NCBI GenBank assembly: GCA_022180725.1
Contig: BQMO01000009.1
Location: forward strand, 62,001 to 126,000
Direction: 5' to 3'
Length of the DNA stretch: 64,000 nt
DNA from: Phycisphaerae bacterium
Lineage (GTDB): Bacteria > Planctomycetota > Phycisphaerae > Phycisphaerales > UBA1924
Below the pieces are notes generated by a model. It searched no databases and was not told the DNA's origin. It worked only from the letters and a program-made list of their open reading frames with translations. Numbering within the stretch: position 1 is the first letter of the stretch; each line of letters begins with the position of its first letter. The position numbers and the translations under genes are program-made. Shown piece after piece: positions 1-64,000 of this stretch.

Positions 1-2
1 TC

Positions 3-263
3 TTCCTGCCGTACCCCGGGCATCGCGATCAGCACCAACGGCACAACGCGATGGTGCTCGTGAACGCCGGCGGGGCCGTTCTGGGCGAGGACGCCGTCGA
101 ACCGAACGCCAACCTTGTCCACCTTGCGCCCACGATGCGCGCCATGCTCTCCAACCCCGATCGGTTGCAGGACATGCGGAAGGCCTTGGCGAACCTTGGT
201 CCCGCCGACGGCGCCGAGATCGCGGCCCGCACGGCCCTCCACCTCGCCGCGGGCACTTCGTAG
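3..263 (+). CDS. murG: MurG C-terminal fragment (UDP-GlcNAc:undecaprenyl-PP-MurNAc-pentapeptide GlcNAc transferase)
   Basis: The gene is cut by the window edge; only about 86 C-terminal residues are present. The reading frame opens with FLPYPGHRDQHQRHNA, which matches the conserved donor-binding stretch near the end of MurG (P-x-x-x-x-x-DQ-x-x-NA). It continues with a GGAV segment and the usual C-terminal helices of the GT28 family. MurG acts at the inner face of the cytoplasmic membrane and converts lipid I to lipid II in peptidoglycan synthesis. The next gene starts 49 nt downstream with its own promoter-like elements, so murG is probably the last gene of its unit. The fragment is short, so the assignment rests on this one motif region. 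Confidence 0.75.
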   Translation, partial: FLPYPGHRDQHQRHNAMVLVNAGGAVLGEDAVEPNANLVHLAPTMRAMLSNPDRLQDMRKALANLGPADGAEIAARTALHLAAGTS

Positions 264-277
264 CCTCCAAAATGCAC

Positions 278-306
278 TTGGGGCTTTCGACCTGCAGGGG
301 TACACT
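278..306 (+). promoter_or_regulatory. Putative promoter, TTGGGG-17 nt-TACACT
   Basis: TTGGGG at 278-283 is separated by 17 nt from TACACT at 301-306. The hexamer ends 6 nt before the ATG at 313 and no Shine-Dalgarno sequence is present, so the transcript may start at or near the A of the start codon. Confidence 0.45.
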
Positions 307-312
307 GCGCGC

Positions 313-984
313 ATGGTCGCTCCCGCCCCGCCGCAGGCCCGACGTGCGAGGTGCATTATCTGGCACCCGCCCAACGCACCACCGCGCCCCGAACTCGCCG
401 CCGCGCTCAACCGCCCCGCCTTTCGTGTCTTTCGCGCCGACAACCCGCACCTGGCGTTTGCCTACCTCTGTTCGTGGTCGGCCGAGGTCCGCCCCGCGCC
501 CGGCGAATCCACCATCCTTCTCCTCGTCGAACCGGACACCCTGCCGCACATCGCCACGTTCCTGGAGATCCGCGAACAGTTTGAGCACGAAGCCGCGCTC
601 TGGATCTACGAGCGGGCCGCCACCCCCATCCTCCGCATGGCCACGTCCGCCGACCTTGCCCGGTGGAGAGCGTCACCGCCTGTCAACCACGACCCCGCGC
701 CCCGGCAGGCCACCATCGCGTCGCCCCCGGCCCTGCGCCTGGCGGGCGATGGATCGCTCCCGCCCGAGCGGTCGGCTCCGCCGGCCGACCACGACACGCC
801 TTCACCCGTCCCCGACGTGAAGCCGCGCGGGAATGGTTCGTCTCAGACCGCGGGAAGCGCCCCCGACGCGGACGCACCGCCCCCGGAACCCGTGCGACCG
901 TCACGCGCCCCACTTTCGTCCCTTCTGAGCGATGAAGAACTCGCCATGCTGCTGGCACTGGACCCCGGGAAACGTACAACGTAG
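313..984 (+). CDS. Hypothetical protein with degenerate receiver-like domain
   Basis: This 223-aa protein has no recognisable catalytic motif. The first ~115 residues look like a divergent alpha/beta signalling domain. The segment FRVFRADNPHLAFAYL followed by a beta-strand STILLLVEP resembles the N-terminus of the GGDEF protein encoded 150 nt downstream (IELVRAENPLHAL, then ATVVIAP). The second half is rich in Pro, Ala and charged residues and is probably disordered, ending in a short amphipathic helix (SLLSDEELAMLLAL). The ATG at 313 is chosen over upstream candidates because a TACACT hexamer lies 6 nt before it and murG ends at 263. The gene is followed 3 nt later by a small ORF and then the GGDEF gene, which suggests a single signalling operon. 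Its function is not known. Confidence 0.7.
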   Translation: MVAPAPPQARRARCIIWHPPNAPPRPELAAALNRPAFRVFRADNPHLAFAYLCSWSAEVRPAPGESTILLLVEPDTLPHIATFLEIREQFEHEAALWIYERAATPILRMATSADLARWRASPPVNHDPAPRQATIASPPALRLAGDGSLPPERSAPPADHDTPSPVPDVKPRGNGSSQTAGSAPDADAPPPEPVRPSRAPLSSLLSDEELAMLLALDPGKRTT

Positions 985-987
985 CGC

Positions 988-1137
988 ATGTCCGGCGACA
1001 GCATCGGCGTTCTCGGACGCGACCCGAACGATCCTTTGGCCGGTGGGTACGTACAGATGTTCAGTGAAACGTCCGGTAGTCCGATGTTGGTTCCACAGGG
1101 CCACGGCGGGCCATCGAGGAGAGCGGTGGGTGCATGA
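988..1137 (+). CDS. Small 49-aa ORF coupled to the GGDEF gene
   Basis: An ATG lies 3 nt after the stop of the preceding gene. The ORF reads MSGDSIGVLGRDPNDPLAGG... and ends in TGA at 1135-1137, which overlaps the ATG of the GGDEF gene (ATGA at 1134-1137). This tight packing, rather than any homology, is the main evidence that it is translated. The product is Gly/Pro-rich with no membrane segment and no known motif. It might be a small regulator or only a translational-coupling device. It could also be chance, since the ORF is short and GC-rich DNA opens frames easily. Confidence 0.5.
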   Translation: MSGDSIGVLGRDPNDPLAGGYVQMFSETSGSPMLVPQGHGGPSRRAVGA

Positions 1138-2504
1138 CTGCTGGCCCTGATGTACGCGTGATCCTGCTCGGCCGAACCGGCCTTGATGCCGCGCTGCGGC
1201 TCGACCCCGGCATCGAACTCGTCCGCGCCGAGAACCCGCTGCACGCGCTGGGTGAACTGACGTACGCCCCCAAGGGCGTCGGCCCCGCCGCCGCGACCGT
1301 CGTCATCGCCCCGCGCGTTCCTGAACTCCTCGACGCCACTCCGGACGACGACCAGCGTCTGAGCACCTTCATCAACGCCGTGCGTATCGCGCGTCCCGGC
1401 GTGTGCGTCCTGGGTATCGCCAACGGCCGCCCGCCCCACCACGCCCTTGACGGCCACATCGCCCCCGAGACAGCGCCCGAAGCGCTCCGCCGCATTGTGC
1501 GTCAGCACGCCGCGCCCTCCGGGCCGGTCATTCCCGGTTCAACCGCCACGACTGACGCGTTCGATGAAGACACGCTCATCGCCTCCATGATCGCCTCGGG
1601 CACGATCCCACCTACCCATACGGAACCCTCCTCGACACCGACGGCGCGCGTGCCGATTCCGGTTCCCGCTTCATCGGCATCACCGGGCGATCTCGCGCTC
1701 GTCGCGGCCCTGCTCCGCGGCCAAGACCCGCTCGACCTCGCGCTCGACCTCCTCCGAAATCGTCTGAACGACCCGGCCATCGAGTTTCGACCGGGGTGCG
1801 ACCCGGCCGCCACGGGCGGAGTCCCCGTCGTCTGGGAAGGCGCGACCTTCGGATGGTTGTCAGCGTCGCGCTCGAGCGCGGAGGCGCTTCGCCCGCACGC
1901 CGCATGGCTCGCCGGGTGGCTGCGCACCCGTGACCAGCACGCCCAACTCCGCGCCGCGGCCTTCACCGACCCTCTTACCGGCGCCTGGAACCGCCGCTAC
2001 TTCGACCGCTTCCTGGCCACGGCCATCGACAAGGCCCGCGCCGCCCGCCGTCATGTTTCCGTCCTTCTTTTCGATATCGACGACTTCAAGACCTACAACG
2101 ACCGCTACGGGCACGACGCCGGCGATGAAATTCTCCGCGAGACGGTGCGCCTGCTCCGCAGCGTCATCCGACCCACCGACCGCGTGTGCCGCGTCGGGGG
2201 TGACGAGTTCGCCGTGGTCTTCGACGACCCTGAAGGCCCGCGGCAGGAGGGCAGCCGCCAGCCCGCCGACGCCTTCGCCATCGCCCGCCGCTTCCAGGAA
2301 CAGATCCTCAAGCACCGCTTCCCGAAACTGCTGGAGTGCGCCCCGGGCACCCTGACGATCTCCGGCGGTCTGGCCATGTTCCCCTGGGACGGCGGCTCGC
2401 CCGACGAACTGCTCAGCCGCGCCGATCAACTCGCCATGGCCAGCAAGAAGCAGGGCAAGAACGCCATCACCCTCGGCCCGGGCGCGATGGGGATGGGGGA
2501 GTAG
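1134..2504 (+). CDS. GGDEF diguanylate cyclase with N-terminal receiver-like domain
   Basis: This 456-aa protein should make cyclic di-GMP from two GTP. The GGDEF domain occupies about residues 285-450: LTGAWNRRYFD at its start, FDIDDFKTYND (metal-binding Asp), and an intact GGDEF signature at residues 355-359. An RPTD at 346-349, five residues before the signature, fits the allosteric inhibitory I-site. The N-terminal ~110 residues form a receiver-like domain without an obvious phospho-acceptor Asp and resemble the protein two genes upstream. Residues ~150-285 link the two and may be a small GAF-like sensor (inference). There is no signal peptide or membrane segment, so it is likely cytosolic. 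It overlaps the 49-aa ORF by 4 nt, implying co-expression. Confidence 0.9.
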   Translation: MTAGPDVRVILLGRTGLDAALRLDPGIELVRAENPLHALGELTYAPKGVGPAAATVVIAPRVPELLDATPDDDQRLSTFINAVRIARPGVCVLGIANGRPPHHALDGHIAPETAPEALRRIVRQHAAPSGPVIPGSTATTDAFDEDTLIASMIASGTIPPTHTEPSSTPTARVPIPVPASSASPGDLALVAALLRGQDPLDLALDLLRNRLNDPAIEFRPGCDPAATGGVPVVWEGATFGWLSASRSSAEALRPHAAWLAGWLRTRDQHAQLRAAAFTDPLTGAWNRRYFDRFLATAIDKARAARRHVSVLLFDIDDFKTYNDRYGHDAGDEILRETVRLLRSVIRPTDRVCRVGGDEFAVVFDDPEGPRQEGSRQPADAFAIARRFQEQILKHRFPKLLECAPGTLTISGGLAMFPWDGGSPDELLSRADQLAMASKKQGKNAITLGPGAMGMGE

Positions 2505-2555
2505 TTCGCGCCGTGTCTGGCATGGAACGACGACTCTTCGGCGTCTTGCTCGCCT

Positions 2556-2792
2556 TCACGTGCCAGCATTGCCCATGGGGCACGCGGTGTCGTCCATGGA
2601 GTTCGCCGTGTCGAGCGACTGCGCCAGTTCCGCACGGATTTCCGGGTCATCGATCATCGCAAGAAGTTCATCTTCCGCGGAGGTGACTCGGCTAGGAACT
2701 GCCGTACAGCCCGCGGGGGGCACAACCCCTGGAACCACGCCGAGTTGATCGGCTGTTGCGAATCGCTTCATGTTCGGGGTCTGCTTCGCCAT
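2556..2792 (-). CDS. Hypothetical 78-aa protein
   Basis: This short gene is supported by a strong Shine-Dalgarno sequence (AGGAAGGAG) 7 nt before the ATG at 2792. The product begins MAKQTPNMKRF, has a Pro/Val-rich middle, and contains an acidic helix-like segment (SAEDELLAMIDDPEIRAEL). It has no signal peptide and no recognised domain. A 22-bp AT-rich palindrome lies about 46 nt upstream of the start, in the spacer shared with the divergent sigma-factor gene, which suggests regulated expression. Function is unknown. Confidence 0.55.
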   Translation of the reverse strand: MAKQTPNMKRFATADQLGVVPGVVPPAGCTAVPSRVTSAEDELLAMIDDPEIRAELAQSLDTANSMDDTACPMGNAGT

Positions 2793-2837
2793 GCCAGCGC
2801 TCCTTCCTGCTCAAATTCATCATTCATGCAACCGTGT

Positions 2838-2859
2838 GCATTGACGTATACATCAATGC
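2838..2859. promoter_or_regulatory. 22-bp near-perfect palindrome, candidate operator
   Basis: The two arms start GCATTGA and end TCAATGC around a GTATAC centre. Only one of the eleven base pairs is mismatched. It sits in an AT-richer spacer between the small minus-strand gene and the sigma-factor gene. No flanking T-tract is present, so an operator is more likely than a terminator. Confidence 0.45.
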
Positions 2860-3044
2860 GCAGATGTGGGAAATTTACATGCGAACCGCGTCGGCCCCTG
2901 AAATCTAAGTTGTACTCGGACCAGCAGATATACGATTCGTTCTCAAGTTTGCCTCCATGAACTCGGAACTTTCGAACAACGAATACTCGATGAGGATCCG
3001 AAGCAACGCTCTTGCCACGCACCACCAACGTGAATGGATACCGA

Positions 3045-3605
3045 ATGCCAGCCGAACCTGAAAGCCAGGAATCGTGGTGGATTTTGGCGAGCGCCACTGC
3101 AGCACAGGCCGCATCAACTGTCCACCCCCCCGGACCTGACCGCGATGCGCTCGCCGCATCCGTCGCGGATCGGCTGTACGCGTCGTACCGACACGTGCGA
3201 TCCGATGCCGCGATGCTGGCTCGTCTGGCGGTCGTAATCGCCCGCAATGCCGATCGGGCGGTGAAGCGGAGTGAAGGATCGCGGCGGAGAATCAGGGAGC
3301 ATGGAGTCAAGACCGGTGATATCCGCACCGTCGTGGATCCCTCGATACCATCGACGAACTTCGGCCGCAGCATTCGAGAGGCCGTCGCGAACCTGACCAT
3401 TGAAGAGCGTCATCTGCTGACGCTTCGGGTTGAGGCCGGGTTGGGGTTCGTGGAAATGGCCGAGGTGACCGGCGTGCCGATCAGCACGCTCCATCAGCGC
3501 TTCATGCGCATCCGCGCGCGTCTGCAAGAGGTGCTGCACGCCAAGGCTGAACGCGACCCGGAACTGCGGGCCATGCTTGCCGAGCGGGGCTTTTTACGGC
3601 AATAG
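3045..3605 (+). CDS. ECF-like sigma factor
   Basis: The product is 186 aa from ATG 3045; a TTG at 3012 would add 11 residues. Residues ~50-85 (ADRLYASYRHVRSD, then MLARLAVVIARNADRAVKR) resemble sigma-70 region 2 of ECF factors. The C-terminal part (AVANLTIEERHLLTLR, then FVEMAEVTGVPISTLHQR) is a typical region 4 helix-turn-helix that contacts the -35 box. Such factors redirect RNA polymerase to stress or surface regulons. No anti-sigma gene is adjacent. Neither possible start has a convincing ribosome site. The gene overlaps the convergent downstream gene by 12 nt. It could be a DNA-binding relative rather than a functional sigma factor, because region 2 is weak. Confidence 0.65.
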   Translation: MPAEPESQESWWILASATAAQAASTVHPPGPDRDALAASVADRLYASYRHVRSDAAMLARLAVVIARNADRAVKRSEGSRRRIREHGVKTGDIRTVVDPSIPSTNFGRSIREAVANLTIEERHLLTLRVEAGLGFVEMAEVTGVPISTLHQRFMRIRARLQEVLHAKAERDPELRAMLAERGFLRQ

Positions 3606-4166
3606 CCAGGCATTGAGGTGGATGACGTGAATCTCCTCGTGGTGTTCGTCGGTGGCAGGCTCTACGTAGTAGAGCAGACTGCACTTGAGCGCCGGGCGAC
3701 GGCTGAAAAGCTTCGCCCAAAAACCTGCCGTCGGAAGCGTCCACCGTGATGTTGCGACATAGACATCCAAGCGAGCACCGACCGCATACGAAAGGTCGTC
3801 GGCGAGCAGTTGCCAGTCTGGGCGCACCGGGGCGATCGACGAGGGGGACGCGTGCCACGCTGCATCGAAGCGCATGCGATCGAGCACGACAGGGTCGAGT
3901 GGAACTCCATCCAAGGTCCCCGTCCGCAGGTTTATCAGTGTTACGCGCATCAAGGCCGCGGCGTGTTCGTGAACGCTGGGCACGCGTGACTCCAAGTAAT
4001 CCAACGCCAGGTTCTGAACGACCAGTTCCCGCACACCGGCCTCCTCAGGGCGCGGCCAGTTCCGCCGGACACCCATCGGGAGCATACCAGAAAAACCCCG
4101 GCGCAAGTACGAACCCATTTCGCTTCTGAAATGCTTGTGCAAGTGTCGGGGAGCGCGTGGCGCCAT
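3594..4166 (-). CDS. Hypothetical 190-aa protein
   Basis: I do not recognise this protein. The start at 4166 is chosen for a GGAGG placed 5 nt before the ATG; a longer frame begins further upstream but lacks a ribosome site. The N-terminus is basic (MAPRAPRHLHKHFRS). A Leu-rich middle (VVQNLALDYLESR) is followed by a C-terminal part that looks like alternating strands (LDVYVATSRWTLPTAGFW, then ALKCSLLYYVE and EEIHVIHLNAWLLP). There is no signal peptide or membrane helix. Base composition is slightly lower in GC than in neighbouring housekeeping genes. It converges on and overlaps the sigma-factor gene. Confidence 0.6.
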   Translation of the reverse strand: MAPRAPRHLHKHFRSEMGSYLRRGFSGMLPMGVRRNWPRPEEAGVRELVVQNLALDYLESRVPSVHEHAAALMRVTLINLRTGTLDGVPLDPVVLDRMRFDAAWHASPSSIAPVRPDWQLLADDLSYAVGARLDVYVATSRWTLPTAGFWAKLFSRRPALKCSLLYYVEPATDEHHEEIHVIHLNAWLLP

Positions 4167-4326
4167 AATTACCTCCGAGATAATGATCGGTGCCGAGCGG
4201 AGTCCGTCTCGTTTCGCGGCGAACCGGTGTGATCGAGGGAACAAACGGGGAGAGGAGAAGTTCGCCTTGACGCATACTCAGTGCGCCAGGATTTATTTCT
4301 TTCACGAATTCCAGCCTTTCATGGGG

Positions 4327-4332
4327 TATCCT
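4327..4332 (+). promoter_or_regulatory. Putative -10 hexamer TATCCT for the HAD phosphatase-rsmA unit
   Basis: TATCCT ends 5 nt before the ATG at 4338, with no Shine-Dalgarno sequence. A further promoter-like pair lies upstream (TTGACG at 4267-4272 with TTTATT at 4292-4297), so two start sites are possible. Confidence 0.4.
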
Positions 4333-4337
4333 CCCCC

Positions 4338-5228
4338 ATGTCCCGCTACGGCCTACTCGCGCTCGATCTTGACGGCACGCTGCTTGACAGCCGCGGGCGG
4401 GTCTCGCCGCGGAACAAGGCCGCCGTGCGGGCGGCGCGAGACGCGGGGATGCGGGTGGTCGTGTGCACCGGGCGAGGCCTGGCCGAGTGCCGGCACGTGC
4501 TCGAACAGATCGACCAGTCCGATCCGGTCGTCGTGGCGGGCGGGTCCATCATCGCCGATCCGCAGACCGCCCGCACGCTGCACCGATTTCCCGTGCACGT
4601 GCCGCTCGTCGAGCGCACGGTGCGCGTGCTGCTTGGGCGGGGTCACCCGGCGCTGGTCCTGAAAGACCCGCACGACGCCGGGTACGACTACCTCGTGGTG
4701 CAGGGCGAGGCGGCGCACCCGCTCGACCCTGTCACCGAATGGTGGTTCGCATCGATGAACGTGCGCGTGCGGTTCGCGCGGCGGCTCGAGGAGGACGCTC
4801 ATCCGGAGCACACGGTGCGCGTGGGGGCGTGCGGCTTGTCGGGTGTGCTGGGTGAGATTCGCCGCGACCTGCTCGAGGCCGCCGAGGGCGAGGCCGTCGT
4901 GCATTCCTTCCCCGCGGTGGTCGCCCCCGAGCATGCCAGCCGCTGCCCGGATGGGCAGAGTCTGCACATCCTCGAACTGTTCCACGCGCGGGCAACGAAG
5001 TGGGCGGCGATCTCGCACCTGGCGGCGGGGTGGGGCCTCGAACCCACCGATATCGCGGCTATCGGCGACGAGGTGAACGACGTCTCGATGATCGCCGGGG
5101 CGGGCCTCGGCGTGGCGATGGGCAACGCCGTGCCGGTCGTGCGCGACGCGGCCAAGGTGCACACCGCCGGGAATGACGACGACGGCGTGGCGGTCGCCGT
5201 CGAGCGGATTCTGACCGGTGCGTGGTAG
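4338..5228 (+). CDS. HAD-superfamily (Cof-type, class IIB) phosphatase
   Basis: This 296-aa protein carries the HAD signature at its very start, ALDLDGTLLD (nucleophile and acid/base Asp). HAD motif II is at VVCTGRG, and the C-terminal motif IV is GDEVNDVSMIAGAGLGVAMGN. The large cap between residues ~85 and 190 is the C2B type found in Cof/YbjI-like sugar-phosphate and nucleotide phosphatases. The true substrate cannot be read from sequence. The start at 4338 puts the catalytic strand at residue 8, as usual for the family. It is followed 14 nt later by rsmA. Confidence 0.88.
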   Translation: MSRYGLLALDLDGTLLDSRGRVSPRNKAAVRAARDAGMRVVVCTGRGLAECRHVLEQIDQSDPVVVAGGSIIADPQTARTLHRFPVHVPLVERTVRVLLGRGHPALVLKDPHDAGYDYLVVQGEAAHPLDPVTEWWFASMNVRVRFARRLEEDAHPEHTVRVGACGLSGVLGEIRRDLLEAAEGEAVVHSFPAVVAPEHASRCPDGQSLHILELFHARATKWAAISHLAAGWGLEPTDIAAIGDEVNDVSMIAGAGLGVAMGNAVPVVRDAAKVHTAGNDDDGVAVAVERILTGAW

Positions 5229-5242
5229 CCCAGCGAGGATGC

Positions 5243-6088
5243 ATGCAGACCCTGGCGGAGATCAAGGCGATGCTGGAAGGGCGAGGCCTCTCGCCTCGCT
5301 ACGCCTTCGGGCAGAACTTTCTGCTCGATCACAACCTGATCCGCAAACTCGTGGACGCCTCGGGCGTGGGGCCGGGGAGTACGGTGCTGGAGATCGGCCC
5401 GGGCACGGGCACGCTGACGGAGGAACTGCTTTCGCGCGGCGCGCGGGTCGTCGCGGCGGAGATCGACCGGGGGCTGGCGGCGCTCCTGCGCGAGCGACTG
5501 GGCGCGAACCCGAACTTCATGCTGGTCGAGGGCGATTGCCTGGCGAGCAAGCACGAACTGGCCCCCGGGCTGCTCGCGGCGGTGGGCGGGGGGCCCTTCC
5601 GGCTGGTCGCGAACCTGCCCTACGCCGCGGCCACACCCGTGATGATGTCGCTCTTGGCCGATATTCCCCGCTGCGAGGGCCTGTTTGTCACAATTCAACT
5701 CGAGGTCGCGCAGCGGCTGCTGGCCGGGCCGGGGAGCAAGGACTTCGGCCCCCTCGCGATCCTCACGCAGAGCGTGGGCGAGGTTCGGCTCATCGCCAAA
5801 CTGCCGCCGGAATGCTTCTGGCCAAGGCCTGAGGTCACCAGCGCGATGGTGGGAATCGTTCGGCGCTCGACGCCACGCTCCGCCGACCCGCGCGCCCTGG
5901 TGAACTTTGCCCAGGAACTCTTCGAGAAGCGGCGAAAACAACTTGGCGCCGTGCTCGGGCGTGCCCGCCCCTTCCCCGAAGGGATCGACCCCGCCGCCCG
6001 GGCCGAGACCTTGACGATCGAGGATTTCGAGCGGCTGCGGGCTTGGCGGGGGGCCGGCGGGGGCGGTACGCTATCGGCGGATGAGTGA
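5243..6088 (+). CDS. rsmA: 16S rRNA dimethyladenosine transferase RsmA (KsgA)
   Basis: RsmA dimethylates two adjacent adenines near the 3' end of 16S rRNA (A1518 and A1519 in E. coli numbering) late in 30S assembly, using S-adenosylmethionine. The 281-aa product shows the family landmarks: RYAFGQNFLLD near the N-terminus, the SAM-binding loop VLEIGPGTGTLTEEL, the acidic E-I-D after strand 2, and the catalytic NLPY motif. The ATG at 5243 is preferred over a GTG at 5222 because GAGGAT precedes it and the family usually begins just before this point. The last 8 nt overlap the next gene. Confidence 0.95.
   Translation: MQTLAEIKAMLEGRGLSPRYAFGQNFLLDHNLIRKLVDASGVGPGSTVLEIGPGTGTLTEELLSRGARVVAAEIDRGLAALLRERLGANPNFMLVEGDCLASKHELAPGLLAAVGGGPFRLVANLPYAAATPVMMSLLADIPRCEGLFVTIQLEVAQRLLAGPGSKDFGPLAILTQSVGEVRLIAKLPPECFWPRPEVTSAMVGIVRRSTPRSADPRALVNFAQELFEKRRKQLGAVLGRARPFPEGIDPAARAETLTIEDFERLRAWRGAGGGGTLSADE
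6043..6072 (+). promoter_or_regulatory. Putative promoter inside rsmA, TTGGCG-18 nt-TACGCT
   Basis: TTGGCG at 6043-6048 and TACGCT at 6067-6072 lie within the end of rsmA. The hexamer ends 8 nt before the ATG at 6081, which would allow the kinase gene to be expressed separately. Confidence 0.4.
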
Positions 6089-7133
6089 GTCGGCCACGCC
6101 CTCGTCACACACACCGCGCCCGGGCGGAACCACGCCCCTGCCGCGTGGCGACGCCCACGACCTGGCCGCGCTGCTCGGCCCGGTCCTGCTCCGCGTCACC
6201 GAGGGGCGACTCGGGCCGATCTCCTGGTTCCGCTCGGCCCACCAGCGAGGCGGGGCCGCGACGGGGTTCTCCACCTGGCAACTCCCCAACGGCTCGACGA
6301 CTCCCGCGTTGGTGAAACTCCCCATCGGCCCGGTCGAGCATCGCTGGACGACCTCGCTGGGCACGTGCGACCCGGCTCAATGGAACGAGCGATGGTCGAT
6401 GGCGATCCCCACGCCGCGCGTGCTCGCCTCGGGCACCGATCTGGGCGGGTACGACCTGGCGTGGCTGGTGGTGGAACGGCTGACCGGCGCGGGGCTGCCG
6501 CAGACGCTGGATGAAGAAACCGGGCTGGACCTTCTCCGGGCGGCGGCGGATTTTCAGGCGGCGGCGATGAAGGCCGCCCCGCTGGGGCCGCGCCCCGCAA
6601 GCCCGGACTGGGATCGCACCCTCGAGCGCGTTCGGGAGTTGATCCGCGCCGACGCGTTCCCCGAGGCCTCGCGCTGGGGCGAACTCATCCGCAAGGTTCG
6701 CCGGGCGCTTCCGATCCTTCAGCACCGATGGGAATCCCGCCCGATCAACGCCTGGTGCCACGGGGACCTGCACCCAGGGAACGCCATTCGGCGCGTCGCA
6801 CCCGACGGCGACGATCCAGCGGGGCGGCACGGGTGCGTGCTCATCGATCTGGCGCTGGTCCACCCCGGGCACTGGGTCGAGGACGCCTTGTATTTGGAGC
6901 GGCAGTACTGGGGGCACGAAAAGCAACTGGGTCTGAAACCGGTGCCGACGCTGGCGCGATTACGCCGCGAGCGGGGCCTGCCGGCGGACGACTCGTACGG
7001 CGACCTGGCGATGGTGCGGCGGGTGCTGATGGCGGCGTGCGCTCCGGCCCTGCTGGACCGGGAAGGGAACCCGAAATACCTGCGGGCGGCGCTGGAGATC
7101 ATGGAGCGGTGCCTGCCTCAGGCCGTGCGGTGA
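6081..7133 (+). CDS. Aminoglycoside phosphotransferase (APH)-fold kinase
   Basis: The 350-aa protein has the protein-kinase-like APH fold. A nucleotide-binding N-lobe is followed by the catalytic loop CHGDLHPGNA (catalytic Asp and metal-binding Asn). The downstream LIDLALVHPGHWVEDALY takes the place of the Mg-binding D-x-D/E segment of the family. Members phosphorylate many small hydroxylated molecules, so antibiotic resistance should not be assumed. Its overlap with rsmA (8 nt) is suggestive only, since aminoglycosides and RsmA both concern 16S rRNA. An independent promoter-like element lies in the end of rsmA. Confidence 0.85.
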   Translation: MSESATPSSHTPRPGGTTPLPRGDAHDLAALLGPVLLRVTEGRLGPISWFRSAHQRGGAATGFSTWQLPNGSTTPALVKLPIGPVEHRWTTSLGTCDPAQWNERWSMAIPTPRVLASGTDLGGYDLAWLVVERLTGAGLPQTLDEETGLDLLRAAADFQAAAMKAAPLGPRPASPDWDRTLERVRELIRADAFPEASRWGELIRKVRRALPILQHRWESRPINAWCHGDLHPGNAIRRVAPDGDDPAGRHGCVLIDLALVHPGHWVEDALYLERQYWGHEKQLGLKPVPTLARLRRERGLPADDSYGDLAMVRRVLMAACAPALLDREGNPKYLRAALEIMERCLPQAVR

Positions 7134-7225
7134 GGAAGGGGCCTAGGGTTCGCCACGGAGTTGCCTTGGGGGGACGACCCCGGCAGAATTGCTGATCGAA
7201 CACCCCGAGCACGGAAGGACCGCCC

Positions 7226-7411
7226 ATGGAATCATTCGAGCGACTGAAGAAACTGATCACCGAGGCCGACGACGACATCAAGAAGGCCGAGGGTGGGAAC
7301 AAAGCCGCCGGGACGCGCGCGCGGCAGACGATGCAGGACATCAAGAACGCCGCGCAGGAAGTCCGCGAGAAAATCCTGGAGTTGCGCAATGCCGGTCAGT
7401 CCAGCCAGTGA
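7226..7411 (+). CDS. Histone H1-like (Hc1-type) nucleoid protein
   Basis: The 61-aa product contains DDDIKKAEGGNKAAGTRARQ, closely following the pattern of the N-terminal region of chlamydial Hc1 (D-x-x-K-A-E-x-GNKAA-x-R-x-R). It is likely a helical, DNA-associated or chromatin-modulating protein. Unlike Hc1 it lacks the long Lys/Ala-rich DNA-binding tail and ends in AGQSSQ. A Shine-Dalgarno sequence (GGAAGGA) lies 7 nt before the ATG. The next gene starts inside its last codons in another frame, so the two are translationally linked. Confidence 0.75.
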   Translation: MESFERLKKLITEADDDIKKAEGGNKAAGTRARQTMQDIKNAAQEVREKILELRNAGQSSQ

Positions 7412-7931
7412 AGCGCCGGGCACGCCCGACGCCGAGCCGCAGCCGTCGAAGGCCCTGCTCTTCGACGTGGCGGGGATCGACTTCTCGGCAACGCGCGCCG
7501 ACCGCGACGCCATCGCCAAGGCCAACCCGCACCGCGGGGCCATGGCCCTGCTCGACCGCGTGGTATGGCTGAACCACGACATCACCGAAGGCGTGGGCGT
7601 GAAGCGCATCCGCGACGATGAGTTCTGGGTGCCGGGACACTTCCCGGGCAAACCGGTCTTCCCCGGCGTGCTCCAGGTGGAGACGGCGGCGCAACTGGCC
7701 TGCTATATCTACATCGTCCGCAAGACCGGCCCGGGGATCGTCTTCTTTCTTCGCATCGAGAACGCGGCATTCCGAGGCACGGTCGTTCCGGGGGACGACT
7801 TTTACATCCTGTGCAAGGAAGTGAAGGCCCAGCGGCGGCGCTTCATCTCCGATGTGCAGGGGCTGGTGAACGGCAAGACCGTGTTCGACGCGCGCATCTC
7901 GGGCATGTTCATCGAAGGTCAATCGATGTAA
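7389..7931 (+). CDS. FabZ-like 3-hydroxyacyl-ACP dehydratase (hot-dog fold)
   Basis: This 180-aa protein has both catalytic regions of the FabZ family: NPHRGAMALLDRV with the active His, and GHFPGKPVFPGVLQVETAAQ with the catalytic Glu. It should dehydrate beta-hydroxyacyl-ACP in fatty-acid elongation. It is about 30 residues longer than typical FabZ at the N-terminus, mostly a Pro/Ala-rich leader. The chosen ATG at 7389 overlaps the Hc1-like gene by 23 nt; no other in-frame Met precedes the fold closely. The absence of other fab genes nearby leaves open a specialised role such as lipid A or polyketide-like chemistry. Confidence 0.88.
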   Translation: MPVSPASEAPGTPDAEPQPSKALLFDVAGIDFSATRADRDAIAKANPHRGAMALLDRVVWLNHDITEGVGVKRIRDDEFWVPGHFPGKPVFPGVLQVETAAQLACYIYIVRKTGPGIVFFLRIENAAFRGTVVPGDDFYILCKEVKAQRRRFISDVQGLVNGKTVFDARISGMFIEGQSM

Positions 7932-7943
7932 TCCATCGGCACG

Positions 7944-8948
7944 ATGACCACGCCCTCCCCGCTCATCTTTCGGCCCATCCTGCTCGACAAGGTCTGGGGG
8001 GGCGACCGCCTGGCACGCTTCGGCAAGGCCGTGGCCCCCGGGGCCAAAGTCGGTGAATCCTGGGAACTGGCGGACCTGGGCGCCACGGCCGCGAGCGGGG
8101 CCGGGGGTGGCGCGCAGCGCTCGATCATCGCCAACGGACCTTTCGCGGGGCGCACGCTGCACGACGCGATGGAGGCCTGGGGCGCGGCGATGCTCGGGCG
8201 CGCGGCGAAATCACCTGCGGGCGAGTTCCCCTTGCTGGTGAAGTTTCTTGACGCGCGGGAGAACCTTTCGGTGCAGGTGCACCCCAGCCCGGCGTACGCC
8301 GCGGCTCACCCGGGCGCGCACCTCAAAACCGAGTGCTGGTACATCCTGCACGCCGAGCCGGGGAGCGTGCTCTACAAGGGCGTGAAGCGCGGCGTGACGC
8401 GCGACGCGTTCGCGGCGCACATCGCCTCGGGCTCGGTGGTGAACGACCTGGTCGCGGTGCCCGCCGTGCCGGGCGAGGTGCACGCGCTGCCCAGCGGCAC
8501 GTGCCACGCGCTGGGCGCGGGCGTGCTCGTGGCCGAGGTGCAAACGCCCAGCGACACCACCTTCCGCGTCTTTGACTGGGGGCGCACCGGGCGAGCGCTG
8601 CACGTGGAAGAGAGCCTGGCGTGCATCGAGTTCGGCCCAGCGCCGGAGGCAGTGAAACTGCGTTCGGGCGGCGCGGGCTTCGGGTCGGCGCTCACCACGG
8701 ACTACTTCACCCTGCGCCATCTGTCATTGGGGAATGACGACGAACGACCGATATCTCCGGGCGGGGCCATGGCGGTGGTCTTGGTGCTGGGCGGGGCGGG
8801 GTCGCTCTACAGCGACGCCGGGGCGTTCGCGCCGGTGGACCTTCGCGTGGGGATGACGGTGCTCGTGCCGGCGGGTGTGGCGGGCGAGGCGCAGGTGTCG
8901 GCGGGGGAACTGAGGCGCGTGGAATGTCTGGTTGCCACCGTGCCGTAG
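7944..8948 (+). CDS. manA: Mannose-6-phosphate isomerase, class I
   Basis: The enzyme interconverts mannose 6-phosphate and fructose 6-phosphate and needs Zn. The 334-aa product shows DKVWGGDRL and ESWELADL near the start, the metal ligands in LSVQVHPSPAYA and KTECWYIL, and the C-terminal signature SGTCHALGAGVLVAEVQ followed by FRVFDWGR. It is of the short bacterial type. It starts 12 nt after the FabZ-like gene and is probably the last gene of the unit, since a hairpin lies downstream at 9148-9179. It likely supplies mannose for glycan precursors. Confidence 0.93.
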   Translation: MTTPSPLIFRPILLDKVWGGDRLARFGKAVAPGAKVGESWELADLGATAASGAGGGAQRSIIANGPFAGRTLHDAMEAWGAAMLGRAAKSPAGEFPLLVKFLDARENLSVQVHPSPAYAAAHPGAHLKTECWYILHAEPGSVLYKGVKRGVTRDAFAAHIASGSVVNDLVAVPAVPGEVHALPSGTCHALGAGVLVAEVQTPSDTTFRVFDWGRTGRALHVEESLACIEFGPAPEAVKLRSGGAGFGSALTTDYFTLRHLSLGNDDERPISPGGAMAVVLVLGGAGSLYSDAGAFAPVDLRVGMTVLVPAGVAGEAQVSAGELRRVECLVATVP

Positions 8949-9027
8949 TCTTCGGGCGTGATGTTCCATCTCAAATCGGGAACCGCCCCGGAGCGGCCGC
9001 GTAGAGAAAGCGTCCGTGTTCGAAGGT

Positions 9028-9041
9028 GGGCCGATCGGCCC
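9028..9041. repeat. 14-bp perfect palindrome
   Basis: GGGCCGATCGGCCC is a perfect inverted repeat in the 269-nt spacer between manA and the aminotransferase gene. It may be an operator or simply a GC-rich chance palindrome; nothing else supports a role. Confidence 0.3.
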
Positions 9042-9147
9042 GCGACCGTGAAGGAAGCCATGCGAACGACGATGGCCCCGTGCCCTGCACGGCGGACGTC
9101 GCGTTGACGGTGCACGCCGAGGGGAGTCATACGGAGGACGGGAGTGC

Positions 9148-9179
9148 GGGCCTGGGGACTCGAGAGGGGACCCAGGCTC
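9148..9179 (+). terminator. Putative terminator after manA
   Basis: GCCTGGG at 9150-9156 pairs with CCCAGGC at 9171-9177, extendable by two outer pairs. It is followed by a T-rich run (CCTTTCGTTTTG). The loop is 14 nt, which makes it weaker than a classical terminator. Confidence 0.4.
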
Positions 9180-9205
9180 CTTTCGTTTTGCGACCTCGCC
9201 AGCGC

Positions 9206-9211
9206 TATCTT
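9206..9211 (+). promoter_or_regulatory. Putative -10 hexamer TATCTT for the aminotransferase gene
   Basis: TATCTT ends 6 nt before the ATG at 9218. The -35 region is T-rich (TTTCGTT at 9181-9187) but not a good match, and no ribosome site is present. Confidence 0.35.
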
Positions 9212-9217
9212 CGGTGC

Positions 9218-10198
9218 ATGGCGACGGTCTTTATCGACGGGGTGTTCGTGGGGCGCGACGAGGCGCGGGTCTCGGCCTTCGACGCCGGGCTTCAGCATGG
9301 CGTGGGATTGTTCGAGACCCTGCTGGCGCTGCGCGGGCCGGAGGGCGCCCGCGTCCTGCACCTGCACGAGCACGTGGAACGATTACGCGCGTCGGCGGTG
9401 GCCCTGGGGCTGTCGGAGTCGCTGCGCGGCCCGGCGCTCGAGGAAGCCGTGCGACGAACGGCGGCCAAAGCGTTCGAGGACCACGCGGGAATCGATCGGC
9501 TCCGCGTTCGGCTGACGATCACCGGGGGGGACTTGAACATGCTGGCGCGGGGGGAGGCCTCGCACGGCACGCCCGGCGTGCTGGTGGTGGCGCAGCCCGC
9601 GACGGCGTACCCACCGGCCATGTTCGCGCAGGGCGTGCTCGCGACAATCGCCGACCTTCGCGCCAATCCGTTCGACCCGACGCAAGGGCACAAGACGCTG
9701 AACTACTGGGCACGGCTGCGCGACCTCCAGGCGGCCGGGGCCAAGGGCGCCGCCGAGGCGCTCGTCTTCTCGATCACTAACCACCTCGTCGGCGGGTGCG
9801 TGAGCAACGCGTTCGTGGTGCGCGATGGCGTGCTGCTGACCCCGATCGCCCGGGGGGAAGAGGACGCCCTGGCCTCGGGCGAGCGAGGCGACGAGGGCGA
9901 CGCACCCACGCCACGGAAGGTCGGCGCGGTGCTCCCCAGCCCGTGCCTGCCGGGCATCGTTCGGCGGTGGGTCATGGACTGGGCACTGGCCGAGGGGATC
10001 GAGTGCCGACGGCGGATGGTGACGCTGGATGATGTGCTCCGGGGCGAGGACCTGTTCCTGACGAACTCGTCGTGGGGCGTGCTGCCGGTGGTACGAGTGG
10101 AGGCGGAACGAATCGCGGGCGGCTCGCCGGGGCCGATCGCGACGCGGCTGGTTTCGGCGTGGGCGGACTTGACCGGCGTGCCGAAGGCGGATCAATAG
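9218..10198 (+). CDS. Class IV PLP-dependent aminotransferase (BCAT / ADC lyase / D-amino-acid transaminase family)
   Basis: The 326-aa product has the fold-type IV landmarks: FDAGLQHGVGLFET near the N-terminus, the PLP lysine in GHKTLNYW (Lys159), and the cofactor-phosphate region LPGIVRRWVMDWA. Members transaminate branched-chain or D-amino acids or convert aminodeoxychorismate to p-aminobenzoate, and the exact reaction cannot be settled here. An unusual acidic insert of about 25 residues (EEDALASGERGDEGD...) lies just before the LPGI motif and probably forms a surface loop. The ATG at 9218 gives the normal family start (MATVFIDGVFV) and follows a TATCTT hexamer. Confidence 0.85.
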   Translation: MATVFIDGVFVGRDEARVSAFDAGLQHGVGLFETLLALRGPEGARVLHLHEHVERLRASAVALGLSESLRGPALEEAVRRTAAKAFEDHAGIDRLRVRLTITGGDLNMLARGEASHGTPGVLVVAQPATAYPPAMFAQGVLATIADLRANPFDPTQGHKTLNYWARLRDLQAAGAKGAAEALVFSITNHLVGGCVSNAFVVRDGVLLTPIARGEEDALASGERGDEGDAPTPRKVGAVLPSPCLPGIVRRWVMDWALAEGIECRRRMVTLDDVLRGEDLFLTNSSWGVLPVVRVEAERIAGGSPGPIATRLVSAWADLTGVPKADQ

Positions 10199-10237
10199 AG
10201 ACTCCGCCCAGACACCCTCGATCCCAAGGAAAAGATC

Positions 10238-11401
10238 ATGCAGGATTCGCCCGAGGTCGCCGTCGTACAACCCCCCGCCCCCTCGTTCTATGAGCAAGCG
10301 GGGTCGTGGCTGGGGGAGGCGGTGCCGTATCTCGGGTCACACCGGCTTCTGGGCAACACGCTGGCCGCCTGGGTCGTGGCGGCGGCGGCGGTCACGGTGC
10401 TCTTTCTGCTCCTGTCCGCGATCCGCGGGGTGCTGCTGGTTCGGGCCAAGGCGTTGCTGGAGCGTCGCCCCACACCGGCGTGGGACCTGGTGCTGCGCCT
10501 GGTCATGAAAACCAGCGTGCTGATCATCGCGGCGGGGGCGATCACGGGCGGAGTGCGCGGGCTCGACCTGCCCGGCGTGCTCGACCGCGCCACGAGCATC
10601 GCGGTGATCGTGCTCGTCGGGTTGCAGGCGGCGATCTGGGCGACGGTGGTCGTGGACTGGGCCTTGGTGCTGGTGCTGAGCAAGCACGCGAAGACAACGA
10701 CCCAGGCCGCCGAGACGACCCTGAAGGCCTCGATGGCGGCGGTGCGGTTCCTCGCACTCCTGGCGGTCTACTCGCTCGTCACGCTCATCGCGCTGGACAA
10801 CCTCGGGGTCGACGTGACGGCCTTGATCACGGGCATGGGCATCGGGGGCATCGCCGTCGCCTTGGCGGCGCAGCGCATCCTGGGCGACGTCTTCGGGTCG
10901 CTCTCGATCACCTTCGACAAGCCCTTCGAGGTGGGCGATTTCATCGTCGTGGGCGATTTCCGCGGCACGGTCGAGACCATCGGCATCAAGACCACGCGGC
11001 TGAGGGCGCTCTCGGGCGAGCAGGTCGTGCTGGCCAACTCCGACCTGCTCGCCAGCCGCATCCAGAACTTCAAGCGGATGACCGAGCGCCGGTGCGTGTT
11101 CGCCATCGGGGTGACGTACCAGACGCCGTTGGAGAAAGTGGCGGCGATCCCCGGGCTGATCCGCGAGGCCATCGAGAGCCAGCCCAACACGCGGTTCGAT
11201 CGGGCGCACTTCCAGAAGTTCGGGGCGTCATCCCTGGACTACGAGGCGGTGTACTTCATGAAGGTGCCGGACTACAACGCGTACATGGACACGCAGCAGC
11301 GGGTGAACCTGATCCTCGCCGAGCGCCTGCGCGACATGGGCGTGGACTTCGCCTATCCGACGCAGACGCTGTACGTGGTCAAGCAAGACGCTGCGTCATG
11401 A
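10238..11401 (+). CDS. Small-conductance mechanosensitive channel (MscS family)
   Basis: MscS channels open on membrane tension and release solutes under hypo-osmotic shock. This 387-aa protein has four likely membrane helices: about residues 45-65, 85-105, 115-140 and 165-190. The pore helix region (LITGMGIGGIAVALAAQ) and the beta-domain junction (FDKPFEVGDFIVVGDFRG) match the family. The cytosolic C-terminal vestibule follows. A ribosome site (AAGGA) precedes ATG 10238. It follows the aminotransferase by 39 nt and converges with the next gene. Confidence 0.92.
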   Translation: MQDSPEVAVVQPPAPSFYEQAGSWLGEAVPYLGSHRLLGNTLAAWVVAAAAVTVLFLLLSAIRGVLLVRAKALLERRPTPAWDLVLRLVMKTSVLIIAAGAITGGVRGLDLPGVLDRATSIAVIVLVGLQAAIWATVVVDWALVLVLSKHAKTTTQAAETTLKASMAAVRFLALLAVYSLVTLIALDNLGVDVTALITGMGIGGIAVALAAQRILGDVFGSLSITFDKPFEVGDFIVVGDFRGTVETIGIKTTRLRALSGEQVVLANSDLLASRIQNFKRMTERRCVFAIGVTYQTPLEKVAAIPGLIREAIESQPNTRFDRAHFQKFGASSLDYEAVYFMKVPDYNAYMDTQQRVNLILAERLRDMGVDFAYPTQTLYVVKQDAAS

Positions 11402-11416
11402 CGAACGTGATGTGTG

Positions 11417-11854
11417 TCATCGCCCACCAACGACAACGGCGAGAACAAGGAACGCGCCCTGCACGCCCGCGGAGACGGCCAGGCAGGCGGCGAGCATGGT
11501 CCACCCGCTGGGGCGACGAACGCGCGGGGCACGGGTGTAGTACGCCGGCAGCGCGATGCACGTCACCAGGGCGATCAGCACGGGCGTGAGCGTGAGCGCC
11601 CAGGCGAGTTCGGCGAGCCACTTGAAGGCGCGGGGCAGCAAGGCCCCGGCCACATGGGCCGCGAGCACCACCGCCGACACCAGGCCGGGGATGGCGATGG
11701 TTTCGAGGAGATACCGACGCCAGCCTGGCCAGGGGATGATGGAGCGTTCGATGAGTTCGGACCACGCCTCGCCGCACTCCGGGCAGGTGACGGGCTGCCC
11801 GTCGGCCTTCCAGATGCCGGCGAGGTCGTAGTTGCAGCGGATGCAGGTGGGCAC
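11417..11854 (-). CDS. Zinc-ribbon membrane protein (CxxCxYDL type)
   Basis: This 145-aa protein starts with a four-Cys ribbon, CIRCNYDLAGI with PVTCPECG, likely to bind Zn. Four hydrophobic segments follow and should span the membrane. The GTG at 11854 is preceded by GAGG and lies 2 nt after the stop of the upstream gene, so the two are probably coupled. A related ribbon (CPKCRYDLRG, then RCPECG) ends the membrane protein at 51025-51777. Function is unknown; a redox, metal or chaperone role would be speculation. Confidence 0.7.
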   Translation of the reverse strand: MPTCIRCNYDLAGIWKADGQPVTCPECGEAWSELIERSIIPWPGWRRYLLETIAIPGLVSAVVLAAHVAGALLPRAFKWLAELAWALTLTPVLIALVTCIALPAYYTRAPRVRRPSGWTMLAACLAVSAGVQGAFLVLAVVVGGR

Positions 11855-11856
11855 GG

Positions 11857-12150
11857 CTAGGCCTCGGGGGAATCGGGGCGCGGCGCGACCACGCGGACGT
11901 TTCGCCGTCCGTCGAGCGGGCCGTTGGGACGTTGGGCGGCGGAGAAGGCACGGGCCAGGCCACGCCCGACCAGCCACGCCGCGCCCACGACGAGCGCCAG
12001 GACCACGAGGGGCACGAAGAGAACAACCGCGAGCAGCACGGCCACCATCAGGATGAGCCGAGCGGCGACGCGGGCGATCCATGACGGACGCGACGAAGAC
12101 CACGCGGCGGCGTGCCGGCTCCAGGTGTGGACGTGGACCGTACGGAGCAT
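11857..12150 (-). CDS. Small membrane protein, unknown
   Basis: The 97-aa product has a basic N-terminal part (~27 residues), one long hydrophobic stretch (LILMVAVLLAVVLFVPLVVL onward, long enough for one or two helices), and a hydrophilic Arg/Pro-rich tail. No family is recognised. It is the first gene of a two-gene unit with the zinc-ribbon protein. The ATG at 12150 lacks a strong ribosome site. Confidence 0.5.
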   Translation of the reverse strand: MLRTVHVHTWSRHAAAWSSSRPSWIARVAARLILMVAVLLAVVLFVPLVVLALVVGAAWLVGRGLARAFSAAQRPNGPLDGRRNVRVVAPRPDSPEA

Positions 12151-12206
12151 GAAGAATGATACGGAATCTGTCCCGCCGTCGTTCGTGATCCGCGCGCAGA
12201 ATGCAT

Positions 12207-12236
12207 CCCGCCGAGCGTGTGTGAGCGCTCGGCGGG
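12207..12236. terminator. Perfect 11-bp hairpin, putative terminator
   Basis: CCCGCCGAGCG at 12207-12217 pairs perfectly with 12226-12236 around an 8-nt loop. It lies between two minus-strand units, downstream of the 56-aa gene. There is no U-tract on either side, so it may act as a hairpin-only terminator or an RNA 3' end. Confidence 0.5.
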
Positions 12237-12291
12237 TGAAGGAGTGTCGCCCGGACGTCCTATCTGGGCGTGCGATGTGTTCGAGTTGAAA

Positions 12292-12462
12292 TCAGACAGC
12301 CTGGCGGCGGCCGGTGAGGCAGCAGGCCAGCCCCAGCCCCGCGAGCAGCACCGGCCCGGCGAGCAGGCCGGGGTTCACGACCGTGCCGGCCGACCCCGCG
12401 GCCAGCGCAGCGACGGGGAGGGCGGCGATCGTGGCGACGGCGGCGAGCAGGCGGTTCTTCAT
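12292..12462 (-). CDS. Small exported or membrane protein, 56 aa
   Basis: The peptide begins MKNRLLAAVATIAALPVAALAAG, a typical signal sequence or N-terminal helix. A second hydrophobic stretch follows (GLLAGPVLLAGLGLACCL) and the protein ends in basic residues (TGRRQAV). That end resembles a membrane anchor with a cytosolic Arg stop, similar in layout to short PEP-CTERM-like tails but without a PEP motif. AAGGA lies 6 nt before the ATG. The 215 nt upstream to dnaE hold no other gene; they carry a TACGCT hexamer (12643-12648) that may be the dnaE promoter. Confidence 0.55.
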   Translation of the reverse strand: MKNRLLAAVATIAALPVAALAAGSAGTVVNPGLLAGPVLLAGLGLACCLTGRRQAV

Positions 12463-12677
12463 GGCGTCCTTTCCGTGTCTTCGTGTGTCGCATGACCGAC
12501 GGCGTGCGTCGGCACCGCAACTCTGCCACGCGGATACGGCGTTCACCAGTGAACCGGGGTCGCGGGCGCCGTCGGGGCGTCGGCCGTGACGACGGTGAGG
12601 CCTGCGCGGGCGGGCGTGTCACTTTCCCGGACCTTCCGCGGCTACGCTGAGGGCGAACCCTTCCTGATCGAGGCCCG

Positions 12678-15600
12678 ATGCCCTTCACGCGACGCCATCC
12701 CGGTGAGTTCGTGCACCTTCACCTGCACACGGAGTACTCGCTGCTCGACGGCGGGAACCAGGTGGAGAAGTTGGTGGCCCGCGTGGCCGAGTTGGGGATG
12801 AAGGCGGTCGCCATCACCGATCACGGCAACCTTTTTGGAGCGGTGGCGGTCTACCAGGCCTGCAAGGACAAGGGTCTCAGGCCGATCCTGGGCGTCGAGG
12901 CGTATGTCACCCCGCCGGGCAAGCCGCGGAGCGACCGGACGTACAGCGGGGGCGGCGAGGGCGGGTATCACCTGGTTCTGCTCGCCGAGACGCTGGAGGG
13001 CTGGAACAACCTGCTGGTGTTGTGCAGCGAGGCGTACCTCACGGGGTTCTACTACAAGCCTCGCATCGATCGGGAGTTGCTGGAGCAGCACTCGACGGGC
13101 CTCATCGCCATCAACGGGCACCTGGGCAGCGAGATCGGGGATCATCTGCTCGCCTACAGCCGCAGCGGGGACGGCAAGTACTGGGATGCGGCGTTGGAGA
13201 GCGCGCGGTGGCACGCGAGAGTTTTCGGGCCGAATGATCGCGGGCAGCCGCGGTTCTACCTGGAACTCCAGCACCACGTGCCAGAGCAGAACGCGATCAA
13301 CCCGCTGACGATCCGGATGGCGCGGGAACTGGGCGTGCCGCTGGTGTGCGACAACGACGCGCACTTCCTGTTGGACACCGACCACGACGCGCACGACACG
13401 CTGATCTGCATCAGCACGGCGAAGAACAAGAACGACGACAACCGCCTGCGGTACCCGCGCGAGGTGTACGTGAAGTCGCCGCGGGAAATGGAGGATCTCT
13501 TCGAGCCGTACGGCGAGGCCGGGGCCGAGGCGCTCGACCACACGGTGGACATCGCGGCCCGATGCGCCTTCGACCTGCCCCTGGGGCAGAGCCACGCCCC
13601 GGCCATCCGCATCGCCGTGCCCGACCCGGCCACGCTGCCGGCGTGGGACGATCCGGCGTTCGGGGGCGACCTCTCGGCGTGGTACGCGGCGTACTGCGCG
13701 CGGTTCGAGATCGCGCCGTTCACCTCGCCCCCCACGCCCGACGAGGCCCATGCTTCGAAGCGCGCCGGCGACGAGGCCCTGCGCCTCCTGGCCGAGGCGG
13801 GATTTCGCTGGCGCTACGGCCGCGCGCCCACGCGCGACGCGGGCGACGAACTCTCGGCCCGGTTGTACCGGGAACTGACCATCCTCGCCGACAAGAACAT
13901 CTCCGCGTACTTCCTGATCGTGTGGGATTTCGTGAACTGGGGGCGTCAGCGCGGCATCCCCTCCAACGCGCGCGGCTCGGGCGTAGGCACCATGGTCGGG
14001 TACGTCCTGGGCCTGAGCAACGCGTGCCCGGTGAAGTACGGCCTGCTCTTCGAACGCTTTACCGACCCCGACCGGGCCGAATACCCCGATATCGATATCG
14101 ATCTGTGCCAGGACGGGCGCGGGGCCGTCATCGACTACGTGCGGCGCAAGTACGGGCACGTGGCCCAGATCATCACCTTCGGCACGCTCAAGGCGCGGGC
14201 GGCCATCCGTGATGTTGGGCGCGTGCTGGGCGTCTCGCTGCAGGACGTCGACCGCATCGCCAAACTCGTGCCCGAGCAGTTGAACATCACGCTCGACGAG
14301 GCGCTCGAACAGGAACCCGAACTCCGCAAGGTGCGCGACAGCGACCCGCGGTACCGCCAGTTGCTCGATACGGCGAGGCAGTTGGAAGGGCACACCCGCA
14401 ACGCGGGCGTCCACGCCGCGGGCGTCATCGTCGCCACGCGGCCCCTGCGCGAGATCGTCCCGCTCTACAAGCAGCCCGGAACACCCGACGGCGAAGTCAT
14501 CACGCAGTGGGACGGCCCGACGTGCGAAAAGGTCGGGCTGCTCAAGATGGACTTCCTCGGGCTGCGCACCATCTCCGTCGTCGAACGGGCCAAGAAACTC
14601 ATCCGCGAGGGGTTGCCCGAGGCGGACCTCTGGCGGGCCGTGGGACGGGAGAAGGAACTTGAAGGCGACGCCCCGCGCGGCCCGCACCCGCTCGACCTCG
14701 ACCGGCTCACGTACGACGACCAGCGCGTCTTCGAACTCTTCCGCCGGGGCGAGACCACGGGCGTCTTCCAGTTCGAATCCGGCGGGATGCGCCGGCTGCT
14801 CACCGAGATGAAGCCCGACCGTCTTGAAGACCTCATCGCCGCCAACGCCCTCTTCCGCCCCGGGCCGATGGACCTCATCCCCGACTACAACCGCCGCAAG
14901 CACGGCACCGAGCCCGTGCCCACGGTTCACGAGATCGTCGACCGCTACACCGCCGAGACGTACGGCGTGATGGTCTACCAGGAACAGGTCATGCAGATCG
15001 TGCACGGCCTGGGCGGGATCAAACTCCGCGACGCCTACACCCTCATCAAGAACATCAGCAAGAAGAAGCACGACAAGATCGACAAGGAACGTCCCAAGTT
15101 CATCGAGGGCGCGCAGAAGCAGGGCCTCTCCAAGGCCCAGGCCGAGGGGCTGTTCGAACTCATCCTCAAGTTCGCCGGGTACGGGTTCAACAAGTCGCAC
15201 AGTTCCGGGTACGCCATCGTCGCGTACCAGACAGCGTATTTGAAGACCTACTTCCCCAACCAGTACATGGCCGCGTTCCTCACGTACGAATCCCAGGCCG
15301 GGAAAGCCAGCGACTGGATTCCATACCTCGAAGACTGCAAGCGGACGCGGTTCATCGACCCGGTGACAGGTCGCACTCTCCGCACCGGCGTTGAGGTTCG
15401 CCCGCCCGACATCAACGTGTCGGACACGGACTTCACGGTGGTGTTGGACGAAACTTCAACGGCGGGATTGCGGGCCCACGCGGGGCACCTGCGGTTCGGG
15501 TTGCGGGCGATCAAGGGTGCGGGCGAGAAGGCGGCGGCGGCGATCATCGCCGAGCGCAACGCCCGCGGGCCTTTCGCCAGCCTCTTCGACTTCTGCGAAC

Positions 15601-16580
15601 GCATGCCCCCGGGCGTGGTAAACAAGGGCACACTCGAAGCACTCATCAAGGCGGGGACATTCGATCGCCTGCACGGACGAGATCAGCGGGCGGCCATGGT
15701 CGCCACCATCGAACAGGCACTGTCGGCGGGATCGAAACTGGCGGCGGACCGCGCCGCGGGGCAAGGGGGCCTCTTCATGGGTGGCGGCGCGACGCCCGCG
15801 AAGCCCGCCGCCATCCCCCTCGCGCGCGTCGCGCCGTGGCCCGAGGGCGAGACGCTACGACAGGAGAAGGACACGCTCGGCTTCTACGTGAGCAGCCACC
15901 CGCTCGAGCGCCAGCGTGCGTGGGGACAGGCCTTTGCGACCACCACGGCGGGGTCGGTCAAGGACCTCCCGCAGGACACGCGCGTGGTGCTCTTTGTGCT
16001 CGTGCAGTCGGTTCGGACCATCCTGACCAAAACCGGCAAGGCCGCCGGGCAGCGCATGGGCATTGTCACCGTCGAAGACCTCACCGGCACGTGCGAGGTG
16101 GTGTTGTTCACCGAGAACTTCGCGAAGTACGGGCACCTGGCCCAGCCCGACCAGGCCGTGTTCGTGCTCGGCCGGATGGACCACAAACGCGGCGAGCCGC
16201 AGGTGATCGTGGATCAACTGGTTCCGGCCGACGGCGTGCCGTACGTGAGCGGCAAACTCCGCCTGTTCGTGGACGAACAACGCCTCAACGGTGGCGCGAG
16301 CGAAGCGCTCACCCGCGTTGCGGGCATGATCACTTCCGTCCCGGCGGCCATCGCGGGCGACGACGCCCCGCCGCAGTTCGGTGTCGAGGTCGTCGTCGGG
16401 ACGGAACGCTCCGTGGCGGTGCTCGCGGCCGACCCGCGCCTGCGCATCACGCTCGCGCCCGGCCTGGTGGGTGAGATCGAGGCCGCCCTCGGCTCGGGCA
16501 TGGTCAAGGTGGCCGGGGTGGCGATGGAATCGGCGGACAAGCCACGCTGGAAATCCCGCCGAGGGTCTGACGACGAGTAA
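12678..16580 (+). CDS. dnaE: DNA polymerase III alpha subunit
   Basis: This 1300-aa protein is the replicative polymerase subunit. It opens with the PHP domain (FVHLHLHTEYSLLDG). The palm carries the acidic motif PDIDID near residues 470-475, and the third acidic region is KMDFLGLRTI. The GFNKSHSSGYA fingers region is intact. A helix-hairpin-helix (AIKGAGEKAAAAI) follows, then an OB fold (KAAGQRMGIVTVEDLTGTCE). Length is slightly above the usual ~1160 aa, owing to extra sequence in the PHP/palm junction around residues 310-390. The PHP metal ligands look largely present, so residual phosphoesterase activity is possible. A TACGCT hexamer 29 nt upstream suggests a short leader containing GAGG. 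Confidence 0.97.
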   Translation: MPFTRRHPGEFVHLHLHTEYSLLDGGNQVEKLVARVAELGMKAVAITDHGNLFGAVAVYQACKDKGLRPILGVEAYVTPPGKPRSDRTYSGGGEGGYHLVLLAETLEGWNNLLVLCSEAYLTGFYYKPRIDRELLEQHSTGLIAINGHLGSEIGDHLLAYSRSGDGKYWDAALESARWHARVFGPNDRGQPRFYLELQHHVPEQNAINPLTIRMARELGVPLVCDNDAHFLLDTDHDAHDTLICISTAKNKNDDNRLRYPREVYVKSPREMEDLFEPYGEAGAEALDHTVDIAARCAFDLPLGQSHAPAIRIAVPDPATLPAWDDPAFGGDLSAWYAAYCARFEIAPFTSPPTPDEAHASKRAGDEALRLLAEAGFRWRYGRAPTRDAGDELSARLYRELTILADKNISAYFLIVWDFVNWGRQRGIPSNARGSGVGTMVGYVLGLSNACPVKYGLLFERFTDPDRAEYPDIDIDLCQDGRGAVIDYVRRKYGHVAQIITFGTLKARAAIRDVGRVLGVSLQDVDRIAKLVPEQLNITLDEALEQEPELRKVRDSDPRYRQLLDTARQLEGHTRNAGVHAAGVIVATRPLREIVPLYKQPGTPDGEVITQWDGPTCEKVGLLKMDFLGLRTISVVERAKKLIREGLPEADLWRAVGREKELEGDAPRGPHPLDLDRLTYDDQRVFELFRRGETTGVFQFESGGMRRLLTEMKPDRLEDLIAANALFRPGPMDLIPDYNRRKHGTEPVPTVHEIVDRYTAETYGVMVYQEQVMQIVHGLGGIKLRDAYTLIKNISKKKHDKIDKERPKFIEGAQKQGLSKAQAEGLFELILKFAGYGFNKSHSSGYAIVAYQTAYLKTYFPNQYMAAFLTYESQAGKASDWIPYLEDCKRTRFIDPVTGRTLRTGVEVRPPDINVSDTDFTVVLDETSTAGLRAHAGHLRFGLRAIKGAGEKAAAAIIAERNARGPFASLFDFCERMPPGVVNKGTLEALIKAGTFDRLHGRDQRAAMVATIEQALSAGSKLAADRAAGQGGLFMGGGATPAKPAAIPLARVAPWPEGETLRQEKDTLGFYVSSHPLERQRAWGQAFATTTAGSVKDLPQDTRVVLFVLVQSVRTILTKTGKAAGQRMGIVTVEDLTGTCEVVLFTENFAKYGHLAQPDQAVFVLGRMDHKRGEPQVIVDQLVPADGVPYVSGKLRLFVDEQRLNGGASEALTRVAGMITSVPAAIAGDDAPPQFGVEVVVGTERSVAVLAADPRLRITLAPGLVGEIEAALGSGMVKVAGVAMESADKPRWKSRRGSDDE

Positions 16581-16614
16581 CCGCGGCCCGAGCGCCGCCC
16601 GGAGCACTTCGACG

Positions 16615-17634
16615 ATGTGCACACTCCCGTTGGTTGTTTGCGCCTTGGCGCTCGTGGTCCCCCCGCCGCAGGATCAGATCGAGACCGATCGGCTGATGGG
16701 CTTCATCCGCGATCTGCCGACCAGGCGCGCCCCCCTCGGGGGCGAGGAACACCGCGAGGGCCTGCGGGCCACGGAGCAACTCCTGACCGATCGGCTCGCC
16801 GCGCTGGGCTTCGAGCCGACGCGGCACGCGTTCCAGTGGTCCCTTCCTCGCAGCGCGCCCAAGGAAGGCCAGCCCGTGCCCGACGCCGAATCCATGACCT
16901 GGCACAACATCCTGATCGACCTGCCCGGCACGGACCTGAAGGACGAGGTGCTGCTCGTAGGGGCGCACTTCGACGCGGCCCCGAAGGCCCCGGGCGCCGA
17001 CGACAACGGCACGGGCACCAGCGCCCTGCTCGAACTCGCCCGCGTGCTCAAGGACCAGCCCCGCCGACGCACGATCCGACTTGTGTTCTTCAATCTCGAG
17101 GAAACGGGGCTGATCGGCTCGACCAAGTACGTGGCCGGCCTGCCCAAGGATGGGCCTCAGAAGATCGTCGGCATGATCAGCTTGGAGATGCTCGGGTACT
17201 TCTCCGACGAGCCGGACAGCCAGAAGTCGCCGATTCCCAAGGTTGAGGGCGTGTGGGAGCCGCCCACCGTGGGCGATTCGATCGCCGTGGTGGGCATCGC
17301 CCGTGATCGCCCCTTCAGCCAGAAACTCATCGGCGAGATGGGCAAGGCCGAGCCGAAACTCAAGATCACCGTCGTGGACTTTCTGCCCATCCCCGTGCCC
17401 GACATGATGCGCTCGGACCATCGCCCGTTCGTGATGGCGGGGCTGCCGGCGGTGATGATCACCGACACGGCCAACTTCCGCAATCCGCACTATCACCAGC
17501 CGACGGACACCATCGACACGCTCGACCCCGTGCGGTTCACCTACGTCGTGAAGGCTGTTGCGGGCGCGGTGCACGCGCTGGCCAACGCCGAGCCGTGGAT
17601 GCCGGCGGCTCCGCCCAAGCCAGCGTCGCCTTGA
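16615..17634 (+). CDS. Exported M28-family metallopeptidase
   Basis: The 339-aa product resembles bacterial aminopeptidases and glutaminyl-cyclase-like M28 proteins that use two Zn ions. Ligand regions are visible in order: GAHFDAAP (His118, Asp120), GADDNGTG, the catalytic Glu pair in FNLEETGLIG, SLEMLGYF, and HYHQPTDT near the C-terminus. A short hydrophobic leader (MCTLPLVVCALALVV) may be a signal peptide, though it lacks basic residues. The ATG at 16615 follows GGAG and is the first Met compatible with that leader. It starts 34 nt after dnaE. Substrate is unknown. Confidence 0.85.
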   Translation: MCTLPLVVCALALVVPPPQDQIETDRLMGFIRDLPTRRAPLGGEEHREGLRATEQLLTDRLAALGFEPTRHAFQWSLPRSAPKEGQPVPDAESMTWHNILIDLPGTDLKDEVLLVGAHFDAAPKAPGADDNGTGTSALLELARVLKDQPRRRTIRLVFFNLEETGLIGSTKYVAGLPKDGPQKIVGMISLEMLGYFSDEPDSQKSPIPKVEGVWEPPTVGDSIAVVGIARDRPFSQKLIGEMGKAEPKLKITVVDFLPIPVPDMMRSDHRPFVMAGLPAVMITDTANFRNPHYHQPTDTIDTLDPVRFTYVVKAVAGAVHALANAEPWMPAAPPKPASP

Positions 17635-17682
17635 ATCGCTCACCGAAAAGGGCGGCCCACGCGTCCGTCCTGTGATGAGTCG

Positions 17683-17844
17683 CTACTCCCGCGCCTTGCC
17701 CTTCACCGTCAGCGTCGTGGGCTTGCCGCGGGGCTTGCGCCGGAAGGGCGACCACTTCGCGGGGAGCACCTCGCGCAGCAGATAGGCCAGCGCCAGCACC
17801 GCCGCGAGCGAAACCACCCAGAACTGCCAATCGTGTACCGGCAT
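17683..17844 (-). CDS. Small membrane protein downstream of feoB
   Basis: The 53-aa peptide (MPVHDWQFWVV...) has one transmembrane segment (FWVVSLAAVLALAYLL) and a strongly basic tail rich in Lys and Arg. It occupies the place where many bacteria carry a small FeoB-associated membrane protein, but it lacks the Cys residues of that family. A role with FeoB is therefore only a positional inference. Two adjacent ATGs exist; 17844 is chosen because GAAGGGG lies close upstream. Confidence 0.5.
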   Translation of the reverse strand: MPVHDWQFWVVSLAAVLALAYLLREVLPAKWSPFRRKPRGKPTTLTVKGKARE

Positions 17845-17905
17845 CATGCCCCTTCGGGGTGGCACGGGGCGCCCTCGACCCGTGCTGTAATCGCACCCGC
17901 CACAC

Positions 17906-17936
17906 CCGGACCTAGTCGAAGATTCCTCAGGTCCGG
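17906..17936 (-). terminator. Inverted repeat after feoB
   Basis: CCGGACCT at 17906-17913 pairs perfectly with AGGTCCGG at 17929-17936 around a 15-nt loop, 8 nt beyond the feoB stop. There is no clear U-tract, so termination or RNA 3'-end protection is tentative. Confidence 0.4.
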
Positions 17937-17944
17937 CGTCGAGA

Positions 17945-19963
17945 TTATCCCAGCGCCGTCACCACCCGGAACGTCAGCGCGCCCAGCACGTACGCCACGC
18001 CGCACATCCACCCCAGTTGGAGCATGCCCCACTTCCACCCCCCGGCCTCGCGGGCCGTCACCGCCACCGTCGGCAGGCACTGCATCGCCAGGACGTAGTA
18101 CACCAAGAGCGCCCAACTCGCCGCCGGGGTGAAGATCGGCGTTGCGCCGTCGTCGCGCGTGGCGCCCGCGAGCGCCGCCCGGATGCGCGGATCGTCCGCG
18201 TCGTCGTGCCCTGTCACCATCACCGCCATCGTGCTCACAAAGACCTCGCGGGCCGCGAAACTCGTCAGCACGCCGACGCTCAACTTCCAGTCAAATCCCA
18301 ACGGCTCGAAGACCGGCTGGACGAACTTGCCTAACTGCCCCGCGAAGGAATGCGCTTTGGCGTACTGCGCCTCTACCGCGTCGGCCTCGTCGAGCAAGTC
18401 GTTGATCGCCCACGTCGCGTCGTTGAGTTGGACCGAGCCGTCGGGCATGGCGCCCCGGGCCAAGGCCCGCAGTTCCGTCGCGCGGGCGGGCGGCTCGACC
18501 TTCGGGTACGCGCTCAGCCACCACAGCACGATGCAGATCGCCAGAATGTTCGTGCCCGCGTTCTTCACGAACATGCTCGCGCGGTCGTACGTCGTCAGCA
18601 CCGCCGTGCGGAGTGAGGGCCGCTTGTACGTCGGCAGTTCCAGGGCCATCGGGCGGGCCGGCCCGCGCAGCAGCGTCCGCCGTGCGATCAGCGCGCTCAC
18701 CATGCCTCCGATAATCCCGAGCACGTAGCACCCCGCGAACGCGGCGGCCTGCCGCGCGGGAGAATCCGGGAACAGCACCCCCGTCAGCAGCACGTACACC
18801 GGGATGCGCGCCGAGCACGACATGAACGGAGCCGTGAGAATCGACGCGAGCCGCTCCCGCCGATCGGGAATCGCGCGGCAGGCCATGATCCCCGGGATCG
18901 CGCACGCGTGGCTGGAGAGCAGCGGCATGAAGGCGTGCCCGGAAAGCCCGAAGGGCGCCAGAAACCGGTTCATCACGAACGCCGCGCGGGCCAGGTACCC
19001 GGTATCTTCCAGGATCGAGATCAGGAACATGAGCAGGCAGATCTGCGGCAGGAACACCAGCACCCCGCCGATACCCGTGATCACCCCGTCGGCGACAAAG
19101 TCACGGATGAACCCCTCGGGCAGCGCGGCCCCCACCCAGGCGCTGAGTCGGCCGAACACGCCCTCGATCAGGCTCATCGGCACCTCGGCCAGGGTAAAGA
19201 TCGTCCAGAACAGGCCGAACATCACGACGGCAAAGCACGCCAGCCCGCCGATGGGGTGCGTGAACAATCGATCGAGCCGATCCGTCCAGTCCGGTCCGCG
19301 CCCTTCGACCTCCACGTGCCCCGCACATGCGGCGAACACCCCGTCGGCCCAGTCCTCCAACCCGTCGCGCGTGCCCGGGGGCGTGACGTTCGGCACGCGG
19401 GCGGCCCGCAATACCGGAGCGATCTTCTCCACGCCCGCGCCGCTCCGAGCGTTGCACGCGACCACGTCGCACCCCAGCGCGTGGGCCAGGCCCGACGTGT
19501 CGATCCGCACGCCGCGCTTCGCCGCCACGTCCACCATCGTGAGCACGACCACCGTCGGCAGGCGTCGGCGGATGGCCTCACCGACCAGGGCGAGATTCCG
19601 TCCGAGGTTCGAGGCATCCGCGACGACACAGACGGCGTCCGGGGCCGAGGCTGATTCCCCACGAGGCGCCAGGGTGCCCGCGAGCACCCGCCGGGCAATG
19701 TCGGCTTCACTCTGTTCCAGTTCGAGCGAGTAGATCCCGGGCAGGTCGATGAGTTCGATGGCGTCGTCGGCGGTATCGCGCACAAACCCGACGCGCGCTT
19801 CCTGCGTGGTGCCGGGAAAGTTCCCCGTCTTGTGCCGCAGCCCGCACAGTTGATTGAACAGCGTCGTCTTGCCCGTATTCGGGTTGCCGACAAGTGCCAC
19901 GCGCCGGACACCGACCGTCGCGCCCGCCCGTTCGGTGGACTCGCTGGGCGTCGTGTAGTTCAC
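17945..19963 (-). CDS. feoB: Ferrous iron transporter FeoB
   Basis: FeoB imports Fe(II) across the cytoplasmic membrane. The 672-aa protein has an N-terminal G domain with G1 GNPNTGKT (residues 26-33), the switch region NFPGTTQEA, and G3 DLPGIYSL. A polytopic part follows with the two Gate domains. The G4 motif reads TMVD where NxxD is normal, which may weaken guanine specificity. The GTG at 19963 is chosen because it overlaps the feoA stop (GTGA), giving tight coupling. A small membrane protein follows downstream. Confidence 0.95.
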   Translation of the reverse strand: MNYTTPSESTERAGATVGVRRVALVGNPNTGKTTLFNQLCGLRHKTGNFPGTTQEARVGFVRDTADDAIELIDLPGIYSLELEQSEADIARRVLAGTLAPRGESASAPDAVCVVADASNLGRNLALVGEAIRRRLPTVVVLTMVDVAAKRGVRIDTSGLAHALGCDVVACNARSGAGVEKIAPVLRAARVPNVTPPGTRDGLEDWADGVFAACAGHVEVEGRGPDWTDRLDRLFTHPIGGLACFAVVMFGLFWTIFTLAEVPMSLIEGVFGRLSAWVGAALPEGFIRDFVADGVITGIGGVLVFLPQICLLMFLISILEDTGYLARAAFVMNRFLAPFGLSGHAFMPLLSSHACAIPGIMACRAIPDRRERLASILTAPFMSCSARIPVYVLLTGVLFPDSPARQAAAFAGCYVLGIIGGMVSALIARRTLLRGPARPMALELPTYKRPSLRTAVLTTYDRASMFVKNAGTNILAICIVLWWLSAYPKVEPPARATELRALARGAMPDGSVQLNDATWAINDLLDEADAVEAQYAKAHSFAGQLGKFVQPVFEPLGFDWKLSVGVLTSFAAREVFVSTMAVMVTGHDDADDPRIRAALAGATRDDGATPIFTPAASWALLVYYVLAMQCLPTVAVTAREAGGWKWGMLQLGWMCGVAYVLGALTFRVVTALG

Positions 19964-20310
19964 GGCCCATCCACCCGCACCATGACGCGCTGCGCCAGCA
20001 CCCACACCAGGCCGATCCGGCAGCGACAGTCAGGCCTCGAACATTGCGTGCCCTCGCCCCGGCGGCTGGGCAGCACCTCGATGATCGTTGGCTCACCGAC
20101 ACGGCACACCCGCACCAGGGCGCTGGGCCTCAGCCCCATGGCCCGCAGGAGCGTCGCGTCGCCCGGCTCCATGCACGTCTCGCAGACCACGCCCACGTCC
20201 CCCGATCGCAAGGACGTCAGGGCCATTGCGCGGTGCGGCACCCCGCCCTTCTCGCACGGCGTCGGCGAGGCCTTCGTCGGCTCCACCGCCTCGTGATTCA
20301 CGCGCACCAC
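19960..20310 (-). CDS. feoA: FeoA-domain protein with Cys-containing extensions
   Basis: The core (MALTSLRSGDVGVV to QRVMVRV) is the SH3-like FeoA fold that supports FeoB. From GTG 20310 it is 116 aa, with a 28-residue N-terminal extension that includes CEKGG. Starting at ATG 20226 would give the bare 88-aa domain. The longer form is preferred because the extension has the GC-rich third positions of coding DNA and a promoter-like pair ends 10 nt before the GTG. Cysteines cluster at VCETCMEP and QCSRPDCRCR, unusual for FeoA and possibly metal- or redox-sensing. The stop overlaps the feoB start. Confidence 0.82.
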   Translation of the reverse strand: MVRVNHEAVEPTKASPTPCEKGGVPHRAMALTSLRSGDVGVVCETCMEPGDATLLRAMGLRPSALVRVCRVGEPTIIEVLPSRRGEGTQCSRPDCRCRIGLVWVLAQRVMVRVDGP

Positions 20311-20320
20311 CCCATGCGGG

Positions 20321-20349
20321 AGGGTACCGCAGTTGAGACTGAGTTTCAA
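20321..20349 (-). promoter_or_regulatory. feoAB promoter with overlapping Fur-like box
   Basis: On the minus strand TTGAAA (20344-20349) and TACCCT (20321-20326) are spaced by 17 nt. A 17-nt inverted repeat TTGAAACTCAGTCTCAA (20333-20349) covers the -35 and part of the spacer with one mismatched pair. Its 7-1-7 layout, TGAnAnT-n-AnTnTCA, resembles Fur-family boxes. Iron-dependent repression of feoAB would fit. Confidence 0.5.
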
Positions 20350-20359
20350 TACCGGAGAC

Positions 20360-20764
20360 TTACTTCACCAGGCGCATGGTCATCGGGTAGCGGAAGTACC
20401 GGCCCTTGTACGCCGCCATCGCGCCCATGACCATGCCGATCAGCCCGAGGGCGTACACGGCGATGGCGAGCACCACCCCCACCCCGCAGAACGACAGGCA
20501 CAGCGAGGCCACGAAGTAGATCACCAGGGAAATCTGGAAGTTGATCGCCTCTTTGCCGTGGTCGTCGACGAACGGGGACTGCTCACGCTTGATGAGCCAC
20601 ATCACCAGCGCCGCCACCACGGGCACGAAGATGTGCACCGCCAGCAGCGACAGGTGCGTGAACATCGAGTACGTCCGCTCCCACTCGGCCGCGTGGGGGT
20701 CGTGCAGGGGATCCGCGGCGGGGTTGGGGGCGTGGGGGTCCATGCTGGGCGCGTCGGCGTACAT
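20360..20764 (-). CDS. DUF4870-like membrane protein
   Basis: The 134-aa protein has a hydrophilic His/Pro/Asp-rich N-terminus (~35 residues) and then three hydrophobic segments. The loop DDHGKEAINFQISL between the first two is the hallmark of DUF4870/Tic20-like small membrane proteins (G-x-E-A-x-N-F-Q). Function of the family is not established. A second Met at 20743 is an alternative start; neither has a clear ribosome site. It is followed by the feoAB unit, which has its own promoter. Confidence 0.8.
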   Translation of the reverse strand: MYADAPSMDPHAPNPAADPLHDPHAAEWERTYSMFTHLSLLAVHIFVPVVAALVMWLIKREQSPFVDDHGKEAINFQISLVIYFVASLCLSFCGVGVVLAIAVYALGLIGMVMGAMAAYKGRYFRYPMTMRLVK

Positions 20765-20815
20765 GTCGCCCGTGTGATTAGGGAGCCGGGCCGGGCGGTT
20801 TCACCGGGACGACGG

Positions 20816-21937
20816 CTAGTTCCCGAACAGGTTCTTCTCCCCGAAGTACCCGTTCTCCTCGAAGTACTTCAGCGCCTCCTCGGTGCTCTTGAAGATTCTC
20901 GTAGCCGTCTCGGTGATGAACGGGCTGGGGGCCTTCTTCGGCTTCCACACCACGAAAACCTCCTTGGTGTGCTCGAAGGCGTGGTGGAGTTCGCGCTCCA
21001 CGCCGCTGGAGAGGCCCGGGACGCCGCCTGGGAGTTCGGGGATGTACGACACGATCATGTCGGACTGGTCGACGAGCTTGAAGTCTCGCATGTAGATCTG
21101 GCCGTCCACGTCGCCGGCGATGTCGAGGACTTCGCGGACCCGGACGCGGATGGGCTTGCCCGCGGCGCTGCCGCCGAAGGTGTGCGGCGTGACGTCGAGA
21201 TAGTCCTTGCCGTCCTTCGCGGCGGCGATGGAGCGATCAAGCAGCAGTTTCTCGTCCACATCGCCGGGGTCGAAGGTGATGAAGTGGTCGGCGAGGGCCG
21301 CCCGGAAGGCATCGATCTCGGCCAGCACATCGGGCATGTCCACCACATGGCTCATGGGGAAGGAGGGGTACACCTTCCGCATGCCCGGGCGGCAGATGAG
21401 GCGGAAGAGCGTCTTGGTCGTGGGCTGGTGCCGCCCGCGGCTGAGAATGTAGAACTGACTCCCCGGAATCGCCTTGCTCATGAGCTCGGTCGCGAGAATC
21501 TCCTCCTCGCGCCAGACCATGCAGTCCTTGAGCGTGGCGTCGATGTCGTGCTCTTCGTGCAGGCGGTGGTGGACGACCTCGATGTTGTCGACCAGGCAGA
21601 TGAAGAGATCCGGCTTGATCGCGGTGATCTGGTCGTAGTCGAACGCGGCGAACAGGCCGTGCCGCCAGCGGAACGTGGCGTGGGTGTTGACGAGGACGTT
21701 TTTCTGGTCGCGCGAGCCGGAGATGATGTCCTTGAACGCGGCCCGGCGCAGCGAGTTCAGTCGCGAGATGGGCAGGTCGAGGATTTTGCCCGGGCGGACG
21801 TCGGGGCCTTCCTTGTACATCAGGTCGCCGATGTGGTACATGGCGAGGGCCTCGCCCTGCTGCCCGGCGAACCGGGCCGCGGCGTCGAGGTACGGCTTCT
21901 TGTCCATCCCGATCTGCCCGGTCACGATCGCTCGCAT
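20816..21937 (-). CDS. Two-domain protein: NMP-kinase-like region with degenerate P-loop plus deoxyribosyltransferase-like region
   Basis: The 373-aa protein starts MRAIVTGQIGMDKK, positioned like a Walker A loop but lacking the Gly-Lys-Ser/Thr end. The following region (VLVNTHATFRW, then IKPDLFICLVDN and LHEEHDIDATLKD) is laid out like an archaeal-type adenylate kinase. Residues ~225-373 (DIAGDVDGQIYMRDFKLVDQSDMIV as strands, then YIPELPGGVPGLSSGVERE) look like nucleoside 2-deoxyribosyltransferase-like folds. The combination suggests nucleotide binding or sensing, but this is inference and no activity is assigned. AAGGGG lies 5 nt before the ATG, and a TACACT hexamer lies 36 nt upstream. Confidence 0.6.
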   Translation of the reverse strand: MRAIVTGQIGMDKKPYLDAAARFAGQQGEALAMYHIGDLMYKEGPDVRPGKILDLPISRLNSLRRAAFKDIISGSRDQKNVLVNTHATFRWRHGLFAAFDYDQITAIKPDLFICLVDNIEVVHHRLHEEHDIDATLKDCMVWREEEILATELMSKAIPGSQFYILSRGRHQPTTKTLFRLICRPGMRKVYPSFPMSHVVDMPDVLAEIDAFRAALADHFITFDPGDVDEKLLLDRSIAAAKDGKDYLDVTPHTFGGSAAGKPIRVRVREVLDIAGDVDGQIYMRDFKLVDQSDMIVSYIPELPGGVPGLSSGVERELHHAFEHTKEVFVVWKPKKAPSPFITETATRIFKSTEEALKYFEENGYFGEKNLFGN

Positions 21938-22010
21938 GCACGCCCCTTGTTCTGCCCGCCCGTACGGGACGCAAGTGTAGTGACGCTATGGAAATCGGGC
22001 CGACGTGCAC

Positions 22011-22016
22011 TACCCT
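22011..22016 (+). promoter_or_regulatory. Putative -10 hexamer TACCCT for the GT2 gene
   Basis: TACCCT ends 7 nt before the ATG at 22024. No -35 match is evident and there is no ribosome site. Confidence 0.35.
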
Positions 22017-22023
22017 GCGCCCC

Positions 22024-22929
22024 ATGCGAATCCACGCGATCCTCTGCGTGCGTGACGAGGGCGACATCATCGCCCAGTCGCTCGCGGCCGCGCTCGTGTG
22101 GGCTGACGCGATCCACATCTACGACACCGGCAGCACCGACGACACCTGGACGATCATTCAAGACCTCGCCAAGCGCGAGCCGCGCCTTCACCCCATCGCC
22201 CGCGAGGAAGTCGTCTTCGACTGCGACACGCGGGGCTATGTCTTCGAGCTGGCCAAGCACACGTTCCGGCACGGTGATTGGGTGTGCCGAATGGACGCCG
22301 ACGAGTTTTACCACGTCGATCCGCGCGAGTTCCTTCGCGACGCGGTGGCGCCGCACGAAGGTCGCGTGTGTACGCAGCAGTACGAGTTCGTGCTGACGGC
22401 GAGCGAGGCCGCAGCTTGGGAGACCGGCCGCGAGACCCTCGCGGATCGGGCACGTCTGATCGAGACCCGGCGGCGTCGGTTCTACGTCGAACCTGTCGCC
22501 GAACTGCGGTTCACGAGATTCCGGCGAACCATGCGCTGGGGACGCGGGCACAACCTGCCCTACAGCCCCGGGGTCGTCGCCCTCGAGCGGATCCCCGTGC
22601 GACACTACCGCTACCGCGATCCGGCGCAGATGGACGCCCGCTGCAGACTCCGAGCGGCCATGGAACGCATCTCACACCACGGCGACCATTGGCGCATCGC
22701 GGACTGGCGGGCGCTGGTGTGCGCCGATGATGACCCGCGACTGCTGACCTGGGAGCCGGGCACGCCGCTCCCACCGCGCCGCGGGATGGAACACCTGTAC
22801 CCTCCCTTGAAGCGGGCCGCGCAGCGCCTCATGTACGCGATCGGCGTGCCGTTCCTCACCGACCCGTTCCGACGGGCGTGGCGCACGGGGGAACGGCCCG
22901 ACCCCCTCCCTTCGCCGTCCCGTCCCTGA
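22024..22929 (+). CDS. Glycosyltransferase family 2 protein
   Basis: The 301-aa protein begins MRIHAILCVRDEGDII and has the GT-A core: IYDTGSTDDTWTII for nucleotide-sugar binding and a D-x-D-type motif in VCRMDADEFYHVDP. The acceptor region (RTMRWGRGHNLPYSP) and C-terminal part are Arg-rich, and no membrane helix is apparent. It probably transfers a sugar onto a cell-surface glycan, with donor and acceptor unknown. The start at 22024 fits the conserved N-terminal strand; a longer frame adds only 12 unlikely residues. Confidence 0.85.
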   Translation: MRIHAILCVRDEGDIIAQSLAAALVWADAIHIYDTGSTDDTWTIIQDLAKREPRLHPIAREEVVFDCDTRGYVFELAKHTFRHGDWVCRMDADEFYHVDPREFLRDAVAPHEGRVCTQQYEFVLTASEAAAWETGRETLADRARLIETRRRRFYVEPVAELRFTRFRRTMRWGRGHNLPYSPGVVALERIPVRHYRYRDPAQMDARCRLRAAMERISHHGDHWRIADWRALVCADDDPRLLTWEPGTPLPPRRGMEHLYPPLKRAAQRLMYAIGVPFLTDPFRRAWRTGERPDPLPSPSRP

Positions 22930-22959
22930 CATCGCACAGGCCCCGCCCTGAAATGCCGA

Positions 22960-22965
22960 TACTGT
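22960..22965 (+). promoter_or_regulatory. Putative -10 hexamer TACTGT for aroC
   Basis: TACTGT ends 5 nt before the aroC ATG at 22971. It could also be a chance match, since no -35 is seen. Confidence 0.3.
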
Positions 22966-22970
22966 CCGGC

Positions 22971-24146
22971 ATGGCGCTCGACTCCATCACCGCGGGAGAA
23001 TCGCACGGCCCGGGGCTGGTCACGATCGTGTCCGGGTTGCCCGCCGGGCTGGGTGTGGACGAGGCGTTCATCAACGCCGAACTCGCCCGGCGACAGGGCG
23101 GCTTCGGGCGGGGCGGCCGCATGGGGATCGAGGACGACCGCGTTGAGGTGCTCTCGGGAGTACGGAACGGACGCACGATCGGCTCGCCCGTGGCCTTGCT
23201 CATCCGCAATAAGGACTCGCGCCTCGACGACGCAAAGAAGACCCCGCCCATCCATAGGCCCCGCCCCGGGCACGCCGACCTCGCCGGGGCGCTCAAGTAC
23301 CTGACGACCGACTGCCGGGGCGTGCTGGAACGCGCCAGCGCCCGCGAGACGGCGGCCCGTGTCGCCGCGGGCGCGCTCGCGCGGCTCCTGCTCCGCGAGT
23401 TCGGCATCGAGACCTTCGGCCTGGTCCGCTCGATCGGCGGCGTGCGCACCGACGTCGAAGTAACCGCTCGCTCCTGGCGCGGGATGGTTGCGCACCGCGA
23501 CGCGAGCGAGACGTACTGCCCCGATCCGGCGGCCACGGCGAAGCAGGTCGAGGCCATCCGCGCCATCAAGCACGACAAGGACACGCTCGGCGGGCAGGTC
23601 GAGGCGCACGTCTTCGGCTGCCCCCCGGGCCTGGGGTCATGCATGGATTGGCGCGACAAACTCGACGCGCGCCTCGCCTACGCCGTCATGAGCGTGCAGG
23701 CTATCAAGGCCGTCGAGATCGGGCTGGGCACAGGCGTCGCCGACCGCCCCGGCAGCCGCGTGCACGACCCGATCCGCTTCGACCCCTCGACGCGCGACAC
23801 GCACACCCTGGGCTTCGAGCGCGACACCAACAACGCGGGGGGCACCGAGGGCGGCATGTCCAACGGGCAGCCCCTCGTTATCCGCGCAACCATGAAGCCC
23901 ATCTCCACGCTGCTGCGGGGCATGCCCAGCGTGGACCTGAACACGAAAGAGGCTCAGCAGAGCCAATACGAGCGCAGCGACCTCTGCGCCGTGCCCGCGG
24001 CGAGCGTGGTTGTCGAGAATGTCGCCGCGTTCGAGGTCGCCCGGGCGCTGCGGGCCAAGTTTGCGGGCGATTCGCTGCGCGAGATGCGGGCGCAGTTCGA
24101 CGCGTACCTGGCGGCGGCCCGGTCGCTCCCCGCTCAGGATTCGTGA
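22971..24146 (+). CDS. aroC: Chorismate synthase
   Basis: AroC makes chorismate from EPSP, the last shikimate-pathway step, using reduced FMN. The 391-aa product shows the family signatures: GESHGPGLVTIVSGLPAG at the start, RQGGFGRGGRM, HRPRPGHADL, RASARETAARVAAGA, and GGTEGGMSNGQP. Length is normal for the type with a longer C-terminus. Chorismate feeds aromatic amino acids and also the futalosine menaquinone route represented by mqnA at 54420-55280. The gene end overlaps the convergent permease gene by 13 nt. Confidence 0.96.
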   Translation: MALDSITAGESHGPGLVTIVSGLPAGLGVDEAFINAELARRQGGFGRGGRMGIEDDRVEVLSGVRNGRTIGSPVALLIRNKDSRLDDAKKTPPIHRPRPGHADLAGALKYLTTDCRGVLERASARETAARVAAGALARLLLREFGIETFGLVRSIGGVRTDVEVTARSWRGMVAHRDASETYCPDPAATAKQVEAIRAIKHDKDTLGGQVEAHVFGCPPGLGSCMDWRDKLDARLAYAVMSVQAIKAVEIGLGTGVADRPGSRVHDPIRFDPSTRDTHTLGFERDTNNAGGTEGGMSNGQPLVIRATMKPISTLLRGMPSVDLNTKEAQQSQYERSDLCAVPAASVVVENVAAFEVARALRAKFAGDSLREMRAQFDAYLAAARSLPAQDS

Positions 24147-25561
24147 GTGCGGCCCGTCGTTGCGGCGCCGACCACCCGCCGCCACACCCAGTACGCCGGC
24201 ACCCCCGCCGCGATGACCGCCAGCCACCGCACACTCGGCCCGGGCGACTCCAAGACCGAGAGCACCGTCATGCCGACCGCCGCAAGGACAAAGACCGCGG
24301 GCACGACCGGGTACCCCGGGCACCGGAAGGGTCGAGGCGCATCGGGCCGGCGCACGCGGAGCACGAACACCGCCCCCGCCGCCAGCCCGAAGAAGACCCA
24401 CATGAGGAACACGTACCCCTCGGCGAGACTTTGAAATGTGCGCATGGTGACGAGGGCAAGGATGGAGAGGGCCAACTGCACCCAGAGCGCCACGGCCGGC
24501 GTTTCGTGGCGAGGGTGGACGCGTCCGAGGATGGCGAAGAGCAGGCCGTCGCGCGATTGCTGGTACGTCACACGGGCGCCGGTCATAATCGACCCGTGCG
24601 TGGAGCCGAAGGTGGAGAGGGCGATCAGCGCCGCGGCCACCACGCCCGCCGAGGCTCCCACCACGCGCTCGAGCAGCGCCGGGGCGAGCGTGTCGAGCGT
24701 GCGCATGTGTTCGAGCGGGATCACGGCGATGTACGCGGCGTTGACGAAGACGTACAGCGCGATGACCGCGAGCGTGCCGAGCAGGTAGACCCGGGGCAGC
24801 GTGCGTTGCGGGTCGCGCACTTCGCCCGCGATGGCCCCCACGTCGCTCCAGCCGTCGTACGTCCACATGATGCCCGCCATGACGGGGACGATCGCCGCGT
24901 AGAACGACCCCGGGGCGGGGCCGGGCTTGAAGTTTGAGAGGTCTCCCGCGCCCAGGCAGAGCGGCACGAGAACGATGGCGGCGACGGCGGCGAACTTGAT
25001 GGCCGTCAGCGTGCCCGCGACTACCGTCCCCAGCCGAACACCACGCACGTTGATCGCCGTCAGCACGGTCAGCATGAGGGCGGTGGTCAGCATCACCGCC
25101 CAACCCGACCCGAGCACGCTGTCGAGCCGCGCGCCAAGCCCGGCGCTCAGCCACTCGGCCAGGTCGCGCCAATCGACACCCAGCGCGTGGTGCAGGTGCT
25201 CGCCGAAGACCACGGCGATGCCCGCGGCCCCGAGCGGCTTCATCAGCAGCATGTACGACCAACCGAACACAAACGCCGGCAACCGCCCGAACCCTTCGCG
25301 AATGAAGACGTAGACGCCGCCGGATTGCGGGTGCATGGTGGCGAGTTCGGCGAAGGTGAGCGCGCCGCAGAGCGCGAGCACCCCGCCGAGCACCCAGAGC
25401 GCCAGGATGACCGAGGGCGAGCCGAGGTACTGCGCGATGATCGGCGGCTGGCGGAAGATGCCCGACCCGATGACCACGCCGACCATGACGCCCACGGCGC
25501 CGAAGAGGCCAATGCGGCGGGGAAGATCCGAAGGGTTGCATGTCGTGTTATGAATCCGCAT
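24134..25561 (-). CDS. APC-superfamily amino-acid permease
   Basis: The 475-aa protein has about 12 membrane helices. The N-terminal signature GVMVGVVIGSGIFRQPP contains the unwound-helix GSGIF motif that binds amino-acid substrates in APC/LAT-type carriers. PQSGGVYVFIREGFG in the third helix is also typical. Substrate and direction (proton symport or exchange) cannot be read from sequence. The ATG at 25561 has only a weak GGAAG close by. It is divergent from the lipoprotein genes across a 65-nt spacer. Confidence 0.9.
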   Translation of the reverse strand: MRIHNTTCNPSDLPRRIGLFGAVGVMVGVVIGSGIFRQPPIIAQYLGSPSVILALWVLGGVLALCGALTFAELATMHPQSGGVYVFIREGFGRLPAFVFGWSYMLLMKPLGAAGIAVVFGEHLHHALGVDWRDLAEWLSAGLGARLDSVLGSGWAVMLTTALMLTVLTAINVRGVRLGTVVAGTLTAIKFAAVAAIVLVPLCLGAGDLSNFKPGPAPGSFYAAIVPVMAGIMWTYDGWSDVGAIAGEVRDPQRTLPRVYLLGTLAVIALYVFVNAAYIAVIPLEHMRTLDTLAPALLERVVGASAGVVAAALIALSTFGSTHGSIMTGARVTYQQSRDGLLFAILGRVHPRHETPAVALWVQLALSILALVTMRTFQSLAEGYVFLMWVFFGLAAGAVFVLRVRRPDAPRPFRCPGYPVVPAVFVLAAVGMTVLSVLESPGPSVRWLAVIAAGVPAYWVWRRVVGAATTGRTHES

Positions 25562-25590
25562 CTTCCATATTCACAGATACTTGCGCTCTC

Positions 25591-25619
25591 TTGCAGACAT
25601 GGTCCGCTGCTGGTACGCT
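25591..25619 (+). promoter_or_regulatory. Putative promoter, TTGCAG-17 nt-TACGCT, lipoprotein operon
   Basis: TTGCAG at 25591-25596 and TACGCT at 25614-25619 are spaced by 17 nt. The hexamer ends 7 nt before the ATG at 25627 with no Shine-Dalgarno, consistent with a leaderless transcript. Confidence 0.5.
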
Positions 25620-25626
25620 AACTGCC

Positions 25627-26043
25627 ATGAAAACGCATGTACCACTGTACCTGTCTCTAGCGACCTCTCTTGTTGTTATCGGGTGCACGGCCCAGCAGCA
25701 TGCACGGAGCGTGGCTCGCGCGGATGAAGAGGGCACCCAACTGACCGTTGGCAATGTACAACGATCCATCGACAAAGGTATGACAGGTGGACAGGTTGCC
25801 GAGGCACTCGGATCGCCAAATATCGTATCAACCGACGAGAACGGTCGTGAAGTGTGGATTTATGATCGGTTCGCGACGGAAGTAGTTGCATCGTCGTCGA
25901 GCTCCGGCTGGTATTTCCTCATCGGGGCCGCCGGGCAATCATCCGGAGCGGCGAGGTCGTCGCAACGATCGCTGACGGTCATCGTGAAGTTCGACGAGGC
26001 CAAGCGTGTACGCGACGTTGCGTATCACTCATCAAAGTTTTAG
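25627..26043 (+). CDS. Lipoprotein with SmpA/OmlA (BamE)-like domain
   Basis: The 138-aa product has a lipoprotein signal (MKTHVPLYLSLATSLVVIGC) with the lipobox V-I-G-C, predicting a mature N-terminal Cys. The segment IDKGMTGGQVAEALGSPNIV followed by EVWIYDRF fits the BamE/SmpA/OmlA fold (G-M-T-x-x-x-V-x-x-x-LG-x-P, then W-x-Y). Such proteins sit on the outer membrane and often support protein assembly. A Ser-rich loop interrupts the last strands. It leads a set of three small lipoprotein-like genes. Confidence 0.8.
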   Translation: MKTHVPLYLSLATSLVVIGCTAQQHARSVARADEEGTQLTVGNVQRSIDKGMTGGQVAEALGSPNIVSTDENGREVWIYDRFATEVVASSSSSGWYFLIGAAGQSSGAARSSQRSLTVIVKFDEAKRVRDVAYHSSKF

Positions 26044-26078
26044 ATTGCCAGGTTGGAGTCAATCGTAAGGGGGACCGC

Positions 26079-26618
26079 ATGCCGGAGAATCGTGGACGCG
26101 TAGTGCCGATCGCTGTTCTTTGTGGCATGTATTTCGTGTGGGGCGGGTGCGGCGGTGGAATCCCGAAGAACGCACTGCTGCTCTCGCCCCAGAGCCTTGA
26201 GAATCGCCAACTCCAAACACGACGCTTTGACTCTTCGGATGAGCGTCGAATCCTCGCCGCAGCGGTAGGCCTCGCCCAGGATCTCGGGTACAACATCGAG
26301 AACTCTGACGCAAAACTCGGAGTCGTGGTCGGTTCCAAAGACCGGGACGCCACCGAAGCGGGACAGGTTGTCGGTGCCGTGCTCATCGCGGTGCTCACCG
26401 GCGTCGCGACCCCGGTAGACAAGAATCAAAAAATCCGCATCAGCATCGTGACACATCCGGTCGGCGGCAGCACGGCCGTTCGCGTCACGTTCCAGCGGAT
26501 CGTCTGGAATACCCAAGGGCAGGTATCCAAACTTCAGTTCATCAACGACCCGGCGATCTATCAGGAGTTCTTCGAGAAACTTTCGAAGTCGGTCTTTCTG
26601 GAGGCGCACAAGATATGA
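26079..26618 (+). CDS. Putative lipoprotein, paralogue of the next gene
   Basis: The 179-aa protein has a hydrophobic leader ending VWGGCGGG, a plausible but imperfect lipobox. The mature part contains LQTRRFDSSDERRILAAAVG followed by LAQDLGYNIENSD, which matches LRSIQTRAFDTTDRTKML and LQDLGFVVDSAN in the next gene. A Gly/Val-rich hydrophobic stretch (AGQVVGAVLIAVLTGVATPV) interrupts the domain and might insert into a membrane; the paralogue lacks it. AAGGGGG lies before the ATG. It overlaps the next gene by 4 nt (ATGA). Confidence 0.7.
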   Translation: MPENRGRVVPIAVLCGMYFVWGGCGGGIPKNALLLSPQSLENRQLQTRRFDSSDERRILAAAVGLAQDLGYNIENSDAKLGVVVGSKDRDATEAGQVVGAVLIAVLTGVATPVDKNQKIRISIVTHPVGGSTAVRVTFQRIVWNTQGQVSKLQFINDPAIYQEFFEKLSKSVFLEAHKI

Positions 26619-27040
26619 ATCGCCCTGTACTACACGTTTTGGCCGTATGCCTCTCGGGCGTATCGCTCGCCGCGTGTCAAACATCGCAGCGTCAAATCAT
26701 GGCTTCTGAAGAGAGCCAGGTCAGACTCCGCAGTATTCAGACTAGAGCTTTCGACACGACCGACCGTACCAAAATGCTCCGCACCGCTATCGCCACACTG
26801 CAAGATCTCGGATTTGTCGTCGACAGCGCCAACGAAGAAATCGGCACGGTGACCGCCACGAAACTCGACGGATACGCGCTCCGCATGACCGTCACCGTCA
26901 GGCCTCGGGGTTCTACACAACTTCTGGTTCGCGCAAGCGGGCAATACAACCTCCAGGCGGTCGAAGCCCCGGAGCCGTACCAAAACTTCTTTGCCGCACT
27001 CGAAAAAGCGATCTTTCTCACCGCGCACCAGGTTGATTAG
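26615..27040 (+). CDS. Putative lipoprotein, short paralogue
   Basis: The 141-aa protein carries a clear lipoprotein signal with lipobox L-A-A-C (residues ~18-21). Its mature domain (IQTRAFDTTDRTKML, LQDLGFVVDSANEEIGTVT, then ALRMTVTVRPRGSTQLLVR) is a compact alpha/beta fold shared with the preceding gene. The C-terminal helices also align (PYQNFFAALEKAIFLTAHQ against IYQEFFEKLSKSVFLEAHK). The family name is not known to me. It ends by overlapping the convergent GNAT pseudogene by 4 nt. Confidence 0.75.
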   Translation: MNRPVLHVLAVCLSGVSLAACQTSQRQIMASEESQVRLRSIQTRAFDTTDRTKMLRTAIATLQDLGFVVDSANEEIGTVTATKLDGYALRMTVTVRPRGSTQLLVRASGQYNLQAVEAPEPYQNFFAALEKAIFLTAHQVD

Positions 27041-27625
27041 CCTCCAATCGCACAACGTGTGTTCAACGTGGCACGCACCCCAGCCCACTCCTCCGCGAGA
27101 ATGCTGTACATCACCGTGTCGCGGTAGGCCCCGTCGCGCATCACCATGTGTCGCCGCAGCGTGCCCTCTTCCTTCGCGCCGAGTTTGAGGATCGCCGCTC
27201 GGCTCGCCGCGTTCCGCGCGTCGGTCTTCAGCTGCACGCGGATGCACCCCAGCGTGTCGAACGCGTGGGCGAGGAGCAGGAGTTTGCATTCGGGGTTGAC
27301 GCGCGTGCTTCGCACCGCCTTGGCATAGAACGTCGCCCCGATCCAGCCCCCGATGGGCCGAGCGAATGTCCAGATAGCATGTCGCGCCCACCACGCGCCC
27401 GCTCGCCCGCTCGATCACCGCGAACGGCCGGGACGTCGGGTCGGCCAGGCGCAGGCGGGCGTAGAGCGCGGCCTGGGCCTCGGGCGGACCGTCGCACGCG
27501 TAATCCGGCGAGAAGTACCGAAACGTGTCGGCGTCGATGGCTTCGGCCAGAACAGGAACGTGGGCGATCGTCAGGGGTTCAAGGCGAACGTATCGGCCAT
27601 CGAGCGTGACGGGTCGAACCTCCAT
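27037..27625 (-). pseudogene. GNAT (RimJ-type) acetyltransferase, frameshifted
   Basis: The N-terminal part (MEVRPVTLDGRYVRLEPL... to ATCYLDIRSAHRGL) lies in one frame. The rest (WIGATFYAKAVRSTRVNPE... onward, with LLLLAHAFDTLGCIRVQL and NAASRAAILKLGA) lies in another. The switch occurs near 27341-27352. Relatives normally read L-E-I-G-W-T-W-I-G here, so about five residues are missing and the frame is lost. Members N-acetylate amines or protein N-termini. GAGGAG precedes the ATG. A sequencing error could mimic this, but both the missing residues and the shift would have to be explained. Confidence 0.75.
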
Positions 27626-27692
27626 GCTCGCTCCTCTCGTTCGGCCCGAACGTGAATCGCCCCGACGACCGTGCCGAAGCCATGGCGCGGGC

Positions 27693-29411
27693 TTAGTGCA
27701 GCACGCGGTACACCTCGGCTTCGTCGGTGAGGCCGGCCCGCACCTTCTCCATCGCGTCGTCGCGCATGGGCTTGAAGCCGGCGCGCTTGGCCGCTTCGTA
27801 GAGCGTCACCGCGTCGACGCGACTCGCCGTCAACTGCCGCAACTCGTCGTTCATCGCCATGATCTCGTACGCCGCGAGGCGGCCTTTGTACCCCGTGCCG
27901 TAGCACGCCTCGCACCGCCCCGGCGGGTCGGCCGTCTGCCCGCTCCCCGCGCACGTCCGGCACGTCCGCCGCAGCAGCCGCTGCGCGAGCGTGGCCAGGA
28001 GCGAACTGGTGATGAGGTACGGCTCGATGCCGATGTCCACCAGCCGCGGGATGGCGCTCGGGGCGTCGTTGGTGTGCAGCGTCGCGAGCACCAGGTGCCC
28101 GGTGAGCGAGGCTTGGATGGCCAGTTGGGCCGTCTCCGCGTCGCGGATTTCGCCCACCAGGATCACGTCGGGGTCCTGCCGCAGCAGGCTGCGCAGGCCC
28201 ACCGCGAACGTCACGCCCCGCTTCACGTTCACCTGCATCTGGCTGATCCCCTCGAGGTGATACTCGACGGGGTCTTCGATGGTCATGACGTTGCGGCTGG
28301 CGCGGTCGATGCGCGAGAGGGCCGCGTACAAGGTCGTCGTCTTGCCGCTGCCCGTCGGCCCGGTGACGAGGATGATCCCGTTGGGCCGCTCGATCAGGTC
28401 GAGCAGTTGCGTCTGCATGCCCCGCGTCATCCCGATCTCGTCGAGCGACAACTGCGTGGCGGTCTGGTCGAGCAGGCGCAGCACGAGCCGCTCACCGTAC
28501 ACCGTGGGGATGGCCGAGAACCGGATATCCACCTTGCGGCTGCCCACGCGGACACTCGTGTGCCCGTCCTGCGGGCTGTGGCGATTGGCGATGTCGAGTT
28601 CGGTCATCACCTTCAGGCGCGAGGAAATGGCCGACGCCAGCGACAACGGCGGGCTGAAGGCATCCACCAGCATTCCGTCGATACGGAAGCGAATGACCAG
28701 GCGCGACTCCATCGGGTGCACGTGCACGTCGCTCGCCCGCCGGCGCAACGCCTCGAACAGGATCATGTTCACGAGGCGAATCACCGGCGTCTGCCGGGCC
28801 AGTTGCAGGAGGTCGGTGGCCTGCCCGGCGCCCGCGGCAGCGGCGGCGATGGCCCGCTCGTCCAGCGGCATTTCCTCGATGATCTCCGTCACCAGGTCCT
28901 GCCGCTGCTCGTACCCCCGGTTGATCAGGTTCGCCACGCTCGCCCGGGGCGAGAGCACCAGCCGCACCGGCATGGCGAGCATGTCCTCGAGCATGGCGAA
29001 CACGCCCGGCTGCATCGGCTGCGCCGTGGCCACCTTCATCACCTGCCCGTCGCTTTCCAGCCCCGCGCACAGCCGACCGCGCGCCACGTCCGCCGGCACC
29101 ACCTCGTAGAACCGCGACGCCGACTCGTGCATCCGCGGCTCGGCGACGAAACTCAACCCCGTGCGCTTGGCCAGCATCTCCAGCGCCTGGTGCTCGTCCA
29201 GCGCCAGCATCTGGAGCAGGACGTCCCACGGCTCTTCGTCGGAGCCTTCAACCAGCGCGAACTGCCGCGCCTGCTCCGCCGAGAGCGGCAGCGGGGCGAA
29301 CAACTCCGCCACGCGCGCCAACTCCGACGCGCTGGGCGCCTCGCCCGCGTCGGCCACGGGCGCCGTCCCGCGACGCGCCAACAACCCCTTGCTTGTGCCG
29401 TGGCTCGCCAT
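27693..29411 (-). CDS. gspE: Type II secretion / type IV pilus assembly ATPase (GspE/PilB)
   Basis: The 572-aa ATPase should power pseudopilus or pilus assembly at the inner membrane. It has the N-terminal T2SSE_N domain, then Walker A GPTGSGKTTT near residue 350, the Asp box, Walker B LVGEIRDAETA and the His box ATLHTNDA. A four-Cys Zn finger (CRTCAGSG with CEACYGTG) lies near the C-terminus, as in GspE and PilB. It starts 9 nt after gspD. No gspF, gspG or other partner lies in the window. Confidence 0.92.
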   Translation of the reverse strand: MASHGTSKGLLARRGTAPVADAGEAPSASELARVAELFAPLPLSAEQARQFALVEGSDEEPWDVLLQMLALDEHQALEMLAKRTGLSFVAEPRMHESASRFYEVVPADVARGRLCAGLESDGQVMKVATAQPMQPGVFAMLEDMLAMPVRLVLSPRASVANLINRGYEQRQDLVTEIIEEMPLDERAIAAAAAGAGQATDLLQLARQTPVIRLVNMILFEALRRRASDVHVHPMESRLVIRFRIDGMLVDAFSPPLSLASAISSRLKVMTELDIANRHSPQDGHTSVRVGSRKVDIRFSAIPTVYGERLVLRLLDQTATQLSLDEIGMTRGMQTQLLDLIERPNGIILVTGPTGSGKTTTLYAALSRIDRASRNVMTIEDPVEYHLEGISQMQVNVKRGVTFAVGLRSLLRQDPDVILVGEIRDAETAQLAIQASLTGHLVLATLHTNDAPSAIPRLVDIGIEPYLITSSLLATLAQRLLRRTCRTCAGSGQTADPPGRCEACYGTGYKGRLAAYEIMAMNDELRQLTASRVDAVTLYEAAKRAGFKPMRDDAMEKVRAGLTDEAEVYRVLH

Positions 29412-29420
29412 GTGTAGGGT

Positions 29421-32087
29421 TCAGTCCGGGTTGGGCCAGTCCGAGGGGTTCCGCGTCGGGACGGCCGACGTCGACGCGCCGTCCGATGGCTGAGGCGGGG
29501 GAGGCGCCGGGGCGGGCTGGCCCGGCGCGACAATCTCGGTGATCGAGGGGCGCAGTTCGGGCACGTCGGGGTCGAGGTCCACGCGCGCCTGCGGGCCGCG
29601 GGTCAGCAGTTTCAGATCGTTGAACGTCGGGTCGCGGAGAATCTTGGGCGTCAGGAACACGTAGAGCACCGTCTTGCGGTTGCCCGTGCTGCGGTCCTGG
29701 AACAGCAGGCCCACGAGCGGGATGTCGCCCAGGAGCGGGATCTTGGCGACGGTCTTGGACTTGCTGTCCACCACCAGCCCGCCGACGACGATGGTGTAGT
29801 CGGAGGGGATGGTGATGCTCGAGGACGTGATGGTGTTGGTCTGTTTGGGGGGCGAAAGGCGCGTGCCCCCCACGACCTCGCCCTGCCCCGTGAAACTCGA
29901 CAGTTCGATGTTGTACTCCAGCCGCAGGTGCCCCCCGCCGCTGATCTGCGGCTTCACGTGCAGCGTCGTCCCCGCGGTGGCGGATTCGCCCTGCGTGACG
30001 ATGTCGCCCGAACCGCCCGTGGTGCCACGGCTGATCGTCGTCGTGGGCTGTTCGTCGAGGCTGACCACCTCCGCCTCTTCGTTGTCATCCACGAGGAGTT
30101 GGGGGTTCGAGATGATCCGCGAATCCGTCTCGTTCGCCAGCGCCGTCATCACGATCGGCACCATGTCGTTGCGGATCACCGCGCCCGTGAACCCGGTGAA
30201 CGGGTTGACCGTCGGCGGAGTCAGAATGCTCCCGGTGGCCGCGTAGGTCGCCAGCCCGAAACTCTGCGTGAACACGCCCCCGGTACCTGCGGCGTTGATA
30301 AGTTGCGTCTCGAACGCCGTGCGCAGTTTGTCGTCCGTCGTTACCGCGACGATCTTGGCCTCGATGTACACCTGCGGACGGCGGAGGTCGAGTTTCTCGA
30401 TCAGCCGCGCAAACTCCGGCTGCTGCCCGGCCTGGGCCTTCACCAGCAACTGGTTGTTCTTCTCGTCCGGGTACACGAACGCCGAACCGCCGTCGATCGA
30501 GACGTCGTCGCCCCCGCTCGCGGGCGCCCCCACGACACGCGGCGTGTTGGCACGCGAGACTGACGAGGACGAACGCGAAGGGGTTGATCGCCGCCCGGAC
30601 GAACCGCTCCCGCCCGTGTCGCCCGGCAAGAGCGGGGCCGCCGCCACGGGGCCGGTGCCCGTGATCAACCCGTTGATGATGTCCGCGAGATCGACGGCTT
30701 GGGCGTTCTTGAGTTTGTAGACCCGCGTCACGATCGCCTCGGCCTCGGTATCAAGTTGATCGAGCAGCGCCTTGAGTTGCTCCTGCTGCGACGCCGTGCC
30801 GTAATAGATGATCTGCCCGCGCCCCTCGTCGACGACCATGAGCGGCCCGCCGACGATCGTCGGCGTCGTCCCCGCGGCCTGTCCCTGGCGGAGCAGGTTC
30901 GGGTCCCGCCCCTGCGGCACGCCGAACGACGATCCGCTCGTCATCGCGGAGAGGTCCGCGATCGTGATAACCTCGCCCAGACCGCGCCCGCGGGCGATAT
31001 CGGCGACCTGCGAGGCTGACCGACCGGCCCGGTACGTGCGCGGGATCAGTTCATTCGGCACGTCAATGACGGCGACGACGCGTTTGACCTGCTCGATCTC
31101 GTCGCTGGTACCCCGGAAGATCAGGGCGTTGCCCTGCTGATCGACGCTGAGGCGTTCGGAGAGGCTGTAGAGCGTGCTGAGGTTTCGGGCCGTGGGCTGT
31201 TCCCCGCCCCCGCCCCCCGGTGCCCGTCCGCCGCCCGGGGCCGCGGTTGCTGCCGCGGGCTGGGCCATGCCGATCAGTTGCAGCGCCCGCTCCCGCGCCA
31301 CCGACGCCGAGATGTGCTCGAGCGGCAAGCGTTCGAACCCGGCCTGGAGATGCTCGGCGATGATCGCGTTCACGACCTGCCCGATGGCATCCAGCCGACC
31401 GGGTGTGTCCGTTGCGACGATAATGCCCAGGTCGTCGATGTACGCGTACTGTCGCGCCGCGCCGCCCGGGCCGGGGCCGGGCGGGCCGACCTGCCCCTCG
31501 ATGGCCGCCTTCAGCGACGTCGGCCTCATGTTCGGCGTGCGGAAGACACGCGTGGACGACAACGCCCCGCCCACGTTCGGCACCACCTGGTTGATCGCCG
31601 ACACGGTGTACAGCCCAAACTGGTCCCGCGTGATCGTCCATGCCTGCTGCTCCAACAGCGACCGCAGCAGCGACATCAGGTCCTGCTTCCGGATGGGCAC
31701 GGGTGCATTGAACCGCACCATGCCCGGCACGTCGCCCACGATCGTGATGTTGATCTCCAGCGTCGTCGCGACCAGTTCCACCAGCGTGGCCATGTTCACC
31801 GGCTCGGAGAACGCCGAGAGGGTCACCATCTCGGGATCGTCGCTGGCGATGTCGGGCAGCGGGCCGGAATGCACCGCGAGCGGGGGTGTTGGATTTGCCG
31901 GGGTCGGCTGCCCCTTGCCCGGCGGCGTCTTCACCGGCGCGTTGGCTCCCCCGAGCGAGGCCGGCTGCCCTTTGGGATCGATCACCGGCACGGCCTTGGC
32001 AGGCTGCCAGGCCAGCACCGTACCCGACGCCACGAGCAATGCACCCATGCCACCGATCACGCTTCCCGCAGTTTGCGCCCTCGGCAC
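29421..32087 (-). CDS. gspD: Type II secretion system secretin (GspD)
   Basis: The 888-aa outer-membrane secretin has a signal peptide, then an N0-like domain (FSEPVNMATLVELVATTLE) and repeated secretin N-domains (INAIIAEHLQAGFERLPLEHIS and later ones). The C-terminal multimeric ring carries the signature VPLLGDIPLVGLLFQDRS-type sequence. Ser/Gly/Pro-rich linkers, including [18 protein letters not shown], separate the domains. The GTG at 32087 is preferred because GGAGG lies 8 nt upstream; a GTG 6 nt earlier is too close. It heads a two-gene operon with gspE. Confidence 0.9.
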   Translation of the reverse strand: MPRAQTAGSVIGGMGALLVASGTVLAWQPAKAVPVIDPKGQPASLGGANAPVKTPPGKGQPTPANPTPPLAVHSGPLPDIASDDPEMVTLSAFSEPVNMATLVELVATTLEINITIVGDVPGMVRFNAPVPIRKQDLMSLLRSLLEQQAWTITRDQFGLYTVSAINQVVPNVGGALSSTRVFRTPNMRPTSLKAAIEGQVGPPGPGPGGAARQYAYIDDLGIIVATDTPGRLDAIGQVVNAIIAEHLQAGFERLPLEHISASVARERALQLIGMAQPAAATAAPGGGRAPGGGGGEQPTARNLSTLYSLSERLSVDQQGNALIFRGTSDEIEQVKRVVAVIDVPNELIPRTYRAGRSASQVADIARGRGLGEVITIADLSAMTSGSSFGVPQGRDPNLLRQGQAAGTTPTIVGGPLMVVDEGRGQIIYYGTASQQEQLKALLDQLDTEAEAIVTRVYKLKNAQAVDLADIINGLITGTGPVAAAPLLPGDTGGSGSSGRRSTPSRSSSSVSRANTPRVVGAPASGGDDVSIDGGSAFVYPDEKNNQLLVKAQAGQQPEFARLIEKLDLRRPQVYIEAKIVAVTTDDKLRTAFETQLINAAGTGGVFTQSFGLATYAATGSILTPPTVNPFTGFTGAVIRNDMVPIVMTALANETDSRIISNPQLLVDDNEEAEVVSLDEQPTTTISRGTTGGSGDIVTQGESATAGTTLHVKPQISGGGHLRLEYNIELSSFTGQGEVVGGTRLSPPKQTNTITSSSITIPSDYTIVVGGLVVDSKSKTVAKIPLLGDIPLVGLLFQDRSTGNRKTVLYVFLTPKILRDPTFNDLKLLTRGPQARVDLDPDVPELRPSITEIVAPGQPAPAPPPPQPSDGASTSAVPTRNPSDWPNPD

Positions 32088-32202
32088 GTTCACGCCCTCC
32101 CTGGACCACCAACCGGCGCGATGCACCGCGGACTACGGTGAACACCCTTCAGGCCAGGTCCCTATGGCCTCGTTAGGGTTGTTCGTGCAAAGGTAGGCAT
32201 CC

Positions 32203-33156
32203 GTGAGCGCACCTTCACCCCAACAACCCCTTCGCATCGTCAGCCTGCTCCCCTCCGCCACAGAGATTCTCGGACTCCTTGAGGCCGAGCAACTTCTGGT
32301 CGGGCGGTCGCACGAATGTGATTACCCGCCGAGTGTCCGGCGCGCGCCGATTCTTTCCCGGCAGCACGTGGTTCCGGCGTCTCCCGCCGAGATCGACCGG
32401 GCCGTACGAACTCACCTCGCCGGAGGTGAGTCCTTGTACATGCTCGACGCCGACACCTTGCGGGCGGCCCGCCCGGACATCATCCTGACACAGGATGTCT
32501 GCCATGTCTGCTCGATTGACCTGGCCACGGTTCGGCGGGTTGCCATGGGCATGTCCCCCGAGCCGGTCGTCGTCAGTCTCAACCCGAGCTCGCTGGAGGA
32601 CGTGCTCGACGACATCCTTCGGGTTGGACGAGCGATTGGGCACGTTGATCGCGCCGGGGTAGCGGTTGTCGGCCTGCGCGAACGCCTCGCCCGTGCTCAG
32701 GAACACGTCAACGCGTACGAGGAAGGGCCGTCGGTGGCGATGCTGGAGTGGACCGACCCGCTGTTCTGCGCCGGGCATTGGTCAGCCCGGCTGATCGAAT
32801 TGGCCGGGGGACGCCACCTGTTGAACCCGTCCGTCGGGCACCCTCCGTCGCCGCCGGGACCATCGCGGGCGATCTCGCCCGAGGAACTCATCGCCGCCGA
32901 GCCGGAGTTTCTGATCGTGTGCCCGTGCGGGGCGGGGTTGGAGACGACGCGCGCGTGGGCACAGGCCTTGCGGGCTCACTCGTGGTGGCGCGACCTGCCG
33001 GCGGTGCGGCGTGGGCGGGTGGCCCTGCTGGACGGCAACCAGATGTTCAACCGGCCCGGGCCGAGGCTGGTCGATGCCTTCGAGTTCCTGGTTGGGTGGC
33101 TGCATGGGGCACCCGGACTGGTCCCGCCCGGTTTCCCGTGGGAGTTGCTGCGCTAG
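32203..33156 (+). CDS. BtuF-like periplasmic-binding-fold protein
   Basis: The 317-aa protein begins RIVSLLPSATEILGLL, then VGRSHECDYP, typical of cobalamin/heme-type ABC binding proteins (cluster with BtuF). ILTQDVCHVCSID and GRVALLDGNQMFNRPGPR are also family-like. It lacks a signal peptide and no permease or ATPase genes adjoin it, so it may be a cytosolic corrinoid-binding protein rather than a transporter part. GTG 32203 is the start; a TAGGGT hexamer lies 23 nt upstream and AAAGG between them. Confidence 0.82.
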   Translation: MSAPSPQQPLRIVSLLPSATEILGLLEAEQLLVGRSHECDYPPSVRRAPILSRQHVVPASPAEIDRAVRTHLAGGESLYMLDADTLRAARPDIILTQDVCHVCSIDLATVRRVAMGMSPEPVVVSLNPSSLEDVLDDILRVGRAIGHVDRAGVAVVGLRERLARAQEHVNAYEEGPSVAMLEWTDPLFCAGHWSARLIELAGGRHLLNPSVGHPPSPPGPSRAISPEELIAAEPEFLIVCPCGAGLETTRAWAQALRAHSWWRDLPAVRRGRVALLDGNQMFNRPGPRLVDAFEFLVGWLHGAPGLVPPGFPWELLR

Positions 33157-33174
33157 GGGCGTTCCCGGTACCCT
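33145..33174 (+). promoter_or_regulatory. Putative promoter, TTGCTG-18 nt-TACCCT, tricorn-like gene
   Basis: TTGCTG at 33145-33150 and TACCCT at 33169-33174 are spaced by 18 nt. The hexamer ends 6 nt before the ATG at 33181, inside and just beyond the end of the upstream gene. Confidence 0.4.
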
Positions 33175-33180
33175 CCGGGC

Positions 33181-36100
33181 ATGAACGCTTTCACCCCCAT
33201 CATCATGGCCCTGGTGACCGGTATGTCGTCCGTAGCGCTGGCCCAGGGCGAACCGCCCCGCGCGGTCGGATTCCCGCAGTACCCCAGCCTCAGCCCCGAC
33301 GGCTCGACCGTGGTCTTTTCGTTCGCGGGGGACCTGTGGGCGGTGCCGTCGGGCGGCGGAACGGCCCGACGGATCACCAGCCACCCGTCGGATGAACTCC
33401 GCAGCGCCTTCAGCCCCGACGGCTCTCTCCTGGCATTCGAATCCGAGCGTGACGGTGCCCGTGCAATCTACACAATGCCCGTGGGGAAGGATGCGGGTGG
33501 GTTGACCTTCGGCGATGTTCGCCGAGTGACCAGGGCCGATCGGGCGCACACGCTGAGCGCCTTCACGGCGGACTCCAAAGGCCTCTATCTCGCCGGTTCG
33601 CACGAGCCGGCGCTGGCCCGCGGGACGCGGATGTATCGCGCCAATGCCGACGGCACCGGCGCGCTGACGCGCCTCACGCTCGCCTACGGCGCCGCGCCCA
33701 CTCCCCTGCCCGGCGATACCGGCATCATTTTCACCCGGGGCCGCTACGACCCCAACCGGCCGATCTATCGCGGCTCGGCTACGACCGACCTCTACCGGCT
33801 CGACTTCGCCACCGGAACGTTCACCCAACTGACTTCCAATGCGGCAAACGATGCCGACGGGCGCCTGCTGCCGGATGGATCGCTCGTGTTTGTCTCGTCG
33901 CGCGACGGGCAGAACAACGTGTGGCGCCTGCCGAAGGCCACCGCGGACGCGGCGGCGACCCAACTGACGTTCTTCAAGCCCGCCCCGGGTGAGGCCACGA
34001 TCGGGCACGGTGTGCGCGACTTCAGCGTGGCTCCCGGAGGGACGACGGGTGTGTTCGCCGTCTGGGATCGCCTCTACACCCTCGACCTCGCCGCGGCACG
34101 CCCGCAGCCCAAGCCGCTCGCCGTAACTCTCACGGGCGATTTTTCGCAGGTGGACACGCAGCGACTGAATCTTTCCCGGCTTGTCAGCGAGGCCGCCCTC
34201 AGCCCCGACGGCAAGACGCTCGCGGTCATCGCCCGGGGCGAGGTCTATGTCCGCAGCACCGAAAAGGACCGCCCCACCCGGCGCGTGACCAATACCCACG
34301 CCCGGGAGCGCGACTTGGCCTGGTCGCCCGATGGGAGCGTGCTGTACTTCACGAGCGACGAGACGGGGGTGTACGGGGTGTACGCGGCCCGGGTGGCGCT
34401 GACGCGCGAGGACCTCCAGCCCAAGAAGGCCGAGGAGACGGCGGACAAGCCCGCCGATAAACCAGACGACGCCAAGGGCGACAAGGAGGCCATGCCGAAG
34501 GTGGATCACGGCAAGCGCTGGAGCGAGTCGCTGACCTTCACGGTCGAGCCGGTGCTCGTGGAGGGGGACAACCTGCGTCGTCCGAGACCTTCCCCCGACG
34601 GGAAGTACCTGCTGCTGACACGCAGCCGGGGCGATCTGGTGCTGCTGACGATCGCGGACAAGGCCCAGCGCGTGGTGCTGCCCGGGTGGGACGAGCCGGA
34701 CGCGTCCTGGTGTTCGGACTCCCGTCACGTGATCTACGCACGCAATGACGAGTACTTCAACTCGGACATCTGGGTGATGGACGTGCTGACGGACGGGGCC
34801 GAGGCGGCGAACATCACGCGGCACCCGGACGACGACTCGTCGCCTCGCCTGTCGGCGGACGGGAAGGTGCTGTACTTCCTGAGCGATCGGGACGCGAGCG
34901 TGAACGGGGAGTACGCGCTGTACGCGGTGAATCTTGACGTGAAACTCGACGGGATGTCGGCGTACGAACTGGCGGACTACTTCAAGGAAGCCGCCGAGGC
35001 CGCCAAGAAACGCAAGCCCCTCGGGAGCGAGGAGAAGCCCGAGAAGAAGGACAAGCCGAAAAAGAAGGACGAACCAGCCAAGGACGCCCCCGAGGAAGAG
35101 GGTGCGGCGGCGGCTGAAGCACCCAAGGACCCGCCCCCCGCGGAAGAGCCCAAGGCCGAGGAGCCTCCCAAGGCTCCCGAGCCGCTCAAGTTCGACGTGG
35201 CCGACGCCTACCGCCGCGTGCGGCAGGTGGTGTCCATGCCCGGGGGCGTGGGCGACCTGGCGATCACGCCCGGGGGCGAGCGGGTGATCTTCTCGGGGTC
35301 CATCGACGGCTCGGCGTCGCTCTTCAGCGTGGACTATCGCGGGCGGGAGCGCAAGAGCGTGACGTCGGGCTCAACCTCGAACGTCACGGTGAACCTCACC
35401 GGCGAGAAGGTCGTGTACGTCGCGACGGGCGAGGCGAGCATTGGCAAGCCCGCGGGGGGCGAGAGCGAGAAGATGTCCATCGACGCGACGGTGATGATCG
35501 ACGTGGCCCAGCAGCAACGGCAGAAGTTCCTCGAGGCCGCCCGGATTCTCGGGGAAGTCTTCTATCACAACACACTCAAGGGGTTGGATTGGCCCGCGCT
35601 GACGGCGCGGTACCTGTCCCTGGCGATGGCGACCAGGACCGACACGGAGTTCAACGCCGTCGGCAACGCCCTGTTCGGAGAACTCGACGGGTCGCACCTG
35701 GGCATCCGCGGCGGACGCGACACCTCGGGCGAGCAAGTTCCCTTCGGGTACCTCGGGGTGGACGCCGAGCCGACGAACGATGGGTGGCGCGTCGCACGGG
35801 TGCTGGCGCAAGGCCCGGCCACACGCCCCACCTCGACGCTGAACGTGGGCGACGTGATCGTGGCGATCAACGGGGACGCCGTTGCTAAGAACGGCGGCCC
35901 GGTTGCCGATCTGCCCGTGCTGCTGGCGGGCACGTCCGGGAAGGAAACGCTGCTGAAAGTGCGCTCCGCCGAGGGCGCCGAGCGCCTGGTGCTCGTCACC
36001 CCCATCGGGAGCGGGGCCGACACGGGCCTGCGCTACGACGACGAGGTGGCCCGCCGCGCGGCGATCGTGGAGCGGCTGTCGGGGGGCAAACTCGGCTACC

Positions 36101-36690
36101 TGCACATCCGCAGCATGGACCTGCCCAGCGTGCGCGACTTCGAGCGCGACCTCTACGCCGCCGCCCACGGCAAGGTCGGGCTGATCATCGACGTCCGCGA
36201 CAACGGGGGCGGATGGACGGCGGACATCCTGCTCGCGTCGCTGACCGCCCCCCGACATGCCTACACCGTGCCCCGCGGGGCCGACGAGGCGACCATGCCC
36301 CGCGACGCCTACCCGCGCGACCGCCGGCTGATCTATCACTACAACCGCCCGATCTCGGTGCTCATCAACCAGAACTCGTACTCGAACGCGGAAATCTTCC
36401 CGCACGCCATCAAGACCATCGGGCGGGGCAAACTTGTCGGCGTGCAGACTTTCGGGGCGGTCATCTCGACCGGCTCGGCGTCGCTGATCGACGGCACAAC
36501 CGTGCGGACCCCCTTCCGCGGGTGGCGGCTGCTCGACGGGACCGACATGGAGAATCACGGCGCCATGCCCGACATCCCGGCGGGCATGCCCCCCGAGGCC
36601 GAGGCCAAGGGCGATGACCCACAGATCGCCGCGGCGGTAACGGAACTCCTGGAACGGGCGGCCCGGACGCCCTTCTGGGACGGGCGGTAA
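33181..36690 (+). CDS. Exported tricorn-protease homologue (S41 family)
   Basis: This 1169-aa protein has a signal peptide (MNAFTPIIMALVTGMSSVALA). WD-like beta-propeller blades follow (YPSLSPDGSTVVFSF, RSAFSPDGSLLAFES, DLAWSPDGSVLYFTS and more), then a PDZ domain (~860-910), and the C-terminal S41 core. The catalytic Ser is likely Ser1068 in NSYSNAEIF, with the charge-relay His near YHNTLKGLDW and an acidic partner in ENHGAMPD. It should degrade peptides, here outside the cytoplasm. A Lys/Glu/Pro-rich insert of about 55 residues (near 610-670) splits the second propeller and is probably disordered. Confidence 0.92.
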   Translation: MNAFTPIIMALVTGMSSVALAQGEPPRAVGFPQYPSLSPDGSTVVFSFAGDLWAVPSGGGTARRITSHPSDELRSAFSPDGSLLAFESERDGARAIYTMPVGKDAGGLTFGDVRRVTRADRAHTLSAFTADSKGLYLAGSHEPALARGTRMYRANADGTGALTRLTLAYGAAPTPLPGDTGIIFTRGRYDPNRPIYRGSATTDLYRLDFATGTFTQLTSNAANDADGRLLPDGSLVFVSSRDGQNNVWRLPKATADAAATQLTFFKPAPGEATIGHGVRDFSVAPGGTTGVFAVWDRLYTLDLAAARPQPKPLAVTLTGDFSQVDTQRLNLSRLVSEAALSPDGKTLAVIARGEVYVRSTEKDRPTRRVTNTHARERDLAWSPDGSVLYFTSDETGVYGVYAARVALTREDLQPKKAEETADKPADKPDDAKGDKEAMPKVDHGKRWSESLTFTVEPVLVEGDNLRRPRPSPDGKYLLLTRSRGDLVLLTIADKAQRVVLPGWDEPDASWCSDSRHVIYARNDEYFNSDIWVMDVLTDGAEAANITRHPDDDSSPRLSADGKVLYFLSDRDASVNGEYALYAVNLDVKLDGMSAYELADYFKEAAEAAKKRKPLGSEEKPEKKDKPKKKDEPAKDAPEEEGAAAAEAPKDPPPAEEPKAEEPPKAPEPLKFDVADAYRRVRQVVSMPGGVGDLAITPGGERVIFSGSIDGSASLFSVDYRGRERKSVTSGSTSNVTVNLTGEKVVYVATGEASIGKPAGGESEKMSIDATVMIDVAQQQRQKFLEAARILGEVFYHNTLKGLDWPALTARYLSLAMATRTDTEFNAVGNALFGELDGSHLGIRGGRDTSGEQVPFGYLGVDAEPTNDGWRVARVLAQGPATRPTSTLNVGDVIVAINGDAVAKNGGPVADLPVLLAGTSGKETLLKVRSAEGAERLVLVTPIGSGADTGLRYDDEVARRAAIVERLSGGKLGYLHIRSMDLPSVRDFERDLYAAAHGKVGLIIDVRDNGGGWTADILLASLTAPRHAYTVPRGADEATMPRDAYPRDRRLIYHYNRPISVLINQNSYSNAEIFPHAIKTIGRGKLVGVQTFGAVISTGSASLIDGTTVRTPFRGWRLLDGTDMENHGAMPDIPAGMPPEAEAKGDDPQIAAAVTELLERAARTPFWDGR

Positions 36691-36859
36691 GCCGCGACGT
36701 GGCCCCCGAATGAATCCCGGCCCACCGGGGCAGCGGAGCGTTTCATACAGCGCGGCGCGATGACATGCGCAGCCTGCGCGCGTACCCTTCCGCCCCCCCG
36801 ACCCGGGCCTGTCCGCCGGGGCGTGGACGACACTGAAACTCGCTGAAAGGGCCTGACCC

Positions 36860-38428
36860 GTGAAGATCCGAGCCGACGAAATCGCGACCGTCATCAAGAA
36901 CGAAATCGCCTCCTTCGGGGCCGAACTCGAAGTCTCCGACGTGGGTCGGGTGGTGGAAGTCGGCGACGGGATCGCCCGCATCTACGGGCTGAGCAAGGCG
37001 ATGGCGGGCGAACTGCTGGAGTTCCAGACCTCCGACGGCGCGGTCATGGGCCAGGTCTTCAACCTGGAACTGGACACGGTCGGCGCGGTCATCTACGGCG
37101 ACTACCTCTCGGTCAAGGAAGGGGACATGGTCAAGTCGACCGGGCGCCTGCTCGAAGTGCCTGTGGGTGAAGCGCTGCTGGGCCGCGTGGTCGATCCGCT
37201 GGGCCGGCCACTGGACGACGCCGGCCCGATCGCCGCGACCAAGTTCAGCAAGGTGGACATCATCGCCCCGGGCATCGCCGAGCGCCAGCCCGTGACCGAG
37301 CCGCTCCAGACGGGCATCAAGGCCATCGACGCGATGATCCCCATCGGGCGTGGGCAGCGCGAACTGATCATCGGCGACCGCAAGACCGGCAAGACCGCGG
37401 TCGCGGTAGACACGATCATCAACCAGAAGCAGTACTGGGGCACGCCCGACGCGGTGGTGTGCATCTACGTCGCGATCGGGCAGAAGGAGTCCACCGTCGC
37501 CGCGGTGGTCGAAACCCTGAAGAAGGCCGGCGCGATGGACTACACGATCGTCGTGAACGCCGGCTCGTCGGACCCCGCCCCGATGCAGTACATCGCCCCG
37601 TACACCGGGTGCACGATGGGCGAGTACTTCATGTGGCAGGGGAAGAACGGCGGGGCGGACTACAAGGGCTGCAAGCATGCCCTGTGCATCTACGACGACT
37701 TGTCCAAGCAGGCCGTCGCGTACCGCCAGTTGTCGCTGCTGCTACGCCGCCCGCCGGGCCGCGAGGCGTACCCCGGCGACGTGTTCTACCTCCACAGCCG
37801 CCTGCTCGAACGCGCGACGAAACTCTCCGCCGAGAACGGGGGCGGCTCGCTCACGGCCCTGCCGGTCATCGAGACGCAGGAGGGCGACGTCTCAGCGTAT
37901 ATCCCGACGAACGTGATCTCGATCACCGACGGGCAGATCTACCTGGAGCCCGAACTGTTCTTCGCGGGCGTGCGTCCGGCCATCAACGTCGGTATCTCGG
38001 TCTCTCGCGTGGGCGGCAACGCGCAGATCAAGGCGATGAAGAAGATCGCCGGCTCGCTGCGGCTGGACTTGGCCGCGTTCCGCGAACTCGAGGCCTTCGC
38101 CCAGCTCGGCACCGAGCTCGACAAGGCGACGCAGCGGCAGCTCGACCGCGGGGCCGCCATGGTGGAACTCCTCAAGCAGCCCCAGTACGTGCCCTTCCAC
38201 GTCGTGGACCAGGTCATCTCGATCTACGCCGGCACCAAGGGCTACCTCGACGACGTGGACCTGGGCGACGTCCGGGCCTTCGAGCAGGCCCTGCTCGATT
38301 ACTTCAAGGGCGTGGGCAAGCCGGTGTGGGACGAACTCAACGCCAAGCGGGCGCTCGATTCCGACGCCGAGAAGAAACTCGAAGCCGCGCTCAAGGCCTT
38401 CAAGAGCGGCTGGACGCCCAAAAAATAA
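36860..38428 (+). CDS. atpA: ATP synthase F1 subunit alpha
   Basis: The 522-aa protein is a full F-type alpha subunit: [14 protein letters not shown] in the N-terminal barrel, Walker A GDRKTGKT near residue 172, and the [15 protein letters not shown] and [14 protein letters not shown] signatures. It contributes the non-catalytic nucleotide site of F1. It stands alone: no other atp gene lies in the window, whereas atpA normally sits inside the atp operon. The GTG at 36860 follows AAAGGG. The 169-nt spacer upstream holds no gene. Confidence 0.96.
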
Positions 38429-38547
38429 TTTGAATTCGCCGGCCACACCGTCCCCCCGGGGCGCTTGCGCTCCTGGGTGATGGTCGTGCGCCTTCGTTCC
38501 GGCTCCCGATCAACCACCTGACTGCTCGGTGTTTGAAAGGGGTTCAC

Positions 38548-41500
38548 ATGGCGCGTTCTACGAATGTCTCGGTCGTGGTGATGCTCTCGGTTGTCGCGTT
38601 GAACATGGTGGGGACGCCCGCCATGGCCCAGATAGCCCCGCCCGGCAACCCACTCCCCGGCCCGACCCTGAGCGCTCAGGCGGCACCCGTCGGGCCGCAG
38701 GACCCGGTCTTCGGCCCCGGGGACGCGGCACCGAACATCACCCCGAGCCACCCGCCGTTCGACCAGATTCCATCGATGCCCCTCCCGATTTCCGTGGAGG
38801 GTGAGTGGAACCCGCCTATCCGGGGCACGGTGATGGTGTACGACATCACGACCGGGCAGTCGCGCGAAGCTCCTGTCATCGAACCGTCGGGGTTGCCCGG
38901 GGGCTACCACGACGGGTACGCCGGCATCGATGGCCACGTCGAGATGCCGGAGATGGACCGCAACTTCGGCACCATGGCCCCCGCGTCGAGCCTCAACGCC
39001 TTCCCGGCGTCCGCCAACTGCAAACTCATCATGCGGTTTCAGAACGTGAACGGGATGGACTTCTGGTTCGGGTGTTCGGGCACCATGCTCGATTCGGGCA
39101 TCGTGCTGACCGCGGCGCACTGCGTGTACGCGCGGGACCCCTCCGGCATCCAGATCTTTGATTGGGCACGGGAAATCTACGTGTATCCGGGTTGGGACGG
39201 CGCCGGCCCGGCGGGCGGATGGCTGGACGAAACCGTGATCCAGAACTGGGGCTGGGTGAGAGCCTCCGAACTCATCGCCGGCACGGACTACGTCGAGGAC
39301 GGAAACTTCGATCAGGACGTGGGCGCGATCCGCATCTCGCGCGAGTGGGGCCGCTCGGTCGGCATGCTCACCGGGTGGTACGGCGGCGCGTGGGGGCAGT
39401 CGTGCAGCACCATCCAATCCCGCACGTACTACAACTACTCGTTCCCGGGCGAAGACTGCGGCAGCCCGAATCTTCACAACGGCCGCACCATGATGTTCTG
39501 GTCGGGGACGTTTGATTCCTGCCCGTCCAACCAGTTGCAACTCAACACCAGTCCGGGGTGCTACACGGCGGTGTGGGGGGGCATGTCCGGCAGTTCCGCG
39601 TACTACATGAACGGCGTCAGCCGCATTGCGCACGCGGTGTGCTCCAACTCCAACCGATCCACGACCGCCCGATACGCCAAGATCTGGGAGGACATGGCCA
39701 ACCAGATCACCGCGCTGAGCACGGCCAACCGGGGCACGGTGTTTGACCTGACCCCGATGCGCTTCCGACTCACAGGCAGCACAACCATCCAGGCGACCAC
39801 GCAGACGTCGGCGGCGCAGTTTGCCTGCCCGAATCCGACCAACGCCGACCCCCCCTCGGGCAACTACACCTTCCGCGTCTACCTCTCGACGAACAACCAG
39901 ATCCGCGATTGGGACACGCTCCTGGGCACGTTCTCCTACAGCGCGAACTACGGCGCGATGCAGAATCTCACCGTTAACGTTCCGCCGGTGACGATCCCCA
40001 ACGTCACGCCGGGCACGTACTGGCTGGGGGTCGTGCTCGACCCGGGCACCGATACGAACCCGGACAACAACGACATGGCGACGTGGGACGCACAGCCGAT
40101 CACCGTGACGGCGGCCCCACCGCCCGCGCCCGCCAACAACCTGTGCGCCAATGCGATCCCCCACGTAGTGGGCACGTCGTCGGATGGGACGACCTCGAAC
40201 GCCACCAGCCAAGGCTCGACCACCTGCGGCAGCAACGCCACGCTGGACGTGTGGTACCGCGTGACGCCCCCCGCCACAGGCCTGCTGCAGTTTGAAACGT
40301 GCGGGTCGTACTTCGACACGGTGCTCTCGCTGCACACGGCCTGCCCCGGCACGACGGCCAACCAGATCGCCTGCAACGACGACGGGTACCTCGAGGGCTG
40401 CCCAGGCACGACGCAGTCGGTCATGAACGCCGCGGTGACGGGCGGCACGACGTACTACGTGCGGGTCGCCGGGTTCAACGGCGCCTCGGGCAACTTCACG
40501 CTGACCTCGCGGTACGTCCCGCCGGCGAACAACGACTGCCCGGCGGCGAGCGTCCACGCCATCGGCACGACCAGCACGGGCACCCTCGCGGGCGCGAGCA
40601 ACGACGGGCAGGCCTCGTGCGGATCGTCGGGCACGGCGGCGGACGTGTGGTTCGCCGTCACCGCGCCCCAGGCCGGGTTCGTCCGCTTCGATACCTGCGG
40701 GTCGTCGTTCGACACGGTGCTCTCCGTGCACACGGCGTGCCCGGGCGGGCTGGCCAACCAGGTGGCGTGCAACGACGACGCTGGCGCGTTCGGCCCCTGC
40801 GCCGGCACGCTGCAATCGGTCGCGTTTGTCGGGGTGTACCCCGGACAGACATACTATGTGCGACTCTCCGGGTTTGCCGGGGCGGTCGGCGGGTTCTCGC
40901 TGAACTCGGCGTATGTGGCCGCACCCAACGACGCGTGCGCCTCGGCGCTCGCGTACACCCCCGGCACGTCGGCGATGGGCGTCACCATCGGCACGGCGAA
41001 CGACGGGCAGGCCTCGTGCGGCACGTCGAACACGTCACCCGACGTGTGGTACCGCATGGTTGCGAACTGCACCGGCACGCTGCGGATCGACACGTGCGGG
41101 TCGGCGTTCGACACCGTCCTCTCGGTGCACGGCGGGGCCTGCCCCGGCACAACTTCCAACCAACTCGCCTGCAACGACGACGCCAACGCCATCGGCAACT
41201 GCCCGGGAGGGTTGGCCTCGGTCGTCGATGTCAACGTGTACGCGGGCGTCGCGTACTACATCCGTGTATCGGGATACTCGGGGGCCAACGGGCACTACCG
41301 CCTGAACTCGGCGTACCTCATCACCAGCGGGGCCGACGACTGCGAGAACGCCCCCACCATCGGCAACGGCTCCTTCGTGTACTCCAACTGCGGCGCAACC
41401 ACCGACGGGCCGGAGGAGAACCACTGCTCGTTCGCGGGTGGGGACGCGCTCATCAGCCGCGATCTCTGGTTCCGCTACGTCGCGCCGATCTCGGGCACGA

Positions 41501-41940
41501 TCACCGTGGACACGTGCGCGAGCCAGTCCCCGGTGCACAACACGCGCCTGGCGGTGTACGCGGGCTCGTGCCCGGGCGGGCTGGCGAACTCGGCGATCGG
41601 CTGCAACGACGACGCCGGGTGCGGGATCTCGGCCCAACTCTCGCGGGTGATGTTCGATGCGGTCGCCGGCGAAACATACCTCGTCCGCGTGGGCGGCCTG
41701 GGTACGGCCCGGGGCCTGGGCACGCTCACTATCTCCTCGCAGAGCGCCGGCGTCTGCGACGCCGACGTGAACTGCGACGGCGCGGTGAACGGGATCGACG
41801 TAGAGGTTCAGGAACTCGCGGTCGGCGGCGACCTGGCCGACTACTGCCTGCCCGACGCGGACTTCAACCAGGACGGGGCCGTGAACGGGAACGATGTGGA
41901 AGCGGTCGAACTGGTCGTGGGCGGCGGGCCGTGCCCGTGA
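38548..41940 (+). CDS. Exported trypsin-like serine protease with four Cys repeats and dockerin-like tail
   Basis: The 1130-aa protein has a signal peptide (MARSTNVSVVVMLSVVALNM...). A chymotrypsin-fold domain carries His191 in VLTAAHCVY, Asp257 in FDQDVGAI and Ser347 in GGMSGSSAY. A beta-rich domain follows (~395-525). Four tandem repeats of 125-135 residues come next, each with DVWY/F, DTCGS-FDTVLS and CNDD motifs. A Cys-flanked dockerin-like tail closes the protein. AAAGGGG lies 7 nt before the ATG. It is likely a surface or secreted enzyme held or sorted by its tail. Confidence 0.88.
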   Translation: MARSTNVSVVVMLSVVALNMVGTPAMAQIAPPGNPLPGPTLSAQAAPVGPQDPVFGPGDAAPNITPSHPPFDQIPSMPLPISVEGEWNPPIRGTVMVYDITTGQSREAPVIEPSGLPGGYHDGYAGIDGHVEMPEMDRNFGTMAPASSLNAFPASANCKLIMRFQNVNGMDFWFGCSGTMLDSGIVLTAAHCVYARDPSGIQIFDWAREIYVYPGWDGAGPAGGWLDETVIQNWGWVRASELIAGTDYVEDGNFDQDVGAIRISREWGRSVGMLTGWYGGAWGQSCSTIQSRTYYNYSFPGEDCGSPNLHNGRTMMFWSGTFDSCPSNQLQLNTSPGCYTAVWGGMSGSSAYYMNGVSRIAHAVCSNSNRSTTARYAKIWEDMANQITALSTANRGTVFDLTPMRFRLTGSTTIQATTQTSAAQFACPNPTNADPPSGNYTFRVYLSTNNQIRDWDTLLGTFSYSANYGAMQNLTVNVPPVTIPNVTPGTYWLGVVLDPGTDTNPDNNDMATWDAQPITVTAAPPPAPANNLCANAIPHVVGTSSDGTTSNATSQGSTTCGSNATLDVWYRVTPPATGLLQFETCGSYFDTVLSLHTACPGTTANQIACNDDGYLEGCPGTTQSVMNAAVTGGTTYYVRVAGFNGASGNFTLTSRYVPPANNDCPAASVHAIGTTSTGTLAGASNDGQASCGSSGTAADVWFAVTAPQAGFVRFDTCGSSFDTVLSVHTACPGGLANQVACNDDAGAFGPCAGTLQSVAFVGVYPGQTYYVRLSGFAGAVGGFSLNSAYVAAPNDACASALAYTPGTSAMGVTIGTANDGQASCGTSNTSPDVWYRMVANCTGTLRIDTCGSAFDTVLSVHGGACPGTTSNQLACNDDANAIGNCPGGLASVVDVNVYAGVAYYIRVSGYSGANGHYRLNSAYLITSGADDCENAPTIGNGSFVYSNCGATTDGPEENHCSFAGGDALISRDLWFRYVAPISGTITVDTCASQSPVHNTRLAVYAGSCPGGLANSAIGCNDDAGCGISAQLSRVMFDAVAGETYLVRVGGLGTARGLGTLTISSQSAGVCDADVNCDGAVNGIDVEVQELAVGGDLADYCLPDADFNQDGAVNGNDVEAVELVVGGGPCP
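40135..41745 (+). repeat. Four tandem protein repeats of about 130 codons
   Basis: Units begin near 40135, 40528, 40927 and 41335. Units 1-3 share CGSxFDTVLSxH and ACNDD, and short DNA stretches such as AACGACGGGCAGGCCTCGTG recur exactly. Unit 4 is more divergent. Paired Cys suggest disulfide-stabilised jelly-roll-like domains. Confidence 0.75.
41755..41940 (+). repeat. Dockerin-like tail cassette, copy 1
   Basis: This 186-nt C-terminal cassette encodes two D-x-N/D-x-D/Q-G-AVNG loops framed by Cys residues and ends G-G-G-P-C-P. It differs from copy 2 at about 9 of 186 positions, with an unbroken identical stretch of about 92 nt. Confidence 0.85.
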
Positions 41941-42083
41941 CGGGGGAAGCCGAGCGTACTCCATCGTGAACCATGGGTATATCAGCACGAATGCGCGCGG
42001 GGATACCATGACGCCGGGCTCGTCGCCCTGAGTTCAACCGGCTCACGCGACGGAGAGTCTTCGAGGCCCGATGGGCGCACCGC

Positions 42084-43004
42084 ATGACCCAGGAGCACAG
42101 TTCCCGCGCGGCCCGGCTTTCACCGATGCGGATGTTCGTGCAGGTTCTCCTCCTGGTCTTCATCGTTGAAGGCCTGATCATGCTCGTGCTGCCGGCGATC
42201 GCGCCCTGGCCGCTGGGGTCGTTCCGGGAGAGCCTGGCGGATGCGGCCATTCTCTCCTTCGCCCTGGCGCCGGTGCTTTGGGTGGTCATCGTCCGCCCGC
42301 TCCGACGCATCTTCATAGAGCGCGGTGAACTTCTCCGCCGCCTTTTCGACACGCAGGAGGCCGAGCGTGCCCGGCTGGCGCGAGACCTGCACGACGAACT
42401 CGGCCAGCACCTGACCGCGCTGCGCGTGGGCCTGCGGCTGCTCGAGCAGCAGAGCGAGTCGGCGCCGGCTCGCGAGCGTGCGGCCGAGTTGCTGCGTTTG
42501 TCCGACACGAGCCTGCGGGAGATTCATCGACTGGCACGCGGGCTTCGCCCCGGCGTGCTCGAGGACTTTGGGCTGCAGGTCGCGGTGGAACGCCTGTGCG
42601 AGGACTTTCGCGCCGCCCACGCCATGACGCTTGAGTGCACGGTGACCTTCCCGCCGCACCGACGATACGAGCGTGAAGCCGAAACGGCCCTGTACCGGCT
42701 CGTGCAGGAATCCCTGACCAACATGGCGCGGCACGCCGAGGCCACGCACGCGTCGGTCATGCTAGCGGAACGGGATGACCAGGTGCACCTGGAAGTGCGC
42801 GACAACGGGAAGGGGTTCGCGCACGATGCGCCGTCGCACGACATGGGCGGCCGGGCGCCCCTGGGCCTGCGGAGCATGAAGGAGCGTGTGGAACTGCTCG
42901 GGGGCACGTTCGAAGTTCTCTCCGTCTTTGGGCACGGAACCGTTATTCGTGCGAGCGTCCCGGTGGCACGGCTCGACACCGAGGGTGAAGGGCGGGGAGC
43001 GTAA
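42084..43004 (+). CDS. Sensor histidine kinase, NarL/DegS type (HisKA_3)
   Basis: The 306-aa kinase has two membrane helices (~17-40 and ~54-72) with only a short loop between them. A dimerisation helix has the phospho-acceptor His103 in LARDLHDELGQHL, and a GHKL ATPase domain follows (EAETALYRLVQESLTN, then VRDNGKGF and LGLRSMKERVELLGG). With so small an outer loop it probably senses the membrane or an internal signal. It overlaps the response regulator by 1 nt (TAATG), so the two form a pair. Confidence 0.92.
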   Translation: MTQEHSSRAARLSPMRMFVQVLLLVFIVEGLIMLVLPAIAPWPLGSFRESLADAAILSFALAPVLWVVIVRPLRRIFIERGELLRRLFDTQEAERARLARDLHDELGQHLTALRVGLRLLEQQSESAPARERAAELLRLSDTSLREIHRLARGLRPGVLEDFGLQVAVERLCEDFRAAHAMTLECTVTFPPHRRYEREAETALYRLVQESLTNMARHAEATHASVMLAERDDQVHLEVRDNGKGFAHDAPSHDMGGRAPLGLRSMKERVELLGGTFEVLSVFGHGTVIRASVPVARLDTEGEGRGA

Positions 43005-43666
43005 TGGCCGAGATTCGGGTGCTGCTGGTGGATGATCACGCGATGCTCCGGGCCGGGCTGCGGATGCTGATCGCCTCGAACCCGGGCCTGAAAGTCGTGG
43101 GTGAGGCGGGCGATCTGCGTCAGGCCATCGACGAGGCGAAGCGAACGACCCCGGATGTGGTCGTGCTGGACCTCTCGATGCCTGGAGGGTCGGGGGTTGC
43201 GGGGATCGAACGGCTGCGCGCCGCGGCGCCCGACGCGAAGATACTCATGCTCACCATGCACGACGATCCCGCGTATGTTCGCAGCGCCCTGGCGATGGGC
43301 GCCACCGGGTACATTGTCAAAAGCGCGGCCGACGCCGAGTTGATCAGCGCCATCCGCGCCGTCGCCGCGGGGCGAGTGTTCGTCGATATGAAGGGAACGG
43401 GGTCGCTCGATTCTGTGCTCGAGCACCCTCGACCTCGCGCCCCCGCGCAGGCGCCGATCGCCGACCTCAGCGAGCGCGAACGGGAAGTGCTGATCGAGGT
43501 CGCCCGCGGGTATACCAGCCAGCAGATTGCCGAGCGGATCGGGCTGAGCGTGAAGACGGTCGAGTCCTACCGGGCACGCATGATGCAGAAACTCGGGCTG
43601 AAAACGCGGGCCGACATCATGCGTCTTGCGACGGAATGCGGCCTGCTGGGCGGGCCCGACGCGTGA
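43004..43666 (+). CDS. LuxR/NarL-family response regulator
   Basis: The 220-aa regulator has a receiver domain with the acidic pair Asp10/Asp11, phospho-acceptor Asp56 in VVVLDLSMPG, and Lys in GYIVKSA. A LuxR helix-turn-helix is at the C-terminus (LSEREREVLIEVARGYTSQQ, then GLSVKTVESYRARMMQKLG). It should bind DNA once phosphorylated by the overlapping kinase. Targets are unknown; the dockerin-tailed genes on both sides are candidates by position only. Confidence 0.93.
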   Translation: MAEIRVLLVDDHAMLRAGLRMLIASNPGLKVVGEAGDLRQAIDEAKRTTPDVVVLDLSMPGGSGVAGIERLRAAAPDAKILMLTMHDDPAYVRSALAMGATGYIVKSAADAELISAIRAVAAGRVFVDMKGTGSLDSVLEHPRPRAPAQAPIADLSEREREVLIEVARGYTSQQIAERIGLSVKTVESYRARMMQKLGLKTRADIMRLATECGLLGGPDA

Positions 43667-43861
43667 AGCGAGGGTCCCCCGCGAAAGCCCCGCCGGGGAA
43701 GCCCGCGCACGATTTCGTGAGAAGTCCAAGTTTCCCTTCTACGTTCTCGGAACGCCACGGAGTACGTTTTTCGTGAAGGTCGAGCGTGGTTTGAAACGGT
43801 CCTCTCCCCGGGTGTCGCCCGAGCCGTTTGCGAAACACGTACGACTCTAGGAGAACGCACC

Positions 43862-45448
43862 ATGTCTTTCTCGAACGTCCGCTCTCTCGCCGCGATCGTT
43901 GCGGCCGCATGCTTCGGCACCGCGGCTTCCATGTCGGCCGGCACGGTGGTCATCATCGGCGGCCTGGGCAACTTCGACGTCCACAACCACGAGGGCACCG
44001 ACTGCAACGAGTTCGAGATCGAACTCGACGGCCCGTGCCCCGAGGACGTGTACCACACCTACTACAACGGCAACTACGGCGCGCCGACCATCACCGCGCT
44101 GCCGGGCAACACGGGTATCCGCGTCGTGTACTCGCGCCCGCATCACGCCACGCACCCCAACAGCATCGAGCACTTTGGCGTTTCGCTCTCAGCCGGGCAC
44201 CCCGTGACCGCGCAGCGCTTCCGCTGGATACCCGGCACGGTCACCAATCCCAACGACCCACCCCCGCCCCCGCCCCCGCCCCCGCCGCCCCCGCTCGCGC
44301 TCCCGCGTCTCACCGTTGAACTGATCTCGACCCCGACCGGGGACAGGATCCGCGAAACGGTCGAGAATGTCGATCCGCTGGGTCGGCTCATGTGGGTGGA
44401 TCGGCGCGTCACCGTCGTGCAGCGTCAGGTGGCGCTCGAGGAACTGATGCCCAACGATCCGCTGATCCTCGGCGCGACGCCGCTGGACATCGAGGAACTG
44501 ATCTTCGGCATCACTTTGGATCATGAGGAAGGCGCCCCGAGCCCCGGCGATACCGAGAGTGAGGTCGTGTCCTACGGCGTGTACAAGAACACCCCGGTGC
44601 TTGTCGGCGGTGAGTGGGAGGATGCCCCGGGTGAGATGATCGCCACGCTGCTGACCGCCCAGGTTACCCAGGCGACGTCCTGCTCCGACGCGCTCCTCCC
44701 GATCATCTCGGCCCAGCCGTTCAGCACCACGGCCGAGTTTGATCAATCGGCCGACTTCATGGTGGTCGCCGAGGCCAACCCCAACGGCGGCGATCTCGTG
44801 TACCAGTGGCAGCACGAGGGCGTCGATCTCGAGGGCGAGGATCAGCCCTTCCTCAATGTCGACCCGATCACGCTCGCGAGCGCGGGCTCCTACGTCTGCG
44901 TGATCTCCAACGACTGCGGGTATGTCGTCTCGCAGGCGGCCATACTTTCGGTCATGGTCCCGGTGGCCATCGATACGCAGCCCGAGTCGGACACGCGCCA
45001 TGCGGGGACCGATGCCCGGTTCGTGGTCGAGGCCGACACCATGATCGCGCCGGACTACACGTGGTTCCATAACAACGTGCCGATCGACCCGGCGTCCGCG
45101 CACTACACCGTATCGCAAGGATCGCGCGGCATGTCGTGCACCCTCACCATCCGCAACGTCCAAGCGAGCGACGCGGGCACGTACACCGTGCTCCTTTCGA
45201 ACCCCTACGACAGCGTCATCTCGCAACCGGTCACCCTGACGGTCACCGGCAACCCGCCGGCCTGCGACGGCGACGTGAACTGCGACGGCGCGGTGAACGG
45301 GATCGACGTGGAGGTGCAGGAACAGGCCGTGGGCGGCGACCTGGCCGACTACTGCCTGCCCGACGCGGACTTCAACCAGGACGGGGCCGTGAACGGGAAC
45401 GATGTGGAAGCGGTCGAACTGGTTGTGGGCGGCGGGCCGTGCCCGTAA
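43862..45448 (+). CDS. Exported protein with Ig-like domains and dockerin-like tail
   Basis: The 528-aa protein has a signal peptide (to about residue 27), an N-terminal domain of unknown type, and a 12-residue polyproline linker near 133-146. A second unknown domain follows, and then two Ig-like domains: FMVVAEANPNGGDLVYQWQH with SYVCVISNDCG, and TYTVLLSNPYDS in the second. The dockerin-like tail is nearly identical to that of the protease upstream. AGGAG lies 8 nt before the ATG. The 195-nt spacer before it holds no gene. It probably works at the cell surface. Confidence 0.85.
   Translation: MSFSNVRSLAAIVAAACFGTAASMSAGTVVIIGGLGNFDVHNHEGTDCNEFEIELDGPCPEDVYHTYYNGNYGAPTITALPGNTGIRVVYSRPHHATHPNSIEHFGVSLSAGHPVTAQRFRWIPGTVTNPNDPPPPPPPPPPPPLALPRLTVELISTPTGDRIRETVENVDPLGRLMWVDRRVTVVQRQVALEELMPNDPLILGATPLDIEELIFGITLDHEEGAPSPGDTESEVVSYGVYKNTPVLVGGEWEDAPGEMIATLLTAQVTQATSCSDALLPIISAQPFSTTAEFDQSADFMVVAEANPNGGDLVYQWQHEGVDLEGEDQPFLNVDPITLASAGSYVCVISNDCGYVVSQAAILSVMVPVAIDTQPESDTRHAGTDARFVVEADTMIAPDYTWFHNNVPIDPASAHYTVSQGSRGMSCTLTIRNVQASDAGTYTVLLSNPYDSVISQPVTLTVTGNPPACDGDVNCDGAVNGIDVEVQEQAVGGDLADYCLPDADFNQDGAVNGNDVEAVELVVGGGPCP
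44259..44292 (+). repeat. CCCCCG microsatellite coding for polyproline
   Basis: Repeated CCCCCG units encode a run of about 12 prolines between two domains. Such tracts can vary in length by slippage, and a non-triplet change would truncate the protein. Confidence 0.6.
45263..45448 (+). repeat. Dockerin-like tail cassette, copy 2
   Basis: This 186-nt copy matches copy 1 at about 177 positions. The only amino-acid changes are a Gly for Ala near the first Cys and QEQAVGG for QELAVGG. Confidence 0.85.
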
Positions 45449-45482
45449 CCCCGCCGCGGCCTTTCCGGGCGCCAATTTTGTG

Positions 45483-45510
45483 TGGACGCGCCCGCGGGAC
45501 GTGGTAAATT
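45483..45510 (+). promoter_or_regulatory. Putative promoter, TGGACG-16 nt-TAAATT
   Basis: TGGACG at 45483-45488 and TAAATT at 45505-45510 are spaced by 16 nt, giving a leader of about 65 nt for the gene at 45582 that includes a strong hairpin and a GGAGG site. Confidence 0.35.
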
Positions 45511-45529
45511 ACCTTCGAGAGGATGGCCG

Positions 45530-45555
45530 GGGCATGACGCGAGAGCGTCGTGCCC
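45530..45555 (+). promoter_or_regulatory. Leader hairpin with GAGA (GNRA) tetraloop
   Basis: GGGCATGACGC at 45530-45540 pairs with GCGTCGTGCCC at 45545-45555, with one U-G wobble, around the loop GAGA. It ends about 15 nt before the GGAGG ribosome site and may stabilise or control the mRNA. Confidence 0.4.
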
Positions 45556-45581
45556 TTGGCCGTTTCAATCGGAGGCTCGCC

Positions 45582-46493
45582 ATGCGATTCGCGACATGGA
45601 CTATCGTGGTCGGGTTGTTAGGGGCGACGTTCACGGGCGTGGCGTCGGGACAGATCCACGTGGCACTGGTCGCCGCCGCGGGCACGCCGCAGGCGAACGA
45701 CGTGATCGCGAAACTCACCGCCACGGGGAACTACGCATCGGTGACGTATATCAACGCGCAGACGGTGACGCCGACCCTGGAACAGTTGCAGGGGTACAAC
45801 GCCGTGCTGTGCTGGAGCAACAACACGTTCCAGAACGCCGAGGCGCTGGGCGACGTGCTGGCCGACTACACCGACTGGGGGGGCGGGGTGGTCGTGGCGG
45901 TCTTCGCGACGAGCACGACGACCGTGGGGCGTTCGCTGGGCGGGCGGTTCCGCAGCGGGGGGTACGAGATCATCCCGACGCAGAGCGGGAACACGGGCGG
46001 GGCGGCGTCGCTGGGGACGATCCTGCTGCCCAATCACCCGACGATGAACGACGTGGGAACGCTCATCGGCGGGACGACGGCGTCGCGGCCGACGACCACG
46101 GCCGTGACCTCGCACGGGTACAAGGTCGCGCTGTGGAGCGATGGGAAGACGCTGGTGGCGGCGAGCAATCTGTATCCGAACCGGATCGACCTGGGGATGT
46201 ACCCGCCGTCGCGCGATGGGGTGTCGACCTCGTGGGACCCGGCGACCGACGGTGCGATCATCCTGGCGAACGCGATCAACGCGACGCTTCCACCGCCGCC
46301 CCCGCCGTGCGACGCGGATATCAACTGCGACGGCGCGGTGAACGGGATCGACGTGGAAGTGCAGGAACTCGCGGTCGGCGGGGAAATGACCGACTACTGC
46401 CTGCCCGACGCGGACTTCAACCAGGACGGGGCCGTGAACGGCACGGACGTGGAAGCGGTGGAACTGGTGGTGGGCGGAGAGCCGTGCCCGTAA
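45582..46493 (+). CDS. Exported ThuA/GATase-like protein with dockerin-like tail
   Basis: The 303-aa protein has a signal peptide (MRFATWTIVVGLLGATFTGVASG) and a Rossmann-like domain. Its pattern recalls trehalose-utilisation/GATase-1-like folds: IHVALVAAAGTPQ, YNAVLCWSNNTF, LADYTDWGGGVVVAVFATST. No catalytic residue can be assigned with confidence. A Pro-rich linker leads to the tail. GGAGG lies 6 nt before the ATG, which decides this start over an in-frame ATG at 45534. Confidence 0.82.
   Translation: MRFATWTIVVGLLGATFTGVASGQIHVALVAAAGTPQANDVIAKLTATGNYASVTYINAQTVTPTLEQLQGYNAVLCWSNNTFQNAEALGDVLADYTDWGGGVVVAVFATSTTTVGRSLGGRFRSGGYEIIPTQSGNTGGAASLGTILLPNHPTMNDVGTLIGGTTASRPTTTAVTSHGYKVALWSDGKTLVAASNLYPNRIDLGMYPPSRDGVSTSWDPATDGAIILANAINATLPPPPPPCDADINCDGAVNGIDVEVQELAVGGEMTDYCLPDADFNQDGAVNGTDVEAVELVVGGEPCP
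46308..46493 (+). repeat. Dockerin-like tail cassette, copy 3
   Basis: This copy differs from copy 1 at about 20 of 186 positions, half of them silent, and keeps both loops and all four Cys residues. Confidence 0.85.
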
Positions 46494-46568
46494 GGCGTAC
46501 TGACGATCCCATCGAGGCCGAAGAACCGCTATTCCATCCCTGACTGTGGGGAGGAGAAGCGGGGTTCA

Positions 46569-46574
46569 TACGAT
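46569..46574 (+). promoter_or_regulatory. Putative -10 hexamer TACGAT for the cysteine desulfurase gene
   Basis: TACGAT ends 6 nt before the GTG at 46581. GAGGAG lies further upstream (46551-46556), outside normal ribosome-site spacing. Confidence 0.35.
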
Positions 46575-46580
46575 GGTCGC

Positions 46581-47717
46581 GTGGTCTACCTCGATAACAA
46601 CGCGACGACGAGGCCGAGCGAGGCGGTGGCCCAGGCCGTGCTGGCGGGGGTGCGTGAGCACTGGGAGAACCCATCGAGCGTGCACCGGGCCGGGCAGCGC
46701 GTGCGGGCGCAGGTGGAACTGGCCCGCGAGGCGACGGCGGGGCTGATCGACGCGAAGCCGCGTGAGATCACGTTTACGAGCGGCGGGACCGAGTCGATCG
46801 ACCTGGCGGTCCGCGGGTCGCTCGCCCGGACGGATCGGCGCGTGCTGGCGACGACGCGCGTGGAGCACGCGGCGGTGCGCGACCTGGCCCTGGAACTCGC
46901 CGCGGACGGCGTCGAGGTGCGCTGGCTGCCGCTGACAGACACGGGCGTGGTGGACCTGAACAGCGTGCGGGGGCTGGTGGGCGGGGCGGGGCTGGTGAGC
47001 GTGCAGTGGGCGAACAACGAGACCGGGGTGGTGCAGCCGGTGCGGGAGATTGCCCGGCTGGCGCGCGAGGCCGGGGCGCGGGTGCATATCGACGGCACAC
47101 AGTGGGTGGGCAAAATGCCGGCGAGCGTGGCGGCGGGGTGGTGCGACCTGCTGACGTTCTCGCCGCACAAGTTTCACGGGCCCAAGGGGGTGGGCGTGCT
47201 GTGGGTACGGCGCGGCCTGGGGCTGAAGCCCCGGCTGGTAGGAACGCAGGAACTAGGGCGGCGTGGGGGGACGGAGAACGTGCCGGGCATTCTGGGGGCG
47301 GGGGTGGCGGCGCGTGAGGCCGCCGCGTGGGTGATGGACGCGGGCGCGCGTGAACGACTGGCGTTGCTGCGGGACCGGTTCGAACGCTCGGTGGTCGCGG
47401 CCTGCCCGGGCGCGGTCGTGAATGGGGCGGGGTCGGAACGACTCTGGAACACGAGCAACATCGGGTTCCCGAGGCTGGAGGCCGAGGCGTTGCTCATGTT
47501 GCTCAGCGAGCGCGGGGTGTGCGCCTCGGCGGGGGCGGCGTGCAGTTCGGGATCGCTCGAGCCTTCGCCCGTGCTCCTGGCGATGGGCGTTCCGCCCGAG
47601 GTCGCCCACGGCAGTGTTCGGTTCAGCCTGTCGCGGGAAAGCACGGAGGCCGAGGTGATGGAAGCCGCGGGGGTCGTGGCGGCGTGCGTCGGGGTGCTGT
47701 CAGCCCGCACGGGGTGA
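46581..47717 (+). CDS. Cysteine desulfurase (NifS/IscS family)
   Basis: The enzyme removes sulfur from cysteine for Fe-S clusters or thiolation, using PLP. The 378-aa product begins VYLDNNATTRPSEAV and shows FTSGGTESIDLA, WANNETGVVQP, and the PLP lysine in TFSPHKFHGPKGVGVLW. The persulfide Cys lies in CASAGAACSSGSLEPS, a loop layout of NifS/IscS (group I). GTG 46581 is the only start that keeps the conserved N-terminus. No iscU or iscR is adjacent. Confidence 0.92.
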   Translation: MVYLDNNATTRPSEAVAQAVLAGVREHWENPSSVHRAGQRVRAQVELAREATAGLIDAKPREITFTSGGTESIDLAVRGSLARTDRRVLATTRVEHAAVRDLALELAADGVEVRWLPLTDTGVVDLNSVRGLVGGAGLVSVQWANNETGVVQPVREIARLAREAGARVHIDGTQWVGKMPASVAAGWCDLLTFSPHKFHGPKGVGVLWVRRGLGLKPRLVGTQELGRRGGTENVPGILGAGVAAREAAAWVMDAGARERLALLRDRFERSVVAACPGAVVNGAGSERLWNTSNIGFPRLEAEALLMLLSERGVCASAGAACSSGSLEPSPVLLAMGVPPEVAHGSVRFSLSRESTEAEVMEAAGVVAACVGVLSARTG

Positions 47718-47756
47718 ACGCCGGGGCTGGCGATTCCATGCCCGGGGGAATGCTGA

Positions 47757-47762
47757 TACGCT
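47757..47762 (+). promoter_or_regulatory. Putative -10 hexamer TACGCT for the DUF4190-like gene
   Basis: TACGCT ends 7 nt before the ATG at 47770. TTCCAT sits 17 nt upstream as a weak -35. Confidence 0.4.
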
Positions 47763-47769
47763 GTGCCCC

Positions 47770-48495
47770 ATGACAACCCTTTCTCCTCCCGGGGGCGAGT
47801 TCGCCCAGGCGATGCAAGGTCCTCAGCGCACAAGCGTGGCGGCGATTCTGTCGCTGGTGTGCGGCATTCTGGGGCTGGTCGTGTGCTGCGTGCCCTTCGC
47901 CGGGCCGGTCTTCGCCCTGCTGGGGCTGCTGTGCGCGGTGGTGGCGTTCCTGGCGATCGGACGGTCGGACGGGCGTGTCGGCGGGCGCGGCATGGCCGTG
48001 GGCGGGCTGGCGTGCTCGATCGTCGCCATGCTTCTGGGTATTGTGGTCGTCGTCGGCATGAACCAGGTGCTGACGATGTTCACGAAGTACGGCGACGCGG
48101 TGGGACAGGTGCAGACCGACGACAAGACGGGGCTGAGTGAAGTGCTTTCCAGCGGCGCGACGCAGACACTGACGCCCGAGGCCATCGAGGCGTTCAAGGA
48201 CGAGTCGATCGGATCGCTGGGCAAGTACCAGCGCGTGAAGCCCGGGATGTGGGCCTGGTTCGAGTCGTTCGGCATGCTGGGGCAGGTAGCCACCGGCATC
48301 CCGCCGAAGTACCAGGGGGGCGGGCAGACCCTGATCCCGCTGCACGGGGAGTTCGAGAAGGGAAGCGGGCTGATCCTGGTGCTCCTGGACCAGACGGAGC
48401 AGTCACCGTCGACGCCGCTGGGCAAGATCGAGAACATCGGGGTGGCGCCGACGGGCGGGCCGATCACCTGGCTGATCGACCCGAGCGGGCCGTGA
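47770..48495 (+). CDS. DUF4190-like membrane protein
   Basis: The 241-aa protein has two hydrophobic hairpins in its first ~100 residues (AAILSLVCGILGLVVCCVPF, then the GGLACSIVAMLLGIVVVV region), the pattern of DUF4190 small membrane modules. A soluble C-terminal part of about 130 residues, probably facing outward, has no known family. Function is unknown. It is preceded by a TACGCT hexamer and followed 25 nt later by tmk. Confidence 0.7.
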   Translation: MTTLSPPGGEFAQAMQGPQRTSVAAILSLVCGILGLVVCCVPFAGPVFALLGLLCAVVAFLAIGRSDGRVGGRGMAVGGLACSIVAMLLGIVVVVGMNQVLTMFTKYGDAVGQVQTDDKTGLSEVLSSGATQTLTPEAIEAFKDESIGSLGKYQRVKPGMWAWFESFGMLGQVATGIPPKYQGGGQTLIPLHGEFEKGSGLILVLLDQTEQSPSTPLGKIENIGVAPTGGPITWLIDPSGP

Positions 48496-48508
48496 CGGGT
48501 CGATCGGC

Positions 48509-48514
48509 TACACT
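48509..48514 (+). promoter_or_regulatory. Putative -10 hexamer TACACT for tmk-plsY
   Basis: TACACT ends 6 nt before the GTG at 48521 (12 nt before the alternative ATG at 48527). No -35 is apparent. Confidence 0.35.
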
Positions 48515-48520
48515 CGCGCC

Positions 48521-49228
48521 GTGAGCATGGACGCCGAACAACACGCGTGGGTGTCGCGACTGCGGGGGCGGTTCATCGCCTTCGAGGGCGCGGACGGATG
48601 CGGGAAGAGCACGCAACTGAAGCGGCTGGAGGCCCTGTGCGAGCGCGCGGGCGTCGCCGTCACGCTGGTGCGCGAGCCGGGGGGCACGCCCATCGGCGAG
48701 CGCATCCGCGACATCCTGCTGGCCAAGACCAGCGAGGGCATGACCCTGCGCTGCGAGATGCTCCTCTATATGGCCAGCCGATCGCAGTTGGTCGAGGCGG
48801 TGATTCGCCCGGCCTTGGCTCGGGGCGACCTGGTCATCGCCGACCGCTTCCTGGCCTCGACGTACGCGTACCAAGGCGCGGGGGGCGGGTTGCCCGAGGC
48901 GGAGATCGACGCGGCGGCGAGCATCGCGGTGGGTGTCACGCGGCCCGAGGTCAACTTGATCTACGACATCGATCCGCAGACGGCGGCGCGACGCGCAGGG
49001 ATTTTGACCACCGTGGGGAAAGGCGGGAGGAAGGGCGAGGCCGGGGTGTCGCTCTTCGCCGACCGCATGGAAAGCAAGGGCGACGCGTTTCACCGGAAGG
49101 TGCGCGAGGGGTACCTGGCACTGGCGAAACGCGATCCGGCGAGGCACCTCGTCATCGATGCGAGCGGCGACCCGGAGGCCGTGTGGATGCTTACGCTCGC
49201 GGGCCTGAAGGAGTGGCTGAAGGCGTGA
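48521..49228 (+). CDS. tmk: Thymidylate kinase
   Basis: Tmk phosphorylates dTMP to dTDP. The 235-aa product has the P-loop FEGADGCGKSTQ, the TMP-binding REPGGTPIGERIR, and DRFLASTYAYQGAGGGL. The lid region is longer than usual (TTVGKGGRKGEAGVSLF). GTG 48521 is favoured by the position of the TACACT hexamer; ATG 48527 would shorten it by two residues. The stop overlaps plsY by 4 nt (GTGA). Confidence 0.94.
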   Translation: MSMDAEQHAWVSRLRGRFIAFEGADGCGKSTQLKRLEALCERAGVAVTLVREPGGTPIGERIRDILLAKTSEGMTLRCEMLLYMASRSQLVEAVIRPALARGDLVIADRFLASTYAYQGAGGGLPEAEIDAAASIAVGVTRPEVNLIYDIDPQTAARRAGILTTVGKGGRKGEAGVSLFADRMESKGDAFHRKVREGYLALAKRDPARHLVIDASGDPEAVWMLTLAGLKEWLKA

Positions 49229-49917
49229 CGGCGGCGCTGCTCATCCTGGCGGGTTTCCTGTGCGGGTCGATCCCGTTTGGCCCGCTGGTGGCCCGGGCCA
49301 AGGGCGTAGACCTGCGGAAAGTCGGCTCGGGGAACGTGGGCGCGACCAACGTCGGGCGCGCCCTGGGGAAGAAGTGGTTTATCGGCGTGCTGCTGCTCGA
49401 CCTGGCCAAGGGCCTGCTGCCCGTGCTCGTCGCGGGGTGTGTGCTGGGCACGATGGGGCGGATGGCCATTGAGCCGAAGGACGCCGCGGCGTGGCTGGGT
49501 GTGGCCGTGGCGGCGGTGCTGGGGCATGTCTTCTCGCCGTGGCTGGGCTTTCGCGGGGGCAAGGGCGTGGCCACGGGCGCGGGGGTGGTCCTCGGTCTGT
49601 ACTGCGCTATGACCCCGCCGGCGCTCCTGGCGCTGATGGTGTTCGCGGTGGCGTTGCGCGTGGGGCGGTACATGAGCGTGGCGTCCATGCTGGCGGGGCT
49701 AAGCCTGCCCGTGGGCGTGGCGGCGTGGTTTCACGTGGCGCACCTGGGGTACACGCCCCGGGGCGAGGCCGTCGAGGTGCGGCACATGCTCGCGTTCCTG
49801 GTGTTCGCCGCGGTGCTCGGCGGGGGGATCGTGTGGACACATCGGGGGAACATTGCGCGCCTGCGCGCCGGCACCGAGCCGCGCTGGGTGAAGAAGCCCG
49901 ACGAGCTTCGCCCCTAG
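49225..49917 (+). CDS. plsY: Glycerol-3-phosphate acyltransferase PlsY
   Basis: PlsY transfers an acyl group from acyl-phosphate to glycerol 3-phosphate, the first step of phospholipid synthesis in many bacteria. The 230-aa membrane protein shows all three loops: CGSIPFGPLVARAKG, VGSGNVGATNVGRALG, and GHVFSPWLGFRGGKGVATG. The GTG at 49225 overlaps the tmk stop. The end overlaps the convergent Nudix-like gene by 4 nt. Confidence 0.94.
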   Translation: MTAALLILAGFLCGSIPFGPLVARAKGVDLRKVGSGNVGATNVGRALGKKWFIGVLLLDLAKGLLPVLVAGCVLGTMGRMAIEPKDAAAWLGVAVAAVLGHVFSPWLGFRGGKGVATGAGVVLGLYCAMTPPALLALMVFAVALRVGRYMSVASMLAGLSLPVGVAAWFHVAHLGYTPRGEAVEVRHMLAFLVFAAVLGGGIVWTHRGNIARLRAGTEPRWVKKPDELRP

Positions 49918-50630
49918 CGCGCGGGCGTACCCAGCCCGAGCGCACGCACCAGCGCCCGCGTGGGCGCAATGACCTCGTCGCCGTGCGCCGCGAGGAACGC
50001 GGGCACATCGTGCACCCAGCGGGTCTGCGTGTATTCCCAGTTGGCCGGGGCGGCTCGCGCGAAGTCGTCGATCGTGCCCAGGTCGATGCGGAAGACCACG
50101 TCGTCGCTGCGGGCAACGTGGTCGCGGACGACGGCGATGGGCGCGCCCGAGGCGATGCGCTCCCCCACTTCCTCCTCGACTTCGTCTGCCAAACTCCGCA
50201 ACAGCAACGCCTCGTCCATGATGTCCATGCTCGCCGCGGGGACGCCGATGCCCCCCGAGGGGCCGAGTTCCCACATGCCGGGGTAGATCCGCACCCCATC
50301 GCTACGCCGCCCGAAGAGGACCAGGGACCGTCCGGCCCGATCGCGCGCGGTCAGCACCGCCGTGACGGCGAAGAGTCGCACACCGGTGGCGACGCGGGGC
50401 TGCGCGGCGAGCCGCTGGTACGTCTCGCGTCGCACGAGGATGTCGCCCTGCTCGGCGTCGAGCGTGACCACCGAGAGGATCGGGCCGTTGTGCAGGCGCG
50501 GGTTCATCGCGCACAACCGCGCCCATTCGTCGTACAGCGGCGTGCCCGGCGGGGCTTCATCCGGCGCGGGGTCGCGCGCGATGCGTACGCGAACGCGGGT
50601 GGTCAACGGAAGCACCTCGACCTGATCCAT
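49914..50630 (-). CDS. Nudix-like hydrolase with altered Nudix box
   Basis: The 238-aa protein has a Nudix-like core (FAVTAVLTARDRAGRSLVLF, WELGPSGGIG). The motif DEVEEEVGE corresponds to R-E-U-x-E-E-x-G with the first Arg replaced by Asp and a one-residue shift to the upstream Glu. The metal-binding Glu residues remain, so hydrolysis of a nucleoside-diphosphate derivative is possible but not assured. ATG 50630 lies 3 nt after the ybaB stop, so it is the third gene of a minus-strand unit. Confidence 0.7.
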   Translation of the reverse strand: MDQVEVLPLTTRVRVRIARDPAPDEAPPGTPLYDEWARLCAMNPRLHNGPILSVVTLDAEQGDILVRRETYQRLAAQPRVATGVRLFAVTAVLTARDRAGRSLVLFGRRSDGVRIYPGMWELGPSGGIGVPAASMDIMDEALLLRSLADEVEEEVGERIASGAPIAVVRDHVARSDDVVFRIDLGTIDDFARAAPANWEYTQTRWVHDVPAFLAAHGDEVIAPTRALVRALGLGTPAR

Positions 50631-50633
50631 CAA

Positions 50634-51008
50634 TCACGGCCCCATGAAGTTGGCCAGGTCGGGGACGACTCCCTCCAACCCCAGTTCCTTTGCTTCGGCG
50701 TTGATGGCCTCGTGCAGGCGCTGACGCGCCTGGACCAATCCGGCGTTAACGGCCTGGGCGATCAGCCCCGCGGCGAGTTCACGGGTACGTTCGTCGGCGG
50801 CCATGCCCGTCAGCAACGCCGGCGAGAGTTCGACCCGCTCGACCATCATCGTTCCTCGCACCACAGCCCGGGCCGCTCCGCCCCCCGCTTCGCCCACCAC
50901 GCGCGTCGATTCCAACTTCGCCCGCGTTCGCCGGGCGGCCTCCTGCACCTTGTCCTTGTTCTTCATCAGCCCGGCCAGGGCGCCGAGCATCTTCATGTTG
51001 TCGAGCAT
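50634..51008 (-). CDS. YbaB/EbfC-family nucleoid-associated protein
   Basis: The 124-aa protein resembles YbaB/EbfC: an N-terminal helix rich in Met/Lys (MLDNMKMLGALAGLMKNKDK), a central beta-sheet (GGAARAVVRGTMMVERVEL), and C-terminal helices (AAGLIAQAVNAGLVQARQRL). The family forms dimers that bind DNA without strong sequence preference. GGAG lies 7 nt before ATG 51008. recR and dnaX, common neighbours elsewhere, are absent here. Confidence 0.75.
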   Translation of the reverse strand: MLDNMKMLGALAGLMKNKDKVQEAARRTRAKLESTRVVGEAGGGAARAVVRGTMMVERVELSPALLTGMAADERTRELAAGLIAQAVNAGLVQARQRLHEAINAEAKELGLEGVVPDLANFMGP

Positions 51009-51024
51009 CCGTCGTCTCCGTCGG

Positions 51025-51777
51025 TCACGTCGGCAGGCCGCGCGTGTCCCCCATGGACCCGCACTCCGGGCATCGGACCATGCCGCCCTTCGCCTCCACC
51101 CCGCGCAGATCGTACCGGCACTTCGGACACTGTTGGCGCGCGAGGCGTGCACGATGGCCGATCGCGCGGACCCACCCGGGAAGCCGCGGTACGCAGGACA
51201 CGACCATGCCGACGGCGACGAGAACCAGTCCGTCGTGCGCGATCCCCCACCACACGCGCGACGTGGTGTTGAAGTCGCCGCGCTCGACTTCGTCGGCGGC
51301 CTCCGGGAGGCGCCGCCCGCGCAGGGCGTCGGCGATGGCCCGTCGCGCCAGGGCGGCGTCGCGCGCATCGGTCGGCGCCTCGCCCGTGCTGAGTTCCCAG
51401 ATCAGCACGCGTGAGACTCGCCGACGTTCCCACGGCGCCCACACACCCCGGCACCATTCACCTCGCCAATACGACACGCTGACAACCCGCTCAGGGGCGG
51501 ACTGCGACAGGTCGGCAAGCATGCCGACGCTCTGGCTTTCGTCGATCACGGTCCGCCCGCCGTCGGGTTCACGGACGAGGTAGAGCGTCGCGACCAGGTC
51601 GTTGCCCGGCACTTGAAACTCGCGGAGGAGGCCGGTCCACCCCGAAGGCCCGCGCGGGTTGGCCTTGGGATATGCGCGGGCGAAGAGCACGGCGTCGAGC
51701 GTGATCAGGAGCAGCAAAGCCGCGCACCCCCACGGGGTGCGCAGCCTCGCCAGGACTCTCCGAACCAATGCCGTCAC
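51025..51777 (-). CDS. Membrane protein with C-terminal zinc ribbon
   Basis: The 250-aa protein has an N-terminal helix (~17-34), an outer domain of about 150 residues with paired Trp-rich strands (YWRGEWCRGVWAPW), a second helix (LVLVAVGMVVSCV), and a C-terminal ribbon CPKCRYDLRG with RCPECG. The ribbon matches the one that starts the protein at 11417-11854, here at the opposite end. GTG 51777 has AAGGA 7 nt upstream. Function is unknown. Confidence 0.7.
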   Translation of the reverse strand: MTALVRRVLARLRTPWGCAALLLLITLDAVLFARAYPKANPRGPSGWTGLLREFQVPGNDLVATLYLVREPDGGRTVIDESQSVGMLADLSQSAPERVVSVSYWRGEWCRGVWAPWERRRVSRVLIWELSTGEAPTDARDAALARRAIADALRGRRLPEAADEVERGDFNTTSRVWWGIAHDGLVLVAVGMVVSCVPRLPGWVRAIGHRARLARQQCPKCRYDLRGVEAKGGMVRCPECGSMGDTRGLPT

Positions 51778-51836
51778 GCGTAATCCTTGGCCACTGGCTT
51801 CTGGATTGCCCGGCCGATGTGTGGATCCATTCCTTG

Positions 51837-52535
51837 CTAGGGAAGGTCGAACATCAGGACCTCCGCCTCGCCCGGCGCGACGATCTCGACGACCGTCTCG
51901 CCTTCGATCGCCGCCCCGTCCCCCTCGCGGAGCGGTTGACCGTTGACCGTCACCGATCCGGCGGCCGCCTGGACCCAGGCCTTTCGGCCGGTCGCGAGTT
52001 CGTGCCGCACGCGCGAGCCCTTCCCCAGCACGCTCCGATACAACGAGGCGTCCTGGTGGATGGGGATGGACCCGTCGCGCCCGTCCGGCGAGACGACGAG
52101 CCGCAACTGATCACGTCGGGACTCTATCGGAAAGTGCTTCTGCTCGTAGCGCGGTTCCACACCTCGAACCGCCGGCCTGATCCAGACCTGGTAGAGATGG
52201 ACATGATCGGTGCTGCTGTCGTTGAACTCGCTGTGGAAGACGCCTCGCCCGGCGGACATGCGCTGCACGTCTCCGGGACGGATGACCCCCCCGCCGCCGG
52301 AGCTGTCCCGGTGGCGCAGGGCGCCGTCGAGCACGACGGTGATGATCTCCATGTCGCGGTGCGGGTGCTCGCCGAAGCCCTGCCCCGGGGCGACGACGTC
52401 GTCGTTGATCACACGGAGCACGGAGAAGCCCATGTGGGCGGGGTCGTGGTACTCGCCGAAGGAGAAGGTGTGGGCCGTGCGCAGCCACCCGAAGTCGAAC
52501 GTGCCGCGGTCCTCGGCCTTGCGAACGGTGATCAT
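51837..52535 (-). CDS. Pirin-family bicupin (quercetinase-like)
   Basis: The 232-aa protein has the pirin N-terminal cupin with metal ligands in GFGEHPHRDME and in GVFHSEFN, and the opening RTAHTFSFGEYHDP. Bacterial pirins bind Fe and some oxidise flavonols or act as redox sensors. GGGAGG lies 6 nt before ATG 52535. The neighbouring marR gene and an inverted repeat in the spacer suggest regulation of this gene by MarR. Confidence 0.93.
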   Translation of the reverse strand: MITVRKAEDRGTFDFGWLRTAHTFSFGEYHDPAHMGFSVLRVINDDVVAPGQGFGEHPHRDMEIITVVLDGALRHRDSSGGGGVIRPGDVQRMSAGRGVFHSEFNDSSTDHVHLYQVWIRPAVRGVEPRYEQKHFPIESRRDQLRLVVSPDGRDGSIPIHQDASLYRSVLGKGSRVRHELATGRKAWVQAAAGSVTVNGQPLREGDGAAIEGETVVEIVAPGEAEVLMFDLP

Positions 52536-52582
52536 GATGAACCTCCCGAACAGGCCCGCCCCGGTGCGGAACAGATACCTGG

Positions 52583-52601
52583 TACAACAACTACTGTTGA
52601 A
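52583..52601. promoter_or_regulatory. Imperfect inverted repeat upstream of pirin
   Basis: CAACA and TGTTG flank a 5-nt spacer at 52585-52599, inside an AT-rich stretch of the marR-pirin spacer. On the minus strand TTCAAC and TATCTG spaced by 18 nt could be the promoter. It only loosely resembles the palindrome in front of marR. Confidence 0.3.
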
Positions 52602-52642
52602 ACATTCATAAGGTTCGCGCCCGCGGGCCCGGCGCACGCCGA

Positions 52643-53128
52643 TTATTCCCCGGGAGGCCGCCTCGCCTTGGCGAGCAGCCCCGTCAGGGTCCGCAGTTCC
52701 GCACGGGTCAGGTGCCCGAGCAATCGGGCGTGCAGATCGAGCGTGGAGCGGTCGAGCGCGGCCAGGCGCGCCAGCCCCGCGGGAGTAATCCGCGCCGTCA
52801 CCACGCGCCGATCGGCCATCTCGCGCGTCCGCGCGACCAGCCCGCGCGACTCCAGCCGGTCCAGCAGCCGCGTCACGTCGGGGACGCGCGTCACCATGTG
52901 CTCGGCGATCTCGTGGCACGCCCGCCCGCCCGGCCCGGCGCCGCGCAGTATCCGCAGCACGTTGTATGTCGGCCCGGACAACCCGGCGCCGCGGAAGAGT
53001 TCGGCGAATGGCGCCTCGAGCACCGACGCCGTCCGCAGTACGCTCAGGTGCGCCTCCTGTTCGGGTGAATCAAATGGACGACGCTTGTGCGTTTCCACGG
53101 CGAGGGCGGACAGGCGACGGGTGGGCAT
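52643..53128 (-). CDS. MarR-family transcriptional regulator
   Basis: The 161-aa protein has the winged helix of MarR repressors: SGPTYNVLRILRGAGPGG, EIAEHMVTRVPDVTRLLDRL, GLVARTREMADRRVVTARIT with the wing DRR, and C-terminal dimer helices. These proteins release DNA on binding phenolics or on oxidation. ATG 53128 is used; GTG 53137 is possible. A palindrome overlapping its promoter suggests self-regulation, and the pirin gene follows 107 nt downstream. Confidence 0.92.
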   Translation of the reverse strand: MPTRRLSALAVETHKRRPFDSPEQEAHLSVLRTASVLEAPFAELFRGAGLSGPTYNVLRILRGAGPGGRACHEIAEHMVTRVPDVTRLLDRLESRGLVARTREMADRRVVTARITPAGLARLAALDRSTLDLHARLLGHLTRAELRTLTGLLAKARRPPGE

Positions 53129-53137
53129 GGGTCTCAC

Positions 53138-53181
53138 AGCGTAGCCACGCCGCCAAGACTTGTCATCACAACCTTTGTGAT
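53138..53181 (-). promoter_or_regulatory. marR promoter with overlapping palindromic operator
   Basis: On the minus strand ATGACA (53161-53166) and TACGCT (53138-53143) are spaced by 17 nt. A perfect 7-bp inverted repeat, ATCACAA-AGG-TTGTGAT (53165-53181), touches the -35. Its size and symmetry fit a MarR operator. Confidence 0.55.
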
Positions 53182-53204
53182 TGCAGGAAATCGCGGACCC
53201 CCCG

Positions 53205-54419
53205 CTACACCCCTTCGAGCGCCGCCACCGCGGCCCCGGCGGCGGGGTCCTGCCCGCGTCGCGCCGGCCCCGCCTCCACGTCCGGGAGGATCCCCTGCCC
53301 TTCGGGCCGATGTCCCTTCACCGTGATGTAATCCGAGAAGGGAATCTGCACCAGAAAATCGTGAGGGAGGGGCAGGTACCGCGAGACCAGCAGCGCCCCG
53401 GCCGACTTCTGCCCGATCACCTTCGCCCCGCGCGTCTCGCGCAGCGCCCCGGCCGTCACCTCCGACGCGCTGGCCGACCCGCCGTCGATCAGCACCGCCA
53501 GGCGACCGGGGTACGGCCCCAACGGGTTGGCCGGCACACGCATCGTGTCGTCGCTCCAGCGGGCTACCGCGTGCGCGTCGAGCGGGTCGCCCCCGGTGGC
53601 CTCGGCGTACCTGACCGCGGACACGTTCGTCACCACGGTCCCGATCCCCGTGCCTTCCGGCACCAGGTACGACAGCAGGTGCAGCAGATTGGTTACCCGA
53701 CCCCCGCCGTTCCCGCGCAGATCGATGACGAGATTCGGGTACCAGAAGGCCCTTTCAAGAAGTTCGGCGACCTCCGCGGGGTCGTACCCGGTGTTGAACG
53801 TCGGAAGATGAATCATCACTGTCCGGCTCGTGAGTTCCTTGTACGTCGCCGGTTCGCGGTGCTCCGTGATGACCCGTTCGATTCGCGCTTCGACCGTGGA
53901 CCCCGAGACTTTCCGCACGCGCAGTACCGCAATCGACCCGGAGGGCCCTTCCAGATCTTCGGGGGCCGCCGCCTTCTTGCCGTCCACGTGCGTGATGACG
54001 TCGCCCGGCGCCAAACCCGCCGCCTTGGCGGGTGAGTCCGCGTCCATCCCCAGCACGCGAAGTCCGCCCTGCGCCGGACGTGTTTCGGCCCCAATGCCGA
54101 TCGTGACCGGGCGCGTGACGTTCCGCGCGACCTCGGGCGGGATCACCGCCACGTGGCTCACCCCGAACTCTTCGAGCGCTCCGTTCAGCGCCCGGGCGAA
54201 CGCCATCGAGCCCTCGGCCTCTTCCAACGCGTCGAGGTGCTTGCGAAGGTGGTTGCCGACCTTTGAAAAGTCCACCCCGGCCGCGTAGGCATGGCGGGCC
54301 AAGACGTCGCTCAACGCGCTCACCACTTCATGCTTGGCCTCGGCGTCGAGCGACTCCGGCTGCGCTCGGCTCGGCAGCGCGATGGCCAGCAGCACCGTGA
54401 TCATCGCCCACCCGCGCAT
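53205..54419 (-). CDS. Exported S41 (C-terminal processing) peptidase
   Basis: The 404-aa protein has a signal peptide (MRGWAMITVLLAIALPSRA) and a PDZ domain (~115-165, with MDADSPAKAAGLAPGDVITHVDG). The S41 core carries the likely catalytic Ser in DGGSASASEVTAGALRET and Lys in GQKSAGALLVSRYL. Such enzymes trim or degrade periplasmic proteins. Its ATG directly follows the mqnA stop (TGAATG), so both are probably on one transcript, although the functions look unrelated. Confidence 0.9.
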   Translation of the reverse strand: MRGWAMITVLLAIALPSRAQPESLDAEAKHEVVSALSDVLARHAYAAGVDFSKVGNHLRKHLDALEEAEGSMAFARALNGALEEFGVSHVAVIPPEVARNVTRPVTIGIGAETRPAQGGLRVLGMDADSPAKAAGLAPGDVITHVDGKKAAAPEDLEGPSGSIAVLRVRKVSGSTVEARIERVITEHREPATYKELTSRTVMIHLPTFNTGYDPAEVAELLERAFWYPNLVIDLRGNGGGRVTNLLHLLSYLVPEGTGIGTVVTNVSAVRYAEATGGDPLDAHAVARWSDDTMRVPANPLGPYPGRLAVLIDGGSASASEVTAGALRETRGAKVIGQKSAGALLVSRYLPLPHDFLVQIPFSDYITVKGHRPEGQGILPDVEAGPARRGQDPAAGAAVAALEGV

Positions 54420-55280
54420 TCAGCCCTCCACCGCGGCGTACGGCTCGCACCACGCGATGGTTCGCTCGGGTAGCAGCCCGCGCGACGCGGCTTCGGCGAT
54501 GAACCGCGTCGCGCCGCGCCGGGCGGCTTGATCCAGGTCAAACCGCAACAGCCCCCCGAGGTACCGATCCGCCCGGTCCACCGGCCAGCGCGCCGACGGC
54601 GCATGCATCGCCGCGACCCACCCCAGCCGCGTCGCGTTGTGCCGGCGCTGACGGTCTAGCAAGGCCGCGGCGGTGCGGACGGTCGGCGATTCGGCCTCAT
54701 CTGAGCGGCACATCCACGCGGCGTATACGAACGGCAGCCCCGTCCACGCCTTCCACGCCTCGCCCAGGTCCAGTTGGAACGGGTACCGGTTGGCGGGGGG
54801 CGGGTCGGTCGCCACCTTGTCCCCGATGAGCAGCACCGTGGGAGGCCAGGCCTCGTCCAGCGGACGCGCGTCGACGGGCGCGCCCGGCGTAACGCGCTCT
54901 CGTGCGTCGAACGGCACGACCTCGACGCGACGCCCGAAGTGTTGATGGAGCACCAGCCGCGCCAGCACCACCGACGTGTGACTGTCCGTGTCCGCATGCA
55001 GCACCGACACGTCCTCGAACGGCACGGACGAGAACACCCGCACCGTCAGCGTCGGCCCGTCGCACCCGATCATCCCCGCTTGCAGCACCGTGAGCGGGAC
55101 GGGCGCCGCAACGGCGTCCACGATCGAGGCTAACCCGACGTCGGCCTCGCCCGAGGCCAGCAGGTCCACGATGCGCGATGGGACCGTGGGGATCAGCGTC
55201 AGACCTTGAACATGCTCCAATCCCTCGACGAGGGGGGCCGTGTTGAGGTAGCGCACGCAGGCAATGCGGCAGGAGTCCAT
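54420..55280 (-). CDS. mqnA: Chorismate dehydratase MqnA (futalosine pathway)
   Basis: MqnA converts chorismate to 3-enolpyruvylbenzoate, the entry step of the futalosine route to menaquinone. The 286-aa protein begins CRIACVRYLNTAPLVEG, then IPTVPSRIVDLLASGEADVGLASIVDA, typical of the periplasmic-binding-like MqnA fold. The middle LLIGDKVAT and FVYAAWMCRS regions also fit. ATG 55280 is preceded by TAAACT at 6 nt. Other mqn genes are not in the window. Confidence 0.88.
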   Translation of the reverse strand: MDSCRIACVRYLNTAPLVEGLEHVQGLTLIPTVPSRIVDLLASGEADVGLASIVDAVAAPVPLTVLQAGMIGCDGPTLTVRVFSSVPFEDVSVLHADTDSHTSVVLARLVLHQHFGRRVEVVPFDARERVTPGAPVDARPLDEAWPPTVLLIGDKVATDPPPANRYPFQLDLGEAWKAWTGLPFVYAAWMCRSDEAESPTVRTAAALLDRQRRHNATRLGWVAAMHAPSARWPVDRADRYLGGLLRFDLDQAARRGATRFIAEAASRGLLPERTIAWCEPYAAVEG

Positions 55281-55286
55281 GGCCAA

Positions 55287-55292
55287 AGTTTA
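55287..55292 (-). promoter_or_regulatory. Putative -10 hexamer TAAACT for mqnA
   Basis: On the minus strand TAAACT ends 6 nt before the ATG at 55280, in the 40-nt gap after pstB. This suggests mqnA is not only read through from the pst operon. Confidence 0.4.
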
Positions 55293-55320
55293 GGACGCCG
55301 AGCGAATCGCGCCGGCACGA

Positions 55321-56219
<899 letters not shown>

Positions 56220-56223
<4 letters not shown>

Positions 56224-57134
56224 CACTTGACCCTCCGCCGCACCCGCGCCCGGATCACGATCGCCACCAGGTTCATGCTCAGCGTCGCCGCCATCAGCAC
56301 GATCCCCGCCGCCGCGGCGTTGGCCGCAAAGTCGTCCCCGGGCCGGCTCACCCAGTTGAACATCTGGATCGGGAGCACCGTGAACGGAGACATCAGCCAC
56401 TCCGTCGGGCCGACCACGCGACCCTCGACCGTTGAGAACGGCGCCGGCGGCAGGAAGGCGATGTACGTCAGCGCCCCGATGGTCACCAGCGGCGCCGTTT
56501 CCCCGATCGCCCGCGATAGCGCGATGATTACCCCCGTCGAGATGCCTCCCGACGAGTACGGCAACAGATGGTCCTTCACCACCTGCCAACGCGTGGCACC
56601 CAGGGCGTACGCAGCCTCTCGCATGTGCTGGGGAATAGCCCGGATGGCCTCGCGGGTCGCGACGATGACGATCGGGAGAATCAGGAACGCCAGCGTCACG
56701 CCCCCGGTCAGGATGGATTGACCGAAGCGGAACTGGTACACGAGCAGGCCCAGGGCCATCAGCCCATAGATGATCGACGGCACGCCCGCGAGGTTCGCGA
56801 TGTTGACCTCGATCAGGCTGGTAAACCAGTTCTTGCGGGCGTACTCCTCGAGATACACACCGGCGGCGACGCCGAGCGGAATGGCCGTAGCCGCGGTCAC
56901 CAGCATGACCAGCACCGACCCCACCCACGCCGAGAGAATCCCCGCCTTGGCGGCCCGGCGCGAGGGGAACGATGTGAGGAAGTCCAGGTTCAGCCGCGGC
57001 AAGCCCGCCGCCAGCAGGTTGTACAGCAGCACCGCCAGCGTCCCCAGGCAGATGATGGTCAGCGTCAGCCCGACCAGGAAGAAGACCCGGTCGTGCAGGC
57101 GGCCTTTCGCGATGACTTGCTCGGTCGTCAGCAT
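56220..57134 (-). CDS. pstA: Phosphate ABC transporter permease PstA
   Basis: The 304-aa permease has about six membrane helices and the EAA-type coupling motif in [41 protein letters not shown] is characteristic of PstA. ATG 57134 is used; a GTG at 57146 is possible. It pairs with PstC to form the membrane channel and is coupled to pstB by overlap. Confidence 0.95.
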
Positions 57135-57171
57135 CTCATGTCCCACGTTTCACGCCGTGCACGTGCGTCTT

Positions 57172-58110
57172 CTAGTACACCTGCCGATACCGCTTCTTCA
57201 GCCATGCGCCAAGGAGGTTGAACGCGAGCGTCATGAAGAACAGGGTGATGCCCGCGGCGAAGATGGTCTGATACTCGATGGACCCGTGCGGGAGGTCGCC
57301 CATGCTCACCTGCACGATGTACGCCGTGATGGTGGCGGCCCCCTCGGTCGGATCGAAGGTGAGTTTCGGCTGGTTTCCCGCGGCGATGGCGACGATCATC
57401 GTCTCGCCCACCGCCCGCGAGATCGCCAGGATGTACGACGCGGCGATGCCCGACAGGGCCGCGGGAAAGACGACGCGCAAGGCCGTCGTCAGCCGGTTGG
57501 CCCCCATGCCGTACGACCCCTCGCGCAGCAGCATGGGCACCGCCCGCATCGCGTCCTCCGACAAACTGGAGACGTACGGCACGATCATCAGGCCCATGAC
57601 GATGCCCGCCGCGAGCATGTTGAACAGCGGCAGGTCGGGGTTCAGCCGCTGCATCGCCGGCGCGATCACCGTGATCGCGAAGTACCCGTACACCACCGTG
57701 GGCACGGCGCTGAGCAGCTCCAGCACCGGCTTGATGATCTCGCGGACGCGCGGCGAGACGAACTCGCTGAGCCAGAAGGCGATCGCCGTCCCGATCGGCA
57801 GCGCGACGCACACGGCGATCAGCGTGGTCATCAGCGTGCCGCTCACCAGCGGCATGATCCCGAAGTGCTTGTCCGAGAAGAGCGGCGTCCACTGGCGGTC
57901 GGTCAGAAAGCCCCGGAGCGTCACCTCCTCGTGCGCGAAAAAAGGAATGGCCTCGGAAAAGAGGACGTACACGATTCCCGCGGTGATGAACACCGAAAAG
58001 ACCGCCGCCAGAAGCAGCCCGAACTCGATCATCCGCTCCACCGGCCGCGCGCGCGTCGCCGCCTGCACCGAAAGCACGCGGGCACGGATTGGAACGGCAA
58101 GGTGGGTCAT
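57172..58110 (-). CDS. pstC: Phosphate ABC transporter permease PstC
   Basis: The 312-aa permease has six likely helices; LLSAVPTVVYGYFAITVIAP and LREGSYGMGANRLTTALRVV (coupling loop) identify it as PstC. A hydrophilic loop after the first helix includes FLTDRQWTPLF. ATG 58110 is chosen; the next upstream in-frame codon is a TTG with no support. The gap to pstS is 70 nt. Confidence 0.94.
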   Translation of the reverse strand: MTHLAVPIRARVLSVQAATRARPVERMIEFGLLLAAVFSVFITAGIVYVLFSEAIPFFAHEEVTLRGFLTDRQWTPLFSDKHFGIMPLVSGTLMTTLIAVCVALPIGTAIAFWLSEFVSPRVREIIKPVLELLSAVPTVVYGYFAITVIAPAMQRLNPDLPLFNMLAAGIVMGLMIVPYVSSLSEDAMRAVPMLLREGSYGMGANRLTTALRVVFPAALSGIAASYILAISRAVGETMIVAIAAGNQPKLTFDPTEGAATITAYIVQVSMGDLPHGSIEYQTIFAAGITLFFMTLAFNLLGAWLKKRYRQVY

Positions 58111-58180
58111 GCACCAAGTAAAACGGGAAGGCGCCGTCAAACGCCCTCCCGCAGGATACCAGAACCATCGGCCCGGCGGG

Positions 58181-59173
58181 TTACTTGGCCTCGCGGGCCA
58201 GAATGTCCTCGATCTTCATCCCCACCGCCGCCTCGCCCCCGAACACGCTCCCGGTCTGCATCTTGGCGAACCGGCTGGTGATGATCTCGTACGCCGCGTC
58301 GGGCAGCGGCACATACTTCACCTCGGTGGTCAGTTCCTTGGCGTGCGCCAGGAAGAACTCGACGAACTTGCGGACCTCCGGTCGCGTCTCGACGGACTTC
58401 TTATTCACGTAGATGAACAGCGGGCGCGACAGCGGGGCGTACGAACCGTTCAGCACGTTCGCGGTCGTGGGCGATACCGGCCCGGTGGTGGCCTTGTTCT
58501 TGTCCCACGCGACATTCACGGCGGTGAGCTTGTCCTTGTGCGCCAGGTAGTACGACATGCCGAAGTAGCCCAGGGCGAACTTCGAGCCTTCCACGCCCTT
58601 GACCAGCGTGTTGTCGTCTTCCGATGGCGTGTAATCCCCGCGCGAGGCCTTGGCCTTGCCGTTCACCGCCTCGGTGAAGTACTCGAACGTGCCCGAGTCG
58701 GCCCCGGGGCCGAAGAGTTGAATCTCGGCATCGGGCCAGGCCGGGTTGATCTGGTTCCACTTCGTGATCTTCGCCTGCGCCTCCGGCTCCCACATCTTCT
58801 TCAGGTCGGCGACCGTCATGTTCGTCGCCCAGGTGTTGCTCTTGTTGATGACGATCGTGAGGGCGTCGAACGCAACGGGCAGTTCGATGAACTCCACGCC
58901 GTTCTTCGCGCACTCGTCGATCTCTTCCTTCTTGATCGGGCGCGACGCGCTCGAGATATCCGTCTCGCCGCGGGTGAACTTCTTGAAGCCCCCGCCCGTG
59001 CCGGAGATGCCCACCGTCACCTTGATACCCTTGTTCGCCGCCTGGAAATCCTCGGCCACCGCCTCGGTGATGGGGTACACCGTGCTGGAGCCGTCCACCT
59101 TCACTACCTGGGTCTGGGCGTGAGTGGCCATCGGCACAGCGAGCGCGGCGGCCAGGAGCAAAGTTCGAGTCAT
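58181..59173 (-). CDS. pstS: Phosphate-binding protein PstS
   Basis: The 330-aa exported protein captures phosphate for PstCAB. It has a signal peptide ([19 protein letters not shown]), then [16 protein letters not shown] and [16 protein letters not shown], which hold the phosphate-contacting Ser/Thr/Gly residues. [15 protein letters not shown] follows. GAGGAA lies 7 nt before ATG 59173. No phoU, phoR or phoB is in the window, and no convincing Pho box was found in the 166-nt upstream spacer, which holds no gene. Confidence 0.95.
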
Positions 59174-59339
59174 GGAATGATTCCTCGGGTTGAGCCTGCC
59201 CGTGATCCGCCGCCACACGCGCCGAAATCACCGGCATTCATGCGGTACTTCCTGATGCCCGAACGGTACCGTCCGACTCTTGAAAGTCGTGTTCCCAATC
59301 ATGAAGGTTGCGCAAAACCAGTCCGCGGAACGGGGGGTG

Positions 59340-61478
59340 TTAGGGGGCCATCGCGCGCGGAGGGAATGGCCTCCCGATCCTGCCGATGCCGGTCATCATG
59401 ATGAGTGTGGAAAGGCCCCACCAGGGCATGATGTAGCGGTCCGTCCCGGCGTAATAGAGCACAGGGAGCGCCACGACGTGCGCGATGACGATCAGCGCCA
59501 TGCCCGACAGAGCGACCTCTCGGCGAAGGAACAGACGGCCCGCCGCGATGAGAAACAGCACGGAAATAATGGGCCGGATCAGGCGGGCCACGTCCCACGC
59601 GACTCCCAGCATTGCCGCGTTCATGCTGCCCCGAGTATCGATAGCATTGTTTCCGCGCGCCAAACCCTCGCGGAGGTCCATAGGAAGGTAGGTATACGGC
59701 CCGCGGAGCGTGAACGGCTTATGGTCCGTAGGTCGGCCGATGAAGTCGCGAACGAGGGCGAAGGAATAGCCGCGGAAGTATCCGGGCCTGCGTACATGGA
59801 AACCCATGAGCGAGACGATGGCCTTTGGCACGATCTCGGCGTGTTTATCAGGGAGTCTGTCGCGCGATTCTCGGGCCGAAACACCGCCGCGGATATCCCG
59901 CGCGCGCTCGAACTTCGCACCGGCGGGTACGGGATAGGTAGGGCATTCACCCAGATAATGGGTGAACTCGAACTCATTGACCGGTCGGGCGGCCATGCGC
60001 CGACGGAGGCGCTGGGCTTCCTCGAAGGAAAAGACCGCGGTCTGGTTCCAGTCCGCCAGGCCGTTGTCCCAGGTGCGGATGGCGCGATGCCACCCGGGGC
60101 CCACCGTGTACGCCCACACGCCGAAGGTCCGATGCACGTGCACGTACATGGGGAGCAGTACGGCGAACCCGGCGACGAGGCACGCCGCGCCGACGGCGAT
60201 CGCCCCGGGCCATGACACGGCCCGCAGCGCGGCCCACACGAGGTAGGCCGGCGCGAGCACGAGTGCGATCTGGAAGTTCCCCCGCACCAGCGTCGCGACA
60301 CCGAGGAAGACGCCTAATCCGGTCGAGACGGCCAGCAGCCGGACAACGCCCGGGGGTCTTTCCGCACGGCAGCGATCCTCGAACCGCACCATGAGATACA
60401 ACAGCAGCATGACGATGAACGTCGTGAGGCACTCGGCGAGCACGTGCCGCTGCCACACGATCAGCATCGGGTCGCACGCCGTCACCAGCATCCCCACCCA
60501 CGCCCACCGCGCCGACACGCGGCGCCGCAAGGCTGCCCGTGCCACCCACGGCGTTGCCATCGCCAGCACCAAGTGCAGCACGCCGATGGGCACGGTGTAG
60601 TCACCCCCCAGCCCCACCAGCGGCGCCACCAGCGCGGCGTAGCCCGGCAAGCGCCACCCGTCGTAATGACGAATCGAAGGATCCTCCAGCAACTTAAGCG
60701 CCAGCGCGATGTACGCCACACCGTCGCCTTCGATGAGCATCGGCGCCCACGCGAACATCCAGGCCGGCACAATAAACGTCGCGCCGATGGCGAGCGCGGC
60801 GAGCACGGGGTGCCGCCGGGGCATGGGGTCGCGCGGCGGGGGGATGCGGTCGGCCACACGGTCCCACAGACAGATGACCATCCACACCGCCCACGCCGCG
60901 GCGAGCACCACAAACACCAGTACGACCATTCCCACGTACACCCACAGCGTGTCCGACCAGGGACGCGGCGGAATAGGTAGGTTCAGCCGCCCCGACGCCG
61001 CGTCGAGCACGATCCAGCCTTCTTCGGTAACATGGGCCGCGTCCCCCACTTCGATGGGCGCGTTTGGTGTGGTGGCGGGACGGTCGAGGTCGAAGAGGCG
61101 TGTGAAGTAGGCGAGCCGTGTGACCCGAATGGCCCCCCCCGCCCCACCCTCCCACGACAGAGTGATTTCGCGGATGGGATACGTTGGCAGGCGACGGAGA
61201 AATGGCTTCGGTTTCTCGATCGTGACCGCGGAGTTGTCGGTCGACGTCAGGTCGCGCAGGTCCAACCAGTATCCCGTGCGCGGGCGGGCCGAGTCCACGG
61301 GGGTCCACTCCAGCGCCCACGGACGAGGGACATCGCGCGTTTCGATCGAGAATCCGATATTCCGCACCACGAACCACTTCAGACCCCATGGCACCATCGC
61401 CGCACCGAACAGCCATGGCAGGAGGACCAGGAGCATCGCTCCCTGCCGCCGTGTCAACGTGAAGTGCCCCACGCGCAT
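59340..61478 (-). CDS. Polytopic membrane protein, GT-C glycosyltransferase-like
   Basis: The 712-aa protein has an N-terminal helix (~14-36), an extracytoplasmic beta-rich domain (~40-175), then about ten membrane helices. Between two of the first, an acidic loop (LIEGDGVAYIALALKLLEDP with HYDGWRLPGYAAL) resembles the catalytic first loop of GT39/PMT-like GT-C enzymes that use lipid-linked sugars. The resemblance is structural and weak; it may instead be an uncharacterised membrane protein. A TAGACT hexamer lies 6 nt before ATG 61478. Confidence 0.65.
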   Translation of the reverse strand: MRVGHFTLTRRQGAMLLVLLPWLFGAAMVPWGLKWFVVRNIGFSIETRDVPRPWALEWTPVDSARPRTGYWLDLRDLTSTDNSAVTIEKPKPFLRRLPTYPIREITLSWEGGAGGAIRVTRLAYFTRLFDLDRPATTPNAPIEVGDAAHVTEEGWIVLDAASGRLNLPIPPRPWSDTLWVYVGMVVLVFVVLAAAWAVWMVICLWDRVADRIPPPRDPMPRRHPVLAALAIGATFIVPAWMFAWAPMLIEGDGVAYIALALKLLEDPSIRHYDGWRLPGYAALVAPLVGLGGDYTVPIGVLHLVLAMATPWVARAALRRRVSARWAWVGMLVTACDPMLIVWQRHVLAECLTTFIVMLLLYLMVRFEDRCRAERPPGVVRLLAVSTGLGVFLGVATLVRGNFQIALVLAPAYLVWAALRAVSWPGAIAVGAACLVAGFAVLLPMYVHVHRTFGVWAYTVGPGWHRAIRTWDNGLADWNQTAVFSFEEAQRLRRRMAARPVNEFEFTHYLGECPTYPVPAGAKFERARDIRGGVSARESRDRLPDKHAEIVPKAIVSLMGFHVRRPGYFRGYSFALVRDFIGRPTDHKPFTLRGPYTYLPMDLREGLARGNNAIDTRGSMNAAMLGVAWDVARLIRPIISVLFLIAAGRLFLRREVALSGMALIVIAHVVALPVLYYAGTDRYIMPWWGLSTLIMMTGIGRIGRPFPPRAMAP

Positions 61479-61484
61479 GGGCCG

Positions 61485-61490
61485 AGTCTA
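61485..61490 (-). promoter_or_regulatory. Putative -10 hexamer TAGACT for the GT-C-like gene
   Basis: On the minus strand TAGACT ends 6 nt before the ATG at 61478, in the divergent spacer shared with the MFS gene. Confidence 0.4.
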
Positions 61491-61553
61491 TCGGAACCCT
61501 GCGAGGATTGCCGCCTTCGATCGGCATGGCGGTGAGAGATGGTTCATGACTCC

Positions 61554-61559
61554 TACTCT
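61554..61559 (+). promoter_or_regulatory. Putative -10 hexamer TACTCT for the MFS gene
   Basis: TACTCT ends 9 nt before the ATG at 61569. Spacing is at the long end of the series and no -35 is seen. Confidence 0.3.
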
Positions 61560-61568
61560 GCTCCCTGC

Positions 61569-62900
61569 ATGAAGCGCCCCGCCCCCGCGCTGATCTTCGC
61601 GTTCATCACCCTCTTCCTCGACGTGCTGGGCTTCAGCCTCATCATCCCCGTGGGGCCACGATTGGTCGCCAAGGTGCAGGGGTTGCCGTTCGAAGGCTCG
61701 GAGGGCAAGACGGCCTTCGCCGTGGGCGCCCTCGCCGCCACCTACGCCCTTATGCAGTTCATCTTCGCCCCGATCCTGGGCAGCCTTTCCGACCGCTTCG
61801 GCCGACGCCCCGTGATCCTCATCTCGCTCCTGGGGTCGGGGTTGGATTACTTCGTCATGGCCTTCGCCCCCAGCCTCGCGTGGCTCTTTATCACCCGGGC
61901 CATCAACGGCATTTCCGGGGCGAACATGACCGCATGCGCCGCTTATATCGCCGACGTCACCCCGCCGGAGAAGCGCGCCGCGGGATTCGGCATCATCGGG
62001 GCCGCCTTCGGCCTGGGGTTCATCTTCGGCCCGCTCCTGGGCGGCGTGCTCGGCGACCCGGGCACACACCTGCCCCTCATCGGCCCGGGCGACATCCACT
62101 ACCCCTTCCTCGCCGCGGGCGGGCTCACGCTTCTCAACTGGCTCTACGGGTGTCTCGTACTGCCCGAGAGTTTGCCGAAGGAGCGACGCCGCCCGTTCTC
62201 GTTCGCCTCGGCCAACCCCTTCGGCGCCATCCATTGGCTGACGCGCCACCGCGTCGTCGCCATCCTCGCCGTCACGCTCTTTCTCGTCAACGTCGCCCAG
62301 TTCTCCCTGCACGCGACCTGGGTGCTCTCCATGAGCGCCCGCTTCGGGTGGACCCCCTTCCACGTCGGCATGTCCCTGTTCGTCGTAGGGGTCTGCGCCG
62401 CGATCGTCCAGGGCGGGTTGTCGCGACGCATCATCCCCGCGATCGGCGAACGCGTGTGCCTCGTCGGCGGGCTGATCATCGCGGTGTTCGCGTTTCTGGG
62501 GTACGGCCTGGCCACGCAGGGGTGGATGATCTACGCCATCATCGCCGCCGCCTCGATCGGGGGCCTCTCCGCCCCCGCCGCCCAGGGCATCACCAGCAAG
62601 GCCATTCCCCCCACCGAGCAAGGCCTGCTCCAAGGCGCCCTCTCGGGGTTGAACAGCATCGCCGGCATGGTCGGGTACCTGTCCGGCACGCTCCTCTTCG
62701 CCCACTTCACCTCGCCCGAAGCCATCGCACCTCTCCCGGGCAAGGGGGCGAGCGTCTCCTTTCTGTTCTCGGCGATGCTCTCGATCCTCTCACTCGGGCC
62801 GGTGCTGTTCGTGTGGAATCGCCTACCCCGCACCGTGGCACAGACCGTCACGGAAGCACCGGCTTCCGCGGCGGAATCGGCGGCGACGCCCGGATCGTAA
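61569..62900 (+). CDS. MFS transporter, TetA-like
   Basis: The 443-aa protein has about 12 helices and the MFS signature motif GSLSDRFGRRPVIL between helices 2 and 3. LFLDVLGFSLIIPVGP in helix 1 and FITRAINGISGANM with FGIIGAAFGLGFIFGPLLGG are typical of the drug:H+ antiporter group containing TetA. Substrate is unknown and tetracycline resistance should not be inferred. A central loop of ~40 residues separates the two halves. Confidence 0.9.
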   Translation: MKRPAPALIFAFITLFLDVLGFSLIIPVGPRLVAKVQGLPFEGSEGKTAFAVGALAATYALMQFIFAPILGSLSDRFGRRPVILISLLGSGLDYFVMAFAPSLAWLFITRAINGISGANMTACAAYIADVTPPEKRAAGFGIIGAAFGLGFIFGPLLGGVLGDPGTHLPLIGPGDIHYPFLAAGGLTLLNWLYGCLVLPESLPKERRRPFSFASANPFGAIHWLTRHRVVAILAVTLFLVNVAQFSLHATWVLSMSARFGWTPFHVGMSLFVVGVCAAIVQGGLSRRIIPAIGERVCLVGGLIIAVFAFLGYGLATQGWMIYAIIAAASIGGLSAPAAQGITSKAIPPTEQGLLQGALSGLNSIAGMVGYLSGTLLFAHFTSPEAIAPLPGKGASVSFLFSAMLSILSLGPVLFVWNRLPRTVAQTVTEAPASAAESAATPGS

Positions 62901-62973
62901 TCGCCCCGGCTTGGTGCAAGCATCCCTGGTGTCGTTCGTTCTTCCCGTACACACTTTCAGCGTGGGGGTTCGC

Positions 62974-64000
62974 ATGCGGCCCATCGCCTTGCTCGTCTTG
63001 TTCCTTACCCTCCCGGGCATCGCCCAGCCCCCCATCCAACCCGCGCCCTCACCCACCCCGCCCGTGCCGTCGGTCCCTGCCGAAGACGCCGGGTATCACC
63101 TCGCATCAGGGCCGTGTCGTGTCACCACCCTCGACACACTGATCCTCCACGACGAGGCCCGCGGGAAAGACCTGCGGGTCAAGGTGCGCGTGCCAGTACC
63201 TGACCCTCCTGCCGCGGCGGGGTCGCTTCCACTCGTGGTCTTTTCCCACGGCCTGGGCGGGAGCAAGGACGTCTTCGCCGACCTGTGCCAGCACCTCGCC
63301 ACGCACGGGTACATCGTCATCGCCCCATCGCACGCCGACTCGATCATCGAGCGTTCGCGTCAGGGCGAGCGTGTGACGCGTGACACCGCGTTCGACATCC
63401 GCCAGATGACCCCCAAGGCCAAGTGGGAGCGCGTCGCCGACGTGACGTTCATCCTGGATTCGCTCGATGAACTCGAGCGCCGCGTGGACGCCTTGCGCAC
63501 GCCCGAGGGAGCCGGGCGGATCGACCGAACACGCCTCGCGGTTGCCGGGCACTCGGCTGGAGCGATGACCACGCAGCTCATCGGCGGGATGAAGTCGCGC
63601 GATCCGCAAAACCCCGCCGGCACGTCCAAGGCCGACCCGCGTCTGAAGGCCGCGGTGGTCATCAGCGGTCAGGGCGTCAACGGCCTGGGTATCCGCGAGG
63701 GCGCGTGGGACGACGTGAAGATTCCCTGGCTGGTCATTACCGGCTCGCTCGACACCGTCTCGATCAGCAACGAAACGCCCCAGACCCGCCGGCACCCCTT
63801 CGAAAAGGCCCGCGGGGTCGCGCAGGGCGGCCCGCCGACGTACCTGCTGTGGATCGAAGGGGCCACGCACGCGTCGTACCAGGGCAAGAGCGCCACGCGG
63901 CTGCTCCGTGAGTCCCCCACCACCGACCTCGACGTGATCGAGGCGTGCGTGAAGAGCGCGGTGCTGGCGTTCCTTGACCGGCACGTGAAGGGCGACCCGA
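62974..64000 (+). CDS. Exported alpha/beta hydrolase (dienelactone hydrolase/PAF-acetylhydrolase-like), 3' end missing
   Basis: The gene runs off the window after 342 codons. It starts with a signal peptide (MRPIALLVLFLTLPGIAQP) and a Pro-rich linker. The hydrolase core has LPLVVFSHGLGGSKDVF (oxyanion region), the nucleophile elbow VAGHSAGAMTT, a likely acidic residue in TGSLDTVS, and the catalytic His in EGATHASYQG. It resembles secreted esterases of the PAF-acetylhydrolase/dienelactone group. GGGGG precedes the ATG. The substrate is unknown. Confidence 0.85.
   Translation, partial: MRPIALLVLFLTLPGIAQPPIQPAPSPTPPVPSVPAEDAGYHLASGPCRVTTLDTLILHDEARGKDLRVKVRVPVPDPPAAAGSLPLVVFSHGLGGSKDVFADLCQHLATHGYIVIAPSHADSIIERSRQGERVTRDTAFDIRQMTPKAKWERVADVTFILDSLDELERRVDALRTPEGAGRIDRTRLAVAGHSAGAMTTQLIGGMKSRDPQNPAGTSKADPRLKAAVVISGQGVNGLGIREGAWDDVKIPWLVITGSLDTVSISNETPQTRRHPFEKARGVAQGGPPTYLLWIEGATHASYQGKSATRLLRESPTTDLDVIEACVKSAVLAFLDRHVKGDP

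Follow-up and report, generated by a model that had tools for sequence, protein, structure and literature searches.

A putatively mobile trio of lipoprotein genes joining a BamE relative to two BamC/Flpp3-like helix-grip proteins in a Phycisphaerae genome

Three small adjoining genes in a 64,000-nucleotide stretch of a Phycisphaerae genome (contig BQMO01000009.1; the whole stretch is hereafter called the window) appear, from comparison of their sequences and surroundings, to form a self-contained mobile cassette, putatively an operon, that recurs in many phyla next to no fixed neighbour. They encode a BamE-family lipoprotein (P1) and two paralogous lipoproteins (P2 and P3), and we tentatively favour, with rather less than even confidence, the reading that the products would form an outer-membrane lipoprotein complex that assists outer-membrane assembly in the manner of BamC and BamE. 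The anatomy and mobility of the trio are themselves well supported. The features concerned are the following, in the numbering of the window:

25627..26043, + strand: P1, 138 aa, BamE-family lipoprotein, lipobox cysteine C20
25684-25686, + strand: codon of the lipobox cysteine C20 of P1
26079..26618, + strand: P2, 179 aa, the longer paralogue, predicted helix-grip lipoprotein, lipobox-type cysteine C24
26358..26405, + strand: hydrophobic stretch of P2, residues 94-109, AGQVVGAVLIAVLTGV, mostly helix between two strands in the AF2 model
26615..27040, + strand: P3, 141 aa, shorter paralogue of P2, predicted helix-grip lipoprotein, lipobox cysteine C21
25562..27036, strand not given: approximate extent of the apparently acquired segment (the flanking frames touch in the genome G003; low GC)
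24134-25561, - strand: permease-like gene (named by eye), its 5' end bordering the trio segment
27037 onwards, - strand: GNAT acetyltransferase-like gene (named by eye), its 3' end bordering the trio segment

An earlier note on this DNA had placed three small lipoprotein genes at 25627-27040, the last two overlapping by ATGA, and both the interval and the overlap (of P2 with P3) are correct. All three genes are intact on the + strand, 35 nt separate the stop of P1 from the start of P2, and the start-stop overlap of P2 and P3 is conserved in 52 of 79 cases; no sigma-70-like promoter was found within 25400-27200. The lipobox-type cysteines listed above are conserved in nearly all alignment rows (76 of 77 for P1, 80 of 81 for P2, 81 of 82 for P3), even if the -3 residue of the P2 lipobox, a Trp, is unusual, and the residue following the cysteine (+2) is Asp in none of these 76, 80 and 81 rows. 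In E. coli a +2 residue other than Asp leads to outer-membrane sorting. Because the cysteine is kept and +2 is never Asp, P1, P2 and P3 would all be outer-membrane lipoproteins by the E. coli rule.

The description of P1 as BamE-like is borne out by profile comparison, though the window protein lies just under the Pfam cut-off (PF04355; 22.8 bits against 23.2, and 18.1 bits in the whole-genome search) and matches the NCBIfam BamE model at E 1.2e-5 with 25.2 bits, for a cut-off of 93. Each of the 77 proteins in the P1 alignment, that of the window among them, matches BamE at E<=1 (best 2.9e-7), and a PDB search with the P1 profile retrieves BamE chains at E 6e-6; because of these two results we regard P1, on sequence grounds, as a BamE homologue. 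P1 thus resembles BamE (SmpA/OmlA) in being a lipoprotein homologous to it by profile, but departs from it in a variable Gly/Ser-rich loop, in a terminal Phe present in 77 of 77 rows, and in lying beside genes of P2/P3 type in nearly all loci, most of which were found through P2. A reading of the terminal Phe as an outer-membrane protein beta-signal was dropped because the residues preceding it do not fit the consensus.

P2 and P3 are alike at 27% identity in BLASTP (E 2e-17) and at E 2.4e-34 in profile-profile comparison, so that the paralogy proposed earlier holds and the two proteins, far from falling into unrelated families, are old duplicates of a single one. When 79 sequences are placed in one tree, P2, P3 and four single genes separate with the minimum of two group changes, though just 6 of its 75 inner branches are starred. 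The family, which the earlier note had not recognised, is not one known to the standard collections: neither Pfam nor NCBIfam gives a match to P2, and P3 has sub-threshold matches only, among them DUF4995 (PF16386) at 16.4 bits against a cut-off of 28.4, which leaves the window P3 below the membership cut-off. This match spans residues 8-61, signal peptide included, and recurs at E<=1 in 16 of 82 P3 members (best 2.4e-5). Neither window protein matches PF12092 (DUF3568/Flpp3), nor PF06804 (BamC) at E<=10; for the homologues of P2 and P3 the survey covers the 25 most frequent Pfam families, out of 48 and 50 respectively. Sequence searches of the PDB gave a best E of 0.88 for P2 and nothing for P3 as single sequences, and best E values of 0.073 (P2) and 0.14 (P3) with profiles.

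The longer paralogue had been thought to have gained a hydrophobic stretch, a view that we abandon, since residues are present there in all 81 P2 rows: the segment K87-D114 holds 25-47 residues in 81 of 81 rows, with a median of 65% A/V/I/L/M/F/G. Measured over comparable segments, P2 rows have 33-55 residues from K87 to S122, and the distance from K83 to the strand that follows (T92) is 6-17 residues in P3 rows (82 of 82). Because the stretch is found in every P2 row and is much shorter in P3 rows, it can be taken from the alignments as a fixed difference between the paralogues, without polarity; the relatives with two genes are likewise longer at this place, by residues that do not clearly correspond to those of P2.

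Structure prediction of the pair, a check suggested earlier, gave AlphaFold2 models with a mean pLDDT of 92.2 for P2 (81-row alignment) and 89.1 for P3 (82-row alignment), each consisting of one helix-grip domain. The P3 model has N-terminal helices followed by strand-helix-four strands-helix, and the P2 model repeats this order with one more strand and an extra helix (94-107) between two strands. In Foldseek comparison with the PDB, chains of BamC or BAM complexes account for 13 of the 16 P3 hits at E<=0.001, including the first 12 (best 9.6e-7), and for 11 of the 12 P2 hits (best 1.3e-5), with moderate TM-scores of 0.2-0.5 in the BamC rows; the best matches are to the N-terminal domain of BamC. 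VIA-align ranks first the lipoprotein Flpp3, which we take to be a DUF3568 protein (Z 11.2 for P3, 10.1 for P2), BamC 2laf following with Z 10.1, rmsd 3.0 and 95 aligned residues for P3 and Z 9.3, rmsd 4.0 and 105 aligned for P2, while other rows, among them a plant Bet v 1-like protein and AMPK, score within 1 Z of it. The safe statement is that the modelled fold of P2 and P3 is helix-grip, BamC/Flpp3-like. The helix-grip is a common fold, a consideration that counts against the BAM reading.

BamC (NlpB; PF06804) shares with P2 and P3 a helix-grip domain on a lipoprotein and is their best Foldseek match. It is described as carrying a pair of helix-grip domains in tandem after an unstructured N-terminus that binds BamD (PMC3359395), an arrangement absent from our models, in which P2 and P3 have one domain each and the second BamC domain is missing. 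Their sequence similarity to BamC is not significant either: membership by sequence was rejected with an hhalign probability of about 6% against a 4-sequence BamC profile with signal peptides trimmed. The untrimmed comparison aligned signal peptides only, and trimming brought the expected register. The DUF3568/Flpp3 proteins are likewise helix-grip lipoproteins, going by VIA-align, from which the window proteins differ in having no PF12092 match.

Bet v 1-type ligand binders, CoxG and KA1 domains are also among the helix-grip matches, and DUF3568-type lipoproteins lie near the trio in three Omnitrophota loci (the Pfam check covering one of them). These observations favour a rather different function, in which P2 and P3 would bind lipid in their cavity and P1 serve as scaffold, the whole being a periplasmic carrier or sensor of lipids or hydrophobic ligands at the outer membrane with no contact to BAM. 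We consider this unlikely, given that P1 belongs to the BamE family, that lipid-transport families do not recur nearby and that Foldseek puts BamC before the ligand-binding relatives, although VIA-align does not.

The genes form a conserved unit. With P2 as query, GTDB genome contigs yielded 97 relatives, and 80 of these were retained as loci. The plain order P1-P2-P3 occurs in 68; beside it, three loci carry a further P2-P3 pair upstream (L052, L073, L076) and three have extra P3 copies (L050, L082, L083), while four end with the contig after P1-P2 (L043, L053, L056, L060) and two show P2-P3, one at a contig edge (L062) and one with 634 bases upstream devoid of a recognised P1 (L055). The order P1-P2-P3 is thereby found in 74 of the 75 loci uncut by a contig end, some reading frames being truncated in L051 and L066. 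Forty further loci were re-fetched from genome samples (Planctomycetota 8, Gammaproteobacteria 7, Alphaproteobacteria 5, Omnitrophota 20), a set that leaves out the window, the gamma- and alphaproteobacterial centres and the weakest match among the Omnitrophota (G1211), and that partly overlaps the first 80 in shared contigs. Among the 39 uncut loci (40 with the cut L168), 34 have P1-P2-P3, two of these with an extra P3; the others are a rearranged multi-copy version (L152), three planctomycete loci with P1 and one P2/P3-like gene (L142-L144) and one in which P1 is not recognised (L145). A two-gene form also occurs on a Vibrio replicon (L088). All loci from GTDB and the genome samples were found through P2, and they therefore show that P1 and P3 accompany P2. 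Scans of viral contigs with P1 and P3 returned the same contigs as P2 plus three cut by contig ends (L186, L198, L199), and P1 has two weak matches (E about 0.001) among 60 relatives of the present genome.

Over 85 loci the pairwise distances of P2 follow those of P3 with a correlation of 0.81; P1 gives 0.42 with P2 and 0.46 with P3, and the maximum in 500 permutations is 0.21. Seven close locus pairs give 21 gene-wise dN/dS values, of which 20 fall within 0.02-0.14 and the last is 0.41, an eighth pair being saturated; the median identity of the window proteins to the other 84 loci is 50-58%. Judged by order, distances and substitution rates, the trio is kept together under purifying selection, and among loci with P2 the possibility that its genes might not be co-conserved does not hold.

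Going by record titles, the trio spans about a dozen phyla, and in the groups sampled it is patchy. P2 matches were found in 9 of 392 genomes of Planctomycetota including the window (E<=1e-8), and at E<=1e-20, centres included, in 8 of 321 of the Gammaproteobacteria (class of the genome of L048), 6 of 337 of the Alphaproteobacteria (class of that of L015) and 21 of 193 of the Omnitrophota (phylum of that of L061), about 2-11% of the sampled genomes per group. The earlier note had advised looking for the three-gene order in other planctomycetes; a P2-type match is rare there, and three of the nine genomes have the two-gene form only. Because occurrence is patchy, the trio is suggested to be dispensable, a point that weighs against the BAM reading. 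No DNA match was found in E. coli genomes, and the literature within reach, which took in few subscription papers, held no description of the trio except for the unnamed one in PMC10272872.

In the present genome the trio seems to have been inserted by horizontal transfer into its lineage, a mobility that the earlier note had not noticed. Its GC content of 57.3% (window 67.8%) is matched by one of about 626 sliding windows of trio size, presumably the trio itself, and the GC3 of its genes is 0.59-0.70 against 0.88-0.94 in four neighbours. P2 was found in none of the 60 relatives searched, the own genome aside, their completeness being 71-100%. In the same-genus genome G003 (L095) the flanking permease and GNAT frames touch, the next gene matches and the trio is missing; this empty site is seen in G003 alone because the other same-genus permease stretches are short and without a GNAT match. 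Neither convincing flanking repeats nor a convincing tRNA were seen at the insertion, and the window has no pdif site.

Vertical descent of planctomycete lipoproteins, lost in most relatives and endowed here with no special mobility, would fit with the relative carried by 9 of the 392 sampled Planctomycetota and with a tree in which the window and seven planctomycete loci form a clade, which is 7.1 log units better than our quick tree of 85 loci and has a p-AU of 0.605. We nevertheless judge it very improbable in view of the absence of P2 from all 60 relatives, the empty site between conserved neighbours in G003 and GC and GC3 values far under those of the neighbours. The donor is another matter. 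The quick 85-locus tree placed the window in a Pseudomonadota-rich clade (29 rows, SH-aLRT 96), apart from seven of the other eight planctomycete loci, and the Pseudomonadota donor that it suggested was withdrawn, the planctomycete-clade tree being better and not rejected. Because of this constrained tree, and because the window falls in no starred set of the single-gene trees, no donor is claimed; in the 79-sequence tree two planctomycetes lie nearest to the window P2. The 85-locus tree mixes phyla, with 25 label changes against a minimum of 14 and 48 when shuffled, many of its rows being MAGs whose titles may mislabel contigs. The concatenated tree leaves out the truncated L051 and L066 and loci lacking one gene.

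Mobility is also apparent elsewhere. The Acinetobacter baumannii plasmid p4E072658 carries the trio among four sites of the pdif pattern, where none would be expected, two of which enclose the trio alone; in L086 the flanking sites lie at 4749-4776 (+) and 6327-6354 (-). This module has been described as 'three hypothetical proteins' (PMC10272872), which are the present trio, and the available part of that paper gives them no fold or function; the window copy differs in having no pdif site. In Azospirillum brasilense P2 and P3 were found on two plasmids, and the complete trio was checked and confirmed in one of them. Three scans of IMG/VR, whose contigs are predicted viruses, found 10 contigs in which profiles confirm at least part of the set, five of them complete.

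Among these, L181 is a Mu-like viral contig in which transposase, DNA-transposition, terminase and portal families surround the trio and a GC-rich hairpin followed by T's, terminator-like by eye, comes after P3. Terminase genes lie near P1 in L198 and L199, portal and endolysin families are matched in L178 and a reverse transcriptase in L182, an OLD-family nuclease adjoins the trio in L179, and L186 has methyltransferase and helicase matches; the phage-family search leaves out L177, L179 and L180. The 31-residue match of L191/L192 was not upheld by profiles and was dropped, as was the match of a phage P3 to a 'Cor superinfection exclusion protein', which covers residues 4-29, the signal peptide.

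No conserved flanking gene was found around 80 loci, the largest sequence cluster spanning six of them, and no Pfam family recurs more than three times among 108 nearest neighbours (135 listed at >=100 aa, 27 removed by hand without a fixed rule). At the distant loci L016, L059 and L064 a related gene resembling outer-membrane barrels lies upstream of P1 on the same strand; Pfam, run on two of these genes, matched that of L064 only. PADLOC matches among the 108 neighbours are scattered, with one or two members per model and no background for comparison, and on the window proteins PADLOC gave MzaB at E 0.014 for P1 only, and nothing for P2 and P3.

Carriage on viral contigs, the nuclease, methyltransferase and helicase beside some of these sets and the stand-alone pdif cargo would all suit lipoproteins of lysogenic conversion or plasmid cargo that obstruct or reshape a receptor in the outer membrane or the BAM pathway, keeping out other phages, bacteriocins or contact-dependent toxins as exclusion or immunity factors. 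BamE-like lipoproteins have been proposed as immunity proteins of polymorphic toxins targeting lipid head groups, rapidly evolving and coupled to their toxin (PMC12419801), and these share with P1 the membrane anchor, the BamE superfamily and mobile or conflict settings. P1 is unlike them in being conserved, coupled to P2 and P3 and without a recurrent neighbour. The identity and a dN/dS of about 0.1 do not suit 'rapidly evolving' proteins, no recurrent toxin partner can be named because there is no fixed neighbour, the PADLOC matches are as meagre as stated above, and the 50,697 phage records of INPHARED have no match to P1 or P2, the queries used. We therefore regard such a role as fairly unlikely.

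The reading as an accessory to outer-membrane assembly has to be set against the machinery of the hosts. The present genome has one Omp85/BamA match and a YfiO/BamD match, no BamC match at E<=0.1 and, besides P1, one weak BamE match (17.8 bits), none being above the cut-off. A clear canonical BamE is found in addition to the trio in 9 of 10 Pseudomonadota hosts, the exception being Roseomonas G445, a coexistence that further distinguishes P1 from BamE, and BamC is present in 4 of 10 trio genomes searched, namely 3 of 4 gamma- and betaproteobacterial hosts plus G449. Because the trio coexists with both proteins in carriers, it does not replace host BamE or BamC, which counts against the reading.

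Since the trio is self-sufficient, conserved and without a fixed partner, its target is most likely either the trio itself or some nearly universal component. The outer-membrane assembly machine is the most economical target, quite possibly though short of probably the right one, because one BamE homologue is combined with two lipoproteins of BamC fold. The earlier hint at an envelope-assembly role is thus strengthened as to fold, given that the best Foldseek match of P2 and P3 is a BAM lipoprotein, while as to function it stays at the level of inference. All three proteins would carry a lipid anchor and reside in the inner leaflet of the outer membrane, where P2 and P3 may pair as a heterodimer that P1 joins; at BamA, together with BamD in hosts that have it, the complex would serve as an accessory of BamC/BamE type, stabilising or altering the insertion of outer-membrane proteins, and a conditional advantage of this kind could select for the spread of the trio, partly via plasmids and phages. 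A more specific version, in which a BamC/BamE-layer counterpart spread by phages and plasmids docks as a mobile plug-in on the host BamA, changes the outer-membrane proteins made and so alters the surface of its carrier, for instance excluding competing phages or toxins, is doubtful, and we offer it as speculation.

In a 2012 survey of proteobacteria (PMC3359395) BamC was absent from alpha-, delta- and epsilonproteobacteria, a few OsmE/BamE-like matches were seen in delta and epsilon species, and the distribution of BAM accessory lipoproteins was mostly explained by lineage, rare lateral transfer being suggested for BamB. The trio, in contrast, is found in records titled as alpha-, delta- and epsilonproteobacteria, groups without BamC in that survey.

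A BamE homologue and two lipoproteins of predicted BamC fold thus travel as a unit across about a dozen phyla by record title, in a plasmid module and on viral contigs, under gene labels that have so far been hypothetical only. P2 and P3 represent a widespread and slowly evolving family, whose members in the window have no Pfam or NCBIfam match above cut-off. Azospirillum and Magnetospirillum are cultivable carriers in which the question of BamA can be tested, and if the trio does act at BamA, outer-membrane assembly would be a target of mobile elements.

The protein encoded by the first gene of the trio, the BamE-family lipoprotein P1, ends in a phenylalanine that is invariant in its family (77 of the 77 aligned P1 sequences, the window protein included) and is preceded by conserved tyrosine and serine residues. 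The corresponding codons and the gene flanking the trio on its 3' side lie as follows.

26014-26040, + strand: C-terminus of the P1 family, with the terminal Phe
27037-27625, - strand: GNAT acetyltransferase-like gene adjoining the trio, in two reading frames with a break near 27340

The counterpart of this GNAT-like gene in the same-genus genome G003 is a single frame (L095:2874-3515, in the stretch carrying the orthologous site from which the trio is missing). The two-frame state in the window would reflect either a frameshift of recent origin or a mistake in the assembly.

Other neighbours accompany the trio elsewhere. Upstream of P1, a Bacteroidota MAG (L016), Polynucleobacter (L059) and an Omnitrophota MAG (L064) each have a related outer-membrane-barrel-like gene, whose product is possibly a client or partner of the trio. 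Genes for DUF3568-type lipoproteins are found close to the trio in Omnitrophota (L074, L080 and L084), the one copy checked, that of L080, having a Pfam match. Two IMG/VR predicted viral contigs carry the trio, or the P3 end of it, next to an OLD-family nuclease gene (L179) or methyltransferase/helicase-type genes (L186).

The gene set itself also varies. P3 proteins of loci L019 and L050 bear long C-terminal extensions, and an alphaproteobacterial-class genome (L152) has a rearranged set of six family members on both strands. Three planctomycetes (L142, L143 and L144) and Vibrio (L088) carry a two-gene form, consisting of a BamE-like protein and one helix-grip-family lipoprotein, which possibly represents the state preceding the P2/P3 duplication.
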